From Candidatus Binataceae bacterium (GTDB taxonomy: Bacteria; Desulfobacterota; Binatia; Binatales; Binataceae), in contig JADMIL010000010.1 of assembly GCA_015478645.1 (NCBI GenBank), positions 1-64,000 on the forward strand: 64,000 bases of DNA, in the 5' to 3' direction. Both the position numbers and the translations under genes were made by a program. Below are positions 1 through 64,000 of the stretch, piece by piece. The first letter of the stretch is position 1. Every line of letters begins with the position of its first letter. The notes under the pieces were generated by a model. It was not told the origin of the DNA. It made no database searches and worked only from the letters and a program-made list of their open reading frames with translations.

Positions 1-51
1 GGGATTCTTCGCTGCGCTCAGAATGACAACCTAACTTGTGCAGAGGTTCCT
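1..51. repeat. Partial copy of nested inverted-repeat element, cut by window edge
   Basis: Right half of the same element found complete at 2887, 3315, 55885 and 57979. It reads GATTCTTCGCTGCGCTCAG, then the terminal arm CTTGTGCAGAGGTTCC, followed by TTAG. The left half lies outside the window. It sits downstream of groEL. Confidence 0.85.
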
Positions 52-101
52 TAGCTCCGCCGCGATCGCGCTGACGGCTCACGCCGGGCGGCGCGCGGCA
101 T

Positions 102-137
102 AAAAAAAGAGCGGCGACCGCTAGTTGCGATCGCCGC
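102..137 (-). terminator. Intrinsic terminator of groES-groEL
   Basis: On the minus strand the arm GCGGCGA (137-131) pairs with TCGCCGC (117-111), with further internal pairing, and is followed by a run of seven T (108-102). This is a textbook rho-independent terminator, 57 bases past the groEL stop. Confidence 0.85.
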
Positions 138-193
138 CCGTTCAGATCCCGACGGCGCGTGGGGCACGCCGCCGGTCAACTCTTAGTCCAAAC

Positions 194-1819
<1,626 letters not shown>

Positions 1820-1862
1820 TCACTCCTCGAATTTACGGAAATTTAAACGATGCGGCCCTTCG

Positions 1863-2156
1863 TCATCCCTCGAGCACGCCCAGGATGTCGTCCTCGCGCA
1901 GGATCAGGTGCTCCTCACCGTCGAGCTTGACCTCGCTGCCGGAATATTTGCCGAACAGGATCCGATCGCCCGCCTTGACGTCAGGCGCGACGAGCTTGCC
2001 CTCTTCGGTGACCTTGCCCTTGCCCACCGCGACCACCTTGCCCTCCTGGGGCTTTTCCTTCGCGGTATCCGGAATGATAATTCCGCCCTTGGTCTTTTCC
2101 TCTTCCTTGATCCGCTTCACGAGTATCCGATCGCCTAGTGGCCTGATTTTCGACAT
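1863..2156 (-). CDS. groES: Co-chaperonin GroES (Hsp10)
   Basis: 97-residue lid of the GroEL folding chamber. The conserved start [13 protein letters not shown], the mobile loop around [14 protein letters not shown] and the C-terminal DILGVLEG are visible. I chose ATG 2156, giving MSKIRPL; a longer version from TTG 2183 would add nine untypical residues and swallow the AAGGAGG ribosome site at 2169-2175. First gene of the groES-groEL operon, read from the CIRCE-associated promoter. Confidence 0.98.
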
Positions 2157-2219
2157 TGGAACCAGCAGCCTCCTTGATGACAATTGTTTAATTTCCCTGA
2201 CGCAGGGGTTCCCGGCCGA

Positions 2220-2247
2220 AATTTAACCACGACGTTGGGATTGTCAA
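2220..2247 (-). promoter_or_regulatory. Sigma70-type promoter of groES-groEL
   Basis: Minus strand: a perfect -35 TTGACA (2247-2242) and an AT-rich -10 TAAATT (2225-2220) separated by 16 bases. The -35 box directly abuts the CIRCE palindrome. The groES ATG lies about 65 bases downstream. Confidence 0.7.
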
Positions 2248-2274
2248 TTGGCACTCCCATGTGGCGAGTGCCAA
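2248..2274. promoter_or_regulatory. CIRCE operator (HrcA binding site)
   Basis: Inverted repeat TTGGCACTC, nine-base spacer, GAGTGCCAA. It matches the CIRCE consensus TTAGCACTC-N9-GAGTGCTAA with one symmetrical change per arm. It abuts the groES -35 box, so HrcA would repress groESL. No hrcA gene lies in the window. Confidence 0.93.
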
Positions 2275-2430
2275 TCCAACAGCCTACCAGCCCGCCCGTC
2301 GAAAGCAAGGACTCCACGATCTCGGATGCCAGTGGAAAAGGGGCATGTCAGGGTTTTCGCGGATGATGCGCGGCGGGTTGGTCGCCGCGGCGATACTCGT
2401 GGCTTTCACGGTGAACGGAGTCTGCGGCGT

Positions 2431-2483
2431 AAAGAATCCCGGCTCCGCTCAGAATGACTGCGTGGACCTTGTGCGGAGCTTCG
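2431..2483. repeat. Degenerate copy of the inverted-repeat element
   Basis: Reads AAGAATCCCGG, CCGCTCAGAATGAC, CTTGTGCGGAGCTTCG, a decayed right half of the element. Its outer end touches the stop codon of the cyaY-like gene at 2484. A preceding frame encodes a signal-peptide-like stretch (from ATG 2366) that runs straight into it. Confidence 0.6.
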
Positions 2484-2810
2484 TTAGCCGCTGAATTCGA
2501 CCGGGTGGCCAATTTTTTCGGCGATCACTTCCGCCAGCCGCAGATAGAGATCGTGCCCGTCGCGATCGTCGCGCCAGCGGCCCGTCGCTTCGTCGCGGTT
2601 GTAATGCCACGCGCGCGCGCCCGCCGCAAACCACATCTGGCTGGTCGCCGCCTGCCGGCTCAGGACGAACTTGCCGCCGTCGGCGAACTCGATCGTCACC
2701 ACGCCGTCGCCGGTCGCGTAGTCGGCCTCGTCCGGGTCGAGTGTCTCGAGCCATTTGGCGACCCGGCCCAGACATTCGTCGGCCGCCTTCAGGAATTCGT
2801 TCGCGTCCAT
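2484..2810 (-). CDS. cyaY: Frataxin-like iron protein CyaY
   Basis: 108 residues, the normal size of bacterial frataxin. These proteins bind iron and modulate Fe-S cluster assembly in the cytoplasm. Family features in order are an acidic first helix (EFLKAADECLGRV followed by DPDEADY), the strand GVVTIEFADGGKFVLSRQ, the core W in QMWFAAGARAWHYN, and a C-terminal helix DLYLRLAEVIAEKIG. ATG 2810 is the only sensible start. It is monocistronic between a degenerate repeat and a complete repeat. No isc or suf genes are nearby, so its partner cannot be read from context. Confidence 0.85.
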   Translation of the reverse strand: MDANEFLKAADECLGRVAKWLETLDPDEADYATGDGVVTIEFADGGKFVLSRQAATSQMWFAAGARAWHYNRDEATGRWRDDRDGHDLYLRLAEVIAEKIGHPVEFSG

Positions 2811-2886
2811 GGTTTGAGTCTAGCAGAGTGTCCAGGCCGCTGACGGATCGGGATTGTTCGCGACCAGCGACGAGCGCGAATAGCCA

Positions 2887-2988
2887 GGAACCTCTGCACA
2901 AGTTAGGTTGCCATTCTGAGCGCAGCGAAGATCCCGGATCCGGATTCGCTACGCTCAGGGTGACAGCAGTGCCTTGTGCAGAGGTTCC
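2887..2988. repeat. Nested inverted-repeat element, complete copy
   Basis: Terminal arms GGAACCTCTGCACAAG (2887-2902) and CTTGTGCAGAGGTTCC (2973-2988) are perfect 16-bp inverted repeats. Inside, CTGAGCGCAGCGAA pairs imperfectly with TTCGCTACGCTCAG around CCCGGATCCGG. It codes for nothing. The right end touches the stop codon of the DUF507 gene at 2989. Confidence 0.9.
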
Positions 2989-3267
2989 TCAGCGCTGCGG
3001 GCCTTTCTTGCGCAATTCTTCTTCGCGATAGCGGCGGTGGAGAATATTCCATTCCGTGCCGCCCTCGACGATGCCGCGCTTGATCGACAGGATCTTGCGC
3101 CGCACCACCTCGTCGATCGCGTCGCCCTTCTCGGCCCAGTCAGCCAGGATCTCGCGTCCGTGGCGCAGCGCGACGGCGAAGTTGGCGATCTCGACCAGCC
3201 CCTCGTCGCGCATCCGCGCGAGCGCTTCGCGGGCCAAAAACAATATCCGGTCTTCGCCGAGTTTCAT
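2989..3267 (-). CDS. DUF507 family protein (first of two)
   Basis: 92-residue cytoplasmic protein of unknown function. The helical start MKLGEDRILFLAREALARM, the basic segment VVRRKILSIKRGIVEG and the C-terminal EWNILHRRYREEELRKKG resemble the DUF507 family, which often occurs as adjacent paralogues in deltaproteobacterial lineages. I start at ATG 3267. An ATG at 3342 adds 25 residues that are only translation of the repeat element at 3315. A second DUF507 gene lies upstream, beyond that repeat. No catalytic motif is visible. Confidence 0.75.
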   Translation of the reverse strand: MKLGEDRILFLAREALARMRDEGLVEIANFAVALRHGREILADWAEKGDAIDEVVRRKILSIKRGIVEGGTEWNILHRRYREEELRKKGPQR

Positions 3268-3314
3268 GGGATCGCCGTCGCCCCTCCCTGCGGCCTTGTG
3301 GAGAGCTTCCCTAG

Positions 3315-3425
3315 GGAACCTCTGCACAAGTTTGGTTGTCACCCTGAGCGCAGCGAAGAATCCCGGATCCGGGACCCATGCTCGCTGCGCTCAGGGTGAC
3401 AGCAGAGCCTTGTGCAGAGCCTCCC
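3315..3425. repeat. Nested inverted-repeat element, complete copy
   Basis: Left arm GGAACCTCTGCACAAG; right arm CCTTGTGCAGAGCCTCCC is slightly diverged. Inner arms CACCCTGAGCGCAGCGA and CGCTGCGCTCAGGGTG pair almost perfectly. The flanks are CTAG on both sides (3311-3314 and 3425-3428), which looks like a 4-bp target duplication; the right CTAG contains the TAG stop of the next gene. Confidence 0.9.
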
Positions 3426-3698
3426 CTAGAGCGTGAAATTCTTTTTCTCCGCGATCCGCCGCCGGATCATCCCGCGCAACCGCGTCACGTCGAGCCGCGG
3501 ATCGAGCCGCGCCTGCTCCTCGGCCATTTTGTCGGCCTCGTCGTCGATCTTGGCCTCGGTCTCGAAGTTCGATGAGAGCATCTCGACCACGCATGCGATC
3601 AGATCTTTTTCCGCGACTTTCGGCTTGATCGAGCCGCGCGCCAGCAGCCCCTGCACCAGATGGGTGGCGAGCGCGTCGATTTGAGCGTCGGTCATCAT
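3426..3698 (-). CDS. DUF507 family protein (second of two)
   Basis: 90 residues. Start MMTDAQIDALATHLVQGLL, middle IDDEADKMAEEQA and the C-terminal signature RRRIAEKKNFTL are the usual DUF507 pattern. Function unknown. Two adjacent ATG codons (3698, 3695) could start it; the longer open frame upstream is low-complexity and lacks similarity. It is upstream of the first DUF507 gene on the same strand, with a repeat element inserted between them exactly at its stop codon. Confidence 0.75.
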   Translation of the reverse strand: MMTDAQIDALATHLVQGLLARGSIKPKVAEKDLIACVVEMLSSNFETEAKIDDEADKMAEEQARLDPRLDVTRLRGMIRRRIAEKKNFTL

Positions 3699-3723
3699 AG
3701 TGAATACCGCACGGCGTATACGG

Positions 3724-3757
3724 CCGAGTATAGCCGGGACTGCCACCGAGTATAGCG
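3724..3757 (-). promoter_or_regulatory. Two direct CCGAGTATAGC repeats, candidate tandem -10 elements
   Basis: The sequence CCGAGTATAGC occurs at 3724 and 3746, 22 bp apart. On the minus strand each reads GCTATACTCGG, containing the -10-like hexamer TATACT. They precede the second DUF507 gene. No convincing -35 box pairs with either. CGAGTATAGC also occurs upstream of cmk (42630). Confidence 0.4.
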
Positions 3758-3870
3758 CAAGTCGCGCGGCAAAGGGCAGCGCCCGGCGGCGCGCGTTGTG
3801 GAAAACGCCACCAGCGCGGCGTCGGTGCCGCGCCGGTGGGCGATCGTTTCGATTAATCTCTTGGTGCCGA

Positions 3871-5739
3871 TCAGGCCGGCGCGCCGGCGAAGCCGCCACC
3901 CTCGCCGCGCAGGATCGCGTCGAAGCGCAGCCCGCCCAGGTACTGGCGGCGCGCATCCTCGTCGCCGACCGCGCCGCGGCGCACGTCGCGCCGGCGAATC
4001 TGCCATACCCCGCCGACCATCGGATGGCGGCCTTGGCGGTAGCTGAAGAAATAATAGACGAACTGGCGCACCGTCGCGCGGCGCGCTTCCGCCGCGAGCG
4101 AGCGGCCGCCCGCGACCGTGAAGATCGTGTGCAGCAGCCGGCCGATCGAATAGAAGCCGAGGAAGGCGTCGCTATAGGCCTGGTACCAGGTCTGGGTGTC
4201 AAGCTTCTCATGGCTCAGCGTCACATGCTGAGAGTCGAGGTTGTTGAAGTCCCAGTCGATGATGTTGCCTTCCTTGGCGTAGCGCACCTGGTCTTCGGTG
4301 CCGGGCAGCGGCGTCATGATGAAGAACGACACGATGTCGAAGCCGAGCTTGCGCAGGGTCTTGGCCGCGATTCGTCCGCAGTCCGGCCCGTCGAAGGGGA
4401 AGCCCAGCATGTAGCCGGCATGCACCGAAACGCCGACCTTGTGCCAGTTGTCGACCACCCGCCGGTACTTGTCGAGGACATGCTTGCGCACCTCTTCGAT
4501 TTTGTGGCGATGCTGGCGCTCGTCGGTGTTCTGGTATTTGGTCGCGTGATTGAGATTGTCGGGATTGAGCGACTCGATGCCGACGAAGGCCTGGTAGCAT
4601 CCGGCCTTCGCCGCCAGCTCGACGAAGCGCCGGCTGCGCCGATGCTTGGCCGACTCGGTCTCGCCCTCGGCGGTGTTGGCGTAGCATGAGGCGTCGACGT
4701 CGACCTGCATCATGAACGACAGCTCGGGAAATTCCTTTTTGACCTCGACCAGGCCGGTCAGAATCTCCTCCCAGCGCGGGCTGCGGAAAAAATCGTCATC
4801 GACCAGGAACAGCGACGTGATGCCGTGATTGCGCGCCGCGTCGCGCACCCAGTTGACCACCGAGTTGGGCTCGCGCGAGCGCATCGTGCGCCCCATCACA
4901 TTCTTCACGCTGCAATACGAGCAGGTGAACGGACATCCGCGCGAGGTGTCGATGGTGGTCATGGTCGGATCGAAAAAGCGCGTCAGGTAGCGATCGTCTA
5001 CCACCGGTAGCTGCGCGTCGGTGATCACCGGCACGATGATATCGGCCTGGCCGGTCTTGGCCCGGATGCCGTCGGTCACCGCGTAGTTGGGCTGCAAGTC
5101 TCCACGCAGCAGATCCTCGATGATCTGGCCCCACAGGTTCTCGGCCTCGCCGACGATCGTCGTGATGCCGCAGCTATGCAGGAAGTCGCGCGATTCCGGA
5201 TAGCCGCTGACGTGGAACCCGCCCATCATCGTGCGCAAGCCATGCGCGACGAATTGCAGCGCGAGATCGCGTCCGCGCGGATACTGGTTGGACTGCACGC
5301 CCGCCAGTCCCATGACCAGCTCGACGCCGTCTTCCTGGGCCTTTTCCTTGATCGCGTCGATGGTCTCGGGGCTCACGATGCCGTCGCAGATCTCGTCCCA
5401 GATGACGGTGTCGAGATAGACGTTGCGCTCGATCGAGTAGCGCCGGTTGTAGCTTTCGTTGAGCGCCTTCAGCACCGTCAGCGTGTTGTTGGGCTGAACG
5501 CCGAAGCGATAGAACTGGACGTAGCCTTCCTCGTCGTAACGCGAAGGCTTGATGAAATAGACCCGGATCGTGCGGCACGGCTCAGGCTTAAGCGTGGCCG
5601 CGGCCAGCGCACCCGGATTTGCGGCAATTTGCAGGAGCGGCGCCGCGCGGTCTCCACCATAACGATTTCGGCCGAGCAGCAGATACAGGATCACCCCCGC
5701 ACCCACCAGAAAGCCGAATATGCTTAAGACTAGGACCAT
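3871..5739 (-). CDS. Membrane-anchored radical SAM protein (B12-binding type)
   Basis: 622 residues. Residues 1-22 form one hydrophobic anchor. Residues about 55-220 resemble a Rossmann-like cobalamin-binding domain, with GGFHVSGYP near 173, but no obvious DxHxxG. The radical SAM core follows, with cysteines C269-x3-C273-x2-C276 (RGCPFTCSYC) for the 4Fe-4S cluster. Such B12-radical SAM enzymes often methylate or rearrange lipid or natural-product carbons; the substrate here is unknown. ATG 5739 has GAGGAG seven bases upstream. It stands alone after ptsP with its own promoter and a palindrome over the start region. The last 40 residues are low-complexity. Confidence 0.82.
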   Translation of the reverse strand: MVLVLSIFGFLVGAGVILYLLLGRNRYGGDRAAPLLQIAANPGALAAATLKPEPCRTIRVYFIKPSRYDEEGYVQFYRFGVQPNNTLTVLKALNESYNRRYSIERNVYLDTVIWDEICDGIVSPETIDAIKEKAQEDGVELVMGLAGVQSNQYPRGRDLALQFVAHGLRTMMGGFHVSGYPESRDFLHSCGITTIVGEAENLWGQIIEDLLRGDLQPNYAVTDGIRAKTGQADIIVPVITDAQLPVVDDRYLTRFFDPTMTTIDTSRGCPFTCSYCSVKNVMGRTMRSREPNSVVNWVRDAARNHGITSLFLVDDDFFRSPRWEEILTGLVEVKKEFPELSFMMQVDVDASCYANTAEGETESAKHRRSRRFVELAAKAGCYQAFVGIESLNPDNLNHATKYQNTDERQHRHKIEEVRKHVLDKYRRVVDNWHKVGVSVHAGYMLGFPFDGPDCGRIAAKTLRKLGFDIVSFFIMTPLPGTEDQVRYAKEGNIIDWDFNNLDSQHVTLSHEKLDTQTWYQAYSDAFLGFYSIGRLLHTIFTVAGGRSLAAEARRATVRQFVYYFFSYRQGRHPMVGGVWQIRRRDVRRGAVGDEDARRQYLGGLRFDAILRGEGGGFAGAPA

Positions 5740-5783
5740 CGAATACTCCTCTACCGCCCCACTTTACACAAATCCGCGAGACG

Positions 5784-5805
5784 ACTCTAACCGAACGGTC
5801 AGAGT
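5784..5805. promoter_or_regulatory. Imperfect 22-bp palindrome, candidate TetR-type operator
   Basis: ACTCTAACCG-AACGG-TCAGAGT: the arms ACTCT/AGAGT and ACCG/CGGT are symmetrical around AA with one mismatch. The core TAACCG-AACGGTCA resembles TetR-family operators. It overlaps the edge of the predicted -10 of the radical SAM gene, where binding would block transcription. No regulator gene is adjacent. Confidence 0.5.
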
Positions 5806-5831
5806 TAACTAAGCGCAACCAGTAAAGTCAA
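5803..5831 (-). promoter_or_regulatory. Candidate promoter of the radical SAM gene
   Basis: Minus strand: -35 TTGACT (5831-5826), 17-base spacer, weak -10 TTAACT (5808-5803). The ATG lies about 64 bases downstream. The spacing and the -35 are good; the -10 matches poorly. Confidence 0.4.
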
Positions 5832-5910
5832 TAATTGGGTCCCGCGGGAACCTGTGAATAACTCGCGATTTGATCTTTTTTTTGTTGATAAATCAAGACC
5901 ATGGAGCACC

Positions 5911-8286
5911 TCACCGGTACATCTCCACCAAATGGATTAGGCCCAGCTCCCGGTAGCGTTCGATCAGGTATCCCTTGATGTCCTGGACCGAAACCATTTG
6001 CAGCACCGCATGGGCCAGATGGCGCGCCGTCTGGTAGTCGCTGTCGCGCACCAGCTTGCGCACCACCGGGATAAACACCGGGCTCAGGCTCAACTGGTCG
6101 AGCCCCATCCCGAGCAGCAACAGCGTGGCCATCGGATCGCTCGCCATCTCGCCGCAAATACAGACCTCTTTGCCCGCTCCGCGCGCGACGTTGACCACCT
6201 CGGCGATCGCCGAGAGCACGGCCGGATGGAGCGGTTCGTAGAGATGGGCGACCTTGGGATTATTGCGGTCGGCGGCGAGCAGATACTGGATCAGGTCGTT
6301 GGTCCCGATGGAAAAGAAATCGACCTCGCGCATCAGCCGCGGCGCCAGCCAGACCGCCGCCGGCACCTCGACCATGATCCCGACCGGGATATCCGGATTG
6401 TGCTCGAGCCCCTCCTTGTAGAGTTCGGCCTGGGCCTCGGCCAGCAGCTCGCGCGCGCGGCGCAGCTCCTCGATACTCGAGATCATCGGGAACAGGATGC
6501 GCACGTCGTGATGTGCCGCGGCGCGCAGGATCGCACGCAACTGGACCTTGAAAATGCTCGCCAGCTCGAGCGAAATCCGGATCGATCGCCAGCCTAAAAA
6601 CGGATTCTCCTCACGCGGGACGCGCAGATACGGCGGATACTTGTCCGCGCCGATATCCAGCGTGCGGATCGTCACCGGGCGCTTGCCGGCCGCCTCGAGC
6701 ATCCGGTTGTAGAGCGTGAGCTGCTGATCTTCGTCGGGAAAATCCTCGTAGGTCAGAAATGAAAATTCCGATCGCAGCAGCCCGATTCCCTCGGCACCGT
6801 AGCGAATTGCCAGCGGCACGTCGGCCAGCAGCGCGATATTCGCGAGCATCTGCACCCGATGGCCGTCGCGGGTGGCGGTCAGCGTCTCGGGCCCGGTCAT
6901 CAGCTCCTTGCGGAACGCGTCGTAGCGCTTGGTCAGCACCTGGTATTCGCGCTCGATGTCGGTCGATGGATTGACGTAGACGATGCCCGAGTTGCCGTCG
7001 AGCACCAGGCCGTCGCCCTCGGCCACCGACTCCATCAGATGCTCGACGCCGACCACCGTCGGAATCTCGAACGCGCGCGCCAGAATCGCCGCATGCGAGG
7101 TCACGCCGCCCGATTGCAGCGCGATACCGGCCAGGTTCTCGTGCGAGACCAGGGTCAATTGCGAGAGCGTCAGCTCCTCGGCGATCAGGATCGTCGCCTT
7201 GGCGAACGCGCCCTTCTTGTCCTCCTGGCGCAGATGGCGCAGGACGCGATGGCCGATGTCGCGAAAGTCGGTCGCGCGCTCGCGCAGGTAGCCGTCGGCC
7301 ACCGCCAGCATCTGCGCGCTCAACTCGTCGATCACGCGGAACAGCGAGCTCTCGGCCGCGAAGCCGGTCTTGATCGCTTCGCGGATGCGGCCGATGAATT
7401 CGTCGTCGTCGAGAATCTGCCGATGGCCGTCGAAAATCTTGAGGTCCGACTCCGGCATCAACGGCGCCATCCGCACCTTCAGCGCCGCCAGTTCGCCGCG
7501 CGATCGGACCAGCGCCTCGTCGAGCCGTTTCGACTCGGCCTTCGCGTCCCGCGCGCGCAGGTTGCGATCGATCGAGCTCAGAAAGGTGCCGACCACGTGG
7601 GCCATGCCGCGAGCGAATCCGGGCGACGCCGGCAGGCCGACCAGGCGCGGCCGGCGCACCTTGACCGGCGCGGCCACGCGGGTCGTGCCGCCGACCTTTT
7701 CATAGCTCTTGAGCAGCCGGTTCGCGTCGATCATCCGGCGCCGATACTCGTCGCGCTCCTTCTCCTTGGTCGCGAGCGTTTCGCGCAACTGGAAATGCGT
7801 CAGAATCTGCGCTACCTGGCTGGCCGCGGTCTTGAGCAGACGCGCCTCTTCCTTGCCGAATTTGCGCCGCCGCAGGGTCTGCACCACCAGCACGCCGAGC
7901 GGCGGATGCCGCCCTTCCTGCACCGGCACGCCGAGGAACGTGTGATAGCGTTCCTCGCCGGTCTCAGCGAAGTATTTGTAGCGCGGATGGCTCATGGCGT
8001 CCTCGACCACCACCGGCCCCGCCGATTCCACCGCGAGTCCGACCAGCCCCTCGTTCACCCGCATCGAGACCCGCCCGACCGAGTCGCGGTCGAGCCCGAC
8101 CGTGGCGCGCAGGATGAGCCGTTCGCGCTGCGGATCGAAGACGTAGAGCGAGCAGACCTCGACCTCCATCTCGGCGGCGATCGTGGTGACGATGCGATCA
8201 AGGGTTTCGCGCAGATCGATGGGCGCTTCGCTGCCGATCGTGGTGATGCGTTCGATCAGCGCGAATCGGTCACGGTTGGTTGCCAT
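5911..8286 (-). CDS. ptsP: PEP-protein phosphotransferase EI-Ntr (PtsP)
   Basis: 791 residues. It autophosphorylates from phosphoenolpyruvate and passes the phosphate to NPr, feeding the nitrogen-type PTS regulatory chain in the cytoplasm. Domains: GAF sensor about 20-165, a short coiled coil, then the enzyme I module with the phospho-histidine loop GGVTSHAAILARAFEIP and the PEP-binding barrel with LLRSEFSF, FSIGTNDLIQYLLAADR and ICGEMASDP. I start at ATG 8286 (MATNRDRF); an upstream in-frame ATG at 8397 only adds a basic low-complexity leader. No ptsN, ptsO or rpoN is in view. Confidence 0.95.
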   Translation of the reverse strand: MATNRDRFALIERITTIGSEAPIDLRETLDRIVTTIAAEMEVEVCSLYVFDPQRERLILRATVGLDRDSVGRVSMRVNEGLVGLAVESAGPVVVEDAMSHPRYKYFAETGEERYHTFLGVPVQEGRHPPLGVLVVQTLRRRKFGKEEARLLKTAASQVAQILTHFQLRETLATKEKERDEYRRRMIDANRLLKSYEKVGGTTRVAAPVKVRRPRLVGLPASPGFARGMAHVVGTFLSSIDRNLRARDAKAESKRLDEALVRSRGELAALKVRMAPLMPESDLKIFDGHRQILDDDEFIGRIREAIKTGFAAESSLFRVIDELSAQMLAVADGYLRERATDFRDIGHRVLRHLRQEDKKGAFAKATILIAEELTLSQLTLVSHENLAGIALQSGGVTSHAAILARAFEIPTVVGVEHLMESVAEGDGLVLDGNSGIVYVNPSTDIEREYQVLTKRYDAFRKELMTGPETLTATRDGHRVQMLANIALLADVPLAIRYGAEGIGLLRSEFSFLTYEDFPDEDQQLTLYNRMLEAAGKRPVTIRTLDIGADKYPPYLRVPREENPFLGWRSIRISLELASIFKVQLRAILRAAAHHDVRILFPMISSIEELRRARELLAEAQAELYKEGLEHNPDIPVGIMVEVPAAVWLAPRLMREVDFFSIGTNDLIQYLLAADRNNPKVAHLYEPLHPAVLSAIAEVVNVARGAGKEVCICGEMASDPMATLLLLGMGLDQLSLSPVFIPVVRKLVRDSDYQTARHLAHAVLQMVSVQDIKGYLIERYRELGLIHLVEMYR

Positions 8287-8444
8287 AGGTGATGCGGGAT
8301 CGCGCCCGATCTTATCCCGTGGCCGCCAATCTAAACAACTGTGGGAATGAAAATAGCGCCGATCGCGCGCCAGAAAGTAGCGCCCGCCGCGCGCCATTTG
8401 GCGGATTCGCGCCGGATTCGCCCCGGACTCGCGCCGCCGCGCGC

Positions 8445-9170
8445 TCAGGCCGGGATTTCAAACGGGGCAACCGCGCCGGTCAGCAGGCCGCGCCCCGCGC
8501 AACTCTTATGCGCCTTGATCGCCTCGATCAGCTCGCGCTCATTGGCCACCGGATGCGGCAGCAGGGTCGTCACGCAGCCCACCGAATTGGCCGAATGGGA
8601 GTCCGAGCCGGCCACTTCGGCCAGCCCCAGATGCCTCGCGACTTTGAGCGCAAACTGGTTCTCTTCTTCCGAGCAGGCCCCGTTGAGGGTCTCGACCGCG
8701 TCGCAGACCTCGAAGATCTCGAGCTTCGCGGCGGTCTCGGGACGCGACGGATCGATCGCCTCGTCATCGTGATTGATGAACGAGAAGCGCGGGTCGAGCT
8801 TGTAGCGGAACGGATGATTGGCGACCATGATGCCGCCCAGCCGGTCCACCACCTTGCGCAGTTCACGCAGCTTGTAGATGCCGCCGACGTACTCGGTAAG
8901 CCCAAAGACGCCGATATGGCCCATCTCGGTGGTGACCTCCATCCCGCGAATGAAGATCACGCCCGAGTCGGCGGCGATCGCCACCAGCTCGCGCAGATCC
9001 CAGGCGTTATCGTGCTCCGTAATGCAGACCGCGCCGATCCCGATCTGCGCGGCACGCGCGACCAGATCCTTGAGCGACAGGTTCGAGTCGGCGCTGCCGC
9101 GGCTGGTATGCAGATGGAGATCGACGGTGAAGTAGGGCCCGCCCGGGGGCCCGCTTCCTCCCGCGGCCAT
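8445..9170 (-). CDS. PHP-domain metal-dependent phosphoesterase
   Basis: 241 residues with the PHP metal-binding motifs in order: DLHLHTS (about 17), TEHDN (about 51), the glutamate of RGMEVTTEMGHIGVFG, NHPFRY and the C-terminal SDSHS. These ligate a trinuclear metal centre. The family includes 3',5'-nucleoside bisphosphatase-like (TrpH/RnaseAM) enzymes and histidinol phosphatases; the short single-domain form fits the former, but the substrate is not determined. It begins ten bases after the cyclophilin stop codon, so the two are probably cotranscribed. Confidence 0.85.
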   Translation of the reverse strand: MAAGGSGPPGGPYFTVDLHLHTSRGSADSNLSLKDLVARAAQIGIGAVCITEHDNAWDLRELVAIAADSGVIFIRGMEVTTEMGHIGVFGLTEYVGGIYKLRELRKVVDRLGGIMVANHPFRYKLDPRFSFINHDDEAIDPSRPETAAKLEIFEVCDAVETLNGACSEEENQFALKVARHLGLAEVAGSDSHSANSVGCVTTLLPHPVANERELIEAIKAHKSCAGRGLLTGAVAPFEIPA

Positions 9171-9180
9171 GGCGCGTCGC

Positions 9181-9753
9181 CTACTTCGGCAACTGGTCGC
9201 TCAGCGTGATCTTTTTGATGTGGTCGCCAACCTTGATCTGATCGACTACCGCCATCCCTTCGACCACGCCGCCGAACAGCGTGTACTGGCCGTCGAGAAA
9301 CGGCGCCGGGGCCAGGCAGATGTAGAACTGGCTGCCACTCGATTTGCGTTCCGGATTGACCGCGTCGCTGGTCCGCGCCATCGCGATCGTGCCGCGCAAA
9401 TGATGCTCGGTGGTGCTGATCTCGGCCGGGACTTCGTAGCCCGGACCGCCCGTCCCGTTGCCCTGCGGGTCGCCGCCCTGGACCACGAAGCCGGGTTCCA
9501 CGCGATGGAAGGTCAGCTTGTTGTAGAAGCCGTCCTTGGAGAGCTTCTCGAAATTGGCGACGGTCTTGGGCGCGACCGCCGGGTAGAGTTCAACCACGAC
9601 CACGCCGCGGTCGGTGTCGATAATTGCGTAATGGCCTGTGTTGCGCACGGGAAGTCCGTCCATGGTAGCTGCCTTCGCGCCCGGAGTGATGGCGCCGATT
9701 GAAATGAGCGCCAGGATAAGGGCGCAGGTGATTGGCGTGATTCGATTCTTCAT
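9181..9753 (-). CDS. Secreted cyclophilin-type peptidyl-prolyl isomerase
   Basis: 190 residues. Residues 1-29 are a Sec signal peptide (basic start, hydrophobic core, cut near AKA-A). The cyclophilin fold follows with the active-site segment FHRVEPGFVVQGGDPQG, then GTIAMAR, SGSQFYI and FGGVVEGM. It would catalyse proline cis-trans isomerisation in the periplasm. It is somewhat compact, like E. coli PpiA. The first gene of a pair with the PHP phosphoesterase. Confidence 0.93.
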   Translation of the reverse strand: MKNRITPITCALILALISIGAITPGAKAATMDGLPVRNTGHYAIIDTDRGVVVVELYPAVAPKTVANFEKLSKDGFYNKLTFHRVEPGFVVQGGDPQGNGTGGPGYEVPAEISTTEHHLRGTIAMARTSDAVNPERKSSGSQFYICLAPAPFLDGQYTLFGGVVEGMAVVDQIKVGDHIKKITLSDQLPK

Positions 9754-9988
9754 TAATTCAGTTTCGATATATCACCGGGTAGTCGTCGATATGTCTGTGA
9801 CTCGCAAATTGGTCTGATTCATCAGTGAGTCCATCTGGGCTCCAAAGCAATCCCTCTTTGTTATTCGAGCGACGCCGCCCGCGCAACCCTCATGGGTATG
9901 TTCCGCGACTGCCCGCCTCTCCGCCCCCGCGGCGAATCAAGCATCTCTGCCTGCGCGATGTAAAGCACCCGGCGAGTGTAAGCCGCTG

Positions 9989-10729
9989 TCAGCGTCGCAA
10001 CTTCAACTCCGAGAGAGTCTTGCCCGAGAAGCCGAGAAGATAAAGACTCCTGAAGTCCAACGTCGAGAGGTCGATCTCTGACGCAATGGACGACTTTAGA
10101 TCTGCAATCTCCTGGTCGGAGCGGAAGCCCACAAAATCGTCGAAGACGACAACGAGGATATGATCAGGACCGTACTTTTTGCGCGCCTTGGCCTTGATTC
10201 GGGCGATGATTAAGCGCTGGTGCTTCTCCACGATGCGCGACCTCGGCACAGCTTCATCCAGCACCTCGATATGATGGCCCGTGTTCCTGGTGCCGGAGGA
10301 GGTGACTTCTCCGAGCGCATTCACCCGACCTTTGCAGTTCAAAACCTCCATTCGCAGCGAGTCCTTACAACCATCCGTGGCATAGGTGAATTCAACGAAC
10401 AATCTCGTTGTCTTTGCCCCACCGGGAAAAGTGATAGTCGCGTCGTAATTTCCACTATCTTTTAGATTTGGCTGACACAGGACGTCCTGACGGTCTGGAA
10501 ATAAATGTTGTACAAAGTGGGTCAGGGGAAGCACCTCTTCTCTGTACTTTTTCCACAGACTTCGCGGGGGCCGGGATATTTTCCTAAGCTCTTGAGACTC
10601 TTCAAACGCCGCCCTGATTTCAGCAGCGAGGGCCGCTAATTCATTAGGAGTCCGTGCCCGTCCAAGATCCAGCGAAACCAGCAGTTCGTCGATTTTTGAA
10701 GGAACTGATTTCTTTGTATGGCTAGACAT
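9989..10729 (-). CDS. Hypothetical protein, orphan in AT-richer patch
   Basis: About 246 residues, not recognised. I prefer ATG 10729, which has GGAAG six bases upstream; the longer frame to 10855 would overlap the upstream gene by 100 bases. Residues 20-70 look helical and charged. The middle has NYDATITF followed by RLFVEFTYATDG, a D...E-x-T arrangement faintly like a PD-(D/E)XK nuclease core, then a C-terminal alpha/beta half with HILVVVFDDFVGF. No signal peptide or membrane segment. Its lower GC and relaxed codon use differ from neighbouring genes, suggesting acquisition. The nuclease idea is weak. Confidence 0.65.
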   Translation of the reverse strand: MSSHTKKSVPSKIDELLVSLDLGRARTPNELAALAAEIRAAFEESQELRKISRPPRSLWKKYREEVLPLTHFVQHLFPDRQDVLCQPNLKDSGNYDATITFPGGAKTTRLFVEFTYATDGCKDSLRMEVLNCKGRVNALGEVTSSGTRNTGHHIEVLDEAVPRSRIVEKHQRLIIARIKAKARKKYGPDHILVVVFDDFVGFRSDQEIADLKSSIASEIDLSTLDFRSLYLLGFSGKTLSELKLRR

Positions 10730-10754
10730 CTGCTGCTTCCATGAAGCCGGAATT

Positions 10755-11438
10755 TCAGAAGGAAGCCCCCAGTTGGCCAATTCTGTGAAACTCAGCGTGC
10801 CACATCCTGACGCTATGCATTCCTGGCATGTCCAACGCTTGGCGTGCTTGCACAAGGATCGTGTCGGAATTGATCAGCGTCGCCAGTTCCTCATCAACGA
10901 GCATCGTTGGCTTTGTGATTGGCAATAGGTAGAGAAGCCGCTCGGTCACGTCCATGGGAATGAATGTCCGTGCGTGAATCTGCGTATCAGTAACTTCATA
11001 AATGCTCGTGGTGATGCCCTGTGGATCGATCGTCGCAGTGGTCACCCCAAGCCCGAGGTGGAAGGCAACATTTTTGATCCAATCGCCAGCGCTGAAGGAA
11101 ATTTCCGCTTCCGGTACCTCGATATGATCTGATCGATAGCAGAAAACGATCTTGCCAGGAGACCCCACCGTGACGCTCCCGAATGAAGAGACTACAGAAT
11201 CAAACTTATCCGGACTCGCTGTCCAACAGCCTAGGAAGGGAGATGGAATTTCTGGTTTCTGCAAAACAGGTGGCGCCGCCGGCAGCGTAGGACCGAGCAG
11301 CGGAGGTAATTCCAACACGTTGTTACTTGGCCCCATAGGACTTGCGGAAGGAGCGGGTAATTCGAATTGGCTGGCTCGAACTATGGCAGGAAGGATGAGA
11401 GCAAAAACTGCGCAAACTGCCAGAACTTCTTTTTTCAT
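10755..11438 (-). CDS. Hypothetical secreted protein
   Basis: 227 residues. MKKEVLAVCAVFALILPAIV is a signal peptide with a likely cut after VRA-S. A proline-rich linker (about 27-65) is followed by a probably beta-rich domain with two cysteines (LGCW, VFCY). No family recognised. The gene lies 25 bases upstream of the other orphan, same strand, and shares its lower GC, so the two look like one small imported cassette. Confidence 0.65.
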   Translation of the reverse strand: MKKEVLAVCAVFALILPAIVRASQFELPAPSASPMGPSNNVLELPPLLGPTLPAAPPVLQKPEIPSPFLGCWTASPDKFDSVVSSFGSVTVGSPGKIVFCYRSDHIEVPEAEISFSAGDWIKNVAFHLGLGVTTATIDPQGITTSIYEVTDTQIHARTFIPMDVTERLLYLLPITKPTMLVDEELATLINSDTILVQARQALDMPGMHSVRMWHAEFHRIGQLGASF

Positions 11439-11516
11439 AAGCCGTCCACATGGTCGCGAAATCAGCCGATTACTGAGCGCCTAATTGCCGAACTTAGTGG
11501 CGGGCCGTGGCTGGGC

Positions 11517-11700
11517 TCAGTACTTCAGGAAGTCGCGCAGCAATTTCGCGACAACCGCCGGCTGTTCGAGCGGCGTCATGTGCGCCGCGTGGTCAATCAA
11601 TTCGACGCGCGAATTGAGGATGAGCTTTTTGAACTTCTCGGCGTAGATAGGCTTGGTCAGCCCGCCCTACTTGCGCCAGATGAACGGCATCGGCGCAATG
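11517..11700 (-). pseudogene. Decayed 3' fragment of an alpha/beta hydrolase gene
   Basis: Reading minus, it encodes a tail homologous to the last 60 residues of the intact hydrolase at 11926 (KPIYAEKFKKLILNSRVEL then IDHAAHM and a final FLKY stop). By hand count about 24 of 170 aligned bases differ. In the remnant a TAG stop (11666-11668) replaces a Gln codon and the similarity ends near 11700. The missing 5' part, including the nucleophile, is not found nearby. It is a relic of a second, diverged paralogue. Confidence 0.85.
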
Positions 11701-11790
11701 CGCAATTTCATCAGTAATATCAGCTGGTTAGCTCTTACCAAATTGCTACTAACTTCTCCAAGATTAGTAGATGAAGCCCTGATAGAAGTC

Positions 11791-11827
11791 AATTTGCTCC
11801 TAACATTGGAAATGTTAGGAGCAAATT
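11791..11827. repeat. Perfect palindrome, 17-bp arms
   Basis: AATTTGCTCCTAACATT, loop GGA, then its exact reverse complement. A second, weaker inverted repeat of similar sequence (CTACTAA 11746-11752, TTAGTAG 11764-11770) lies just upstream. Both sit in an AT-rich stretch (about 11705-11870) between the hydrolase fragment and the intact hydrolase. It has no T-run, so it is not a standard terminator. Confidence 0.8.
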
Positions 11828-11925
11828 GGGAGATGCCGCTATATCGCGAGATGCCAGCACAAACGACGATGGCGCCGGCGGAATCGCCGACGCCATCGGA
11901 TGACGACCGATTGAACTGTGCGGGC

Positions 11926-12711
11926 TCAGTGCTTCAGGAACTCGCGTACCAGCTTCGCGACGGCGGCCGGCTGCTCGAGTTGCGCCATGTGCGCCGCATG
12001 GTCGATCAATTCGACGCGCGAATTGGGGATGACCTTTTTGAATTCCTCGGCGTAGATCGGCTTGGTCAGCCCGTCCTGCTTGCCCCAGATGAGCAGCGTC
12101 GGCGCGGTGATGCGATGCGCGCGCTTGCGCAGCCCCTTGTCGGGAATCGGCCAGATGTATTTGCCCGTGCAGCCGAGCGCCCAGGTCAGCCGAATGATCG
12201 ATTCGGCATCCTCGAGGTTCATCGAGACATGCTTGCGCGCGGGGTGCTTCGGGTCCGCGAACATCAGCACGTCGAGCTGCGCCTGCGGCGTCACCATGTA
12301 GTTCTTGATTGGCGTATCGTCGCGCCAAAGGCCGAGCGCGTCGATCAGCACCAGGCGGCTCACGCGGCGCGGATTGTTGGCAGCGATTTCCGCCGCGACC
12401 ATCCCGCCGAACGAATGGCCGACTACCGCCGGCGCTTCGAGGCCGAGCTTATCGAACAGCTCGTAGTAATAGAGCACCAGGTCCCAGACGTCATCGAGCG
12501 GCTTGACCGCGTCGGGGTCACCGGCGCTGGTGCCCGGATGCTCGGGCGCGTAGACCGTGAAATCGCGCGCGAGCAGATCGAGCGACTCATCCCATACCAG
12601 GCCATAGCCGCTGTGCAGGTAGACCAGCGCCGGACCGGAGCCGGCGACCTTGACGTGCGCGGTGACCTTGTCTTCCCAGAGTTTGAGGGTCTGTTCCGAA
12701 GTGGCAGCCAT
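11926..12711 (-). CDS. Alpha/beta hydrolase
   Basis: 261 residues. Nucleophile elbow GHSFGGM with Ser about 103, acid region LIWGKQDGLTKP and catalytic His in IDHAAHM. The N-terminal half carries the oxyanion strand VYLHSGYG. The substrate is unknown. I start at ATG 12711 (MAATSEQTLK); the frame above it is low-complexity. The oxidoreductase gene 115 bases upstream on the same strand suggests a shared catabolic role, for instance ester or ring-product cleavage, which is inference only. A decayed copy of its 3' end lies at 11517. Confidence 0.88.
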   Translation of the reverse strand: MAATSEQTLKLWEDKVTAHVKVAGSGPALVYLHSGYGLVWDESLDLLARDFTVYAPEHPGTSAGDPDAVKPLDDVWDLVLYYYELFDKLGLEAPAVVGHSFGGMVAAEIAANNPRRVSRLVLIDALGLWRDDTPIKNYMVTPQAQLDVLMFADPKHPARKHVSMNLEDAESIIRLTWALGCTGKYIWPIPDKGLRKRAHRITAPTLLIWGKQDGLTKPIYAEEFKKVIPNSRVELIDHAAHMAQLEQPAAVAKLVREFLKH

Positions 12712-12825
12712 GATTGCTTGTGCTCTCTGTCTCGCTTGAAATTTTTCGCGAATCCATTCGCGGCGTCCGCGCGCCCGAAAGCGCACGGCGCCATTGCCCC
12801 GTCGCCGTCAGCCGTCGCGGCGTGC

Positions 12826-14103
12826 CTATTTGCCGGCGCGCAACTCCGCGCCGGTGCCGTGGCCCGCCCCGGGCTGATTGATCTTGCCGCGCAGCGCCTG
12901 CGGCCACCACTTGTTCTCCCAGCCGTCCTCGTCCCAGACGTTGCGGAAATGAGGCGCGACCTCCTTGGCGAACAGGTCGATATTCTTGAGCGTCAGCTCA
13001 TGCGGCATCGAGCCGATATGCAGCAGGACCATCAGGTTGCCGACGCGCAGATTCTTGACCGCCTCTTTGAGTTGATCGCGCACGGTGGCCGGACTGCCCG
13101 CGATCACGAACTGGTTGTCGACGAAATCCTTGTACTTCCAGTTGGCCACGGAATTCATCAGGTCGAGCTGCATCGGCAGCAGGTTCTTCACGCTGTTGGT
13201 CAGGCTGCGATAGTCCTGGTTGCCCGGGATCATCTGGTATTCGTTCAGGATGTGCAGCGACTTATCGTAGAAATATCTGATGTGCTTGTAGTAGTCCTTC
13301 TCGGCCTGCGCGTCGGTCTCGGCCACCACCACCAGTTGCAGGAAGCCCGCGCGGTACGGATTGGGATCGAGATTGCTCTTGGCGACGAATTCCCAGAAAC
13401 CGTCCATCACGCGCTTGCCCAGCTTGTTGCCGTAGTAGCTGAGAAAGCAGTAGCAATGGTCGTGCTTGGCGGCGAAGTCCCAGGTGCTCAGGCTGCCCGC
13501 GCCGGGCACCCAGACAGGCGGATGGGGCTGCTGGATCGGGCGCGGCCACAGGTTGACCATCGGCAGCTTGAAGTACTTGCCATTCCAGGCAAAGGTCTCG
13601 CGCGACTGCCACGCCTTCATGATCAGATCGTGCGCCTCATAGTAGCGTTCGCGATGCTCGATCGGGGTGATGCCGTAGCAGAGATTGGCGTCCATCGGGG
13701 TGCCCAGCGGCATCCCGGCGACCAGGCGTCCGCCGCTGATGCAATCGAGCATCGCGTACTCTTCGGCGACCCGGATCGGTGGGTTGGTGGTCGGCAGCGT
13801 CGCGCCCATCTGGACCACCGCGCAGTTGAGGCCGTTGGTCGCGCGGGCCAGCACCGAGCCCATCAGGTTGGGGCTGGGCATGAAACCGTAGGCATTCTGA
13901 TGATGTTCGTTGACGCAGATACCGTCCATGCCGGCCTTGGCGGCGTAGGTCAGCTCGTCGAGCGTCCAGTTGTAATACTGACCCACCCTGGCCGGATCGG
14001 CCAACTCCCAGAAGGGCGGATCGACCCATACGGACTGGTAGCGCTTTTCGAAATCCGCCGGCAAATCACGGTAGGGCATCAGATGGAACATCGAGATCTT
14101 CAT
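12826..14103 (-). CDS. Luciferase-like (LLM class) flavin-dependent oxidoreductase
   Basis: 425 residues of the bacterial luciferase TIM-barrel superfamily. The start MKISMFHLMPYRDLP, the segment GICVNEHHQNAYGFMPSP, EEYAMLDCISGGRLVAGMPLG and the C-terminal region with VIAGSPATVRDQL are typical of LLM enzymes acting with FMNH2 or F420. GGAGG lies eight bases upstream of ATG 14103, which decides the start against the longer frame. It is followed by an alpha/beta hydrolase gene. The substrate cannot be read from sequence; alkanal, sulfonate or steroid-type compounds are all precedented in the superfamily. Confidence 0.9.
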   Translation of the reverse strand: MKISMFHLMPYRDLPADFEKRYQSVWVDPPFWELADPARVGQYYNWTLDELTYAAKAGMDGICVNEHHQNAYGFMPSPNLMGSVLARATNGLNCAVVQMGATLPTTNPPIRVAEEYAMLDCISGGRLVAGMPLGTPMDANLCYGITPIEHRERYYEAHDLIMKAWQSRETFAWNGKYFKLPMVNLWPRPIQQPHPPVWVPGAGSLSTWDFAAKHDHCYCFLSYYGNKLGKRVMDGFWEFVAKSNLDPNPYRAGFLQLVVVAETDAQAEKDYYKHIRYFYDKSLHILNEYQMIPGNQDYRSLTNSVKNLLPMQLDLMNSVANWKYKDFVDNQFVIAGSPATVRDQLKEAVKNLRVGNLMVLLHIGSMPHELTLKNIDLFAKEVAPHFRNVWDEDGWENKWWPQALRGKINQPGAGHGTGAELRAGK

Positions 14104-14268
14104 ACCAGCCTCCTGCGGGTAACCGGCCGACGCCCCGGTTTCGACGGCATCGGCTCTAGTGGGAATATCATGGCCGAGGCGCCATCGACAACGCCCCGCG
14201 GATCGCCGCAACCGGCGCACCGCGCGCAAGGATGAATTTTTTCACCTTTCGCTCGATCTACTCGAAGC

Positions 14269-14284
14269 GATGTTTCACGTGAAA
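14269..14284. promoter_or_regulatory. parS centromere site
   Basis: TGTTTCACGTGAAACA, a perfect 16-bp palindrome identical to the widely conserved chromosomal parS consensus bound by ParB/Spo0J. It lies in the 226-base gap between the luciferase-like gene and the FHA-CAP gene. It is the only copy I see here; parA and parB are not in the window. Confidence 0.9.
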
Positions 14285-14329
14285 CAATTTTCCGTTCTTT
14301 GGCGGTGACGTTCTTCATCCGTTCGACGC

Positions 14330-15751
14330 CTAATCCGCGGCGGGGGCGATCGTAAACGACCAGCTATAGGACTGGCCGTCGGCGGTGATCGCGACCGTAT
14401 AGCGCCCGGCGGCCAGCGGCTGGCGCGGTACCACGATCACGGTGCCATAGGCGCTCAGGGTTCCGCGCGCGCGGCGCTGAGCCTCGGGGTCGGGACTGAC
14501 GTAGCTGGAGGCGTCGATACCGCAGGCCTCGATCGGGCTGAGCGCGGCGCCGTCGAGGGCGAGCGAGAAACTATCGAGCTTGACGGCGCGAAAGAGCGCC
14601 ACCTGCAGGGTGATCGGCAGGCCGCTCGGCGCGGCGTAGCCGGGACAGGCGCTCAGCGGATCGGGCCATTCGCCCTCCGACGAATTCATCGTGAGCGTGC
14701 TGTCCGGAGCCGGAAACCGCACCGGATTGGGCATCGCCGTGCCGATCGCGGTCACGGCCGCCCCGGCGACGACGTTGAGCGCGACCACACACACGGCGCC
14801 CTCGCACCAGCTACCGAGACTCGCACTGCGCAGCCTGGGGTTGAGGATCGAGACGCGATGGAACGGCCCGCTCATCCAGCCGTCGAGCGCCCACAGCGGT
14901 GAGGGCGGCGGCGCCGGCCCGGGCCATTCGGCGACGTCGCTGGCGTTGGCGGCCGCCTGGCCGGCGGGGGTGTACCAGCGGTTGGCGGGGTCCTCGCGAT
15001 GCATCGCGGCACCCGTACTGATGCCGCGGCTGATCGAATCCTTGAAGTTCTCGACCAGGTAGCGCGCGTGATTCTGGTCACCGCGGCTGGTCGTCGCGTC
15101 GTTGGCGACCGGCGCGAGACCGCTTTGCGTGCGGTAACGATTGACGGCGGCGAGCCACGGCGGATCCGCTTCGGCGGCGGCTGGCGCGGGCGTCGCCTCA
15201 GGCACGACTGACGCGATCGGCGCGGGAACGGACGGCATCGCGCGCGCGAGCGTGGATGGCGCCGGCGAGGCGACGGGTATCGGCGATCGCGCCGCTGGCG
15301 CGGCGGCCGGTGGCGACGCCGGAGCACCGGCCCATCGAGCGCCTTCGAGGCGGTCCCAGTTGATCAGGTATTCGGCGATCGCGAAGCCACCGGCAAAGAC
15401 CAGCGCGATGATCGCGGCGTAGGTGACGCGGCGGCGGCGCGGGCGCGGCGGCGGACGGATCAGGCTGTAGCGCGCCGTGCCGAAGCACAATTCGTCGCCG
15501 GGCTTGATCGGCGCTTCGCCGCTTATGCGCACGCCGTTGACGAAGGTCCCGTTGGTCGAATTATGGTCGACGACGCACCAGGCGCCGGCGCGGCGCTCGA
15601 GCGTGGCGTGGCGGCGCGACACCGTCGTCACCTCGATGAGCAGGTCATTGCCGGGCGCGGCGCCGACCGTCAGGCGATCGCGATCGAGCGTAAACTCGCG
15701 CGGCGCGCCGGGGCCGAGCGCGGCAAGGCGCAGCGGCGCGCGATCGCTCAA
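14330..15751 (-). CDS. FHA domain - transmembrane - CAP/SCP domain protein
   Basis: 473 residues. Residues 20-95 are an FHA phosphothreonine-binding domain (LTVGAAPGNDLLI, SRRH, NSTNGTFVNG). A basic stop-transfer (RPRRRR) precedes one membrane helix at 110-130, then a Pro/Ala-rich linker to about 195. Next comes a CAP-like region (WLAAVNRYRTQSGLAPV, QNHARYLVENF) and a C-terminal beta-rich domain. Predicted topology puts FHA in the cytosol and CAP outside. I start at TTG 15751, which overlaps the TGA of the upstream HDAC-family gene and has GGAAG upstream; the frame above has no real similarity. The combination is unfamiliar to me. Confidence 0.82.
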   Translation of the reverse strand: MSDRAPLRLAALGPGAPREFTLDRDRLTVGAAPGNDLLIEVTTVSRRHATLERRAGAWCVVDHNSTNGTFVNGVRISGEAPIKPGDELCFGTARYSLIRPPPRPRRRRVTYAAIIALVFAGGFAIAEYLINWDRLEGARWAGAPASPPAAAPAARSPIPVASPAPSTLARAMPSVPAPIASVVPEATPAPAAAEADPPWLAAVNRYRTQSGLAPVANDATTSRGDQNHARYLVENFKDSISRGISTGAAMHREDPANRWYTPAGQAAANASDVAEWPGPAPPPSPLWALDGWMSGPFHRVSILNPRLRSASLGSWCEGAVCVVALNVVAGAAVTAIGTAMPNPVRFPAPDSTLTMNSSEGEWPDPLSACPGYAAPSGLPITLQVALFRAVKLDSFSLALDGAALSPIEACGIDASSYVSPDPEAQRRARGTLSAYGTVIVVPRQPLAAGRYTVAITADGQSYSWSFTIAPAAD

Positions 15752-16782
15752 TCGAGCTTCCAGAACGGCTGATGGAAATATTTGCCGCGCTGAACGACCG
15801 GGATGGCGCGTTCGCCACCGGCCACCGGCACGATCGGCTCGGCGTCGTCGCGGCCGAGTTCGTCGATCACGGCGCGGCCCGCCTCTTCGAGCGCCTGCAG
15901 GTCGTAGCCACCCTCGAGCGCCGCGACCATCCGGCCGCCGCAGCTCTCGGCGGCCAGCCGCTTCATCCGCCGGGTCATCGCGGCGAAGCCCTCGGCGGTC
16001 ACGCGCATCCCGCCCAGCGGATCGCGGTAGTGGCAATCGAAGCCGGCCGAAATGAGGACGAACTCGGGCTTGAACTGCCGCGCGATCGGCATCAGCAGAT
16101 GGTCGAAGATGCGCAGGTATTCGGCGTCGCCGAAGCCGGCCGGCAGCGGCACGTCAACGGTGAAGCCGGCGCCCGCGCCCGCGCCGATTTCGTCGAACAT
16201 CCCGCTGCCCGGATAGAACGGCGACTGATGGGTCGAGATGTAGAGGACTTGCGGCGAGGGATAAAAAATCTCCTGCGTGCCGTTGCCGTGATGGACGTCC
16301 CAGTCGAGGATCAGCACGCGCGTGAGGCCGTGGCGCTCGATCAGGTACCGCGCCGCAATCGCGACGTTGTTGAAGAAGCAAAAGCCCATCGCGTGGTCCG
16401 GACGCGCATGATGGCCGGGGGGACGGACGATCGCGAAACCGTTGTGCGCCGCGCCGCCGAGCACCGCCTCGACCGCCGTCAGCACGCCGCCGGCGGCCAG
16501 CCGGGCGGTGGCGAAGGTCGCGGGCGAAGTGTGGGTATCGGGATCGAAGCTGGTGTGCGCGAGACCGGCGGTGCGCGCGACCGTGGCGACGTACTCGGCG
16601 CCGTGGCAGAGTTCAAGCTCGGCAGTGGTCGCCTCGCGCGGGGCGAGCGTCGCCAGACCGGCGCGCTTAAGCCCTGCGGCCATCGCGATCATCGCGGCGA
16701 CGCGCTCCGGGCGTTCCGGATGAAGTCGGCCGCCAAAATGATCGAGGTAGCAGCGGTCGGCGATGAGCGCGGTGCGGTTCAT
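15748..16782 (-). CDS. Histone deacetylase family protein (AcuC/APAH-like)
   Basis: 344 residues with the arginase/deacetylase fold. Substrate-channel segment RPPGHHARPDHAMGFCFFN, zinc ligands in LDWDVHHGNGTQ, the third ligand aspartate in SAGFDCHYRDPLGG and the closing EGGYD are all intact, so it should be an active zinc amidohydrolase. In bacteria such enzymes act on acetylated polyamines, acetyl-lysine or acetoin-utilisation targets; which applies is unknown. Its stop codon overlaps the start of the FHA-CAP gene, implying coupled translation. Confidence 0.93.
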   Translation of the reverse strand: MNRTALIADRCYLDHFGGRLHPERPERVAAMIAMAAGLKRAGLATLAPREATTAELELCHGAEYVATVARTAGLAHTSFDPDTHTSPATFATARLAAGGVLTAVEAVLGGAAHNGFAIVRPPGHHARPDHAMGFCFFNNVAIAARYLIERHGLTRVLILDWDVHHGNGTQEIFYPSPQVLYISTHQSPFYPGSGMFDEIGAGAGAGFTVDVPLPAGFGDAEYLRIFDHLLMPIARQFKPEFVLISAGFDCHYRDPLGGMRVTAEGFAAMTRRMKRLAAESCGGRMVAALEGGYDLQALEEAGRAVIDELGRDDAEPIVPVAGGERAIPVVQRGKYFHQPFWKLD

Positions 16783-16920
16783 CGTTTGACACCCACGGAC
16801 GGCTTCACGATCATTGCGGGACGGGCAGGCCGTGGCGGCCGGATGGATCGACGCGGTGCGCTGGCGGCAAAGCGATCGCCAAGCCGGGCGGCAGCGGAAC
16901 TGACGTAGCGTCGGGAAATC

Positions 16921-17229
16921 GTGGAAATAATCGTAATTCTAGTGATCGCGCTAATCGTGATTCCGCCGGACAATCTGCCCGACGTGATGCGCGGCGTGGG
17001 TAAAATCCTGCGTGAATTGCGCCTGGCGAGCAACATGGTGGTGCGCGAACTGAGCGGCGTAATCGACGAACCGGCCGCCGCGCGTCCGGCGCGCGCGGTC
17101 AATCCGATGGCCGACGCGATACGGCCGGCGGCCGCAGCCGTGCCCCCGCCATCCGCTACAATGCGGCCGGCTGCCGCCGCCGAATCCGCCCAAGCTGGCA
17201 CGTCCGCCGATCCCACGGCGCCACGATAA
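16921..17229 (+). CDS. tatA: Sec-independent translocase TatA/TatB-like subunit
   Basis: 102 residues from GTG 16921, with GGGA just upstream and an in-frame stop 15 bases before. The layout is that of TatA/B: a short N-terminal helix EIIVILVIALIVI, the hinge PPDNLPDVMRG and an amphipathic helix VGKILRELRLASNMVVREL, then an Ala/Pro-rich tail. The usual FG hinge is replaced by IPPDN, closer to some TatB proteins. It lies 15 bases before tatC. The pair exports folded proteins across the inner membrane. Confidence 0.8.
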   Translation: MEIIVILVIALIVIPPDNLPDVMRGVGKILRELRLASNMVVRELSGVIDEPAAARPARAVNPMADAIRPAAAAVPPPSATMRPAAAAESAQAGTSADPTAPR

Positions 17230-17244
17230 CGCCCCCCGACCGGC

Positions 17245-18225
17245 ATGGCCAGCGACGAGATCAATCCGCCCGGCGGAGCGCCGCCGCCCGCGGCGGGGGC
17301 GGGCGGCCCGCCCGACGATCGCGAAGCGCCGCCCGTCGCGGCACCGGCCGCACCGTCGCTGCCGCCACCGCCAGACCCGCAACCATCCGCATCGCCGGCC
17401 GCAGCGTCGCCGCCGCAGTCTCCGCCGCCAGTGCCTGCCGCAAGCGCGCGGATCGAGAGCACGGCTGGCGCCGAGAGCGCGCGAATGCCGCTGCTCGAGC
17501 ATCTCAAGGAACTGCGCGGTCGGCTGATTCGTTCGGTGATCGCGATTGCGGTGGGCTTTCTGATCGCCTACTTCCGCGCCGACTGGCTATTTGCGGCGCT
17601 GACCTGGCCGTTGCATGCGGCGGCCCACGGCAAGACCGTGCTGCTGATCGGCACCGGGGTGGGCGAGGCGTTTTTCACCAAGATGAAAGTCGCGCTGATC
17701 GCGGGACTGTTTATCGCGAGCCCGGTGGTATTTTACGAAATCTGGAAATTCATCGCGCCGGGCTTGTACGAATCCGAGCGGCGGATGGCGCTGCCGTTCG
17801 TGCTGTTCGCGACGATCTTTTTTCTGGCCGGCGGTTATTTCTGCTGGGCGGTGGTGTTCAAGATCGGCTACGCGTTTTTCCTCGATCAGTACGCGAGCAT
17901 CGGGGTGACGCCGACGCTGCGAATCAGCGAATACCTGGCGTTTTCGGCCAAGCTGCTGATCGCCTTCGCGATCACCTTCGAGATGCCGATCTTCGCGTTT
18001 TTCCTGACCCGCCTGGGGCTCATCGACTATCGCATGATGATTAAGTATTTCCGCTACGCGGTGCTGGCGATCTTCGTCGTGGCGGTGGCGCTGACGCCGC
18101 CCGACATGGTGTCGCCGTTTCTGCTGGCGGCGCCGCTGCTCGCGCTGTACGGGCTGAGCGTGCTGGTGGCGTACTTCTTTCGCGCGCGGCAGAGCCCGGC
18201 GGAGGGTGTCGCGGGGGCCGGCTGA
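17245..18225 (+). CDS. tatC: Sec-independent translocase TatC
   Basis: 326 residues. The TatC core begins at residue 81 with MPLLEHLKELRGRLI and has six membrane helices, including FFTKMKVALIAG and SPVVFYEIWKFIAPGLYESERR, the twin-arginine receptor surface. The first 80 residues are an unusual Pro/Ala-rich segment. Translation could instead begin at ATG 17485, giving a normal-sized TatC; the GAGAG upstream of that codon is compatible, while ATG 17245 has no clear ribosome site. Core identity is certain, start uncertain. Operon with the TatA/B gene. Confidence 0.93.
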   Translation: MASDEINPPGGAPPPAAGAGGPPDDREAPPVAAPAAPSLPPPPDPQPSASPAAASPPQSPPPVPAASARIESTAGAESARMPLLEHLKELRGRLIRSVIAIAVGFLIAYFRADWLFAALTWPLHAAAHGKTVLLIGTGVGEAFFTKMKVALIAGLFIASPVVFYEIWKFIAPGLYESERRMALPFVLFATIFFLAGGYFCWAVVFKIGYAFFLDQYASIGVTPTLRISEYLAFSAKLLIAFAITFEMPIFAFFLTRLGLIDYRMMIKYFRYAVLAIFVVAVALTPPDMVSPFLLAAPLLALYGLSVLVAYFFRARQSPAEGVAGAG

Positions 18226-18285
18226 ACCCTGGCGCTAACATTGAATCAACGCGCGTAGCATTGCGGGGAAGGGATTTCACAAATT

Positions 18286-20685
18286 ATGGCCAGTCTCGAA
18301 TATGCGCCCGTCGCGGACGGCGGACCGGGAATCAAGCCGCGCTGGACGCACAGCGCCAAGGACATTATCGGCACCGCCTACTCGACCTCGAGCCGCATCT
18401 GGTTCACGGTCTCGCGCGGGGTGCTGAGCGAGATCTATTTTCCGACGCTCGACCGGCCGCAAATCCGCGATCTCCAGTTCCTGGTGACCGACGGCGAGAC
18501 GTTCTTCCACGACGCCCATCGCCATCTCGCAACCAGTATTGAATACCTCGGGCGCCACGGCCTGGGCGTGCGCATGACCAATGCCGATCCGCAGGGGCGC
18601 TACAAGTTGATCGCCGAGGTGATCACCGATCCGCATCAGCCGTGCGTGCTGATCGACACGCAACTCGAAGGCAACCCCGACTTCCTTAAGAAGTTGCACG
18701 TGTACGTGCTGCTCGCGCCGCATCTGGAGGTGGGCGGATGGGGCAACAACGGCAATGCGGCGTCGATCGCGGGGCGCGAATTCCTGACCGCGAATAAGGG
18801 CGGCACATGGCTGGCGCTGGCGGCGACGGCCCCGTTCGTGCGCCGATCATGCGGCTACGTCGGCACGACCGACGGCTGGCAGGACCTCGCGCACGGCTAC
18901 AAGATGATCCACGAGTTCGCCGCGGCCACCGACGGCAACCTGGCGCTGACCGGCGAGATCGATCTGCGCGGCGCCTATCACTTCACGATCGGGCTGGCCT
19001 TTGGCCGATCGCTGCATCGCGCGGTGACCAATCTGTTTCAGTCGATCGGCCTGCCCTTTATCGAGCATCGCACGCGCTTCCTGGAGCAATGGGAACGCGC
19101 GGTGCGCCGGCTGCATCCGCTGGAGCGGGTCACCGGCGACGGCGGGATGCTCTATCGGCGCAGCCGCGAACTGATCATGGCGCACGAGGACAAAAGCTAT
19201 CCGGGCGCGCTGATCGCGTCGCTGAGCATTCCGTGGGGCGAAATCAAGGGCGACGAGGACCTCGGCGGCTACCATCTGGTGTGGACGCGCGACATGGTTA
19301 ACAGCGCCACCGGACTGCTCGCGGCGGGCGACACCTCGACCCCCTTGCGCGCGCTCATCTACCTGGCCTGCACGCAGCAGGGCGACGGCGGCTTCGCGCA
19401 GAATTTCTGGGTCGATGGCGACCCCTACTGGAGCGGTATCCAGCTCGACGAGGTGGCCTTTCCGATCATGCTCGCGTGGCGGCTGCATACGGCCGGTGCG
19501 CTGGCCGACTTCGATCCGTACCCGATGGTGCTCAAGGCGGCGCAATACCTGATCAGCCACGGACCGGCGACTCCGCAGGAGCGCTGGGAAGAGAATACCG
19601 GCTACTCGCCCTCAACCCTGGCGAGCAATATCGCGGCGCTGGTCTGTGCCGCGGCCTTTGCCCGGCTGCGCGGCGACGAGGCCTCGGCGGCCTATCTCGC
19701 CGAGTACGCCGACTTTATCGAGGCGCACGTCGAGGCGTGGACGGTAACGAACCAGGGCACGCTGGTGCCGGGCATCGCGCGCCATTACATCCGGATCAAT
19801 CCGGAAGACGTGAACAATCCGTCGCCCGACGAAAGTCCCGATCACGGCCTGGTGCCGATTCGCAACCGTGCGCCGGGCGCGCGCTGGCAGTATCCGGCCG
19901 GCGAGATCGTCGACGGCGGCTTCCTGGAGCTGGTGCGCTACGGAATCCGCCGCGGTGGCGACCCGCTGATGGAGGATTCGCTGCGCGTGATCGACGCCGT
20001 GCTCAAGACCGACTTTCCGGCCGGGCCATGCTGGCGGCGCTACAATCACGACGGCTACGGGCAGCGCGACGACGGCGGCCCGTTCGACGTCTGGGGCACC
20101 GGGCGGCCGTGGCCGCTGCTGACCGGCGAGCGCGGCCATTACGAGCTGGCGGCCGGCCGCGACGCGACGCCGTATCTGCGCGCGATGGAGAATTTCGCCA
20201 CGCCCACCAAGCTGCTGCCCGAGCAGATCTGGGATCGCGCCGACAACGACCACGCGCGGCTGTACTTCGGCAAGCCGACCGGCGCCGCGATGCCCCTGAT
20301 GTGGGCGCATGCCGAGTATATCAAGCTGCTGCGATCGATCGCCGACGAACGGGTTTTCGATCTGATTCCCGAAGTCGCCGCGCGTTACTTGCACGGCCGC
20401 GCACGCGGCAACCTCGAAGTGTGGAAAGAGAATCGCCAGGTCCAGTCGATTCCAGCCGGCGCCACCCTGCGCATCCAGGCGCTCGAGCCCTTCATGCTCC
20501 ATTGGAGCAAGGACGAATGGCGCACCCTCCACGACAGCAACTCGACCACCACCGCCGTCGCGCTGCATTACGTCGACGTGGAATTCCCGCCGGGCGATCG
20601 CGCGCCGCTGCGCTTCACCTTCCGCTGGCACGCCTCGGGCGCGTGGGCCGGCCGCGATTACGCGGTCAACGTCCGCGCGGCTTGA
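18286..20685 (+). CDS. Glycoside hydrolase family 15 glucoamylase
   Basis: 799 residues, no signal peptide. An N-terminal beta-sandwich domain (to about residue 270) precedes an (alpha/alpha)6 barrel. Catalytic-acid segment QERWEENTGYSPST, preceded by YWSGIQLDEVAFP, and the base segment PLMWAHAEYIKL are both present. GH15 enzymes release glucose from the non-reducing ends of alpha-glucans; close relatives act on dextran-like glucans or trehalose. Being cytosolic, glycogen or trehalose turnover is likely. GAAGGGA lies 12 bases before ATG 18286. It ends convergently, two bases from the DUF4911 gene. Confidence 0.93.
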   Translation: MASLEYAPVADGGPGIKPRWTHSAKDIIGTAYSTSSRIWFTVSRGVLSEIYFPTLDRPQIRDLQFLVTDGETFFHDAHRHLATSIEYLGRHGLGVRMTNADPQGRYKLIAEVITDPHQPCVLIDTQLEGNPDFLKKLHVYVLLAPHLEVGGWGNNGNAASIAGREFLTANKGGTWLALAATAPFVRRSCGYVGTTDGWQDLAHGYKMIHEFAAATDGNLALTGEIDLRGAYHFTIGLAFGRSLHRAVTNLFQSIGLPFIEHRTRFLEQWERAVRRLHPLERVTGDGGMLYRRSRELIMAHEDKSYPGALIASLSIPWGEIKGDEDLGGYHLVWTRDMVNSATGLLAAGDTSTPLRALIYLACTQQGDGGFAQNFWVDGDPYWSGIQLDEVAFPIMLAWRLHTAGALADFDPYPMVLKAAQYLISHGPATPQERWEENTGYSPSTLASNIAALVCAAAFARLRGDEASAAYLAEYADFIEAHVEAWTVTNQGTLVPGIARHYIRINPEDVNNPSPDESPDHGLVPIRNRAPGARWQYPAGEIVDGGFLELVRYGIRRGGDPLMEDSLRVIDAVLKTDFPAGPCWRRYNHDGYGQRDDGGPFDVWGTGRPWPLLTGERGHYELAAGRDATPYLRAMENFATPTKLLPEQIWDRADNDHARLYFGKPTGAAMPLMWAHAEYIKLLRSIADERVFDLIPEVAARYLHGRARGNLEVWKENRQVQSIPAGATLRIQALEPFMLHWSKDEWRTLHDSNSTTTAVALHYVDVEFPPGDRAPLRFTFRWHASGAWAGRDYAVNVRAA

Positions 20686-20687
20686 GG

Positions 20688-20894
20688 TCAGGCGAGGCGG
20701 CTGAGGGAAAATTCGCCGGTCAGCGAGTCGATCAGTTCCTCGACCTCGGCGGCCGACTCGGGCGCATAGTAGAGCCGCATGCGATGGTTGTGCGGATCCT
20801 CGGTGCGGATCGTGACGAGATTATCGTAGGACTCGATCAGCGACTTGAACAACGCGATCTGGCGCGGCGGAATCCCGAGCAGCATCGAGGCCAT
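20688..20894 (-). CDS. DUF4911 family small protein
   Basis: 68 residues with the compact pattern PPRQIALFKSLIESYDNLVT, IRTEDPHNHRMRLYYAP and a closing helix VEELIDSLTGE, as in DUF4911 proteins of deltaproteobacteria. A ferredoxin-like alpha/beta fold is likely; function unknown. The start is ATG 20894 or the in-frame ATG 20885. Bases 20895-21140 upstream hold no recognisable gene. Confidence 0.6.
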   Translation of the reverse strand: MASMLLGIPPRQIALFKSLIESYDNLVTIRTEDPHNHRMRLYYAPESAAEVEELIDSLTGEFSLSRLA

Positions 20895-21140
20895 CGCGAG
20901 CGCTGTTGCCGCAGTGCCCGATGGCGCGTCAGACGATGCGCAAGATTTTGCGCCGGATAGAGCATTCAGCGCCGCGGATGGATCGGTCGTCGCCACGTCG
21001 GACCCAGCGTGCCGCGTTCGCCAGGCGATGCGCAAGCGTCTGGCGCGCGCGCGACGGCGGCGGCAGCGATCGGCGGCCGCGATCGCCGTGAAAAACGCTC
21101 GGGGTGGACTAGGCGCACGGCCGCGCCTAGATTCTAGCCG

Positions 21141-22097
21141 ATGGCGTTGCCGCGACTGATTTTCGTGACCGGCAAAGGCGGCACGGGCAAGAGCACCGTC
21201 GCCGCGGCGCTGGCCTGCGCGATGGCGCGGCGGCGTCCGACCACGCTCGCCGACCTCGACGGGCGGCAATCGGCAGCGCGCATTCTGGGCCATCAGGCGG
21301 GCGCCGCACCGGATGCGCGGGTCGCGCCGGACGTGCGCGTGGGGACGAACTATCCTGGGAGCGCGACCACGATCCTCGACGGTGCGCTCGAACTCGCGAC
21401 GCTGACGCCGCGCGCCGAGCTCGAGGCGTTTATCCAGCGCATCGTGCCGCTGCGCGCGATCTCGCGCCGGATGCTCAAGAGCCGGACCTTCGGCTACGTG
21501 ACGGCCGCGCTGCCCGGCCTGGAAGCCTTCCTGATGATCGACCGGCTGCGGCTGATCGCCGGACGCGCCGCACTGGAAGATCGCTTCGCCGTGATCGACG
21601 CGCCGGCCACCGGCCATGCGCTCGAACTGCTCGGCGTCGCCCGGACGATCGAGAGTCTCGCGCCAATCGGCACGCTCAACCGGCTGGCCCGCGCGGTCGA
21701 GGAATTTTTGGCCGATCGCAATCGCTTCGGCGTCGTGCTGACCGTGCTGCCCGAGGAGCTGGCATTGCGCGAGGCGATCGCGGCGGCCGGCACGCTGCAC
21801 GACCGACTCGGGATCGAATCGATCAGCGCGATTCTCAACGGCGTCGCGCCCGCACTCTTCACATCCGCCGAAATCGATCGGATGGCGGCTCTCGGCGGCC
21901 ATCGCGCGCTCGCCCAACGGCGCCGCGCCGCCGCCGAATTCGCCGTGCACGCCCGCCGCGAGCTCAAGCGCGCGGGACTCGAGGTGGTGGAATTGCCGAT
22001 GCAATACGCGGCGCAGATCGGCGCGCGCGAGCTCGCTGCGATGAGCGCCGCGCTCGCGGCCGGTCTGCTCGAGGGCGCCGCGCCGCCCGCGCGATGA
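21141..22097 (+). CDS. ArsA/GET3-type P-loop ATPase (first of pair)
   Basis: 318 residues. Deviant Walker A motif GKGGTGKST at 11-19, switch-like AVIDAPATGHALELLG, typical of the ArsA/GET3 branch. No metalloid-site cysteine pair of true ArsA is visible, so arsenite pumping is not supported. Adjacent pairs of such ATPases occur in several phyla and are of unknown role. The next gene overlaps by four bases (ATGA), so a heterodimer is plausible. Confidence 0.83.
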   Translation: MALPRLIFVTGKGGTGKSTVAAALACAMARRRPTTLADLDGRQSAARILGHQAGAAPDARVAPDVRVGTNYPGSATTILDGALELATLTPRAELEAFIQRIVPLRAISRRMLKSRTFGYVTAALPGLEAFLMIDRLRLIAGRAALEDRFAVIDAPATGHALELLGVARTIESLAPIGTLNRLARAVEEFLADRNRFGVVLTVLPEELALREAIAAAGTLHDRLGIESISAILNGVAPALFTSAEIDRMAALGGHRALAQRRRAAAEFAVHARRELKRAGLEVVELPMQYAAQIGARELAAMSAALAAGLLEGAAPPAR

Positions 22098-23209
22098 AGC
22101 CGCAGACGCCATCGTTCGATCTGGCGCGGGCGCTGGGCGATCGCCGCCTGGTCATCTGCCTGGGACCCGGCGGCGTGGGCAAGACCACGCTCAGCGCCGC
22201 GATCGCGATCGGTGACGCGCTCGGCGGACGCGCGGTCGACGTGATGACGGTCGATCCGGCGCCGCGCTTGCTCGACGCGCTGGCGCTCGACGCGAGCGAC
22301 GCCGAGCCGCAAGCGGTCGCGCTCGACGGGCTGGGCGCGCGGCGCGGGGCGCGGCTGCGTGCGCTCAAGCTCGACCCCAAGGCGACCTTCGATCGGCTGA
22401 TCGAGCGCCACGCGCCCTCGCCCGCCGCGCGCGACGCGATCCTGGCCGATCGCATCTACCGCAATCTGTCCAACGCGATGGCCGGGGTCGCCGACTACAT
22501 GGCGATGGAGCGGCTGCTCGAACTGACGCGCGACGCCACCACCGGCCTGATCGTGCTCGACACGCCGCCGGCGCGCGAGGCGCTGGATTTTCTCGACGCG
22601 CCGCGCCGCATGCTCGAGCTGCTCGACTCGCGCGCGGTCGCGCTGCTGGGCGTGCGCCACGGCGCGATGCGCGGTCCGCTGGCGATGCTCGACCTGGCGG
22701 CGCGGGCGGTGCTGAGCGCGTTCGACCGGCTGACCGGACTCCATCTGCTGGGCGACGTGCAATCGTTTGTGCGCAACTTCGGCGGGATGTACGCCGGCTT
22801 TGCCGCGCGCGCCGCCGAGGCCCAGGCGCTGATCCGCGATCCGCGCAGCTTTATCGTGCTGGTCACGACGGCCGAAGCCGAGCGCGTCGAACAGGCGCGC
22901 GAATTTGCCGCCGCGCTCGGCGCGCTGGGGCTCGCGGTCGGCGCTATCGCGATCAATCGCCTGATGCCCGCGCTACCCGCCCCGGCCGCGCTGTTGAGCG
23001 CGGCGATCACGCCCGCGCTCAAGCGCAAGCTCGCGCGCAATCTCGAGGATTACGCCGCGCTCAGAGCCCGCGAAGCCGGCGCAATCGCGGCCTTGCGCGC
23101 GGTCATGCCGGCGGGCGTGCCGCTGATCGCCGCACCCGATTTGGGCCACGAGCCGCGCACGCTGGCCGACCTCGCGGCGATCGCGCGCAGCCTGCATGCG
23201 GTCGAGTAG
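22094..23209 (+). CDS. ArsA/GET3-type P-loop ATPase (second of pair)
   Basis: 371 residues. Walker A GPGGVGKTT at 24-32, DVMTVDPAPRLLDALAL (A-prime motif) and LIVLDTPPAREALDFLDAP are standard for the family. A hydrophobic Ala/Leu-rich helical insertion (about 200-260) could bind a hydrophobic client, as in GET3. Start codon overlaps the previous stop (ATGA), signalling coupled translation. No arsB or arsR is near. Confidence 0.85.
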   Translation: MKPQTPSFDLARALGDRRLVICLGPGGVGKTTLSAAIAIGDALGGRAVDVMTVDPAPRLLDALALDASDAEPQAVALDGLGARRGARLRALKLDPKATFDRLIERHAPSPAARDAILADRIYRNLSNAMAGVADYMAMERLLELTRDATTGLIVLDTPPAREALDFLDAPRRMLELLDSRAVALLGVRHGAMRGPLAMLDLAARAVLSAFDRLTGLHLLGDVQSFVRNFGGMYAGFAARAAEAQALIRDPRSFIVLVTTAEAERVEQAREFAAALGALGLAVGAIAINRLMPALPAPAALLSAAITPALKRKLARNLEDYAALRAREAGAIAALRAVMPAGVPLIAAPDLGHEPRTLADLAAIARSLHAVE

Positions 23210-23269
23210 TAACGCCGGTCTCGCGCGGCGCGATCGCCGTAACGAGTCGCACGGGCGAGGAATTTCAGT

Positions 23270-23662
23270 TCAGGATTTGCCGGAACGCGGAGTGATGCGT
23301 TTGCCGGAGGCGCGCGGCTTGATCGTTGCGGACGGCTTGGGCGCCGCCGCGGCGGCGCGCCGCTCGCCCGCCGCCAGCATGCGATCGATCTTCATGCTAA
23401 GGTTAACCAGTTGGCCGTTCAGATGGTCGAGGCGGGCCTTGAGTTCACGCACGTCGCGCTTGGAAGGAATGCTGACGAAGTCGAGGACGGTTTCGACGTT
23501 GCGATCGAAACTCTGCTTGTTCGAGAAGAACTGCTCGCCGGCCTTGCCGACGCGCCGCCGCAGCCCGTCGTTGGCCATCAATTCGCTGAAGAAACTGGCG
23601 GCGCCCGCTTCACTAAGCTGCCGCAACCGGGCGATCAGGCTTTCCACTTCACGTCGTGCCAT
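23270..23662 (-). CDS. PhaE/phasin-like coiled-coil protein
   Basis: 130 residues from ATG 23662 (a GTG precedes it directly). An N-terminal amphipathic region ends in NVETVLDFVSIPSKRDVREL, followed by a heptad coiled coil KARLDHLNGQLVNLSMKIDRML and a basic Ala/Lys tail. The IPSKRDVREL-coiled coil pattern is seen in polyhydroxyalkanoate synthase subunit PhaE and phasin-like proteins. No phaC is nearby, so the assignment is by pattern only. A TATATA box 11 bases upstream of the ATG would make the transcript nearly leaderless. Confidence 0.55.
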   Translation of the reverse strand: MARREVESLIARLRQLSEAGAASFFSELMANDGLRRRVGKAGEQFFSNKQSFDRNVETVLDFVSIPSKRDVRELKARLDHLNGQLVNLSMKIDRMLAAGERRAAAAAPKPSATIKPRASGKRITPRSGKS

Positions 23663-23702
23663 CACGATCGACTATATATAGGGTGGTGCGAGAGGCCAAC
23701 CG

Positions 23703-23990
23703 ATGGAGACCGTGGCGATCATCGTGGGATGGGCGTCGGGCTTTGCCCTGACGCACTTTCACGGGCCGGCCGCCGGCCTGCTTGCCACTTCGCTGGCGAT
23801 CGATGCGGCGCTGGCGCCGTTAACCGCGGTGATCGCGGCGCGGCGCGGACGCTCGCCGCTGATCTGGGCGCTGGCCGGTTTTCCGTTCGGGATGTGGGCG
23901 CTGGCCGCGGCGCTTATAATCCGGCCGCGCCCACCGTCGGCGGCGGGCCTCCCCGATGCATCGGGTCCACGTGCTCCCGATGCCGCGTGA
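23703..23990 (+). CDS. Small membrane protein
   Basis: 95 residues. Three hydrophobic stretches (about 3-20, 24-45, 52-72), with GFPFGMWALAAALII typical of small bacterial integral membrane proteins, then a Pro-rich tail. GAGAGG lies upstream of ATG 23703. Divergent from the PhaE-like gene, sharing a 40-base gap with TATATATA (23673-23680). Its last 77 bases overlap the 3' end of the convergent hydrolase gene, so its true end may matter little to function. No family recognised. Confidence 0.5.
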   Translation: METVAIIVGWASGFALTHFHGPAAGLLATSLAIDAALAPLTAVIAARRGRSPLIWALAGFPFGMWALAAALIIRPRPPSAAGLPDASGPRAPDAA

Positions 23991-25197
23991 GCCAGGTCAG
24001 CGCGGGATTGAATACGCGGGCTTGCGCCTGAGTTCCGCAAATCACGTCGAGATGTCCCCATCCATTGCGCGTCAGAACGGTCACGTCGGTACTGCCGGTC
24101 GCTGAGGCCGACTGCGCGACGCGCGCGGGCCATTGTGCGCTGATATTGGTACTGCTGAAGGCGATCACCGGAATCTTCGTTTGGGCGAGTTGCGCGCGGA
24201 TGGCCGGCGTGAACGAATTTTCGCCGTCCTGCACCGCCGGCCAATAGCGATCGTACGCAATCATCATCCGCGCCAGAATCGTCGCGTCGGAAAAGCCGCC
24301 CTGCGGATTGGCCAGGCCGCCATGCCCGCCGAAGGCCGCCGAAGCATAGACCACGTGCGCGAGATTTTCGCGCGCGCTCTTGAACTGCGGGATCGGCGCG
24401 GGGCCGTCGGGATTGCGGATCACCGCCTCGAGCAACGCCTGGCGCTTGTCGTAGGTCAGATGCGCGCCGCCCAGATCGTCGGCATAGACGCCCGGCCGCG
24501 GCGCGGCCGACGGCTGGTTCTCGGGGATCCCGCCGTCGAACATCATCAACCCGCGAACCTCGTCCGGATGGGTCGCGGCGAACAGGTAGGCGAAACTCAC
24601 GCCCCGGCTGAAGCCCGCGATAAAGATTTTGCGCGTCCCGCTCGCCGCGATCACGAAGCGCGCGGCCGCCGCGATATCCGACTCGAACAGTTCGTTGTTC
24701 CAGCGGCGGAGTTCGCCAAGCTGCGCGGCCGGCGTCGCGGGGGGAATAAAATGCGTGCGGTAATCGAACGTCCAGAAATCGACACCATGCGCGGCCATGA
24801 AGATCGGCAGCGAATAGCGCGGATCGCTCACGGCGATCATCCCGTTCATGTTAGTGCCCGGCAGATAGAGGACCACGACCTCGGGACGCGCCTGGGGAAG
24901 CGGCCCGCGGATCAGGCGATGCAATCCGATGCGATCGAACGGCGAGGGTCCGCGCCGCGCCGTCCAGTCGGCCTCGTAAATGCCGGGCGTATCCGCGATG
25001 CGATGCGCCGCAGCGGTCACGACGAAGTGCGTCGAGGAGCCGCTCGTGCCCTGCGCGGCCGCGCGCGCGGTGTGCGCGGACGAATCCGCATACGACGCGG
25101 ACGATCCCGCGCCGATCGCGAGGGCGCATCCGATCGCGATCGCAAATGCGATTGCGTCGCCGCGCCATCGCGAAATTCTTCCGCGCGCTAGCCCCAT
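23914..25197 (-). CDS. Secreted alpha/beta hydrolase
   Basis: 427 residues. Start ATG 25197 (MGLARGRISRW) gives a signal peptide with hydrophobic core AIAFAIAIGCALAIGAG, cut near SYA-D. The hydrolase fold shows VVVLYLPGTNMNG, nucleophile GFSRGVS and catalytic His in NGWGHLDVICG. An extracytoplasmic esterase or lipase-like role is likely; substrate unknown. Upstream frame to 25347 is antisense noise over the divergent gene leader. Convergent overlap with the small membrane protein gene. Confidence 0.82.
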   Translation of the reverse strand: MGLARGRISRWRGDAIAFAIAIGCALAIGAGSSASYADSSAHTARAAAQGTSGSSTHFVVTAAAHRIADTPGIYEADWTARRGPSPFDRIGLHRLIRGPLPQARPEVVVLYLPGTNMNGMIAVSDPRYSLPIFMAAHGVDFWTFDYRTHFIPPATPAAQLGELRRWNNELFESDIAAAARFVIAASGTRKIFIAGFSRGVSFAYLFAATHPDEVRGLMMFDGGIPENQPSAAPRPGVYADDLGGAHLTYDKRQALLEAVIRNPDGPAPIPQFKSARENLAHVVYASAAFGGHGGLANPQGGFSDATILARMMIAYDRYWPAVQDGENSFTPAIRAQLAQTKIPVIAFSSTNISAQWPARVAQSASATGSTDVTVLTRNGWGHLDVICGTQAQARVFNPALTWLTRHREHVDPMHRGGPPPTVGAAGL

Positions 25198-25381
25198 AGC
25201 GAATGCTCCATCGATCGTACCGTGCGCGCCGTTATAGCATGTTCGCGCGGTGCCGCGACGCGCGACCCGCGCGATCGGCGGTCGCGGGCGTTGACCCGGC
25301 GCGGAGGCCGTGCGAAACAGAAACTGCGTGCCGCATTGCGCATGCATTCAACCGACGCGCTTCGATCGACGGGAGTACCTG

Positions 25382-26302
25382 ATGAGCCGGACAGCCGAAT
25401 TCGGAATTTTCTCGCCCCAGGCCGGGATGTCGTTCAAGGCGATCGCCGATCGCGCCACGCAGGCCGAACAGCTCGGCTACCATTCGCTGTGGTTCGTCGA
25501 TCACTTCTGGAATCGCGGCATCCCCGACGCCGACTGCCTCGAATCGATGGCGCTGATGAGCGGGATGGCGGCGCGCACGGAAAAGTTGCGCATCGGCACG
25601 CTGGTGCTGTGCAATTCGTTCCGCAATCCGGCGCTGCTCGCCAAGGCGCTGACGACGATCGATCACGTGAGCGGCGGACGGCTCGAAATCGGGCTCGGGG
25701 CGGGCTGGATGGACGAGGAGTATCGCGGTTACGGCTACGAATTTCCGACGATGGGCGCGCGGCTGCGCCAACTCGAAGAGGGTCTCAAGGTCCTGAAGCT
25801 GCTGTTCGGCGAAAAGCGCGCGTCGTTTGCCGGCCGCTACTACAAGCTCGACGACGCAATCAACAATCCCAAGCCGATCCAGCGGCCCCATCCGCCGATC
25901 ACGATCGGCGGCAGCGGCGAAAAGGTCATGCTGCGAATTGTCGCGCAGTACGCCGACCGCTGGAATTGCCCGGCCGGCTACAAGAGCTTCGGCGACAAGC
26001 TGGGCGTGCTCAAGGCGCATTGCACGGCGGTCGGCCGCGATATCAAATCGATCAATATCTCCGAGCAGTTGCTGGTCTGCCTCGGCGCCAGCGAAGCCGA
26101 GGTCGAAGAGAAGTGGAAGATGGCGGGACGGCTCAAGCCGTTTTCGATCACCGGGATCAAGGGCACGCCGCCGCAAATCGTCGAGCAATTGCGCGCCCGC
26201 ATCGCGCAGGGGATCACCTTTTTCACGATCATGTTCGGCGACTTCGGACCGCCGCAGACGCTCGACCTGTTCGCGCGCGAGGTGATGCCGGCGTTCGCCT
26301 GA
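25382..26302 (+). CDS. LLM class F420-type oxidoreductase
   Basis: 306 residues of the luciferase-like TIM-barrel superfamily. FGIFSPQAGMSF, LGYHSLWFVDHF, TTIDHVSGGRLEIGLGAGW and NNPKPIQRPHPPITIGGSG are the usual motifs of the F420-dependent single-subunit branch. GGGAG precedes ATG 25382 (MSRTAEFG), which I prefer over the ATG at 25310. Soluble; substrate unknown. Divergent from the secreted hydrolase. Confidence 0.9.
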   Translation: MSRTAEFGIFSPQAGMSFKAIADRATQAEQLGYHSLWFVDHFWNRGIPDADCLESMALMSGMAARTEKLRIGTLVLCNSFRNPALLAKALTTIDHVSGGRLEIGLGAGWMDEEYRGYGYEFPTMGARLRQLEEGLKVLKLLFGEKRASFAGRYYKLDDAINNPKPIQRPHPPITIGGSGEKVMLRIVAQYADRWNCPAGYKSFGDKLGVLKAHCTAVGRDIKSINISEQLLVCLGASEAEVEEKWKMAGRLKPFSITGIKGTPPQIVEQLRARIAQGITFFTIMFGDFGPPQTLDLFAREVMPAFA

Positions 26303-26322
26303 GCGCGCGGCACGGAGTGGCC

Positions 26323-27126
26323 GTGCGTATTTCGATCTCGATGCGCGCCCTGTGCGCCGCGCTCGCCGCAGGCGCGATCGCGCTGGCCGCGGCCGGATGC
26401 AGCCTGCCGACCGATCGCTATTACACCGAGTTCGGCCAGCCCGGCACACTCGCCGCAGGCGCGCCGGTCTATAACCTCGGCCTGCCGATTGGCACGGTCA
26501 CCAGCGTCAGCCCGGCCAGCGGCGGCGGCGCCAGCGTCGCCTTCGACATCTACCCGAGCGCGGCCGGCGCGATCCGCCAGGACTCGATCATGGTCCTGCA
26601 GGACGACCCGACCGGACCGTGCCTCGACGTGATGAGCCCCAATCCGGCGAGCGCGGTGGCGTCGTCGGGCGCGACCATCGACGGCGCGTCGAACCAGAGC
26701 GCCGCCAACGCGATCGTCGCGGCCAAGGGCCTTGCCGCGATGGCGCCGGGGATGGCGATGATGGGTGCGAGCGGCAGCGCCGCCGCGAACGCCGTCCCGT
26801 CGCCCGCATGGCTAGCGTTGCAGCAGCAGATCGCTGCGCTGCAGATGCAATATCTGGCGGCGGGGCTCAGCAACGCCACCGTTGCCGCGCAGCAATTGCA
26901 GAGCATCAATAGTTCGGCGGCGGCGCTCGAGCGCCAGATGATCGCCGCCGGCAACAGCGCGCAGGCCCGGCAACTGCAACGGCAAGTCGAAAATCTCTCA
27001 CGCACGCTGATCGCGCCGCCCGGCACGCTACCGCCGCCCAGTGCGATCGGCGCGCCGGCACCGCCGGGCGGATCGCCCTCGTCGGCGGGCGGCGGCGGCA
27101 CTCTGATTATTCCGCCGGCGCATTGA
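26323..27126 (+). CDS. Lipoprotein with MlaD/MCE-like segment
   Basis: 267 residues from GTG 26323 (GGAG five bases upstream); an internal ATG at 26341 would shorten the leader. The signal ends in the lipobox AAAGC. The segment GAPVYNLGLPIGTVTSVSP resembles the start of an MlaD/MCE domain, the outer-membrane lipid-transfer family. Then come an Ala/Ser/Gln-rich helical region rich in QQ repeats (about 160-230) and a Pro/Gly tail. No MlaE or MlaF partner is near, so the role is open. Confidence 0.6.
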   Translation: MRISISMRALCAALAAGAIALAAAGCSLPTDRYYTEFGQPGTLAAGAPVYNLGLPIGTVTSVSPASGGGASVAFDIYPSAAGAIRQDSIMVLQDDPTGPCLDVMSPNPASAVASSGATIDGASNQSAANAIVAAKGLAAMAPGMAMMGASGSAAANAVPSPAWLALQQQIAALQMQYLAAGLSNATVAAQQLQSINSSAAALERQMIAAGNSAQARQLQRQVENLSRTLIAPPGTLPPPSAIGAPAPPGGSPSSAGGGGTLIIPPAH

Positions 27127-27176
27127 AGGTGTGCCGCGGCGCGAGGGTCCGCGCTAACCGCCGCGCGGCAAATTTG

Positions 27177-27182
27177 TATATA
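27177..27182 (+). promoter_or_regulatory. Candidate -10 element
   Basis: TATATA in TTTGTATATAAG, 45 bases before ATG 27228, standing out from its GC-rich surroundings. No clear -35 box. Would serve the small gene at 27228 and possibly the TPP enzyme. Confidence 0.35.
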
Positions 27183-27227
27183 AGAAGCGAGGGCCGTTAG
27201 CCCCATCCCGCACCGGAGGAAAAATCG

Positions 27228-27524
27228 ATGCCGCTCTATCTCGACGAGATCTACTTCAACGTCGCGTCCAAGGACGACTTCAGAAAAGTTTACGATCTGA
27301 TCAACGGCGTGGTGACCAACGGCTTTCCGCCCGGCGTGACGCTGATGGCCGGACCGTGGGCCTCGAATGAAGACGCCAAGATCGTGCTGGTGCTCGACAT
27401 CAAGGATCACGCGCTGACCTTTCCCGCGTTCAGCGGCGCGATCGCGCAGGGAATCGTCGCGCGGCGGCGGCTCAGTCCGATGGTCGATTGGGCGACCTTT
27501 GAGAAATCGGTGAAAAGTTCCTGA
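27228..27524 (+). CDS. Small uncharacterised alpha/beta protein
   Basis: 98 residues. Strand-helix-strand pattern MPLYLDEIYFNVASKDDFRK, PGVTLMAGPWASNEDAKIVLVLDI, ending in a Trp and charged helix. The general look is of dimeric ferredoxin-like proteins such as DUF3303, but I cannot confirm the family. A strong GGAGG precedes ATG 27228. It lies 20 bases before the TPP enzyme gene and is probably cotranscribed. Confidence 0.6.
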   Translation: MPLYLDEIYFNVASKDDFRKVYDLINGVVTNGFPPGVTLMAGPWASNEDAKIVLVLDIKDHALTFPAFSGAIAQGIVARRRLSPMVDWATFEKSVKSS

Positions 27525-27544
27525 TTGCAGGTGAGGCTGGCCTG

Positions 27545-29089
27545 ATGAATGGTGCGGAGAGCTTGATTCGAACCGCGATCGCCGCGGGCGTCGACGTCTG
27601 TTTCGCCAATCCCGGGACCACCGAGATGCCGCTTGTGGCGGCGCTCGATGCGGTCCCCGGGATGCGCGCGGTGCTGGGACTGTTCGAGGGCGTATGCACC
27701 GGCGCGGCCGACGGCTACGCCCGGATGGCCGAACGGCCGGCATTAACCCTGACCCATCTCGGGCCCGGCTTCGCCAACGGAATCGCCAATCTGCATAACG
27801 CGCGGCGCGCGCGATCGCCGGTGGTCAATATCATCGGCGACCAGGCGACGTGGCATCTGGCGGCCGACGCGCCGCTCACCTCGGACATCGCCTCGCTGGC
27901 CCGTCCGGTCTCCGGATGGGTGCGCAAATCGGCCTCGGCCGAGGCGGTCGCGCTCGATACCGCCCAGGCGATCGCCGCGGCCGGTCGCGCGCCCGGACAG
28001 GTGGCGACGCTGATCATTCCGTCGGACTGCCAGTGGAATCCGGCGACGGCGCCGGCCACGCCGATCACGCCCGCCGCGCCGCCCGCGATCGGCGACGCCG
28101 CGTTGCGCCAGGCGGCCGAATTCCTGCGCCGGTTTGGCCCGCGTGCGGCGCTCTTCCTGGGCGGCCAGGCCTTGCGCACGCGCGCCCTCGGCGCCGCCGG
28201 CCGAGTCGCGGCGAAGACCGGATGCCGGCTGGTCTGCGAGACCTTTCCGGCGCGGGTCGAGCGCGGCGGTACGATGCCGGCGCTCGAGAAGCTGCCGTAT
28301 TTCCCCGAGCAGGCGATCGAAACGCTGGCCAAATTCGACGTTGTCGTGATCGCCGGGGCGCCCGCGCCGGTCGCCTTCTTCGGCTATCCGAATGTCCCGA
28401 GCACCCTGCTGCCCGTCGACGCGCTGGCGGCGACGCTCGCCACGCCGCTCGAAGATGCCGCCGGTGCGCTCGAAGCGCTGGCCGAAGCACTGGGCGCGCC
28501 GCGCGACACGGCGTCCGCGCCGGCCGCGCGGCCGGCGCGTCCGACCGGCGCGCTCAACGCGGCGACGATCGGCGCGGCGATCGCCGCCACGATGCCCGCC
28601 AATTGCATCGTGATGGACGAGGCCGCGACCACCGGGCTGCCGTTTTTCGGCGCCTCGGCGGGCGCTCCGGCGCATACCTATCTCGCGCTGACCGGCGGCG
28701 CGATCGGCCAGGGATTGCCGTGTGCGACCGGCGCCGCGATCGCCTGCCCCGATCGCAAGGTGATCGGTTTTCAGGCCGACGGCAGCGGCATGTACACGCT
28801 GCAGGCGCTGTGGACCCAGGCGCGCGAGCGGCTCGACATCACCACGCTCATCTGCAACAACCGCCGCTACCGTATCCTGCAGGTCGAACTGGCGCGGGCC
28901 GGAGTGACCGAGCCGGGCGCCAATGCGCGCGCGCTGACCAGCCTGGCCAATCCCGAGATCGACTGGTCGCGGATGGCGGCGGGGATGGGCGTCGCGGCGG
29001 TGCGGGTCGACACGGCCGAGGCGCTCACTGTGCAACTCGAACGCGCGCTCGGCGAGCGCGGTCCGAATCTGATCGAGATGCTGATCTAG
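27545..29089 (+). CDS. Thiamine-diphosphate enzyme, acetolactate synthase / benzoylformate decarboxylase type
   Basis: 514 residues. Pyrimidine domain with activating Glu48 in LGLFEGVCTGAADGYARM; PP domain with the TPP motif ADGSGMYTLQAL ending in ICNNRRYRIL. The central domain is short and has no FAD-site signature, and no ilvN follows, so a decarboxylase or 2-oxoacid lyase is more likely than true acetolactate synthase. Start ATG 27545 follows GGTGAGG. It ends in a four-base convergent overlap with the HAD phosphatase gene. Confidence 0.85.
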   Translation: MNGAESLIRTAIAAGVDVCFANPGTTEMPLVAALDAVPGMRAVLGLFEGVCTGAADGYARMAERPALTLTHLGPGFANGIANLHNARRARSPVVNIIGDQATWHLAADAPLTSDIASLARPVSGWVRKSASAEAVALDTAQAIAAAGRAPGQVATLIIPSDCQWNPATAPATPITPAAPPAIGDAALRQAAEFLRRFGPRAALFLGGQALRTRALGAAGRVAAKTGCRLVCETFPARVERGGTMPALEKLPYFPEQAIETLAKFDVVVIAGAPAPVAFFGYPNVPSTLLPVDALAATLATPLEDAAGALEALAEALGAPRDTASAPAARPARPTGALNAATIGAAIAATMPANCIVMDEAATTGLPFFGASAGAPAHTYLALTGGAIGQGLPCATGAAIACPDRKVIGFQADGSGMYTLQALWTQARERLDITTLICNNRRYRILQVELARAGVTEPGANARALTSLANPEIDWSRMAAGMGVAAVRVDTAEALTVQLERALGERGPNLIEMLI

Positions 29090-29712
29090 GCGGCGCCGAA
29101 GAGCCGCTCGAGCGCGGCGGGCAGTTCATCCAGCGCCTCGATGCGCGAGGGGTGGCCGGCGCGCGCGCCCACCCCGATGAAGTGCGTGCCGGCCGCCGCC
29201 GCCGCAATCCGATCGGTGTCGCTGTCACCGACGTAGACCGCGCGCGCCGCGGCCACCCCGGCCCGCTCGAGGCACAGCGCGACGATATCGGGCGCGGGCT
29301 TGGGCCGCACCGGATCGCGCGCGCTGGCCACGGCGTCGAAAATGCCATCGAGCCCGAGGTGATCGATCAGGGCGGGAATCGTCGCCGATCGGTTGGTCGC
29401 GAGGCCCAGCCGGTAGCGCCGCTTGAGCGCGGCCAGAAACGGCCGCAACTCGAGCGGCGGCCTGAGCAGCGCGAAGAAGGGCGCCGAGTCGATGGTCCGC
29501 GCGACCGCGCGCATCCGCTCGAGCTTCGCCTGATCGTTGCGCGCGCGCAGCGCGAAAATTTGCGGCGCGGCCATGAAGATGCCGGCGTGCTCCTCGGCCG
29601 GGTCCATCGGCGGATCGCCGATCGCGGCAAAGATCGCGTTGTAGTAAGCGGTGTTCGATTCGCCGGAATCGAACAGCACGCCGTCGGCGTCGAAGATCAC
29701 GAGCTCAAGCAT
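29086..29712 (-). CDS. HAD-superfamily phosphatase
   Basis: 208 residues. Motif I FDADGVLFDS near the N-terminus, motif II GLATNRSAT, motif III Lys in VRPKPAPD and motif IV VYVGDSDTD, with an alpha-helical cap at about 18-80. It resembles phosphoglycolate phosphatases. Metabolite specificity is not evident. It is convergent with the TPP enzyme. Confidence 0.87.
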   Translation of the reverse strand: MLELVIFDADGVLFDSGESNTAYYNAIFAAIGDPPMDPAEEHAGIFMAAPQIFALRARNDQAKLERMRAVARTIDSAPFFALLRPPLELRPFLAALKRRYRLGLATNRSATIPALIDHLGLDGIFDAVASARDPVRPKPAPDIVALCLERAGVAAARAVYVGDSDTDRIAAAAAGTHFIGVGARAGHPSRIEALDELPAALERLFGAA

Positions 29713-29876
29713 CGCGCGGCGTTCCCGCCAGGCGGGCCGTCCCGAATGCTCGCGGCGCCAGCCGGCGCGCGCTTTGGCGCGACCGTCCGAGTTTGTTAGT
29801 GGTATTCATCAGGTAACGAGTTTAACCGCACCGCGCGCCGAAACAATCGCGCCGCGCAAGCCCAAGGAGGCGCCCC

Positions 29877-30845
29877 GTGAAAGCGATTCAATTCAAAGAG
29901 GTCGGCGGACCCGACGTGATGAAGCTGGTCGAGGTCGCCACGCCCGAGGTGCGGCCCGGGATGGTGCGGATGCGCGTGCATGCCGCCGGGATCAACTTCG
30001 CCGACACCTTCTTTCGCGAAGGCAACTACCTGATCAAGCCCAAGCTGCCCGACACGCCGGGGATGGAAGCGGCGGGCGTGATCGACGCCGTTGGCGCGGG
30101 GGTCGAGGGGCTCGCACCCGGGATGCGCATCGCCGCGGTCGGCCTGCGCGCCTACGCCGAATACGCGCTGTTCCACGCCAACCAGGTAATTCCGCTGCCC
30201 GATTTCGTCAGCTTCGAGGAGGGTGCCGCCTTCCCGATTCAGACCCTCACCGCGTGGTTCATGATCCATACCGCCCATCACCTGACGCCCGGCCAGACCG
30301 TGCTGGTGCATTCGGCGGCCGGCGGCGTCGGGATCGTCGCGATGCAGATCGCCAAGGCGGCCGGTGCGCGCGTGATCGGCACGGTCTCGAGCGACAGCAA
30401 GTTCGCGATCGCGCGGCAATACGGCGCCGACGAGGTGATCAACTATGAAACCCACGACTTCGCCGAAGAGGCCAAGCGCCTTACTGGCGGAAAAGGCGTC
30501 AATTTGATTCTCGACGCCGTCGGCAAGCCGACCTTCGACAAAGGGATCGCGTGCGCCGCGCCGTTCGGCCACGTCATCCTGTACGGACGCGCCGGCGGGC
30601 CGCCCGACAAGCTCGACGTCTTCCGGCTGTTCGAGAAGTCGGTCAAAGTCAGCGGCTTCGTGCTCTACACCGCCTCGGCCAATCACGACCTGATGCGCGA
30701 GGGCACGGCGCAGAGCTTCGCGCTGATGAAGGCCGGCCAGCTCAAGCTGCTGATTGGCCAGAGCTTCCCGCTGGCCGAGGCGCCCGCGGCCCATCGCTTT
30801 ATCCAGTCGCGCGGTTCGGTCGGCAAGCTGGTGCTGATTCCGTAA
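29877..30845 (+). CDS. NADPH:quinone oxidoreductase (MDR family, zinc-free)
   Basis: 322 residues. GroES-like domain start MKAIQFKEVGGPDVMKLVE, LPDTPGMEAAGVIDAVG, then the Rossmann motif HSAAGGVGIVAMQIAK for NADPH. No structural or catalytic zinc ligands, as in zeta-crystallin/QorA. GTG 29877 is fixed by a perfect AAGGAGG (29864-29870) six bases upstream. Likely monocistronic. Confidence 0.92.
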   Translation: MKAIQFKEVGGPDVMKLVEVATPEVRPGMVRMRVHAAGINFADTFFREGNYLIKPKLPDTPGMEAAGVIDAVGAGVEGLAPGMRIAAVGLRAYAEYALFHANQVIPLPDFVSFEEGAAFPIQTLTAWFMIHTAHHLTPGQTVLVHSAAGGVGIVAMQIAKAAGARVIGTVSSDSKFAIARQYGADEVINYETHDFAEEAKRLTGGKGVNLILDAVGKPTFDKGIACAAPFGHVILYGRAGGPPDKLDVFRLFEKSVKVSGFVLYTASANHDLMREGTAQSFALMKAGQLKLLIGQSFPLAEAPAAHRFIQSRGSVGKLVLIP

Positions 30846-31039
30846 GCGCGGCCGGCGCGCCAGGTGGACGGGCCGCGCAGGCGGTCGTCGATCGGCACGT
30901 TGACACGCGCACGGGCGCGGCGAAAACTTGAACCCGTGAGGGCGGCACGGTTGCCGCCCGGAGGTTGGCCGATCCGGCCCGCCGTCCGTGCGGAGAGACG
31001 GCGCGGCGCGCGCGCCGGACGGAAAGTGTGGTTGCGTCC

Positions 31040-31651
31040 ATGAGAGCGTCGTCCGCGTCCGGTCGCGGAGCCTCCGGGTTTCCGCGGCGCCCCACCAACG
31101 TGATTCGCCTGCCGCTGCCGCGGGCCCTGCGCCGGCAACGGACCTGGCGCCTCGGCACGGCCCTGATCGCCCTGGCCTGCGCCACCGCGGTCGCCGCGCG
31201 CATCTACATTTTCCAGGCGCCGGCCGCGATTAATCTGCCGCCCGTGGCGCCGCCCAATCCGGAAGAAGGGCGCATCCTGGCGTTGGTCAATGGTCAGCGC
31301 CTGAGCGCCGGCGTGGCGACGCTCGAATGGTCGGGGCGGCTGCTGATTGCGGCGCGGATGCATAGTGCGGACATGGCCGCGCGCGGCTACCTGGCCCACG
31401 ACGGACCGGGCGGCGACACGCCGGTCGATCGCGTGCGGGCCGCCGGTCTGGGCTACCACGAGATTGCCGAGAACCTCTATGCCGACGCCGCGGACGATCG
31501 CGCCGCGCTGCCAGCCCGCGCACTGCGCGGATGGCTCGCCGACCCGGCGCATCGCGACAACCTGCTCGCGGCGCGCTTTCACGCCACCGCCATCGCGGTC
31601 GCGCGCGGGGCCGACGGCACCTGGTACGTCACACAAGACTTCATCCGGTAG
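31040..31651 (+). CDS. CAP/SCP-domain exported protein
   Basis: 203 residues. Basic N-terminus, one membrane helix (about 38-56), then a CAP domain with the family landmarks RILALVNGQRLSAGVATLEW, His in ARMHSADMA, the HDG loop, AENLYAD with the conserved Glu, and GWLADPAHRDNLLA. CAP proteins are extracytoplasmic, of varied or unknown function (sterol binding, peptidase-like). Start ATG 31040 is the best choice, though GGAAAG is rather far upstream. The window also has a CAP domain in the FHA fusion at 14330. Confidence 0.85.
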   Translation: MRASSASGRGASGFPRRPTNVIRLPLPRALRRQRTWRLGTALIALACATAVAARIYIFQAPAAINLPPVAPPNPEEGRILALVNGQRLSAGVATLEWSGRLLIAARMHSADMAARGYLAHDGPGGDTPVDRVRAAGLGYHEIAENLYADAADDRAALPARALRGWLADPAHRDNLLAARFHATAIAVARGADGTWYVTQDFIR

Positions 31652-31863
31652 TTTAACTTTTTTGCGGCCCCAATCCGCCACGCGATCGCGCTGCTCCATC
31701 GCGGGATCAAAACCCCCGATCGGGCGCGGGCGGCCGATCCGTGCCGCGGTCGGTTGAACTTCGCCGGTAAAACGCGGATGCTGGCGATTCTGGCAGGTGG
31801 TGTGCGGACCCTGTGCGCGGCCGCAAAACGAGCCGGCCGCGCCTGCGATCCGGGGGGGGCGCG

Positions 31864-32862
31864 ATGGACTTTTCCACGATTGCGGGAATCGCGGGCGGAC
31901 ACGCCGAGGCGCGCGCGATTCAGGTTGCGACCAGCCTCGGCCTCTTCGAATCCCTCTCCGGCACGGCTCTGGATGAAGCGGCGATCGCGCGGGCGGTCGG
32001 CTGCGATCGGCGTGCGACCGGCCTGCTCGCCAACGCGCTGACGGCGATCGGCCTGCTCGCCAAATCTTCCGGCCGTTACACCCTGACGGCGCCCGCCGCG
32101 CGCCATCTGCTAGCCGGCGGCCCCGAATACCTGGGCGACATGATCCTGTTCGACGCGGCGCTGTGGTCCGAATGGGGCCGGCTCGAGGACTCGATCCGCA
32201 GCGGCGCGCCGGCCCGCACGCCCGACTTCTTTCAATCCGACCCGGCGGCGACGGCGCGCTTTATCCGCGCGATGGACTCGCTGGTGCGTGCCCGCGGCGA
32301 CGCGCGCTGGACCGCCGCGCATCTCGACTTGAGCGGCGTGCGCACGATCGCCGACCTGGGCGGCGGTCCGGGAACCTACCTGGCCGAGTTCGTCGATCGC
32401 TGGCCGGGCTTGCGCGGCGAGCTGTGGGATCTTCAACCAACGCTTGAAGTCGCGCGGCGGATCCTGGCCGAACGCGCATCCGGCGCGCTCGCCCGTATCG
32501 AGCTGCGGCCGACCGATTATCGCGCCGACCGCCTGCCCGGTCCGGTCGACGCGATTTTCATGGCGAATATAATCCACAGCGAGGATGAGGCGATGAATCA
32601 GGCGATCGCGGCGAAATGTTTTAGCGCGCTCGCGCCGGGCGGCCTCGTCGCGATCAAGGATCACATCATGGACCGCGACCTCGTCGAGCCGCCGGCCGGC
32701 GCGATTTTCTCGCTGTTCCTGCTGTTGACCACGCGCGGCCGCGACTACAGCTTCGACGAAACCGCCGGATGGCTCCGTACCGCCGGCTTCGTCGACCTTG
32801 CGCTGACCGAACTGCCGCATCCGCCGTATACCTCCGCAATCGTCACGGCGCGCAAACCATGA
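31864..32862 (+). CDS. SAM-dependent O-methyltransferase (COMT type)
   Basis: 332 residues. N-terminal winged-helix dimerisation domain (RAIQVATSLGLFESL, VGCDRRATGLLANAL) and a Rossmann methyltransferase domain with the SAM loop IADLGGGPGTYLAEF; LAPGGLVAIKDHIMD follows. Resembles small-molecule O-methyltransferases acting on phenols or quinones. A G-rich ribosome site precedes ATG 31864. Its stop overlaps the next start (ATGA). Confidence 0.88.
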   Translation: MDFSTIAGIAGGHAEARAIQVATSLGLFESLSGTALDEAAIARAVGCDRRATGLLANALTAIGLLAKSSGRYTLTAPAARHLLAGGPEYLGDMILFDAALWSEWGRLEDSIRSGAPARTPDFFQSDPAATARFIRAMDSLVRARGDARWTAAHLDLSGVRTIADLGGGPGTYLAEFVDRWPGLRGELWDLQPTLEVARRILAERASGALARIELRPTDYRADRLPGPVDAIFMANIIHSEDEAMNQAIAAKCFSALAPGGLVAIKDHIMDRDLVEPPAGAIFSLFLLLTTRGRDYSFDETAGWLRTAGFVDLALTELPHPPYTSAIVTARKP

Positions 32863-33554
32863 CGCCCGCCGGGGGCCATCCGCGCTCCAGGCGCCCGATC
32901 CTCGGCGACCGCGTAAGATGCGCATTCGGTCTCGGCGTGCTCGCGCTGTGGGTTTCCGGATGCGCGGCCGCGACCCTGGCCCCGCTAGCCGTGCAGGGCG
33001 TCGGCCTGATCGCCAACATGATCGGCGGCACCATGACCGGCGCCTCGATGGCGAAGCACAGCCAGGACAAGAATCCCGAAGAGGCCGAAGCGGAGGAGGA
33101 TTTCGAGCCGGACGACTTCGAAAGCGCGGGTGCGAGCAAACCGGCGGCGATCGAGAGCCGCTGCAATTCGCTGGAGCTGATTACCCCGTCGATAATCGAA
33201 TTCCGCGCCGACCAGAGCGGCGGCGAGCGCTGGCGCCAGCTCGCCCTGACCGGCTCGGCCGATGCGCCGCTGTGGGGCGTGATGCCGACCGAAGACGCGG
33301 CCGCCAACGGCTGGCTGCCAGCCAGCAATCTCGGCCGGATGGATTTCACGCCCGTGCTGCCGTCGTTCACCAAGCCCGGCGACGGCGTCTACCTGGCCTA
33401 TGCGCCGGCCGAATCAAAGACCCCACTCGACCGCGATCAACTCGCCTCGCTGGTGCTCGACTTCGGTCCGGTACTGGGGACTTTCGATTACCACGGACGC
33501 GTCTACCGATATTCGACGCTGCCCCATCTGCCCTGCTTTCCCTCGCCGCAATGA
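32859..33554 (+). CDS. Lipoprotein of unknown function
   Basis: 231 residues. Lipobox VSGCA after a hydrophobic core ALGVLALW-like segment; acidic linker (KNPEEAEAEEDFEPDDFES) at about 70-90; then an uncharacterised domain with two cysteines and many aromatic positions. It is translationally coupled to the methyltransferase by a four-base overlap. No family recognised. Confidence 0.7.
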   Translation: MTPAGGHPRSRRPILGDRVRCAFGLGVLALWVSGCAAATLAPLAVQGVGLIANMIGGTMTGASMAKHSQDKNPEEAEAEEDFEPDDFESAGASKPAAIESRCNSLELITPSIIEFRADQSGGERWRQLALTGSADAPLWGVMPTEDAAANGWLPASNLGRMDFTPVLPSFTKPGDGVYLAYAPAESKTPLDRDQLASLVLDFGPVLGTFDYHGRVYRYSTLPHLPCFPSPQ

Positions 33555-33577
33555 CGCATCGCTGAGGCCGATCAGCG

Positions 33578-34489
33578 TTGGCGAGATCGATCCATGATGT
33601 TGCACCGCGATCGTTCGCGGCCGGCGCCTGCATCGCGGCATTGCTCTGCTTCGGCGCCTGCGACCGCGGCCCGGCGGACTCCGCGATGAACGCGCGAGCG
33701 CCGGCCGCCGATGCCGACGACGCGCTCACCATCGCCAATCTCGGCCACGCAACGCTCCTGATGAATTATTTCGGCGTGCGGATGCTCACTGACCCCACGC
33801 TCTTCGAGCGGGTCGGACTGGCGATCGATTCGATCGCGACGATCGGTCCGCGCCGGGTGAGCGCGGCGCCGCTCAGACCGGATCAGCTCGGACACCTCGA
33901 CGTGATTCTGATCACTCACGCGCACATGGATCATCTTGATATCCGCTCGCTCGGGGCGCTGCCGCATAGCGCGGTGGTAATCGCATGCGACAAGTGCGCC
34001 GCGCTGATCCGGCCGCTCGGCTTCACCGACGTCCGCGAACTCAAATGGGGCGAGGCGACTACTGTGCGCGACCTGCGCGTCACCGCGATGGGCGCGCGGC
34101 ATTGGGGCCGCCGCTGGCCGCCGTGGGGCACCGACTACGGCTTCAACAGCTACGTCATCGAACGCGCGGGCCATCGCATGCTGCTCGCGTGCGACAGCGC
34201 CGACACCGACCTGTTTGCCGCGCTGCACGCCAACCCGCCCGAGGTCGCCGCCTTTTCGATCGGCGCCTACGACCCGTGGATCGCGAACCACGCCAACCCC
34301 GAGCAGGTCTGGCGGATGTTCTTGTCGACCGGCGCGCGCTACCTGGTGCCGATCCATTGGGGCACCTTCAGACTCTCGAAGGAGCCGATGGACGAACCGC
34401 TGCGCCGGCTGCTGGCGGCCGGCGGCGACGCCTCGGATCGCATCGTGCTCCGCCATATCGGCGCGGCCTGGACGATGCCGCAGTCCTGA
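33578..34489 (+). CDS. Lipoprotein metallo-beta-lactamase-fold hydrolase (UlaG/NAPE-PLD type)
   Basis: 303 residues from TTG 33578, with TGAGG upstream. A lipobox-like CFGAC follows the hydrophobic leader. Metal-binding motifs: LGHATLLM, THAHMDHLD (HxHxDH), DSAD and the C-terminal VPIHWGTF. These are the motifs of the UlaG/NAPE-PLD branch, which includes phosphodiesterase-like enzymes. Probably an envelope enzyme. It lies in a same-strand run with the upstream methyltransferase and lipoprotein genes and ends three bases before the truncated MFS gene. Confidence 0.85.
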   Translation: MARSIHDVAPRSFAAGACIAALLCFGACDRGPADSAMNARAPAADADDALTIANLGHATLLMNYFGVRMLTDPTLFERVGLAIDSIATIGPRRVSAAPLRPDQLGHLDVILITHAHMDHLDIRSLGALPHSAVVIACDKCAALIRPLGFTDVRELKWGEATTVRDLRVTAMGARHWGRRWPPWGTDYGFNSYVIERAGHRMLLACDSADTDLFAALHANPPEVAAFSIGAYDPWIANHANPEQVWRMFLSTGARYLVPIHWGTFRLSKEPMDEPLRRLLAAGGDASDRIVLRHIGAAWTMPQS

Positions 34490-34492
34490 ACG

Positions 34493-35059
34493 ATGGCCAG
34501 CTTTCCCGCATACGGCGGCGCGCGTCCGACCGGACCCGCGCCCGACCGCGCAGCGCGCGAGCCAGCCGTTTCGATCTGGACGCCGATGCGCCATCGGCTG
34601 TTCTTCGCGATCTGGATCGCCGGGCTGGCATCGAACGTCGGCACCTGGATGCAGAACGTCGGCGCGGCGTGGCTGATGACCTCGCTGTCACCGTCGCCGC
34701 TGCTGCCGATGCCGGTCGTCGATGCGCGCGTCGGTCCCAATTCGGGTCCGGTCATGATCACCATCGAGTACCGCATCGACCCCGCGCGGGTGCACGAGTT
34801 TCGCCGCGTGATGAGCGCGATGCGCGTCCTGCGCCGGCGCGACGGCGCGAACTTCTGGGGTCTGTTCTTCGACGCCGCCGATCCTGAGTGCTACCGCGAG
34901 TACTTCGTCGTCGATAGCTGGATCGAGCATCTGCGCCAGCACGGCCGCGCGACCCTCGCCGACCAGGAATTGCTCGACCGCGCGCGCGAGTTTCATCGTG
35001 GCGAGGGCGCGCCCACCGTCACTCATCACATAGCCGCGAGCGGGCTGCGCGACCCATAG
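34493..35059 (+). pseudogene. MFS exporter with in-frame loss of its membrane core
   Basis: 188 residues. Residues 32-66 (MRHRLFFAIWIAGL, SNVGTWMQNVGAAWLMTSL) are the first helix of the DUF894-type MFS exporters. Residues 76-185 (GPVMITIEYRIDPA, RRRDGANFWGLFFDAADPE, SWIEHLRQHGRATLAD) are the soluble C-terminal domain that normally follows helix 12. The roughly 11 helices between are missing and the frame is kept across the junction near 34700. It cannot transport; the free C-terminal domain might still fold, so pseudogene is my reading, not proven. Confidence 0.8.
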
Positions 35060-35196
35060 GCGCGAGAGGGGCGTAATGGCGAGCGTGCATCATTGCGCCC
35101 AAACGCGCGCATTGCGGCTTGACTCTCGAGCGGCGTTGCGATGGCCTAAGACCAGCCGCGGGTCGATGAACCGGAGGGCCGGAGGGGGCGCGGACC

Positions 35197-35997
35197 ATGC
35201 ATTTCATTGAGCGAATCAGCCGCCCATGCGGATTGGTGATGGTCCTCCTGGCGCTCGCTACGATTGCCGTCGTGGCCCTCGCGGGGCGCGCGCTGGCCGA
35301 CGACGATTGGGATGTGGTCCCGCCGCATACCGCGCCCAGCGCCGGCGCTTCCACGGCACCCACCGCCCGCCACCATCATGCGAGTGCGGACGCGGCCGCC
35401 GCGGCGCCCACCGCCGACGCCGGCGTCGTGATCGCCTGTGGCGAAGAGGCGACGGCGCCCTCCGCGAAGGTCGCGGCGATCGTCAATCAGATCAATCAAG
35501 CCTGGGGATCGGACGTGCACGTCTATCAGAGCGTCGCGCACGAAGGTCCGCATGCGCGGCCCGGCGGCTGCATCTTCTACAATAGCGCGGAGGTGGTGGA
35601 TCTGATTGGCGGGCGCCTTGATGTGCGCGATGCCAACGTCGTCGAGCCGATGCTCTACGCAATCTTCGCGCACGAAGTCGGCCATGAGGATCACGGCGAT
35701 TTCGATCCGGCGCGCGCCGCGGTGTCGAACCAGACCAAGGAACTCGAAGCCGACCGCTTCGCCGGCTACACGATGCGCAAGCTCGGTGTGCCGGCTACCG
35801 GCCTCGCCCCCTACTGGAGCATGACCGGCGACGAATTTGGCCGCGGCACCAGCCATGGCACCAGCACGCAGCGCGTCGACGCCTTCAAAGAGGGATGGCA
35901 TCTGGCGCAGTGGAACCGCACCGAAGACTCGCAGCCCGTGGCCACCGCCGGCCAGGAGTCGGTCGCGCCCGACGACGCCTCGGACGACGCACCCTGA
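35197..35997 (+). CDS. Exported zinc metalloprotease-like protein
   Basis: 266 residues. A signal anchor or signal peptide (about 12-34, cut near ALA-D), a His/Ala-rich linker, then a compact zincin: AIFAHEVGHEDHGDF with HExxH and TKELEADRFAGYTMRKLG supplying the third, glutamate ligand. This arrangement is that of M48-like peptidases, but the domain is shorter and lacks the membrane helices of HtpX. GGAGG lies upstream of ATG 35197. Substrate unknown. Confidence 0.8.
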   Translation: MHFIERISRPCGLVMVLLALATIAVVALAGRALADDDWDVVPPHTAPSAGASTAPTARHHHASADAAAAAPTADAGVVIACGEEATAPSAKVAAIVNQINQAWGSDVHVYQSVAHEGPHARPGGCIFYNSAEVVDLIGGRLDVRDANVVEPMLYAIFAHEVGHEDHGDFDPARAAVSNQTKELEADRFAGYTMRKLGVPATGLAPYWSMTGDEFGRGTSHGTSTQRVDAFKEGWHLAQWNRTEDSQPVATAGQESVAPDDASDDAP

Positions 35998-36064
35998 CGG
36001 ATCCCGGCGGGCCTGCGCGTTGCCCGTGCGGACCGTCGCACACCCGTCGCGGCGCGCGCCGCCG

Positions 36065-37657
36065 CTAGACCTTCTTGCGCTTTTTCGACAGGTAATCGAC
36101 CAGCATGTATTCGCCGAGATGGGCCGGGCGGGTATAGAGCGCGCGCCCACGATTGATCTGCGTCATCTTCTCGACGAAGGCGCGCAGGCTCGGTGAATCG
36201 TCGAGCATGAAGGTGTTGATCGTGATGCCCTTGCGGGTGACGCGCTCGACCTCCTTGAGGGTCTCCTGCGCCGCGCGCATGCTGATGCCGCCGAACGACA
36301 ACGGCCATTCGCAGTAGAGCCGCTTGTTGAGAAAGTAGGCCGTCGGCTGGCCGTCGGTGATCACGATAATGTGCTGGTTGCGCGAGGGATGGCGGCCCAG
36401 CAGGTCGGCCGCCAGGCGCAGACCGTCCTGCAGGTTGGTGAACGGATCGCCCATATTCCACGACGCCTCGGGCAGATCCTTGAGCTTGAGCTCGACTGCG
36501 CGCGTGAAGAATCCGACGATCGAAAAATAGTCGCGCGGGTACTTCGATCGGATCAGCGTCTCGAGCGCCATCGCGACCTTCTTGGCCGCGGCGAAGCGTC
36601 CCTCCCAGCTCATCGACCATGACATGTCCAGGCAGAGCACGGTCGACGACGAGCTGCCGTAGTCGTTCTCGTAGATCTCGAAGTCGTCGGGCATGAGCGC
36701 CAGCGGCACGCCCGGCTGGCGCGCCAGCGCATGCTTGAGCGTCGCGACCAGGTTTAGGTTGAGCGGGTCGCCGTAGGTATAGGGCCGCGTCTGATCGGGG
36801 CGCATCTCGGTGATGCCGCGATGGTCGGTCATGTGCGATCCGGGGCGATCCTTGAGCAGCCCCTGGTAAATATCGCGCAGGGCGAGCTGCCCGATGCGCC
36901 GCACGCCTTTGGGCGAGAGTTGCTGATGGTCGCCCTTCTGCACCATGTAGCCCGACTGGCTGAGCAGCATCATCACCTGCTGCAGATTCTGCAAGTCCTG
37001 CTGCGCCTGCTGGCCGAGCAGGTCTTTCATGTCCTGCATCGAGATGCTCTCGAAGTTCCCCGCCATCAGGTCCTGCTCGAGCTGGCGCATCCGCTCCATC
37101 TCGCGCATCAGGTCGAGCGCGGGCTGGTAGTCGAGGCTCTTGGGGCCATGGAACATGTGGTTGTAGCGATCGCGGAAGTTCTCGAGGTCGCGGATGTTTT
37201 CGTACTCCGCCAGCAGCTTGTCGAATTCGGCCTTGGCCGCGGGATTCTCGAACTCGTAGCTCTCGAGCTTGCGCAGCGCCTCCGAGACCTTGCGCGGCAT
37301 CCGCTGCAACTGGCGCTCTTTGTCCTCGACGCCGGGCTTCTCGCCGCGCATCGCGGCCAGCGTCTCGCGCTCCTGGCCTAAAATTTCGTCGAGCCGCTGC
37401 TCAACCTCGGAGAGCGCGTTCTTGAGATTGAAGTCGCGATAGCGCTGGCGGGTCTCCTGGCGCAACTGCTCGAGCAGCTCCTCGAGGCCGGCCACCTTGA
37501 CCCCGTCGAAGTCCATGCCCTGGCGCATCATCCAGTCCATCGCCTGGCGCACGTCGTCGGTCGAGGAGAGAAATTCGGCCAGCTTCTCGAAGACCTTGTC
37601 GGCGTCGAGCTGGAGCTTCTGCGAGCCGTCCCATTGCGTGTAGCGAGTGTTGACCAT
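36065..37657 (-). CDS. VWA-domain protein paired with AAA+ ATPase
   Basis: 530 residues. Long charged helical N-terminus (to about 300) and a C-terminal von Willebrand A domain with the metal-site motif LDMSWSMS (DxSxS), followed by FTNLQDGL and VITDGQPT. The pair AAA+ then VWA, 53 bases apart on the same strand, is the MoxR/ChlI-ChlD-like arrangement, in which the ATPase drives metal insertion or complex remodelling through the VWA subunit. Cytoplasmic. The client is unknown. Confidence 0.88.
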   Translation of the reverse strand: MVNTRYTQWDGSQKLQLDADKVFEKLAEFLSSTDDVRQAMDWMMRQGMDFDGVKVAGLEELLEQLRQETRQRYRDFNLKNALSEVEQRLDEILGQERETLAAMRGEKPGVEDKERQLQRMPRKVSEALRKLESYEFENPAAKAEFDKLLAEYENIRDLENFRDRYNHMFHGPKSLDYQPALDLMREMERMRQLEQDLMAGNFESISMQDMKDLLGQQAQQDLQNLQQVMMLLSQSGYMVQKGDHQQLSPKGVRRIGQLALRDIYQGLLKDRPGSHMTDHRGITEMRPDQTRPYTYGDPLNLNLVATLKHALARQPGVPLALMPDDFEIYENDYGSSSSTVLCLDMSWSMSWEGRFAAAKKVAMALETLIRSKYPRDYFSIVGFFTRAVELKLKDLPEASWNMGDPFTNLQDGLRLAADLLGRHPSRNQHIIVITDGQPTAYFLNKRLYCEWPLSFGGISMRAAQETLKEVERVTRKGITINTFMLDDSPSLRAFVEKMTQINRGRALYTRPAHLGEYMLVDYLSKKRKKV

Positions 37658-37710
37658 CGTGCGTAACCGCGCGCCGCGAGGCCCGCCGGCGGCGGCGGCG
37701 CCCCGGCCGG

Positions 37711-39120
37711 TCAGGAGTGATAGGCGTAGCGGCCGCCCTGGCGCTCCTTGTTGAGCTTCTGATGCAGGTGCAGGCCCTCGTAAATGAACTCGCTCGCCGT
37801 CGCCATCAGGCCCGGCGTCTCGAACACGCCGAGCCGATCGATCGCCTCGCGCAGGCCGGGCACCTCGCGCAATGCGTCGAGATACTCGGCCGGCGCCGCG
37901 GTGTCGGAGACCTCGACGCCCCAGCCGTCCTCGAAGTAGGCGATGACCAGCTTCAGATCCTCGAGCTTGACGTAGCGATCGAAGACCTTGAGCACGGCGC
38001 GGTTGATCAGCCGCTCGATCAGGTCGTCGTCCTTCTTGTCCTCGCCCACGTACTCGATTTCGATTTTGCCGGCGGTCGAGGCGTAGAGCGAATGCAGGTC
38101 GGAGAGCCGCGGCACGATCTCGTGGTCGCCGATCACGATCGCGCGCTTCTCGGCGTTCGAGATGACCGACTCGTAATTGTTGATGGTCACGCGCACCGAC
38201 ACGCCCGAGGCCTGGTTGATCTCGTTCGAGGCGCGCGCCTCGAAGGTCACCTGGGCCAGAATTTCCTTCATGAACAGCGGCACCCTAAGCGGCATCTCGG
38301 CGCGCAGCGGATAGGTGCATTCCTGTTCCATGATCGCGATTTCGTGCGCGATGGTCCTGGGATAGTGCGTGCGAATCTGGATATCGAAGCGATCCTTGAG
38401 CGGCGTGATGATGCGGCCGCGCGAGGTGTAGTCCTCGGGGTTGGCGCTGGCCACGAACACTACGTCTACCGGCAGGCGGATTTTGTAACCTTTGATCTGG
38501 ACGTCTTTCTCCTCCATCAGGTTGAACAGTCCGACCTGGACCTTTTCGGTCAGGTCGGGCAGCTCATTGATGGCGAAGATGCCGCGGTTGGTGCGCGGGA
38601 TGAGCCCGTAATGGATGGTCTCGGCGTCGGCCAGGTAGCGCCCCTCGGCGACCTTGATCGGATCGATCTCGCCGATCAGGTCGGCCACCGAGACGTCGGG
38701 CGTGGCGAGCTTTTCGGCATAGCGATTGTCGCGCGCGATCCATTCGATGGCGGTCTCGTCGCCATGCTCGGCGACCAGCGCGCGGCATCGCCCGCAGATC
38801 GGCGCATAGGGATCGTCGCTGATCTCGCAGCCCTTGATCGCCGCCACGTGTTCATCGAGCAGCACCGCGAGCGAGCGGATGATGCGCGACTTGGCCTGTC
38901 CGCGCTCGCCCAACAGGATCATGTGATGGCCAGCGAGCACGCCGTTTTCGATCTCCGGCAGCACGGTCTCGTCGTAGCCGACGATGCCGGGCAGCGCGCT
39001 CTGCCGGTTGCGCAGCCGCTCGAGCAGGTTGTCGCGCATCTCAAGGCGCACCGGCTTGACGCGATGGCCCGCGCGCTTGAGGTCGCCGATCGTTCGCAAC
39101 TGCAAGAGAGTTTGATCCAT
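37711..39120 (-). CDS. AAA+ ATPase, MoxR / magnesium-chelatase ChlI-like
   Basis: 469 residues. Walker A GERGQAKS, Walker B-like GIFAINELPDL (NE in place of the common DE), sensor VFVASANPEDYTSRGR and an arginine-finger region. A cysteine cluster CEISDDPYAPICGRC between Walker A and B may bind zinc. This architecture is that of large MoxR-type ATPases working with a VWA partner, here the next gene. It starts 31 bases after the HIT gene, at the end of the translation cluster. Confidence 0.9.
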   Translation of the reverse strand: MDQTLLQLRTIGDLKRAGHRVKPVRLEMRDNLLERLRNRQSALPGIVGYDETVLPEIENGVLAGHHMILLGERGQAKSRIIRSLAVLLDEHVAAIKGCEISDDPYAPICGRCRALVAEHGDETAIEWIARDNRYAEKLATPDVSVADLIGEIDPIKVAEGRYLADAETIHYGLIPRTNRGIFAINELPDLTEKVQVGLFNLMEEKDVQIKGYKIRLPVDVVFVASANPEDYTSRGRIITPLKDRFDIQIRTHYPRTIAHEIAIMEQECTYPLRAEMPLRVPLFMKEILAQVTFEARASNEINQASGVSVRVTINNYESVISNAEKRAIVIGDHEIVPRLSDLHSLYASTAGKIEIEYVGEDKKDDDLIERLINRAVLKVFDRYVKLEDLKLVIAYFEDGWGVEVSDTAAPAEYLDALREVPGLREAIDRLGVFETPGLMATASEFIYEGLHLHQKLNKERQGGRYAYHS

Positions 39121-39151
39121 TAGCCAATCCCGGAGGTTAGATTTCCTGAAC

Positions 39152-39706
39152 TCAAGTTGACGCGGCGCCGGCCGCTTGAAAATGCGGCCCGAGCAGCGCG
39201 TAGGTTTCTTCCAAGGCCTGCGGGAGCACGCGGGTTGAACCTATCACGGGCATGAAGTTCGTGTCGCCCTCCCAGCGTGGCACCAGATGCCAGTGCATAT
39301 GATCGGCGATACCGGCGCCGGCCGCGCGCCCGAGGTTCGCGCCCAGATTGAGCCCGTCGGGCCGATATGCCGCGCGCAGATGCGCGACCGCCCGCGCGAT
39401 AATCGCGGCGGTCGCGGCGAGTTCGGCGGCGGTGAGCATCTCGGGCGAGGCGACGTGGCGGCGCGGCGCCACCAGAATATGGCCGCTGGCGTAGGGATAG
39501 CGGTTGAGCATCACGAGGGCGAGCGGATCTGCATGGAGCACCAAGCGCCTGCGGCGTCCGCTCTCGCCCAGCCGGCCGAAACAGAAGATGCATCGCGCGC
39601 CGCCGGTGCGCGCCCGCGTGATATAGGCCGAGCGCCAGGGCGCCCACAGGCACCCGGCGCCGGCCGCTTCAGGCCGAGCGCGCCTGGGCGGAGTCCGCCG
39701 CGCCAT
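39152..39706 (-). CDS. HIT-family nucleotide hydrolase
   Basis: 184 residues. CIFC zinc pair, the loop VMLNRYPYASGHILVAP, and the histidine triad HMHWHLVPRW. The C-terminal GDTNFMPVI is typical of the archaeal-like Ap4A phosphorylase/HIT branch. It hydrolyses or phosphorolyses dinucleotides or AMP conjugates. ATG 39706 overlaps the HU gene by 38 bases; LWAPWRSAYI, the usual family beginning, starts only at residue 20, so translation might begin internally. Confidence 0.88.
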   Translation of the reverse strand: MARRTPPRRARPEAAGAGCLWAPWRSAYITRARTGGARCIFCFGRLGESGRRRRLVLHADPLALVMLNRYPYASGHILVAPRRHVASPEMLTAAELAATAAIIARAVAHLRAAYRPDGLNLGANLGRAAGAGIADHMHWHLVPRWEGDTNFMPVIGSTRVLPQALEETYALLGPHFQAAGAAST

Positions 39707-39977
39707 TTACTTCCACTTTGAGATACTTGCCCGCGCGGAAAAACGGAATCCGCTTGGCCGCGACCGCGACTACGTCGCCGGTCTTCGGATTGCGCCCCTG
39801 GCGGGCGCGCCGATGCTTGACGCCGAAACTGCCGAAGCCGCGGATCTCGATACGCCGGCCGCGCTCGAGCACCCCGGCCATCGCCTCGAACATCGCGTTG
39901 ACGATGGTCTCCGACTCGCGATGCGAACAGCGCTCGCGCCGCGCCAGCAGCTCCTCGATTATCCCGCGCTTGGTCAT
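39669..39977 (-). CDS. HU/IHF-family DNA-binding protein
   Basis: 102 residues. TKRGIIEELLARR, the core RIEIRGFGSFGVKHRRARQGRN-type arm (split here as IRGFGSFGV and ARQGRNPKTG) and PFFRAGK are the DNA-bending protein signature. The position directly after rpsA matches ihfB in many proteobacteria, so IHF-beta-like is possible, but HU and IHF cannot be told apart safely. It ends within the overlapping HIT start. Confidence 0.93.
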   Translation of the reverse strand: MTKRGIIEELLARRERCSHRESETIVNAMFEAMAGVLERGRRIEIRGFGSFGVKHRRARQGRNPKTGDVVAVAAKRIPFFRAGKYLKVEVNGAADSAQARSA

Positions 39978-40036
39978 TGCTCGCCTGAGCGGCCGCGATC
40001 GATCCAGACCGGCGCCGCGCGCCGCGTATCGCGGGC

Positions 40037-41779
40037 TCAGCCGTTGCGCCCCCGCCCGGTGCGCGCCCCGCCGCGATCGTCGCGATCGAGCCGCAGCTCC
40101 TCGTTGAGGATGTCTTCCATCGAAAAGCGCGCCGCCTCATGCTCGCGCTTGAGATAGGCCTGCATCTCCTCGCGCTCTTCGTGCGCGCGCAACGCCTTGA
40201 CTGAGAGTCCGATGCGCCGCTCCTTGCTGTCGACCTGAACTACGATCGCGTCGACTTCGTCGCCAACCTTGAACAGCGACGACGGCTTGTCGACCCGCTC
40301 GTTGCTGAGCTGCGAGATGTGGATCAGGCCCTCGATGCCCTCTTCGATTTCGACAAACACGCCGAAATCGGCGACCGAGCTGACCTTGCCCTTGATCCGC
40401 GTGTTCATCGGATAGCGCTGCGCCACGCTGTCCCACGGATCGGGCGTGAGCTGCTTGACGCCGAGGCTGACACGCTCGTGCTCGACTTCGATGCCGAGGA
40501 CGACGGCTTCGACTTCGTCGCCCTTTTTGTAGATTTCCGACGGATGGCGCACTTTCTTGGTCCACGACAAATCGGAGATATGCACCAGGCCGTCGATGCC
40601 GGCCTCAATTTCGACGAACACGCCGAAGTCGGTGATCGACTTGACCTTGCCGCGGATCGTGCTGCCAATCGGATGACGCTCGCCAAGCGCCTCCCACGGA
40701 TTGGGTTCGGTCTGCTTGAGGCCCAGCGAGATGCGCCGGTTGCCCTCGTCGACGCCGAGCACCTGGACATCGACCATGTCGCCGACGTTGACCACCTTCG
40801 ACGGATGCACGGCGCGTTTGCTCCAGGTCATCTCGGAGACGTGGATCAATCCCTCGACGCCCTTTTCCAGCTCGACGAACGCGCCGTAGTCGGTGACGCT
40901 GACCACCTTGCCGTGGAGCCGCGCGCCGGCCGGATAGCTGTCGGAGGCCTTGGTCCACGGGTCGGGCATGATCTGCTTCATGCCGAGCGAGACGCGCTCG
41001 CGCGCCTGGTCGTACTTGAGCACGACCACCTTGACCTTGTCGCCGACCTTGAGCACTTCCGACGGATGCTGCAGGCGGCCCCACGCCATATCGGTGATAT
41101 GGAGCAGCCCGTCGATACCGCCCAGGTCGACGAAGGCGCCGTAGTCGGTGATGTTCTTGACCGCGCCCTCGAGGATCACGCCCTCTTCGAGCACCTTGAG
41201 GGTCTGCTCCTTGAGCGAGGCGCGCTCGCGTTCGATGACGCTGCGGCGCGAAACCACGACGTTGCCGCGGGCGCGGTTGAATTTGAGAATCTGGAAACGG
41301 CCGCGCTGGCCGACGTAGCGATCGAGATTGCGCGCCGGCCGCAGATCGACGTGCGAGCCGGGCAGAAAGGCGGGCACGCCGATATCGACCTGCAGGCCGC
41401 CCTTGACCTTGCCGAGCACCACGCCCTCGACCGCGGCCTCGTTCTGGAAGGCTCTTTCGAGTTCACGCCAGACTTTGAACTTTTCGGCCTTGGCGTGCGA
41501 CAGCATCACGGTGCCGTTTTCGGTTTCGGTGCCCTCGAAATAGACGTCGACCTCGTCGCCCTCCTTGACCGCGACGTTGCCGTCGTGATCCAGGAACTCG
41601 GCGAGTGGCACCTGGCCTTCGCACTTGTAATTGATATCGATGATGACGTTGTCGCGCGTGATCAAAAGCACCGTACCGATCAATACATCGCCCGAGCGGG
41701 GTGCGCGCAGGCTCTGTTCCATCAGCGACTCGAAGTCATTCGTTCCTCCGTTCGTGTTTTCCGACAAATCTTTCTCCAT
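40037..41779 (-). CDS. rpsA: 30S ribosomal protein S1
   Basis: 580 residues with six S1 RNA-binding repeats starting near 30, 115, 200, 285, 372 and 460 (for example GAVKNITDYGAFVDLGGIDG and GKVKSITDFGVFVEIEAGID). It binds mRNA leaders and docks them to the small subunit. Full length for the six-domain type, with a charged tail. GGAAGG lies eight to nine bases before ATG 41779. The order cmk-rpsA-HU is the widely conserved one. Confidence 0.98.
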   Translation of the reverse strand: MEKDLSENTNGGTNDFESLMEQSLRAPRSGDVLIGTVLLITRDNVIIDINYKCEGQVPLAEFLDHDGNVAVKEGDEVDVYFEGTETENGTVMLSHAKAEKFKVWRELERAFQNEAAVEGVVLGKVKGGLQVDIGVPAFLPGSHVDLRPARNLDRYVGQRGRFQILKFNRARGNVVVSRRSVIERERASLKEQTLKVLEEGVILEGAVKNITDYGAFVDLGGIDGLLHITDMAWGRLQHPSEVLKVGDKVKVVVLKYDQARERVSLGMKQIMPDPWTKASDSYPAGARLHGKVVSVTDYGAFVELEKGVEGLIHVSEMTWSKRAVHPSKVVNVGDMVDVQVLGVDEGNRRISLGLKQTEPNPWEALGERHPIGSTIRGKVKSITDFGVFVEIEAGIDGLVHISDLSWTKKVRHPSEIYKKGDEVEAVVLGIEVEHERVSLGVKQLTPDPWDSVAQRYPMNTRIKGKVSSVADFGVFVEIEEGIEGLIHISQLSNERVDKPSSLFKVGDEVDAIVVQVDSKERRIGLSVKALRAHEEREEMQAYLKREHEAARFSMEDILNEELRLDRDDRGGARTGRGRNG

Positions 41780-41830
41780 TTAGTGGGACCTTCCGCGGGA
41801 CTCGAGGCTACTGCAATCCATACAAGGAGG

Positions 41831-42574
41831 CTAGGCTCGTTTCAAGCCCTTCAGGACGTGTGAAACCGTATTTACACGCGTGCACATCGCATTTACTACC
41901 TGCTCGACGCCACGCGCCGTCGAATCGATCTCGATCGCGTCGGGCGCTGCGCGCAGCGGATCGAGCGCGCGTCCGGCGTCGCGGCGATCGCGCTCTTCGA
42001 GCTCGGCGCGGACCTCGTCGAGGGCGATCGCGACGCCCTTGGCGGTGAGTTCGGCCCAGCGGCGGCGCGCGCGCTCGGCGACGTCGGCGACCAGGAAAAA
42101 TTTTATTTCGGCGTCGGGAAAAATCACCGTGCCGATATCCCGCCCTTCCATCACGACCCCGCCCGCGGCGCCCGCCGCGCGCTGCAACTCCTGAAGCCGC
42201 GCGCGCACCGGAGCCAGCGCCGACAGCCGCGAGGCGAGATCGCCGATCGCCGGTTCGCGCGTGGCGGCCGTGATATCGCGTCCGCCGAGCAGCACGCGAT
42301 CGCCCGCAAGCTCGATCGAGATGGCCTCTAGCAGCGGCCGCAGGCGCGCTTCCAGAGCGGTCGCGTCGCCGGCCGATACGAGCGCGCCGGCGTCGATTCC
42401 GGCCTCGCGCGCGGCGATCGCCACCGCGCGGTACATCGCACCGGTGTTCAGATAAGCGAAGCCCAGCGCACGCGCCAGCGCACGGGCGACCGTCGACTTG
42501 CCAGCGCCCACCGGACCGTCGATCGCGACGATGGGACGCACCCGCTGATTCGCTGTGAGCCGCGGCTGAGACAA
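41831..42574 (-). CDS. cmk: (d)CMP kinase
   Basis: 247 residues. P-loop GPVGAGKST, YLNTGAMYRAVA and MEGRDIGTVIFPDAE, the CMP-binding and lid features of cytidylate kinase. Phosphorylates CMP and dCMP with ATP. The annotated start is TTG 42574; a GTG at codon 12 is a credible alternative and no clear ribosome site decides. An extended -10 lies upstream at 42632-42640. aroA, often between tyrA and cmk, is missing here. Confidence 0.95.
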   Translation of the reverse strand: MSQPRLTANQRVRPIVAIDGPVGAGKSTVARALARALGFAYLNTGAMYRAVAIAAREAGIDAGALVSAGDATALEARLRPLLEAISIELAGDRVLLGGRDITAATREPAIGDLASRLSALAPVRARLQELQRAAGAAGGVVMEGRDIGTVIFPDAEIKFFLVADVAERARRRWAELTAKGVAIALDEVRAELEERDRRDAGRALDPLRAAPDAIEIDSTARGVEQVVNAMCTRVNTVSHVLKGLKRA

Positions 42575-42631
42575 ATTATCGAAGATTCATCGAGCGAGTG
42601 ATTGCGCGCCGTTCAGGCCCACGCACGGACG

Positions 42632-42640
42632 AGTATAGCA
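42632..42640 (-). promoter_or_regulatory. Extended -10 promoter element upstream of cmk
   Basis: Minus strand TGCTATACT, a TGn-TATACT extended -10, in the 146-base gap between tyrA and cmk. A -35 is not evident, as allowed for extended -10 promoters. It could give cmk-rpsA-HU transcription independent of the aromatic genes. Confidence 0.5.
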
Positions 42641-42720
42641 GGTTTCGCCGCTGGCGCATCGTGGGCCGCCAAGATTCGGGAATTATCCGGCGGCGCGCCC
42701 GGCGCATCGTCCGACGCGAA

Positions 42721-43584
42721 TTATTTTAGCCGCTGGCGCAGCGCGCGGCCGCGTTCGAACAATGCGATCAACTGATCGGCGTCGCCCAGCGCAACGGCGT
42801 TTTCGAAGTCGTCGAAGGCCGCGCGAAAAAGCCTCAGCGCCTCGCCGATCGCGGCCCGATTGGTCAGGCAGATATCGCGCCACATCTCGGGCGACGAGGC
42901 CGCGATACGGGTGGTGTCGCGCAAGCCGCCCGCGCCGAACTCGGCGGCCAGCCGGCCGTCGACCCGCTCGCCCTCGAGCGCCGCGGCGAGCGCGCTCGCG
43001 ACCAACTGTGGCAGATGGCTGGCGCGGGCCAGGATCGCGTCGTGCACGGCAGGCGACATCTGTTCGACGTTGGCGCCGGTCGCGCGCCACAGCGCCTCGA
43101 TTTTCGCGACCGCCGCGGGCGTGCTGCGCGCCGACGGCGTGACGATCACGCGGCGGTTATGGTAAAGCCCCTCTTCGGCGGCGGCCGCGCCGGTGGTCTC
43201 CTTGCCGGCCACCGGATGCACGCCGACCAGCGTCATGCGCGGGCCGAGAAGCGGCTCGAGCGCCTCAACCACCCATTGCTTGACGCTGCCGACGTCGGTG
43301 ATAACCGCGTCGTCAGGCAGATACGGGACCATCGCCGCGAGGGTCTCCGGAAAGGTCATCACCGGCGTCGCGAGCATCACGAGGTCGGCGCCGCGGGCGG
43401 CCGCGGCCGGGTCGCGCGTCGCCATATCGACGAAGCCGCGCGCGAGCGCAACGTCGAGATTGGCCTGCGTGCGGCCCAATCCGACGACCCGCTCGACCAG
43501 GCCGTGGCGGCGCGCGGTGATCGCGAGCGAGCCGCCAATCAGGCCGACGCCGCAAATCGTCATCTGGCGAAACAGGGTGGTCAT
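42721..43584 (-). CDS. tyrA: Prephenate dehydrogenase
   Basis: 287 residues. Rossmann motif GVGLIGGSLA, LPDDAVITDVGSVKQ, GVHPVAGKETTGA with the catalytic His, and the C-terminal helical dimerisation domain. Oxidatively decarboxylates prephenate to 4-hydroxyphenylpyruvate with NAD. No chorismate mutase or ACT domain is attached. Follows hisC by 46 bases in the aromatic operon. Confidence 0.95.
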   Translation of the reverse strand: MTTLFRQMTICGVGLIGGSLAITARRHGLVERVVGLGRTQANLDVALARGFVDMATRDPAAAARGADLVMLATPVMTFPETLAAMVPYLPDDAVITDVGSVKQWVVEALEPLLGPRMTLVGVHPVAGKETTGAAAAEEGLYHNRRVIVTPSARSTPAAVAKIEALWRATGANVEQMSPAVHDAILARASHLPQLVASALAAALEGERVDGRLAAEFGAGGLRDTTRIAASSPEMWRDICLTNRAAIGEALRLFRAAFDDFENAVALGDADQLIALFERGRALRQRLK

Positions 43585-43630
43585 TGCAAATCAATGATCG
43601 ATTCGATTCGCGGATCGATTTGCCGCCGGT

Positions 43631-44728
43631 TCACGCGGCGAGCGCGGCGGCGAGCGCTTCGACCAGGCGGCGATTCTCGGCCTCGAGGCCGACGCTGATG
43701 CGCAGATGCCGCGGCCATCCGTAGCCGCCCATCGGGCGCACGATCACGCCCATGCGTAGCATCCGCTCGTAAACCGCGCGGCCGTCGCCGACTTCGGCCA
43801 GGATAAAATTGGCATGGCTCGGCACGTACGCCACGCCCATCCGGCGGAACTCGCCTTCGAGATATGCGATCCCGGCGGCGTTGACCGCGAGCGTGCGGCG
43901 GACGTGATCGTGATCGTCGAGGCCGCCGAGCACCGCCGCCTGCCCGATCGACGTCACGTTGAAGGGCTGGCGGACCTTGTTGAGCAACTGGACCATCTCG
44001 GGGCTGGCCACCGCGTAGCCGACGCGCACGCCGGCCAGGCCAAAAATTTTCGAGAAGGTGCGCATCGTGACGATCATCCGCCGGCCGTCGTGATAGTCGA
44101 GCGAGTCGGGATAGCCGGGGTCGCGGACGAACTCGAAGTAGGCCTCGTCGGCGACGATCACGACGTGCTCGGGGAGGCGCGCGAGCAGGCGCTCCCACGC
44201 CGCGCGCTTGAAGATCGTGCCGGCGGGATTGGTCGGGTTGTCGAGAAAGACCAGGCGGGTGTCGGCGTCGATCGCCGCGGCGATCGCGTCGAGGTCGAAG
44301 TAGAACCCGTCGCGCATCGCGACCGCCCGGCCGGCGCCCCCCGCCGCCGCCGTGGCCAGTGCGTAGATCGCAAACGAATGCTCGGAGAAGACCGCGTTGA
44401 GGCCCGGGCGCAGGAACAGGAACGCGAGCAGGTTCAGAACCTCGACCGAGCCGCCGGCCATGAAGACCCGATCGGCGGCGACCCGATGGCGCGCGGCCAG
44501 CTTCTCGCGCACGGCCCAGTTGGCGCCGTCGGGATAGCGATTGACGTCGGCCAGCGCGGCGCGCATCGCGGCGACCGCCAGGGGCGCCGGACCGAGCGGA
44601 TTTTCGTTGGAGGCGAGCTTGATCGGATCGCCGATGCCGAGTTCGCGCTGCAACTCCTCGAGCGGTTTGCCGGGCTCGTAGGGATTGAGCGCGGCGACCG
44701 TGGGCAGAACCAGATCTTGCGGTTTCAT
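43631..44728 (-). CDS. hisC: HisC-type aminotransferase (histidinol-phosphate or aromatic)
   Basis: 365 residues, fold type I PLP enzyme. LASNENPLGP near the start, FLDNPTNPAGTIF, DEAYFEF and the Schiff-base lysine in TFSKIFGLAGVRVGY are intact. By sequence it is HisC-like, but its position between pheA and tyrA suggests it transaminates phenylpyruvate and 4-hydroxyphenylpyruvate, perhaps in addition to histidinol phosphate. Confidence 0.93.
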   Translation of the reverse strand: MKPQDLVLPTVAALNPYEPGKPLEELQRELGIGDPIKLASNENPLGPAPLAVAAMRAALADVNRYPDGANWAVREKLAARHRVAADRVFMAGGSVEVLNLLAFLFLRPGLNAVFSEHSFAIYALATAAAGGAGRAVAMRDGFYFDLDAIAAAIDADTRLVFLDNPTNPAGTIFKRAAWERLLARLPEHVVIVADEAYFEFVRDPGYPDSLDYHDGRRMIVTMRTFSKIFGLAGVRVGYAVASPEMVQLLNKVRQPFNVTSIGQAAVLGGLDDHDHVRRTLAVNAAGIAYLEGEFRRMGVAYVPSHANFILAEVGDGRAVYERMLRMGVIVRPMGGYGWPRHLRISVGLEAENRRLVEALAAALAA

Positions 44729-44776
44729 AGGGTGATCACGATCGCGGGCGCGCGATGCGGGCCGCGCGCGGCGGCG

Positions 44777-45937
44777 TCAGGCGGATTTACCTTCAGGATA
44801 CGATCCCAGCACCTTGAGCAAAAGGGCCTGGCGCTCGAGCGCGGCCAGGGCGCGGCGCACCCGGGCGTCGTCGCGGTGGCCCTCGAAGTCGACGAAGAAC
44901 ACATACGCCCACGGCCGATCGCGCTGCGGGCGCGACTGAATCATGGTCAGGTTGATCGACTGGCGGGCGAACAGCGAAAGCGCGCCATGAAGCGCGCCGG
45001 CGCGCTCGGGCAGCGCCAGCAGCAGGCTGGTCTTGTCGGCGCCGCTTGGCGGAGCGGCCTCGCGCGCGAGGGTCAGGAAACGCGTGGTGTTCTGCGCCAC
45101 GTCCTGGATATTCTCGGCGATCACCATGAGCCCGGCGGCGCGCGCGGCCGCGGCCGAGGCGATCGCCCCGCATGACGGATCGTCGGCGGCGCGCCGCGCG
45201 GCGAGGCCGTTGGAGGCCACCGCCTCGAGTTCGCAATGCGGATAATGGGCCGCCAGATAGTCGCGGCATTGGCCGAGCGACTGCTGATGCGAGACGATTC
45301 GGGCGAAGCCGATGGCGTCGGCCCGCGCCATCAGGACGTGGCGAATCGGCAGCAGGATTTCACCGATGATCTTGAGCGGCGTGTCGATCAGCAGGTCGAG
45401 CGTCAGGCTGACCGAGCCTTCGGTGGAATTTTCTACCGGGACCACGCCGTAGTCGGCGCGGCCGGTCTCGATCGCATGGAAGACCGCGGCGAACGACGGC
45501 TCGGGCGCAAACGTCGCGCTGGCGCCGAAGCGGCCGCGCGCCGCCTCATGCGAGTAGGTATGTTCGGGGCCGAGGTAGGCGATGCGCAAGACCACCTCGA
45601 GCGCGGTGCAGGCCGAGATAATCTCCTGAAAAATGCTCTTCAGATGGGCCGCGCCGAGCGGACCGGGATTATCCGCGGCGATCCGCTCGAGCACCTGGCG
45701 CTCGCGCACCGGCTGGTAGATCGGCTGGCCGTCGGCGTGCTTGATCTGGCCGATCGCCTGGGCGAGGCGCGCGCGCTGGTTGAGCAGCACGACCAGCTTG
45801 CGGTTGATCGCGTCGATCCGCTCGCGCAATGCGCCGAGCGCCAGCCGCTGGCCGGTCCGGGGAGCTTTGCCGCGCCCATGAGATTGGCCGGCATCGGCAA
45901 CTTTGCCGGGAACGGGAGATTTGCGCCGAGTCGCCAT
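44777..45937 (-). CDS. pheA: Bifunctional chorismate mutase / prephenate dehydratase
   Basis: 386 residues. AroQ chorismate mutase helices (about 30-115; LRERIDAINRKLVVLLNQRA), prephenate dehydratase (about 118-295; YLGPEHTYSHEAA, PVENSTEGSV, TTRFLTL) and a C-terminal ACT domain (SLLLALPERAGALHGAL, then MIQSRP) that would confer phenylalanine feedback. Starts 14 bases after the accA stop. Confidence 0.96.
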   Translation of the reverse strand: MATRRKSPVPGKVADAGQSHGRGKAPRTGQRLALGALRERIDAINRKLVVLLNQRARLAQAIGQIKHADGQPIYQPVRERQVLERIAADNPGPLGAAHLKSIFQEIISACTALEVVLRIAYLGPEHTYSHEAARGRFGASATFAPEPSFAAVFHAIETGRADYGVVPVENSTEGSVSLTLDLLIDTPLKIIGEILLPIRHVLMARADAIGFARIVSHQQSLGQCRDYLAAHYPHCELEAVASNGLAARRAADDPSCGAIASAAAARAAGLMVIAENIQDVAQNTTRFLTLAREAAPPSGADKTSLLLALPERAGALHGALSLFARQSINLTMIQSRPQRDRPWAYVFFVDFEGHRDDARVRRALAALERQALLLKVLGSYPEGKSA

Positions 45938-45951
45938 CGCGGGGGACAGGG

Positions 45952-46971
45952 CTAACCGATCGCGCCGCCGTTTTCAATCGGCGCCGGCGCGCCGTGAGTG
46001 ACGAACGCGGTGCCCATCGCGGCGAACTTGCGCTCGCGCCGCCGGCGCAACTCGGCCGGAGCCAGCGCCGCGAGCGTCGCCAGATGGCGCGCGATTGCCG
46101 CGCCCAGCGCGGCGATCGCCTGGGGCGGTTCGCGATGCGCGCCGCCGGGCGGCTCGGGCACGATCTCGTCGATCACGCCCAGCCGCAGCAGATCTTCGGC
46201 GGTGAGTTTCAACGCACGCGCGGCCTCAGCAATTTTTTCGGGGCCGCCTTCGCGCCACAGAATCGCGGCGCAGCCCTCGGGCGTGATCACTGAATAACAG
46301 GCGTACTCCTGCATCAGGATAACGTTGCCGACGCCCAGCGCCAGCGCGCCGCCCGAGCCACCCTCGCCGATCACGCAGGCGATTACCGGCGCCGCAATCC
46401 GCGCCATCAGCTCGAGGTTGACCGCGATCGCCTCGGACTGGCCGCGTTCCTCGGCGCCAACCCCCGGCTCGGCCCCCTGGGTATCGATAAAGGTGATCAC
46501 CGGGAGCTGGAAGCGGCTGGCGAGATCGAACAGCCGCGCCGCCTTGCGGTAGCCCTCGGGATGCGGTTTGCCGAAGTTGCGGCGCAAACGCTCGTTGGTC
46601 GAGCGGCCGCGCTGATGGCCGACCACGGCGACCGGCGTGCGCTTGAAGTAGCCTAGGCCGGCGACGATCGCGCCGTCGTCGCCGTAGCGGCGGTCGCCGT
46701 GCAGCTCGAAGAAATCGGTGATCAGCGCCTCGACGTAATCGAGCGTCTGCGGGCGCGCCGGATTGCGCGCGATACGCACGCGCTCGAGCGCCCCCAGGCG
46801 CGCCTTGATCGCATCCTCGAGACGCTTGCGCTGGGCGGTCAGCAGGCGGCGCGCGGCCGGCTTGCGCGCGGTGGCGATCGCTAGCGCGAGCGCGTCGAGC
46901 CGGAGTTCGAGTTCGGCCGGGCTCAGAACGTTGAGGGCCTCGAGTTCGATCGGGTCGGGACTATTATCCAT
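45952..46971 (-). CDS. accA: Acetyl-CoA carboxylase carboxyltransferase subunit alpha
   Basis: 339 residues. Helical N-terminus, then the crotonase-like core with [55 protein letters not shown] and [12 protein letters not shown]. Transfers the carboxyl group to acetyl-CoA together with AccD, which is not here. Its ATG at 46971 overlaps the end of miaA by eight bases. Confidence 0.97.
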
Positions 46972-47932
46972 CGGGATGCGCGCGCTCCGCGGCGAAGAAT
47001 TCGGCAAATCGGGCGCCAGCCTGATCGATGGCGCGCTCCGGGTCAAGCCATTGGACGCCGGGCTCACGGCGAAACCAGGTCATCTGGCGCTTGGCCAACT
47101 GGCGGCTCGCGCGGCGCGCGCGATCGGCCGCCTCGGCCAGCGTGCATTGGCCGCCGAGATAGGCGGCGATTTCACGGTAACCAATCGTCGCGAGCGGCGG
47201 CCCGCCGGCGCTGACGCCGGCCGCGACCAGCCCGCGCACCTCGTCGACCAGCCCCGCCGCGAGCATCGCGTCGAAGCGCCGATCGATAATTTCGCCCAGC
47301 CGCACGCGCTCGAGCGTCAGCCCCAGGATCAATCCAGCGCCGACACCGCCGCTAAAGCGATGGCGCCGCTGATGCTCGCTGAGCGCGACCCCGCTAACCT
47401 CCCAGACCTCGAGCGCGCGGGTCACGCGCCGCAGATCGTTGGGCGCGATCCGCGCCGCACTCACCGGGTCGATCGCTTCAAGACGCGCGTGCAGCGCGGA
47501 CGCGCCGTGCGCCGCGGCCTCGGCGGCCAGCGTCGCGCGCAGCGCGGGCGCGGCCGGCGGTCCAGGAAAGATTCCGCCGCGCAGCGCGCGCAGGTAGAGC
47601 CCGCTGCCGCCGACCACGATCGCCGGCCGGCCGCGCGCGGCGATCTCGTTAAGCGCGGCGGTCGCCAGCCGCGCGAACTCGGCCACGTCGATCGGCCGGC
47701 GCGGATCGCAGACATCGATCAGATGATGCCTCACGCGGGCGCGATCAGCGGCGCTGGGCTTGGCCGTGCCGAGATCCATCCCGCGGTAGAGCTGGCGCGA
47801 ATCGGCGTTGACGATTTCGGCGCCCAGGCGCTCGGCGATAGCGATCGCCAGGGCGGTCTTGCCGGCGCCGGTCGGTCCGACGATAAAGCCGGCCCGCGCC
47901 GGCCCCCGCGGGTTTTCCGCGCACAGGTTCAT
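46964..47932 (-). CDS. miaA: tRNA dimethylallyltransferase
   Basis: 322 residues. P-loop [46 protein letters not shown] and the C-terminal [10 protein letters not shown] with [13 protein letters not shown]. Adds the isopentenyl group to A37 of tRNAs reading UNN codons. ATG 47932 fits the family start. Follows mutL by 37 bases. Confidence 0.97.
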
Positions 47933-47969
47933 CGGGCGATTATAGCGGGCGGCGCGGCGCGGCGCGCGA

Positions 47970-49862
<1,893 letters not shown>

Positions 49863-50189
49863 CGCCCGCCCCGCCTGCGGCCCCGGCCAGAAGGATCAAG
49901 GATGGGCGGTGGCGCGGCGCGACTCAAGCCGGCGGCGGCCAGCGGCGCGCCACCGCGCAAGATTTCCGCACAGGGCGCGTCGCCGCGCGGTGACACGCCC
50001 TGTGGACAGCCGCCCGCTGCCGGAAAATGTATGCGGCCGCGGCGCGCCCCCTCTTCAATTTCGCCGCGCGGCGCGATAGGCTGTCTGGTTCGGACGCGCC
50101 GCCACGCTCTGGAGATGGGCAATCCTCCAGACGGAGCATCTCGAGACGGAAAATCTGGCGCGTCGATTCAACCGGCGGGAGCATCTGCG
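49863..50189. other. Intergenic region between mutL and rpmB
   Basis: Divergent gap of 327 bases with no supported gene. It holds a 9-bp inverted repeat CACAGGGCG/CGCCCTGTG (49969-50004) and, in the rpmB leader, CTGGAG/CTCCAG (50109-50130). No clear promoter boxes seen. Confidence 0.5.
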
Positions 50190-50378
50190 ATGAGACAGTG
50201 TGGGGTATGTGGCAAAGGGCCCTCGGTGGGCAACCTGGTCAGCCACGCCAACAACAAGACCAAGCGGCGCTGGAAGCCCAACCTGCAGGAGGTGCGCGCG
50301 GTGATCGGCGGCGGCGTGCAACGAATCCTGGTCTGCACGCGCTGTATCCGCAGCGGCCGGGTGCTGAAAAGCGCCTGA
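50190..50378 (+). CDS. rpmB: 50S ribosomal protein L28
   Basis: 62 residues. [28 protein letters not shown] and VCTRCIRSG, with two CxxC pairs, the zinc-binding form of L28. ATG 50190 follows GGGAG. The usual partner rpmG is absent. Convergent with the ArsC-like gene. Confidence 0.96.
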
Positions 50379-50422
50379 GCCGGCGCGGTCATCGCCCGAT
50401 CCGGGCGGCCCGGCCCCCAGCC

Positions 50423-50773
50423 TCAGAGCAGCGCGATCAGCTGCTCGGCGGGCCGCGCGATTACCGCGCGCCCCGCGCGGATCACGATCGGACGCTGCAT
50501 CAGCTCGGGATATTTGAGCAACAGCGCAACGACCTCCTCCGCCGTGGTGTAATCGGCACGCTGGAGTCCGAGCGCGGCAAAGCGCTGGTCCTGGCGAATC
50601 AGATCGGCCGGCGGCGCGTCGACGGTTGCGACAATCCGTTCGAGCGCGGCGCGGCTCGGCGGCGTCTTGAGATATTCGATAGTGTCGAACTCGACACCGC
50701 GGCGCTCGAGAATTTCCCGCGCGGCGCGCGAATGGCTTCAGCCGGGGTTGTGATAAAACGTCACTCGTTCCAT
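50423..50773 (-). CDS. ArsC-family thioredoxin-fold reductase with in-frame UGA at catalytic Cys12 (candidate selenoprotein)
   Basis: 117 codons, ATG 50773 to stop TGA 50423. Reading begins MERVTFYHNPG, then TGA (50740-50738), then SHSRAAREILERRG and on in the same frame: IEYLKTPPSR, ADLIRQDQRF, LMQRPIVIR and AVIARPAEQL. In E. coli ArsC (YHNPACGTSR) the catalytic cysteine is residue 12; here codon 12 is the TGA. The three arginines equivalent to R60, R94 and R107 are conserved. So either UGA encodes selenocysteine or a point nonsense mutation hit precisely this codon. A GC-rich stem can be drawn 14-41 bases after the UGA, but the apical loop lacks the usual G. No sel genes are in the window. 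Confidence 0.75.
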
Positions 50774-51004
50774 AATTTTGCTCATCCCCTCGAGCGCGGA
50801 CGCTACGGGCCGCCGGCGCCGACTGCGATCATGCGCGCCTGCGATCATAGTAGATCAAGCGGACGCTTTCGAGGGATTATTTACAGGTGATCGGCGGCGG
50901 CCGGTGCCGCGCGCCTGACGACTTGAGCATGCGGCCGGAAAGTTAACGCATAAGCAGGCCGGTGGTCGGGCCAACTTTATCCTGAACCGAGGGAGACTCC
51001 AGCG

Positions 51005-51730
51005 ATGTCCATCGTGAACCGCAAGCGGCGCGCGAAAAATCCCGGCGGCCCGCCGCGCACCCTGCACGCAATCATCATGGGCGCGAAGCGCGCAAGCCTG
51101 GCCGCCGCAATCGCCGCGGGCTTGGCCCTGATCGCGCCGGCCACGGCCCGCGCCGCGCGGGTCAGCGGCAGCCTGACCACCTACCGGGGCGCGCCCTACG
51201 CCAGCCGCGACCTCCATTTCGAGAACTGCGTGACCCGCGACATCTATCTCTCGCCGACCCATAACGACGGCTCCTTCGCGCAGCATCTGCCACCCGGATG
51301 CTACAATTTGCGCACCGAGCATGGCGCCATCCTGGCGAATTCAATAATCGTCGGCGACACCAACGTGAATCTCGGCACGGTGACCGAGTTGGCGCCGTTC
51401 GCACCCGCGCGCCTGTTCCATCTGCAATCGCTCTTTCCGACCCTGCTGGCCAGCCCGGCGCCGTCCACCGCCTATATTTTTACCCACGACTCGACGGTAG
51501 TCCCGGCGAGCGCCGCGAAGGTGCCGGTGCCGAGCTCGCAAAGCGAATGGATCAAGCTGCAGCAGCAGATGAACAACGGGGTTGGCGCCAAGTCCGGCGC
51601 CGACCATCAGGCGATCCCGGTGGGCGGCGGCGACACCACCGCGGCGCCGCGGTTCGGCGAGCCGATAGGTTTCGGCGCCGGCGCGGGGCGTCAGCCGGCT
51701 CAAGCGCCGCTCGGCACCCCCACGCAATAA
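51005..51730 (+). CDS. Exported protein of unknown function
   Basis: 241 residues. A long signal (hydrophobic core about 30-48, cut near ARA-A), then a beta-rich domain: GSLTTYRGAPYASRDLHFEN, DGSFAQHLPPGCYNLR, like carboxypeptidase-regulatory or transthyretin-type folds. A Gln/Gly-rich tail follows. GGGAG lies ten bases upstream of ATG 51005. Role unknown. Confidence 0.7.
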   Translation: MSIVNRKRRAKNPGGPPRTLHAIIMGAKRASLAAAIAAGLALIAPATARAARVSGSLTTYRGAPYASRDLHFENCVTRDIYLSPTHNDGSFAQHLPPGCYNLRTEHGAILANSIIVGDTNVNLGTVTELAPFAPARLFHLQSLFPTLLASPAPSTAYIFTHDSTVVPASAAKVPVPSSQSEWIKLQQQMNNGVGAKSGADHQAIPVGGGDTTAAPRFGEPIGFGAGAGRQPAQAPLGTPTQ

Positions 51731-51846
51731 TTACGCGGCCGGCCCGCTGCGGCGATCGGACGCGACAATCCGCTGATCGATTGGTGCAGCGGCCCGCTCC
51801 GATCATCAGATCCGAAGATCCGATCCGCTTCCCACCGGTCGGATTG

Positions 51847-52518
51847 TCAGATGAGGTGATCGGCGACCAGGCTGCGCAGCCCGCGGACCATCGCGACGAC
51901 TTCCGCGCGGGCCTCCTCGCCCAGCGCGCCGGCCGCCGCCGCCTCGGCCAGCGCCGCCCAGCCGTCGACCTTGCGGCGCATCGCAACCGGATAGACCCCC
52001 GCCTGCCACAGGCGCTGATTGAGCGCCGCGATTCCGCCCGCATGCTCGCTCACCCCGAGCTTGCGCAGGCGCGCGTTGCGCCGCAGCACGTCCTCGACGA
52101 TCGCGCCGGCGACCGCCGCCGCGGCGACCAGATGGCCATGCTTCAAATGGCCGTCGGCGATCGCGATCAGGTCGTTCAAAACCTCGGCCGCCGCCAGCTC
52201 GTCGACCCGCGTGACCGGTCCCGCGTCGATATACTCGCGCGCCGCGCGCAGCACCGCCTGGCCGCGCGCCGCCGCGCTCAAATAGGGGCTGTCGCACGAC
52301 GACTCGAACTCGCGCAGATAGTGGCTCTCGGCGCCGAACGCCTCCTGCAGAAACGCCAGGCATCCCACCCGCCAGGCGCGGAACAGCGCGGCGTCGACAA
52401 AGTCCTGAAAGGAAAGCTCAGAGCGATAGTAGCTGCGCAAGACCGCATCGCCCTGCTCGTAAAGGTGGGCAAGCCGATCCCGTGCGGCGCCGAGGCCGCT
52501 GACCGATGAAGCATGCAT
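51847..52518 (-). CDS. Helical protein, possible HEPN-like domain
   Basis: 223 residues, nearly all helical, no signal. The stretch LKHGHLVAAAAVAGAIVEDVLRR resembles a helix-pair motif found in uncharacterised HEPN/DUF4145-like proteins, which can be toxins or antiviral RNases, but the RxxxxH active-site motif is not visible. Function unassigned. Confidence 0.6.
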   Translation of the reverse strand: MHASSVSGLGAARDRLAHLYEQGDAVLRSYYRSELSFQDFVDAALFRAWRVGCLAFLQEAFGAESHYLREFESSCDSPYLSAAARGQAVLRAAREYIDAGPVTRVDELAAAEVLNDLIAIADGHLKHGHLVAAAAVAGAIVEDVLRRNARLRKLGVSEHAGGIAALNQRLWQAGVYPVAMRRKVDGWAALAEAAAAGALGEEARAEVVAMVRGLRSLVADHLI

Positions 52519-52632
52519 AGCCGGTGAAGTTTAAGTGCAAGCGCGGGCGGCGCGCAAATCCAGCGCGGCGGTTGACAGATCAGGTTGTGCTCGGCATGCC
52601 TCCGCGCCTGGGTCCGGATGTCCGCCGCCGAC

Positions 52633-52839
52633 CTAAGCGCGGGGCGGACCGAGAACCGTGATCGGCTTCGCGAACAGCAGCCCCTTATGCCGCGCGATGG
52701 CGCCCGTTTCGATGCATTGCCAGCGGTCGGACTCGCGCAGCCAGCGCCGGAAGCACCGATCGACGCCCCCGCCCCAGTTGTCCAGGCTGACCCGGATTTT
52801 CTCGCCCTCATCTGTACGAAGCGTGATGAACTTCCTCAT
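52633..52839 (-). CDS. Small hypothetical protein
   Basis: 68 residues. MRKFITLRTDEGEKIRVSLDNW is a credible beta-hairpin start and the remainder is charged and aromatic (RWLRESDRWQCIETGAIA). GAGGGA lies nine bases upstream of ATG 52839. Not recognised. Confidence 0.5.
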   Translation of the reverse strand: MRKFITLRTDEGEKIRVSLDNWGGGVDRCFRRWLRESDRWQCIETGAIARHKGLLFAKPITVLGPPRA

Positions 52840-53036
52840 CGCAGGGATCCCTCTGCGTCAAGAAGTGGAAATCAGTGCGTCAAACCGACGACCGCAGCCC
52901 CACTCTACCGCAACGGGCAAGCTATAGCATATCGCCTGTTCAATTCAAGCACCGGTATCTTCGGCGCATCGCCATCCCCCTTTGCAGGCGGCGAGACGAT
53001 GGCCTGGCGCGATCCCGAGGTGCGCCACCAATGACC

Positions 53037-53066
53037 ACGGCCGGCCCCGCGATGGGGGCCGGCCGT
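53037..53066. terminator. 12-bp-stem hairpin between convergent/adjacent genes
   Basis: ACGGCCGGCCCC, loop GCGATG, GGGGCCGGCCGT: a perfect 12-bp stem, 74 bases after the thiolase stop (minus strand). There is no T-run, so it is terminator-like rather than proven. The rest of the 300-base gap (52840-53139) holds no gene. Confidence 0.5.
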
Positions 53067-53139
53067 ATTCGACCGTTCGCTTATTCGATCGCTTCGATCG
53101 AGCCGCGGCGGCTCTAGCGGCCGCGCCGATCGCGCAGTC

Positions 53140-54324
53140 TCAGCCGATCTGGCTGCCGACCACCGAGACGAAGCTGACGCAGCGGCCGGGCTGTCCGCCC
53201 AAGTTATGCGTCAGTCCCAGCCGCGGGCTCTTGAGCTGGCGCGGGCCTGCCTCGCCGCGCATCTGCAACCACATCTCGTACATCATGCGCAGGCCCGAAG
53301 CGCCGATCGGATGACCGAACGACTTGAGGCCGCCGTCGGGATTGACCGGCAGATGACCGTCGAGGTCGAAGAAGCCCTCCATCACGTCCTGCCACGCCGT
53401 GCCGCGCGGACTGAAGCCGAGATCCTCGCACAGCACCAGTTCGGTCGGGGTGAAGCAGTCATGGACTTCGGCCATGCTGATCTGCTCGCGCGGATTAGTG
53501 ATACCGGCCTGGGCGTATGCGTCGCGCGCCGAGGCGACGACTTCGGGGAAGGTGGTGAAGTCGTACTCCTGCGAGAGCGGCCCTTCGGCCGGTCCGGCGA
53601 CGAACGACAGCGCCTTGATATAGATCGGGTTCTTGCAGTACTTGTGCGCGTCCTCGGCCCGCACCACGATCGCCGCGGCCGAGCCGTCGGAGACCCCCGA
53701 ACAATCCATGATGCCGAGCGGGTCGGCGATGCGCGGCGAATTCTTGATCACCTCGAGCGGCACTTCCTTCTGGAACTGGGCCTTGGGATTGCGCGCGCCG
53801 TTGCGATGGTTCTTCCAGGCAATGCGCGTCAGCACGTCCTTGCCCTTGTCCGCCTCGAGTCCGTACTTTTTGAAATAGGCCGGGGCGAGCAGCGAGAAGA
53901 GCGCCGGCGGAGTCATCGAAGCCGGCGTGCCGTCGTTGGGCGGATTGGTCATCACCAGGCCCGAAAAGCCCGAGTCCTTGAGCTTTTCGACCCCGATCGC
54001 CATCGCGATGTCGAACGCGCCCGAGGCCACCGCGTAGCAGGCCTGGCGCAGCGACTCGGAGCCGGTCGCGCACATGTTCTCGACCCGGGTGACCGGCTTG
54101 TACTGAATCTTGAGCGGCTCCGAGAGCGTCAGCCCGGAGACGCCGGAGCCCATCGTGCCGAGCCAGTAGGCGTCGACGTCTTCGGGCGCGACGCCGGCCG
54201 AAGCGTAGGCTTCGTACGCCGCCTCGATCATGAGGTCGTCGGCGCTCTTGTCCCAATGCTCGCCGAACTTGGTACAGCCCATCCCAATAATCGCGACACG
54301 ATCCTTGATGCCTCGACTCGCCAT
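53140..54324 (-). CDS. SCP-x type thiolase / acetyl-CoA acetyltransferase
   Basis: 394 residues. N-terminal VAIIGMGCTKFGEHWDKSADDL, acylated cysteine in RVENMCATGSESLRQA, AEVHDCFTPTE and GGLKSFGHPIGASG. This is the branch of thiolases that usually works with a DUF35/OB-fold partner in lipid, sterol side-chain or aromatic degradation. The partner gene lies directly upstream (27 bases). Catalytic residues are intact. Confidence 0.93.
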   Translation of the reverse strand: MASRGIKDRVAIIGMGCTKFGEHWDKSADDLMIEAAYEAYASAGVAPEDVDAYWLGTMGSGVSGLTLSEPLKIQYKPVTRVENMCATGSESLRQACYAVASGAFDIAMAIGVEKLKDSGFSGLVMTNPPNDGTPASMTPPALFSLLAPAYFKKYGLEADKGKDVLTRIAWKNHRNGARNPKAQFQKEVPLEVIKNSPRIADPLGIMDCSGVSDGSAAAIVVRAEDAHKYCKNPIYIKALSFVAGPAEGPLSQEYDFTTFPEVVASARDAYAQAGITNPREQISMAEVHDCFTPTELVLCEDLGFSPRGTAWQDVMEGFFDLDGHLPVNPDGGLKSFGHPIGASGLRMMYEMWLQMRGEAGPRQLKSPRLGLTHNLGGQPGRCVSFVSVVGSQIG

Positions 54325-54351
54325 GAAAAATTCCTCCTGATCCCGATCCGG

Positions 54352-55761
54352 TCAGCGCCGCGGGCGCGCCTTCCAGAAATAGTTATGCACGCCGTCGGCG
54401 GTAAAGAGCCGCCGGAACGTCATCTCGACTTCGTCGCCGATCGCCACCCGGTCGGGCTCGCAATCGGTCATCTCGCACAGGAAACGGCCGCCGCCGTCGT
54501 AGTCGATCACCACGTTGACCGTCGGCGGATTGAGCGAATAGGCCAGCCGATCGATCGCGTAGGTGGCGATGCGTCCGGTGCGGTCGGCGAATCCATAAGG
54601 TTCCATCTTATCAAATGCGCGGCATTTGACGCATACCCGCTGCGGCGGCAGTTGCGGCGTGCCGCAGGCGGTGCAGCGCGAGCCCACCAGGCCGAACTTC
54701 CACCGCGCCGAACGCATCATCGGCGGCCCCGCCGGACGGTCCGGATCGGGCCGGCGCGGCGGCTCGGTGGGCAGGATTTCGCGCCACTTGAGATAGTTGC
54801 CGTAGCTCACGTCGCCCTTGGACTCGACCATCCGGCCGACCGAATGGACCGGGCGGAAGGCCGCCGCCGGCGGCATCACCCGCAGCACCATCGCGTCGGC
54901 GCCGTCGCTGACGGTCGCCACCAGGATCCGATCGCCAGGCTTGGCGGCGGGCAGCACCGCGGTCAGCATCAGCGCCGCATGGGCCGCGCCGGCCTGGCCC
55001 ACGGTGAGCGCCAGCGAATCGGCGACCTTGGCCGGATCGAGCTTAAGCTCCTTGAGCATCTCCTCGGCGGCGCGCTGATTGGGCGCGTCGAGGACGATCT
55101 TGGCCAGATCGCCGGGCGCGACTTTGGCCTTGGCCAGCGCGTCGTGGATGATCTTTTTGAATAACGGACTGTAGGCCTGGGTCAGCGCAAAGCGCTCTTC
55201 CCACGAATGGGCGAAGCGCTCGCCCGGCGCGCGCCAGGTATCCAGATATTCGCGCGTCAGCGACGCGCTCGCCTCGACCTCGGCCAGCACGTTCTCGGTG
55301 CCGAAGATAAAGGCCGCCGCGCCGTCGCCGCCCGACTGTTCGAGCTTGCCCTCGGGCGCGCCCAGCCGGCAATCGGCCAGCGCGACAGCGGCCTGCCCGC
55401 CCGAAGCCGCGACCGACTCGGCCGCCTGCAGCATCGCGGAGAGTCCGGCGCGCACCGAACCGGTCGAGTCGTTGGCGCGGATTTCGGCCGGCAGTTGCGC
55501 GGCGGCGCCGACCAGAGCGGCGTTGAGCTTCTCGGCGTAGGGCGGCGTGGTGGTCGCGTAGGTGAGCGAAGTGACCGCCGGCGACGGTGCCGCCTTCAGC
55601 GCGTCGCGCAGCGCCTCGGCCGCCATCGAAACGCTGTCCTCGTCGAAGCTCGCCACGGCGCGTTCGCCGCGGCCGGCCGGGATACCGAGCACCTGCCCAA
55701 TCGCGGCGCGTTTGAGCCGCCGGTAGGGGATATATGAACCATAGGAAACAATTCCAGCCAT
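54352..55761 (-). CDS. Ketoacyl-synthase-III/HMG-CoA-synthase-like domain fused to DUF35 zinc ribbon-OB fold
   Basis: 469 residues. Residues 1-330 are thiolase-superfamily (AGIVSYGSYIPYRRLKR, TLTYATTTPPYAEK-like region, NDSTGSVRAGLSAML, VGQAGAAHAALML). In the place of the catalytic Cys the loop reads TGSVRAG, without cysteine. Residues about 350-469 are the DUF35 partner: zinc ribbon RCTACGTPQLPPQRVCVKC, then an OB fold. So it probably is a scaffold or acyl-CoA-binding partner of the neighbouring thiolase. ATG 55761 chosen; frame above is repeat-derived. Confidence 0.85.
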   Translation of the reverse strand: MAGIVSYGSYIPYRRLKRAAIGQVLGIPAGRGERAVASFDEDSVSMAAEALRDALKAAPSPAVTSLTYATTTPPYAEKLNAALVGAAAQLPAEIRANDSTGSVRAGLSAMLQAAESVAASGGQAAVALADCRLGAPEGKLEQSGGDGAAAFIFGTENVLAEVEASASLTREYLDTWRAPGERFAHSWEERFALTQAYSPLFKKIIHDALAKAKVAPGDLAKIVLDAPNQRAAEEMLKELKLDPAKVADSLALTVGQAGAAHAALMLTAVLPAAKPGDRILVATVSDGADAMVLRVMPPAAAFRPVHSVGRMVESKGDVSYGNYLKWREILPTEPPRRPDPDRPAGPPMMRSARWKFGLVGSRCTACGTPQLPPQRVCVKCRAFDKMEPYGFADRTGRIATYAIDRLAYSLNPPTVNVVIDYDGGGRFLCEMTDCEPDRVAIGDEVEMTFRRLFTADGVHNYFWKARPRR

Positions 55762-55884
55762 AGGCGCATTAAAGGCTTTCCCGCGGCCGTCCGTCAACTC
55801 GCGCGCCTGACGGGTTCCAGCTGAATCCAGATGGCCGAGCGATTGTTTTAATGTTCGACTGATTCCATCTGCTATTGCCGCCAC

Positions 55885-55992
55885 GGAACCTCTGCACCAG
55901 GCTCTGCTGTCACCCTGAGCGCAGCGCATGGGTCCCGGATCCAGGATTCTTCGCTGCGCTCAGAATGACAACCTAACTTGTGCAGAGGTTCC
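55885..55992. repeat. Nested inverted-repeat element, complete copy
   Basis: Arms GGAACCTCTGCACCAG (one base changed) and CTTGTGCAGAGGTTCC. Internal CACCCTGAGCGCAGCG / CGCTGCGCTCAGAATG around GGTCCCGGATCC. Nearly identical to the copy at 57979. It lies in the 313-base gap between the OB-fold gene and the histidine kinase stop; nothing else in that gap is recognised. Confidence 0.9.
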
Positions 55993-56074
55993 CTGGCCGA
56001 GACTCATCGCCCTGATGGCCGCCGCGAATGCGGAGCTGGCCAACGCCAGGACGGATAACCGCCGGCCCTTAATA

Positions 56075-57787
56075 TCAGTCGGCCTCGCGCGTCGCGTCAT
56101 CGTCGCTCGCGTGCGGTGGCGTGGCGGACGCGAGCAATTTCTCAATCGCCGCGAACAGCGTCGCCTTGGAGACCGGCTTGCTCACATGCAGGTCGCATCC
56201 CGCCGCCATGCAGCGCGCGACGTCTTCGCTCAGCGCCGATGCCGTCAACGCGATAATCGGTGTATTCGCCGTGGGGCGCCCGGACTCCCATTCGCGGATC
56301 CGGCGGACCGCCGTGTAGCCGTCCATCACCGGCATCTGCATGTCCATCAATACGACGTCGTAGCGGCGCGCGATGAACTTGGCGAGCGCGACCGCGCCGT
56401 TCTCGGCTTCATCCAGATGTACGCCGACCCGATGCGCGCCGTACTGCTTGAAATAGGCGCGGAGCAAAAAACGGTTATCGATCGAATCGTCCACCGCCAG
56501 AATTTCAAGCCTGCGGCCGGCCGCAACCGCCAGCGCGGCTACGCGCCGCGCAGCCGCCGGGCGCTGCGCCATCCGTGCGATCGGCGGCGCCGCCGACGTC
56601 TTAGGCGCCCCCGCCGCCAACGGCGACCGCACCGCGAAATGGCCGGTGAAATGGAACGTGCTGCCCGCACCGACCCGGCTCTCGACCCACACCCGCCCGT
56701 CCATCAGATCGACCAGCCGCTTGACGATCGCGAGGCCCAGGCCGCTGCCGCCGTATTGGCGCGCGGTCGAGGAGTCGGCCTGGGTAAAGCTCGCAAAGAC
56801 CTGAGCGAGCTTGTCGCGCGCGATGCCGATGCCGGTATCGGTCACGGCGAAATGGATGAGGGCCTGGGGATGCGCGCCCGGCGCGGGCGATTCGGGCGAC
56901 TCGGCGGGCTCGTGGGTAATCGCCAGGGTGACCCCGCCCTGCTCGGTAAACTTGATCGCATTGCCGACCAGATTGACCAGGACCTGGCGCACGCGCAGGG
57001 CGTCGCCAGCTAGGGCGGTCGGCAGCCCCGGCGCGATCCGCAAGTCGAGCGCAAGTTCGCGCTCATGCGCGCGCACCGCCAACGTATCGATCACGCCGCG
57101 AGCCAGTTCGCCAAGATCGAAGTCGCCGCGCTCGAGGCTCATGCGGCCGCTCTCGATGCGCGCGAGATCGAGGATATTGTTGATCAGGCCGAGCAGGGCG
57201 ACGCCATTGTTGCGCATCAGATTCATGAACTGGCGCTGCTGCGGATCGAGCGCCGTCTCGGCCATCAGATCGGCCATGCCGAGAATCGCATTCAGCGGCG
57301 TGCGAATCTCGTGCGACATGCTCGAGAGAAATTCCGACTTGGCCCGCGACGCCGCCTCGGCCGCCTCGCGCGCGGCCACCAGCTCGCCCTGAATCTTGCG
57401 GATCTCGCTGATATCGCGGCCGATCGCCAGGTTGCACGGCTCGCCATCGAAGGTGATGGCCGAGGCGGACAACAAAAAGGTCGCCTGATCGCCGGTCTTG
57501 CCGCGAAAGGTCATGCCCAGATTGCGCAGCGTGCCGTTGGCCTGCAGCAGGCCAGCGCAATACTCGCGCATCCGCGGGTCCGGCCATAGGCCCAATTCGT
57601 CGGGCTTGCGGCCCACCGCCTCGGCCTGAGTATGACCGCTCAGGCGCTCGAATTCCTCGTTGACCAGGATAATCCGGCCGGTCGCGACGCTCGTAATCAC
57701 GATCGGATCGGGACTCGCGTCGAAGATGCGACGGAATTCCTCGTGCTGGGCGCACGGATCGGCTTGACAAAGATCGGTATCATCCAC
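56075..57787 (-). CDS. Hybrid histidine kinase (PAS-HisKA-HATPase-REC)
   Basis: 570 residues, soluble. PAS about 15-135, HisKA with [16 protein letters not shown] (phospho-His about 167), HATPase with [22 protein letters not shown] and [14 protein letters not shown], and a C-terminal receiver with LEILAVDDS and phospho-Asp in [15 protein letters not shown]. The kinase likely senses through PAS and passes phosphate to its own receiver, perhaps to an Hpt protein elsewhere. No response regulator is adjacent. Confidence 0.95.
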
Positions 57788-57978
57788 AGGTGGCGTCTCT
57801 CGGACACAATCTCACAGCACGGACGTTGCAACCGCCATGCCGGGACCGCCGCACACTATGGCCAAATTGGGATGATCACCGCGAAACCGACGGCCCACTT
57901 TGGGTCATCGCGATGGCGCCACGTGCCATCGCGATGCCGCGTCGATAGCACAGTCGTGCAGAGCGCGCCGCCGGCCAG

Positions 57979-58086
57979 GGAACCTCTGCACCAGGCTCTG
58001 CAGTCACCCTGAGCGCAGCGCATGGGTCCCGGATCCAGGATTCTTCGCTGCGCTCAGAATGACAACCTAACTTGTGCAGAGGTTCC
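57979..58086. repeat. Nested inverted-repeat element, complete copy
   Basis: Same sequence as the copy at 55885 apart from very few bases; right flank is CTAG, left flank CCAG. It lies 191 bases upstream of the kinase start, in a 399-base gap with no gene. Confidence 0.9.
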
Positions 58087-58186
58087 CTAGTCGCGTGCGC
58101 GGCCGGCATTACAATCACGACGTTCCGCGCGCGCCGCTCAGCGCCAAACGGGCCACGCGCAGCGCGCAACTCTCGGCGCGCGATCC

Positions 58187-58630
58187 TCAGCGCGAGCGGT
58201 AGACTTCCGGCCCCTTGCGCGCCAGCGAATAGATCCGCGACGCGTGGTGGTTCAGATAAATGCGCAGGGTTTCCACGCCGCGGTCGTGCGCAATCGTCTC
58301 GTCCAACCCGTGCGCCGAGCGCTGCACCCGCCATTCGCCGGTTTCGAGCCGCATCAGCACCAGTCGGTCGGACCCAATCCGCGCGCTGCCGCGCTTGCCG
58401 AAGCGTTTGAGCTCAAGGCCGTACTCGTTGCACAGTTGCTCCCAGTAGACCCAGCTCATGCGGAAAATCGGAGGCCGGACCGGGGCGGCGTCCTCGGGCC
58501 GCACGGCAAACCGATCCATCAGCGATTGCACAAGGTTGGCCGCGCTTACGACCTCCGCCTCGGAGGCGCCGTTTTCCTGTTTGACCGCGCGCAAAAGGCG
58601 AATCTTACGTAGCGCGTCTTCTAATTTCAT
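58187..58630 (-). CDS. DUF2786-like protein
   Basis: 147 residues. N-terminal helical region KIRLLRAVKQENGASEAEVV then AANLVQSLMDRF matches the DUF2786 pattern (KIRxLLxxAxxxxxxEAExAxxxAxxLM). The C-terminal half is alpha/beta with several Arg and a Trp-rich patch. Function unknown, cytoplasmic. ATG 58630. Confidence 0.6.
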   Translation of the reverse strand: MKLEDALRKIRLLRAVKQENGASEAEVVSAANLVQSLMDRFAVRPEDAAPVRPPIFRMSWVYWEQLCNEYGLELKRFGKRGSARIGSDRLVLMRLETGEWRVQRSAHGLDETIAHDRGVETLRIYLNHHASRIYSLARKGPEVYRSR

Positions 58631-58967
58631 TGGCTTCCCGCGGGTTTAATCAGATCGTGCTATGCAGACTTATTAGTCTTTCATGCATCAACGACCCGCG
58701 CCCCTCCGCGTGATGCGATGCTGGTCCTAAATATGCCACATAAAATCTATCCAGAGCAAGCAAATCATAGTATAGATAAGTGAATTTGGTTGATCCATGA
58801 CGGTTCAACAGACTCTCCCGCACGCCAAGCCCACATGCTTGTGCCCACGCTCACCATTTTGATGAACCGTAGAGGCGAAACAAGGGTGAAATGCTTCACC
58901 CGATAGACCGATTCGCGAGCGAAATCAGCCCGAATTTACGCGGGGGATGCGATGCGGCGGCGGGGCT
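58631..58967. other. AT-richer intergenic region with hairpin
   Basis: Gap of 337 bases, lower GC than its surroundings, no gene seen. A perfect hairpin GGGTGAA-ATGC-TTCACCC (58884-58901) lies 67 bases past the moaA stop and could end its transcript; there is no T-run. Confidence 0.5.
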
Positions 58968-59966
58968 TCAGCCGCCGATTTGGTACATCGAGCGGTCGCG
59001 CGTCGAGCGCCCTTCGAGCAGATGATGGCCGGTGGGCTTACCAGCGACGGCGGTGACCAGGATTTGCGCGATACGCTCGAGGCCGCCGTCGCTGTTGCCC
59101 GCGCGCAGCGCCTTGCGCACGTCGAGTTCGTCATCGTTGAGCAGGCATAGATGGAACTTACCGTCGGCCGTCAGGCGCATCCGGTTGCAGGTACCGCAGT
59201 AGGGCTCGCTGACCGGACTGATGAAGCCGATTACGCCGCGCGCGCCGGCGATGCGGTAGTTGCGCGATTCGTCGGCGGGATTGGCCGAAGCGATTTCGCC
59301 GAGCGCGCCCAGCGCTCCCTCAATCCGCCGGCGGGTCTCGATATTCGAGACGTAGCGCTTGATCGACAGCGTGGCGCATTCGCCGCCTCCCAGTGGCATC
59401 AGCTCGATAAACCGCACATGCCAGTCACGTTCAATCGCGAGGCGCGCCAGGTCGACGACTTCGTTCTCGTTAAATCCGGCGGTGACCACGGCGTTGAGCT
59501 TGATCGGGGTAAGGCCGGCCGCCTCGGCCGCCATGATGCCGTCCCACGCGCGCGCAAACGTACCCCAGCGCATCTGTCGCTCGACGGTCGCCGGATTGAG
59601 GCTGTCGAGATGCACGTTGATGCGCGCAAGGCCGGCGGCCTTGAGCGGCGCCGCCAGCTTGCCCATCAGCAGCGCGTTGGTGGTCAGCGCAAGGTCGCCG
59701 ACGCCCGGGACGGCGCTGATGCGCTCGACGATCTCGAGCAGGTCCAGGCGCAGGGTCGGCTCGCCGCCGGTCAGGCGGAACTTGCGAAAGCCGACGCTGA
59801 CGGCGGCGCGCACGACCCGTTCGATCTCGCCGGCGGTCAACAGTTCGGCGTTGGGCAGAAAGCGCAGCCCCTCGAGCGGCATGCAGTAGACGCAGCGCAG
59901 ATTGCAGCGATCGGTCAGCGATATCCGCAGATAATCGATCTCGCGATTGAAAGAATCCCTCGGCAT
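58968..59966 (-). CDS. moaA: GTP 3',8-cyclase MoaA
   Basis: 332 residues. N-terminal radical SAM cluster C21-x3-C25-x2-C28 (RCNLRCVYC), RLTGGEPTLR, and a C-terminal cluster in EPYCGTCNRMRLTADG with a third Cys in FHLCLL. The essential terminal Gly-Gly is present (MYQIGG). First step of molybdenum cofactor synthesis. No other moa gene is in the window. Confidence 0.97.
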   Translation of the reverse strand: MPRDSFNREIDYLRISLTDRCNLRCVYCMPLEGLRFLPNAELLTAGEIERVVRAAVSVGFRKFRLTGGEPTLRLDLLEIVERISAVPGVGDLALTTNALLMGKLAAPLKAAGLARINVHLDSLNPATVERQMRWGTFARAWDGIMAAEAAGLTPIKLNAVVTAGFNENEVVDLARLAIERDWHVRFIELMPLGGGECATLSIKRYVSNIETRRRIEGALGALGEIASANPADESRNYRIAGARGVIGFISPVSEPYCGTCNRMRLTADGKFHLCLLNDDELDVRKALRAGNSDGGLERIAQILVTAVAGKPTGHHLLEGRSTRDRSMYQIGG

Positions 59967-60296
59967 CGTAATGGATAACCACGCGCGCCGCGTAAATCAG
60001 GCGCCGGGATTGACGCACAGGCAATGGATGGGCGGGCTGTGGCTCTTCTATAATTGTAATCGCGCGCGGCGCCGCGTTACAACCGGCATACTCCGCGCTC
60101 TGGCAACAGCGACCGGCGGATGCGGCCGGCCGAGGCTTCGCTCACCCCGGCGGAAATGTTAGTCTGGAGGTGCGCCGGGCATGTCAGCACGGCAGAACAT
60201 TGGCGATGCCAGAAGTTTCGCGGCGCCGAATGCGCGGCTAATCACCACGTAGCTTGGCGCCATTCAGGAAGCGGGCGGCGCCTGAGGCAAACTCGG
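59967..60296. other. Intergenic region upstream of moaA
   Basis: 330 bases between divergent genes, no supported gene. It contains a perfect TATAAT hexamer (60049-60054) with no well-spaced -35 on either strand; it may serve moaA or the small gene at 60297. Confidence 0.4.
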
Positions 60297-60464
60297 ATGT
60301 TATTGAAAATTGCGCTGGGATTGGTGCTCGGCTCGCTCGGTCTGATCTTGCTCCAGCAGCGCGCGGAGCGCGCCGACGAGGCCGAGTTGCACGAGCAGGT
60401 CGAAGTGCAATTGCAGCGGCTGCGCGCACATCTGTTCCGGCGTCCGGCGCCCGACACGATTTAA
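60297..60464 (+). CDS. Small single-pass membrane protein
   Basis: 55 residues from ATG 60297, GAGG nine bases upstream. One helix LLKIALGLVLGSLGLILLQ, then a charged helix RAERADEAELHEQVEVQLQR. Plausible bitopic peptide; no family known. It precedes the MMPL exporter by 186 bases. Confidence 0.5.
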   Translation: MLLKIALGLVLGSLGLILLQQRAERADEAELHEQVEVQLQRLRAHLFRRPAPDTI

Positions 60465-60650
60465 TCTCCTGCGCGCAATTCCCGTCCGAACGTTCATCCA
60501 AGTGACCCCCACAGATCGCAATTATCTCGGCCGCATCCGGGGCTCGGCTACACCCGTCGGCGATCCGGGCGGCCGGTTGGCCAAATCCCTCGCCTGCGTC
60601 GCCGGCTTAGATGCCCGGGGCGACCGTCCGGCGACAGCGGCGCGCGGCGC

Positions 60651-63551
60651 ATGACGACCCCCGCCTTGCCGCTTCGCCAGCGCATCTTCCGCGCGGTGGC
60701 GCGCTTCGACGTAACCCATCCGTGGCTGGTGCTGATGCTGTCGGCAATCCTCGCGGCGCTGTGCGTGATGTACACCAAGGCGCGGCTGCAGTTTCAGACC
60801 GGGCAGGACGACCTGATCAGCGCCAACAACCGCGACAGCCGCGACTACCTCAACTATACCAAAGAGTTCCCCGACCTTGACGGATTGATCGTGGCGGTCC
60901 GGACGGCGCCTGATCGGACCCGCGCCGAACATTTTACCGACGCGTTGGCGGCCCGCCTGAAGGCCGATCACGTCAACGTCAAGAGCGTCTTCTATCGCGT
61001 CGATCGCGGCATGATGGGCAGCGGCGCGCTGCTCTATCTGAGCCTCGACGATTTGCAGCAGCTTGACGCGCGGCTGACCGCGAGTATCCCGCTGATCCAG
61101 GCGTATGGCGCCGACCCGGCGCTGGCGACGCTCTTCGCGGTCGTCAATGCGCAACTCGATCGCGCCGCCGCCGGCCTTCGTCGGGGCGCCGATGCGCAGC
61201 GCGCCGGCACTAATCCCTCGGCGAATCTCGCAATGCTCGGCAAGGGCGCCGCGATCAATCCCTCGGCGAATCTCGCAATGCTCGGCAAGGGCGCCGCGAT
61301 CAATCCCTCGGCGAATCTCGCAATGCTCGACGCGGTGCTCGCCGGGATGCTCGCCGATCCAGCGAGCAATCCGCCGTCGCCGTGGCGCGCGCTCAATCCA
61401 CAGAGCGCCCCGGGCGGTGCCGAACATGACGGCTATCTTGTCTCGGACAACGGCAAGTACCTGCTAATCGATATCGCGCCCGGCGACGGCGTGGCCAACG
61501 GGCCCGACCCGGTCGCGGTGATTCAGGCCGACCTCGATGCGGTGCGCGCGCAGATGCCGGGCGTCGCCGCCGGGATGACCGGCGGCCCCGCGCTGGCCTA
61601 TGCGGAACAGAGCACCACCCAGCACGACATGATGCTCGCCTCGGTGCTCGCGATCAGCAGCAATATCGCACTCATCGTGATCCCGTTTCGCGGGCTGGTC
61701 GAGCCGCTCTTTGCGATCATCGCGTTGCTCACGGGAGTCGCCTGGTCGTTCGGTTTCACGACGCTTGCGGTCGGCCATCTGAATCTGCTGTCGGCGGTCT
61801 TCACCAGCGTGCTCGCCGGCATCGGGATCAATTTCCCGATCCATCTGATGGCGCGCTACGACGAGGCGCGGCGCAACGGGGCCGCGATGCCCGCGGCGGT
61901 CGACCTGGCGGTGGTCAACACCGGCACCGGGGTCTTCGCCTCGGCGTGCATCATGGCGCTGGCCTTCCTGATGCCGATGTTCACCGACTTCAAGGGTATC
62001 GCTGAGCTGGGCCTGGTCTCGGCGGCGGGGCTGTTCATGTGCCTGCTCTCGGCGATGCTGGTCTTTCCGGCGCTGATCGCCTTGCGCGACCGCCGGCGGC
62101 CGCCGCCAGTGCGGCCAACACTCTCGCTCGCGCCGCGCCGATCGACGCTGGAAAAACTCTTCGCGCGCCCCGGCCTAATCGTGGGTATCAGCGTGGCGGC
62201 AACCGCCGGCGCGCTGTTCCTGATACGTGATGTACACTTCGATCAGAACGTCCTCAAGCTGCAGGCGAGTGGTGCCGAGGCGGTGCGCTACGAAAATCTG
62301 CTGCTGCGCGACTCCGGCCGCTCGTCATGGTTCGCGGTCGCGCTGGCGCCCACCGCGGCGGCGGCCGATCGCAAGGCGGCGGCCTTTCGCAAGCTGCCCG
62401 AAGTCGCCGGCGTCCAGACCTTGACGACCTATATTCCGACGCACCAGGCGCAAAAACTCGCGCTGCTCGCCGCGCTCGGCCGGCGCCTGGCGCCGGTTTC
62501 AATCCGCGCCACACCCTCCGCCAACGACGGCGCCCTGGCCCGTGAGCTGAACGGACTGGCGGCGCGGCTCAACGCGATGCGCCAGGCCGATCCCGCGGGT
62601 GGCGTGCTCAAGACGGCGGCCTTGGCCGAGGACGCGATCGCCCGGCTCAAGCGTCAGCCCGGCGCCTTTAACGCCTACCAGAGCGCGATCGCGGCCAGCC
62701 TCGGCGCGGAAATCGACGGGCTCAAGGCGCAGATCACACCGTCCCCGATCACCCAGACGAACCTGCCGCGGATTCTGCGCGAGCGCTTTATCGGCACCGG
62801 CGGCAGCTACCTCGTACAGGTCTATCCCAAGGGCCAAATCTGGGACGACGCGCCGCTCAAGCGTTTCGCCGACGCGGTGCGCACGGTCGATCGCGATACC
62901 ACCGGGCCGCCCTTGCAGACCTACAACCTGGCCACCGTGATGCGCCAGGGCTACGAGCGCGCGGCGCTGCTCGCGCTGATCGCGGTCTTCATCTTCGTCT
63001 ACGCCGACTTCCGCAGCCTGCGCGATACGCTGCTGGCGACCGTGCCGCTGCTGTTTGGCGGCGCGTGGCTGCTCGAGGTGATGCCGCTGCTGGGCTGGGA
63101 ATTTAATCTCGCCAATCTGTTCGCCGTCCCGATTATCATCGGGATGGGCGTGGATAACGGCGTCAACATGCTCTATCGATGGCGTGAGGAGCGCGACAAG
63201 TCGTCGCTGATCCTGACCCGGGCGGTTGGCAAGTCGGTGACCATCTGCTCGCTCACGACGATCGCCGCGTTCGCCGCGCTGATTCCTGCCACCCATCGCG
63301 GAATTTCGAGCCTCGGCTGGGTCTTGAGCGTGGGCGTGAGCCTGATCCTGGCGGCCACGCTGATCGTGCTGCCGGCGCTGTTCGAGTTGTTGGGCGGGCG
63401 CCTGGCGCATACGCATGAGGCCGGGAGCCCGGCGGCCGGCGCCGACGGCTTGATCGGCCCGGCGCTGATCCCCGAGGTGGTCAGTCCCGAGCCGCCGACG
63501 AACGCTCCATCCGATCCGGCCGGCCGCCGCACCGGCACCCACGATCTGTAG
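60651..63551 (+). CDS. MMPL/RND-family exporter (HpnN-like)
   Basis: 966 residues. First helix about 25-42 followed by a large periplasmic loop, five helices with FRGLVEPLFAIIALLTGVAW and GIGINFPIHLMARYDEARR, then the second half with helix near 505, a second loop, and the GMGVDNGVNMLYRWREER proton-relay helix. The MMPL layout exports lipids (hopanoids, lipoglycans). The first loop carries a 45-bp tandem repeat. The C-terminus is Pro/Ala-rich. Substrate unknown; no hopanoid genes nearby. Confidence 0.88.
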   Translation: MTTPALPLRQRIFRAVARFDVTHPWLVLMLSAILAALCVMYTKARLQFQTGQDDLISANNRDSRDYLNYTKEFPDLDGLIVAVRTAPDRTRAEHFTDALAARLKADHVNVKSVFYRVDRGMMGSGALLYLSLDDLQQLDARLTASIPLIQAYGADPALATLFAVVNAQLDRAAAGLRRGADAQRAGTNPSANLAMLGKGAAINPSANLAMLGKGAAINPSANLAMLDAVLAGMLADPASNPPSPWRALNPQSAPGGAEHDGYLVSDNGKYLLIDIAPGDGVANGPDPVAVIQADLDAVRAQMPGVAAGMTGGPALAYAEQSTTQHDMMLASVLAISSNIALIVIPFRGLVEPLFAIIALLTGVAWSFGFTTLAVGHLNLLSAVFTSVLAGIGINFPIHLMARYDEARRNGAAMPAAVDLAVVNTGTGVFASACIMALAFLMPMFTDFKGIAELGLVSAAGLFMCLLSAMLVFPALIALRDRRRPPPVRPTLSLAPRRSTLEKLFARPGLIVGISVAATAGALFLIRDVHFDQNVLKLQASGAEAVRYENLLLRDSGRSSWFAVALAPTAAAADRKAAAFRKLPEVAGVQTLTTYIPTHQAQKLALLAALGRRLAPVSIRATPSANDGALARELNGLAARLNAMRQADPAGGVLKTAALAEDAIARLKRQPGAFNAYQSAIAASLGAEIDGLKAQITPSPITQTNLPRILRERFIGTGGSYLVQVYPKGQIWDDAPLKRFADAVRTVDRDTTGPPLQTYNLATVMRQGYERAALLALIAVFIFVYADFRSLRDTLLATVPLLFGGAWLLEVMPLLGWEFNLANLFAVPIIIGMGVDNGVNMLYRWREERDKSSLILTRAVGKSVTICSLTTIAAFAALIPATHRGISSLGWVLSVGVSLILAATLIVLPALFELLGGRLAHTHEAGSPAAGADGLIGPALIPEVVSPEPPTNAPSDPAGRRTGTHDL
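61212..61329 (+). repeat. 45-bp in-frame tandem repeat in the MMPL gene
   Basis: Two full and one partial copy (starts 61212, 61257, 61302), identical over their length, each encoding NPSANLAMLGKGAAI. It lies in the first periplasmic loop. Confidence 0.95.
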
Positions 63552-63663
63552 GCTTAAGCTACATTAAGTTCATTCATGGGCGGAAGCCGCGCATCGGACG
63601 CACCGGCGAATCCGCGCCGCGCGCTTGCGCCGACGCGCTTCGATCATGGCTTCGCGGAGGTAA

Positions 63664-64000
63664 TCAGCCGCCGGTGATGGGACGGTCGGGTTCGCCCGCG
63701 CAATAGGCGCAGCGGCAGAGCGCGCGCAACTGGGCGGTGGTGTAAAGCGTCTGATGGCCGTCGGCCCATCCCAGGAACAGGCCCGACTCGCCCAGCCGCG
63801 CGCATTGGATTAGGCGCTGCGGTACGGCCGCGGCCGGATCGGTCGCCGCGCCGCCGCATTCGTTGCACGGACATCCGCGGCGCAGGCCGGCGAGCGGAAA
63901 GATGCTGTCGTGGCCGTCGATCCATTGCACGCCGACGGCATAGCGGCCGACCTCGTTGAGGCTTTTGATTTTGGGCGCGGCGAGGACTTTGCCGAGAGTT
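63664..64000 (-). CDS. DUF971-domain protein, 5' end beyond the window
   Basis: Frame open to the edge; visible protein begins TLGKVLAAPKIKSLNEVG. Two half-motifs are seen, WIDGHDSIFPLAGLRRGCPC and WADGHQTLYTTAQLRALCRC, each with WxDGH and a CxC/CxxC pair, as in DUF971 (gamma-butyrobetaine hydroxylase N-terminal-like). Often associated with Mrp/ApbC or Fe-S assembly. Start not visible. Confidence 0.75.
   Translation of the reverse strand, partial: TLGKVLAAPKIKSLNEVGRYAVGVQWIDGHDSIFPLAGLRRGCPCNECGGAATDPAAAVPQRLIQCARLGESGLFLGWADGHQTLYTTAQLRALCRCAYCAGEPDRPITGG

Follow-up and report, generated by a model that had tools for sequence, protein, structure and literature searches.

An ArsC-family gene with a probable catalytic selenocysteine and a candidate displaced SECIS in a Binataceae genome

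The ArsC-family gene and its in-frame UGA

The window, by which we mean the whole 64,000-nt stretch analysed (contig JADMIL010000010.1, assembly GCA_015478645.1), carries at 50423..50773 on the minus strand a gene for an ArsC-family protein of 116 aa, recognised by profile and structure matches and by its orthologues, with a presumptive selenocysteine (Sec) in a UxxS motif (U12-S-H-S15). Translation of 50423-50773 (-) gives MERVTFYHNPG*SHSRAAREILERRGVEFDTIEYLKTPPSRAALERIVATVDAPPADLIRQDQRFAALGLQRADYTTAEEVVALLLKYPELMQRPIVIRAGRAVIARPAEQLIALL, ending LIALL; the sole internal stop of the ORF, which runs from 50773 to 50423, is the TGA at 50740-50738, and the terminal stop is TGA too. With codon 12 set to Cys, the protein scores 46.5 bits against Pfam ArsC (PF03960), for which the gathering cut-off is 24, and matches solved E. 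coli-type ArsC chains with an E-value of 6e-16. A sequence-only reading of this DNA had described an ArsC frame with a single internal stop, located at the position of the E. coli ArsC nucleophile and followed by equivalents of R60, R94 and R107. The description holds: the translation puts the TGA at codon 12, homologues have Cys or UGA there, and in the alignment the E. coli ArsC arginines R60, R94 and R107 correspond to Arg in the window and in 38/38 Sec sequences. The window protein retains each of the residues H8, N9, S15, R60, R94 and R107, and of the 38 Sec genes one at most departs from them.

The convergent neighbour is rpmB (50193..50378, +), encoding ribosomal protein L28, which marks the syntenic place of the gene; in the window's family the ArsC gene adjoins rpmB, and often mutL, a place common to Sec and Cys versions. 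Upstream, a divergent 241-aa ORF (51005-51730, +) without a Pfam match is conserved in the family. Elsewhere in the window, a thiolase-like protein is encoded beside a fused KAS III-like / ChsH2-type zinc-ribbon OB-fold protein (53140-55929, -), genes that possibly belong to acyl-CoA or steroid metabolism.

We followed codon 12 through the homologues, a check that the sequence-only reading had proposed. Of the seven genomes in the genus, five have this TGA, and the four genes besides that of the window are about 65% identical to it. The search for homologues was extended to 148 genomes of the class, and the DNA of close homologues was then compared at codon 12. In 84 class genomes this codon is TGA at 38 loci and TGC or TGT at 47, with no other state, doubly fetched loci being counted once and one of the 47 Cys loci (L057) belonging to a genome that the class search did not cover. 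An in-frame UGA is thus found opposite Cys in some homologues and kept as UGA in others, and the TGA homologues reach down to about 44% identity. Among 395 sampled genomes of the phylum, close homologues outside the class are rare and none with the TGA form was seen; no relative of the window gene was found on viral contigs. One single-contig genome has two equally scoring copies of the Sec ArsC gene, one near each end (G020:C1:86042-86383 and 5140005-5140346), possibly an untrimmed assembly overlap.

Because codon 12 swaps only with Cys codons and the frame is conserved beyond it, we take the UGA to be decoded. The original proposal of translation through the TGA as selenocysteine gains support from the 38 genomes that share it, and from these sequence comparisons we judge the window gene to be almost certainly a selenoprotein gene, with Sec insertion at codon 12 (50738..50740, -).

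The predicted enzyme and its substrate

ArsC of E. coli plasmid R773 (glutaredoxin-linked, TIGR00014 type) is similar to the window protein in length, in fold family, in H8, N9, R60, R94 and R107, and in its resolution from outside. The window protein differs in carrying Sec for Cys12, in being encoded outside an ars operon and in scoring 96.9 bits against TIGR00014, its best curated NCBIfam match, below the equivalog cut-off of 106.05, which two relatives miss as well. Sec is the single redox residue of the window protein, and Cys is entirely absent from 33 of the 38 Sec relatives; each of the other five has a single Cys, which in four cases falls at codon 29, as a result of the VACD form of the hairpin described below. 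As the single redox residue, Sec12 would take the role of Cys12 in E. coli ArsC: its selenolate, near R60, R94 and R107, would attack arsenate or a similar substrate, as in the E. coli enzyme, and may make for a more reactive reductase. Since the window protein has no Cys, the oxidised Sec intermediate would have to be resolved by an outside thiol, for example glutathione/glutaredoxin or an equivalent.

By analogy with the E. coli enzyme, we consider the chances evenly balanced that arsenate is the physiological substrate. No ars genes were found near the ArsC homologues in the flanking DNA examined, while the linkage to rpmB and mutL is stable in the family. Concomitantly, a separate arsR - thioredoxin-type (LMW-PTP-like) arsC - acr3 cluster (L161) is present on contig C75 of the window genome (G000). 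Together with the TIGR00014 match under its cut-off, these observations would fit an ArsC-fold selenoenzyme that takes no part in cellular arsenate reduction and is a general thiol-disulfide reductase or a reductase of another oxyanion, although the retention of the six residues listed above across the Sec genes speaks against it; the chance of this we put at slightly under even. Such an enzyme would differ in its substrate only, and the proposal is compatible with the claims made here on Sec and on the SECIS.

A hairpin 46 nt downstream of the UGA

The decisive lead to the insertion signal was the synonymous-site profile. At codons 27-30, in pairs sharing the amino acid, synonymous identity is 1.00 in Sec genes and 0.35-0.69 in Cys genes. 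These codons form a hairpin, H2 (50682..50697, -; GUGUCG-AGUU-CGACAC), whose loop (50691-50688) lies 46 nt after the UGA and which an optional outer G-U pair extends to 50698-50681. The consensus is GUCG-NGKN'-CGAC, with outer pairs that usually bring the stem to 6-7 bp, and the window has the loop AGUU. The motif with its loop at 46 nt is present in 38/38 Sec genes and 0/47 Cys genes, and contiguous pairing averages 6.6 bp at this position while the next best position reaches 2.1. Covariation in H2 is 0.317 when compared to 0.154 +- 0.019 for shuffled alignments, none of 500 shuffles reaching the observed value; 96% of the H2 cells are paired in the Sec alignment, whereas the Cys alignment has 59.5% and no covariation excess. 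At columns 45-58, compensatory changes replace C-G by U-A (as in the window) or by G-C, and inside the loop A-U gives way to C-G together with a VEFD-to-VACD change in the protein, pairing being conserved where the amino acids are not. Finally, the presence of H2 follows Sec in five of five supported independent contrasts, a number for which the sign test has a floor of 0.06.

A search of Rfam at the ArsC locus gave no match. The absence of any SECIS, which the sequence-only reading had named as evidence against itself, is not what we observed, as a SECIS-type hairpin is present 46 nt after the UGA. The range that it had put forward for a SECIS search, 50740-50690, would cut this conserved hairpin, H2, which runs to 50682. 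We regard it as highly likely, on comparative grounds, that H2 is the SECIS of the Sec ArsC genes. H2 would then direct the decoding of the UGA, with SelB binding its apical loop (NGUN') 46 nt downstream.

Published rules for the bacterial SECIS give a loop of 3-9 nt with an early G, a distance of 16-37 nt from the UGA and a folding energy of at most -7.5 kcal/mol (PMC13188914). At 46 nt in each of the 38 Sec genes, the H2 loop falls outside this range, while a hairpin of the type of H1 (50698..50728, -), which occupies the spacer, fits the rules in the window (loop GAAAUUC, 21 nt, -13.4 kcal/mol; rules hand-coded). H1 could thus be an ordinary SECIS, with its loop about 21 nt after the UGA, and H2 a separate element that, for example, slows the ribosome or boosts readthrough. 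In addition to the canonical distance, the spacer of Sec genes folds better than synonymous shuffles (mean z -1.18, and -0.19 in Cys genes). Nevertheless, we hold this to be unlikely. The same rules also accept almost every Cys homologue and the majority of control stretches (G+C-rich DNA), so that they do not discriminate here, and no register for H1 is common to the families. The H1 loop is without a Sec-specific G/U motif, its conserved G-A belonging to an acidic codon that is largely kept in Cys genes, and it is H2 that has both an invariant NGK loop and covarying pairs.

Our preferred reading is instead that SelB binds H2 and that H1 forms a helix in the spacer by which the path becomes shorter; it rests on the predicted fold, on the Sec-specificity of H2 and on the ordinary distances seen in SelD and in an ArsC-like paralogue of the UxxC type. 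The predicted fold of the 66-nt RNA of the window consists of exactly H1 (50728-50698) followed by H2 (50697-50682), with no gap, and is modestly better than that of dinucleotide shuffles (z -1.22); folding energy against synonymous shuffles is likewise modest (Sec -1.0, Cys -0.7). Of 31 distinct Sec sequences, 24 are predicted to fold with H2 and seven without it, and in those 24 folds H1 ends 0-2 nt from H2, without a gap in 21; no Cys sequence has a predicted fold with H2. In the seven genomes of the genus, SelD has a strong hairpin (GGUCC-GGC-GGACC) 17 nt after its UGA, and in the UxxC paralogues a SECIS-like hairpin whose loop shares the AGUU core of H2 lies at 21-22 nt. By folding against H2, H1 would bring the SelB-bound loop nearer to the ribosomal A site than expected from the linear distance. 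For H1 as a compacting spacer, which rests on predicted folds, the chances seem to us a little better than even. Somewhat more firmly, we propose that the ArsC genes of the class probably use a composite Sec-insertion element, in which H2 is displaced to 46 nt and the abutting H1 restores a working distance. As a whole, the joint reading of Sec at the catalytic position of an ArsC-family protein, decoded via H2 with H1 as a compacting spacer, appears very probable.

Selenocysteine machinery, Sec/Cys exchange and known relatives

The window genome has selA, selB and selD, the genes for the set (SelA, SelB, SelD) by which we scored Sec machinery; SelB was recovered as two stretches of one open frame, and SelD contains one UGA itself. 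The tRNA-Sec gene selC was not found in this assembly (91.9% complete, 98 contigs) with the Rfam family, with the DNA of a relative or with an exact pattern that recovers selC in all six genus-mates. As tRNA-Sec with the anticodon TCA is present in six of six other genus members, we take the missing selC to be an assembly gap; the genes beside selC differ among genus-mates, and synteny could therefore not settle the question. Thus, among the four sel genes that the sequence-only reading had suggested looking for, selC alone is seen in the genus-mates only, and the lack of both selB and tRNA-Sec, which it had counted as contrary evidence, applies at most to the latter.

SelD is a selenoprotein in seven of seven genus genomes (L042-L048; KAAG-U-AGKLG). 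In each of two genus-mates, G002 (C18:23069-23160 and 25930-26021) and G005 (C81:2413 and 10084), the tRNA-Sec gene is present as two nearly identical copies separated by a few kb, and contig C70 of G002 has a third tRNA-Sec candidate.

Across the class, selA was found in 37 of 38 Sec genomes, G063 being the one in which it was not, and in 29 of the 46 Cys genomes, a difference with Fisher p 1e-4 when kinship is ignored; of the 17 Cys genomes lacking selA, two are inferred from two unlisted genomes. Some Cys genomes keep selA, which shows that Sec and Cys are interchangeable in the ArsC gene without loss of the trait. On the tree, the Sec/Cys changes number nine most simply and at least five on supported branches, and the window gene clusters with Cys genes of another genus (support 89/88). 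Both versions occupy one rpmB-linked place, which argues for exchange in situ.

These data leave next to no room for two other explanations of the internal stop. A pseudogene, or a sequencing or assembly error for TGC, would look alike as a lone internal stop in one MAG, but the same TGA is present in 38 genomes, 31 of them with distinct downstream sequence, which makes a codon error very unlikely, and codons 13 to about 116 are under purifying selection (pN/pS 0.32-0.53, window compared with ten Sec relatives); we rejected both on the conservation of the TGA. Reassignment of TGA to another residue, or selenium-free readthrough by a near-cognate tRNA, might be suggested by the tRNA-Sec not found in the assembly, but is as negligible given the exchange with Cys alone, the presence of selA, selB and selD, and the tRNA-Sec of six genus-mates; in addition, the gene's own TGA terminator implies two meanings of TGA in one gene and excludes a global reassignment, which we rejected on this ground and on conservation.

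Sec-containing ArsC proteins of the UxxS type have been described since 2005, with 14 sequences from the Sargasso Sea (PMC1088965), and 77 such sequences were reported from GOS (PMC2398784); a 2026 review lists both UxxS ArsC and UxxC ArsC-like types, and mentions that some putative elements depart from the bacterial SECIS model (PMC13188914). The window protein shares with the UxxS arsenate reductase (COG1393/PF03960) the ArsC family, the catalytic Sec, the UxxS motif and a bacterial origin. It differs in that it is known here from MAGs within a single class, for which gene order and a Sec/Cys history are available, and it may also differ from the marine ArsC genes in having its hairpin at 46 nt from the UGA. 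Open papers searched under the presumed group name do not mention the use of Sec in this class, nor did the literature searched report a conserved bacterial SECIS at 46 nt. The kind of protein is therefore already known, and what is new is most likely the displaced, apparently composite SECIS. When compared to the bacterial SECIS (bSECISearch model; E. coli fdhF), H2 is similarly located in the coding region 3' of the UGA and has a small apical loop with G then U/G on a 6-7 bp stem, but its loop lies at 46 rather than 16-37 nt and its spacer is predicted to be filled by an abutting hairpin.

The UxxC arsenate reductase-like selenoprotein (NF041106, PMC13188914) likewise has an ArsC-like fold and a UGA at the same position; the window ArsC differs from it in being UxxS, with about 34% identity, and the SECIS-like hairpin of the UxxC type stands at the usual distance. 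The window genome also encodes a UxxC ArsC-like protein (L012; G000:C92:17742-18026, -) with UGA at the catalytic position (MKHARFLWKST*STCRN) and a SECIS-like hairpin, CAGG-AGUUU-CCUG, about 21 nt after it; NF041106 is not among the NCBIfam matches of this paralogue, and its counterparts in genus-mates G001, G002 and G005 have Cys at the catalytic position.

Sec insertion has been described as needing a SECIS at a short, limited distance from the UGA, a limit that search programs apply. A conserved element 25 nt further out than that of a paralogue in the same lineage would test how far SelB delivery tolerates, or corrects for, distance. A displaced SECIS suggests that selenoprotein genes may be missed and, if true, would represent a class of bacterial SECIS beyond the reach of the standard search model. 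Moreover, at least five supported Sec/Cys changes, tracked by the presence or absence of the hairpin and in several cases at one syntenic place, would make the cost and benefit of Sec testable in the ArsC fold.
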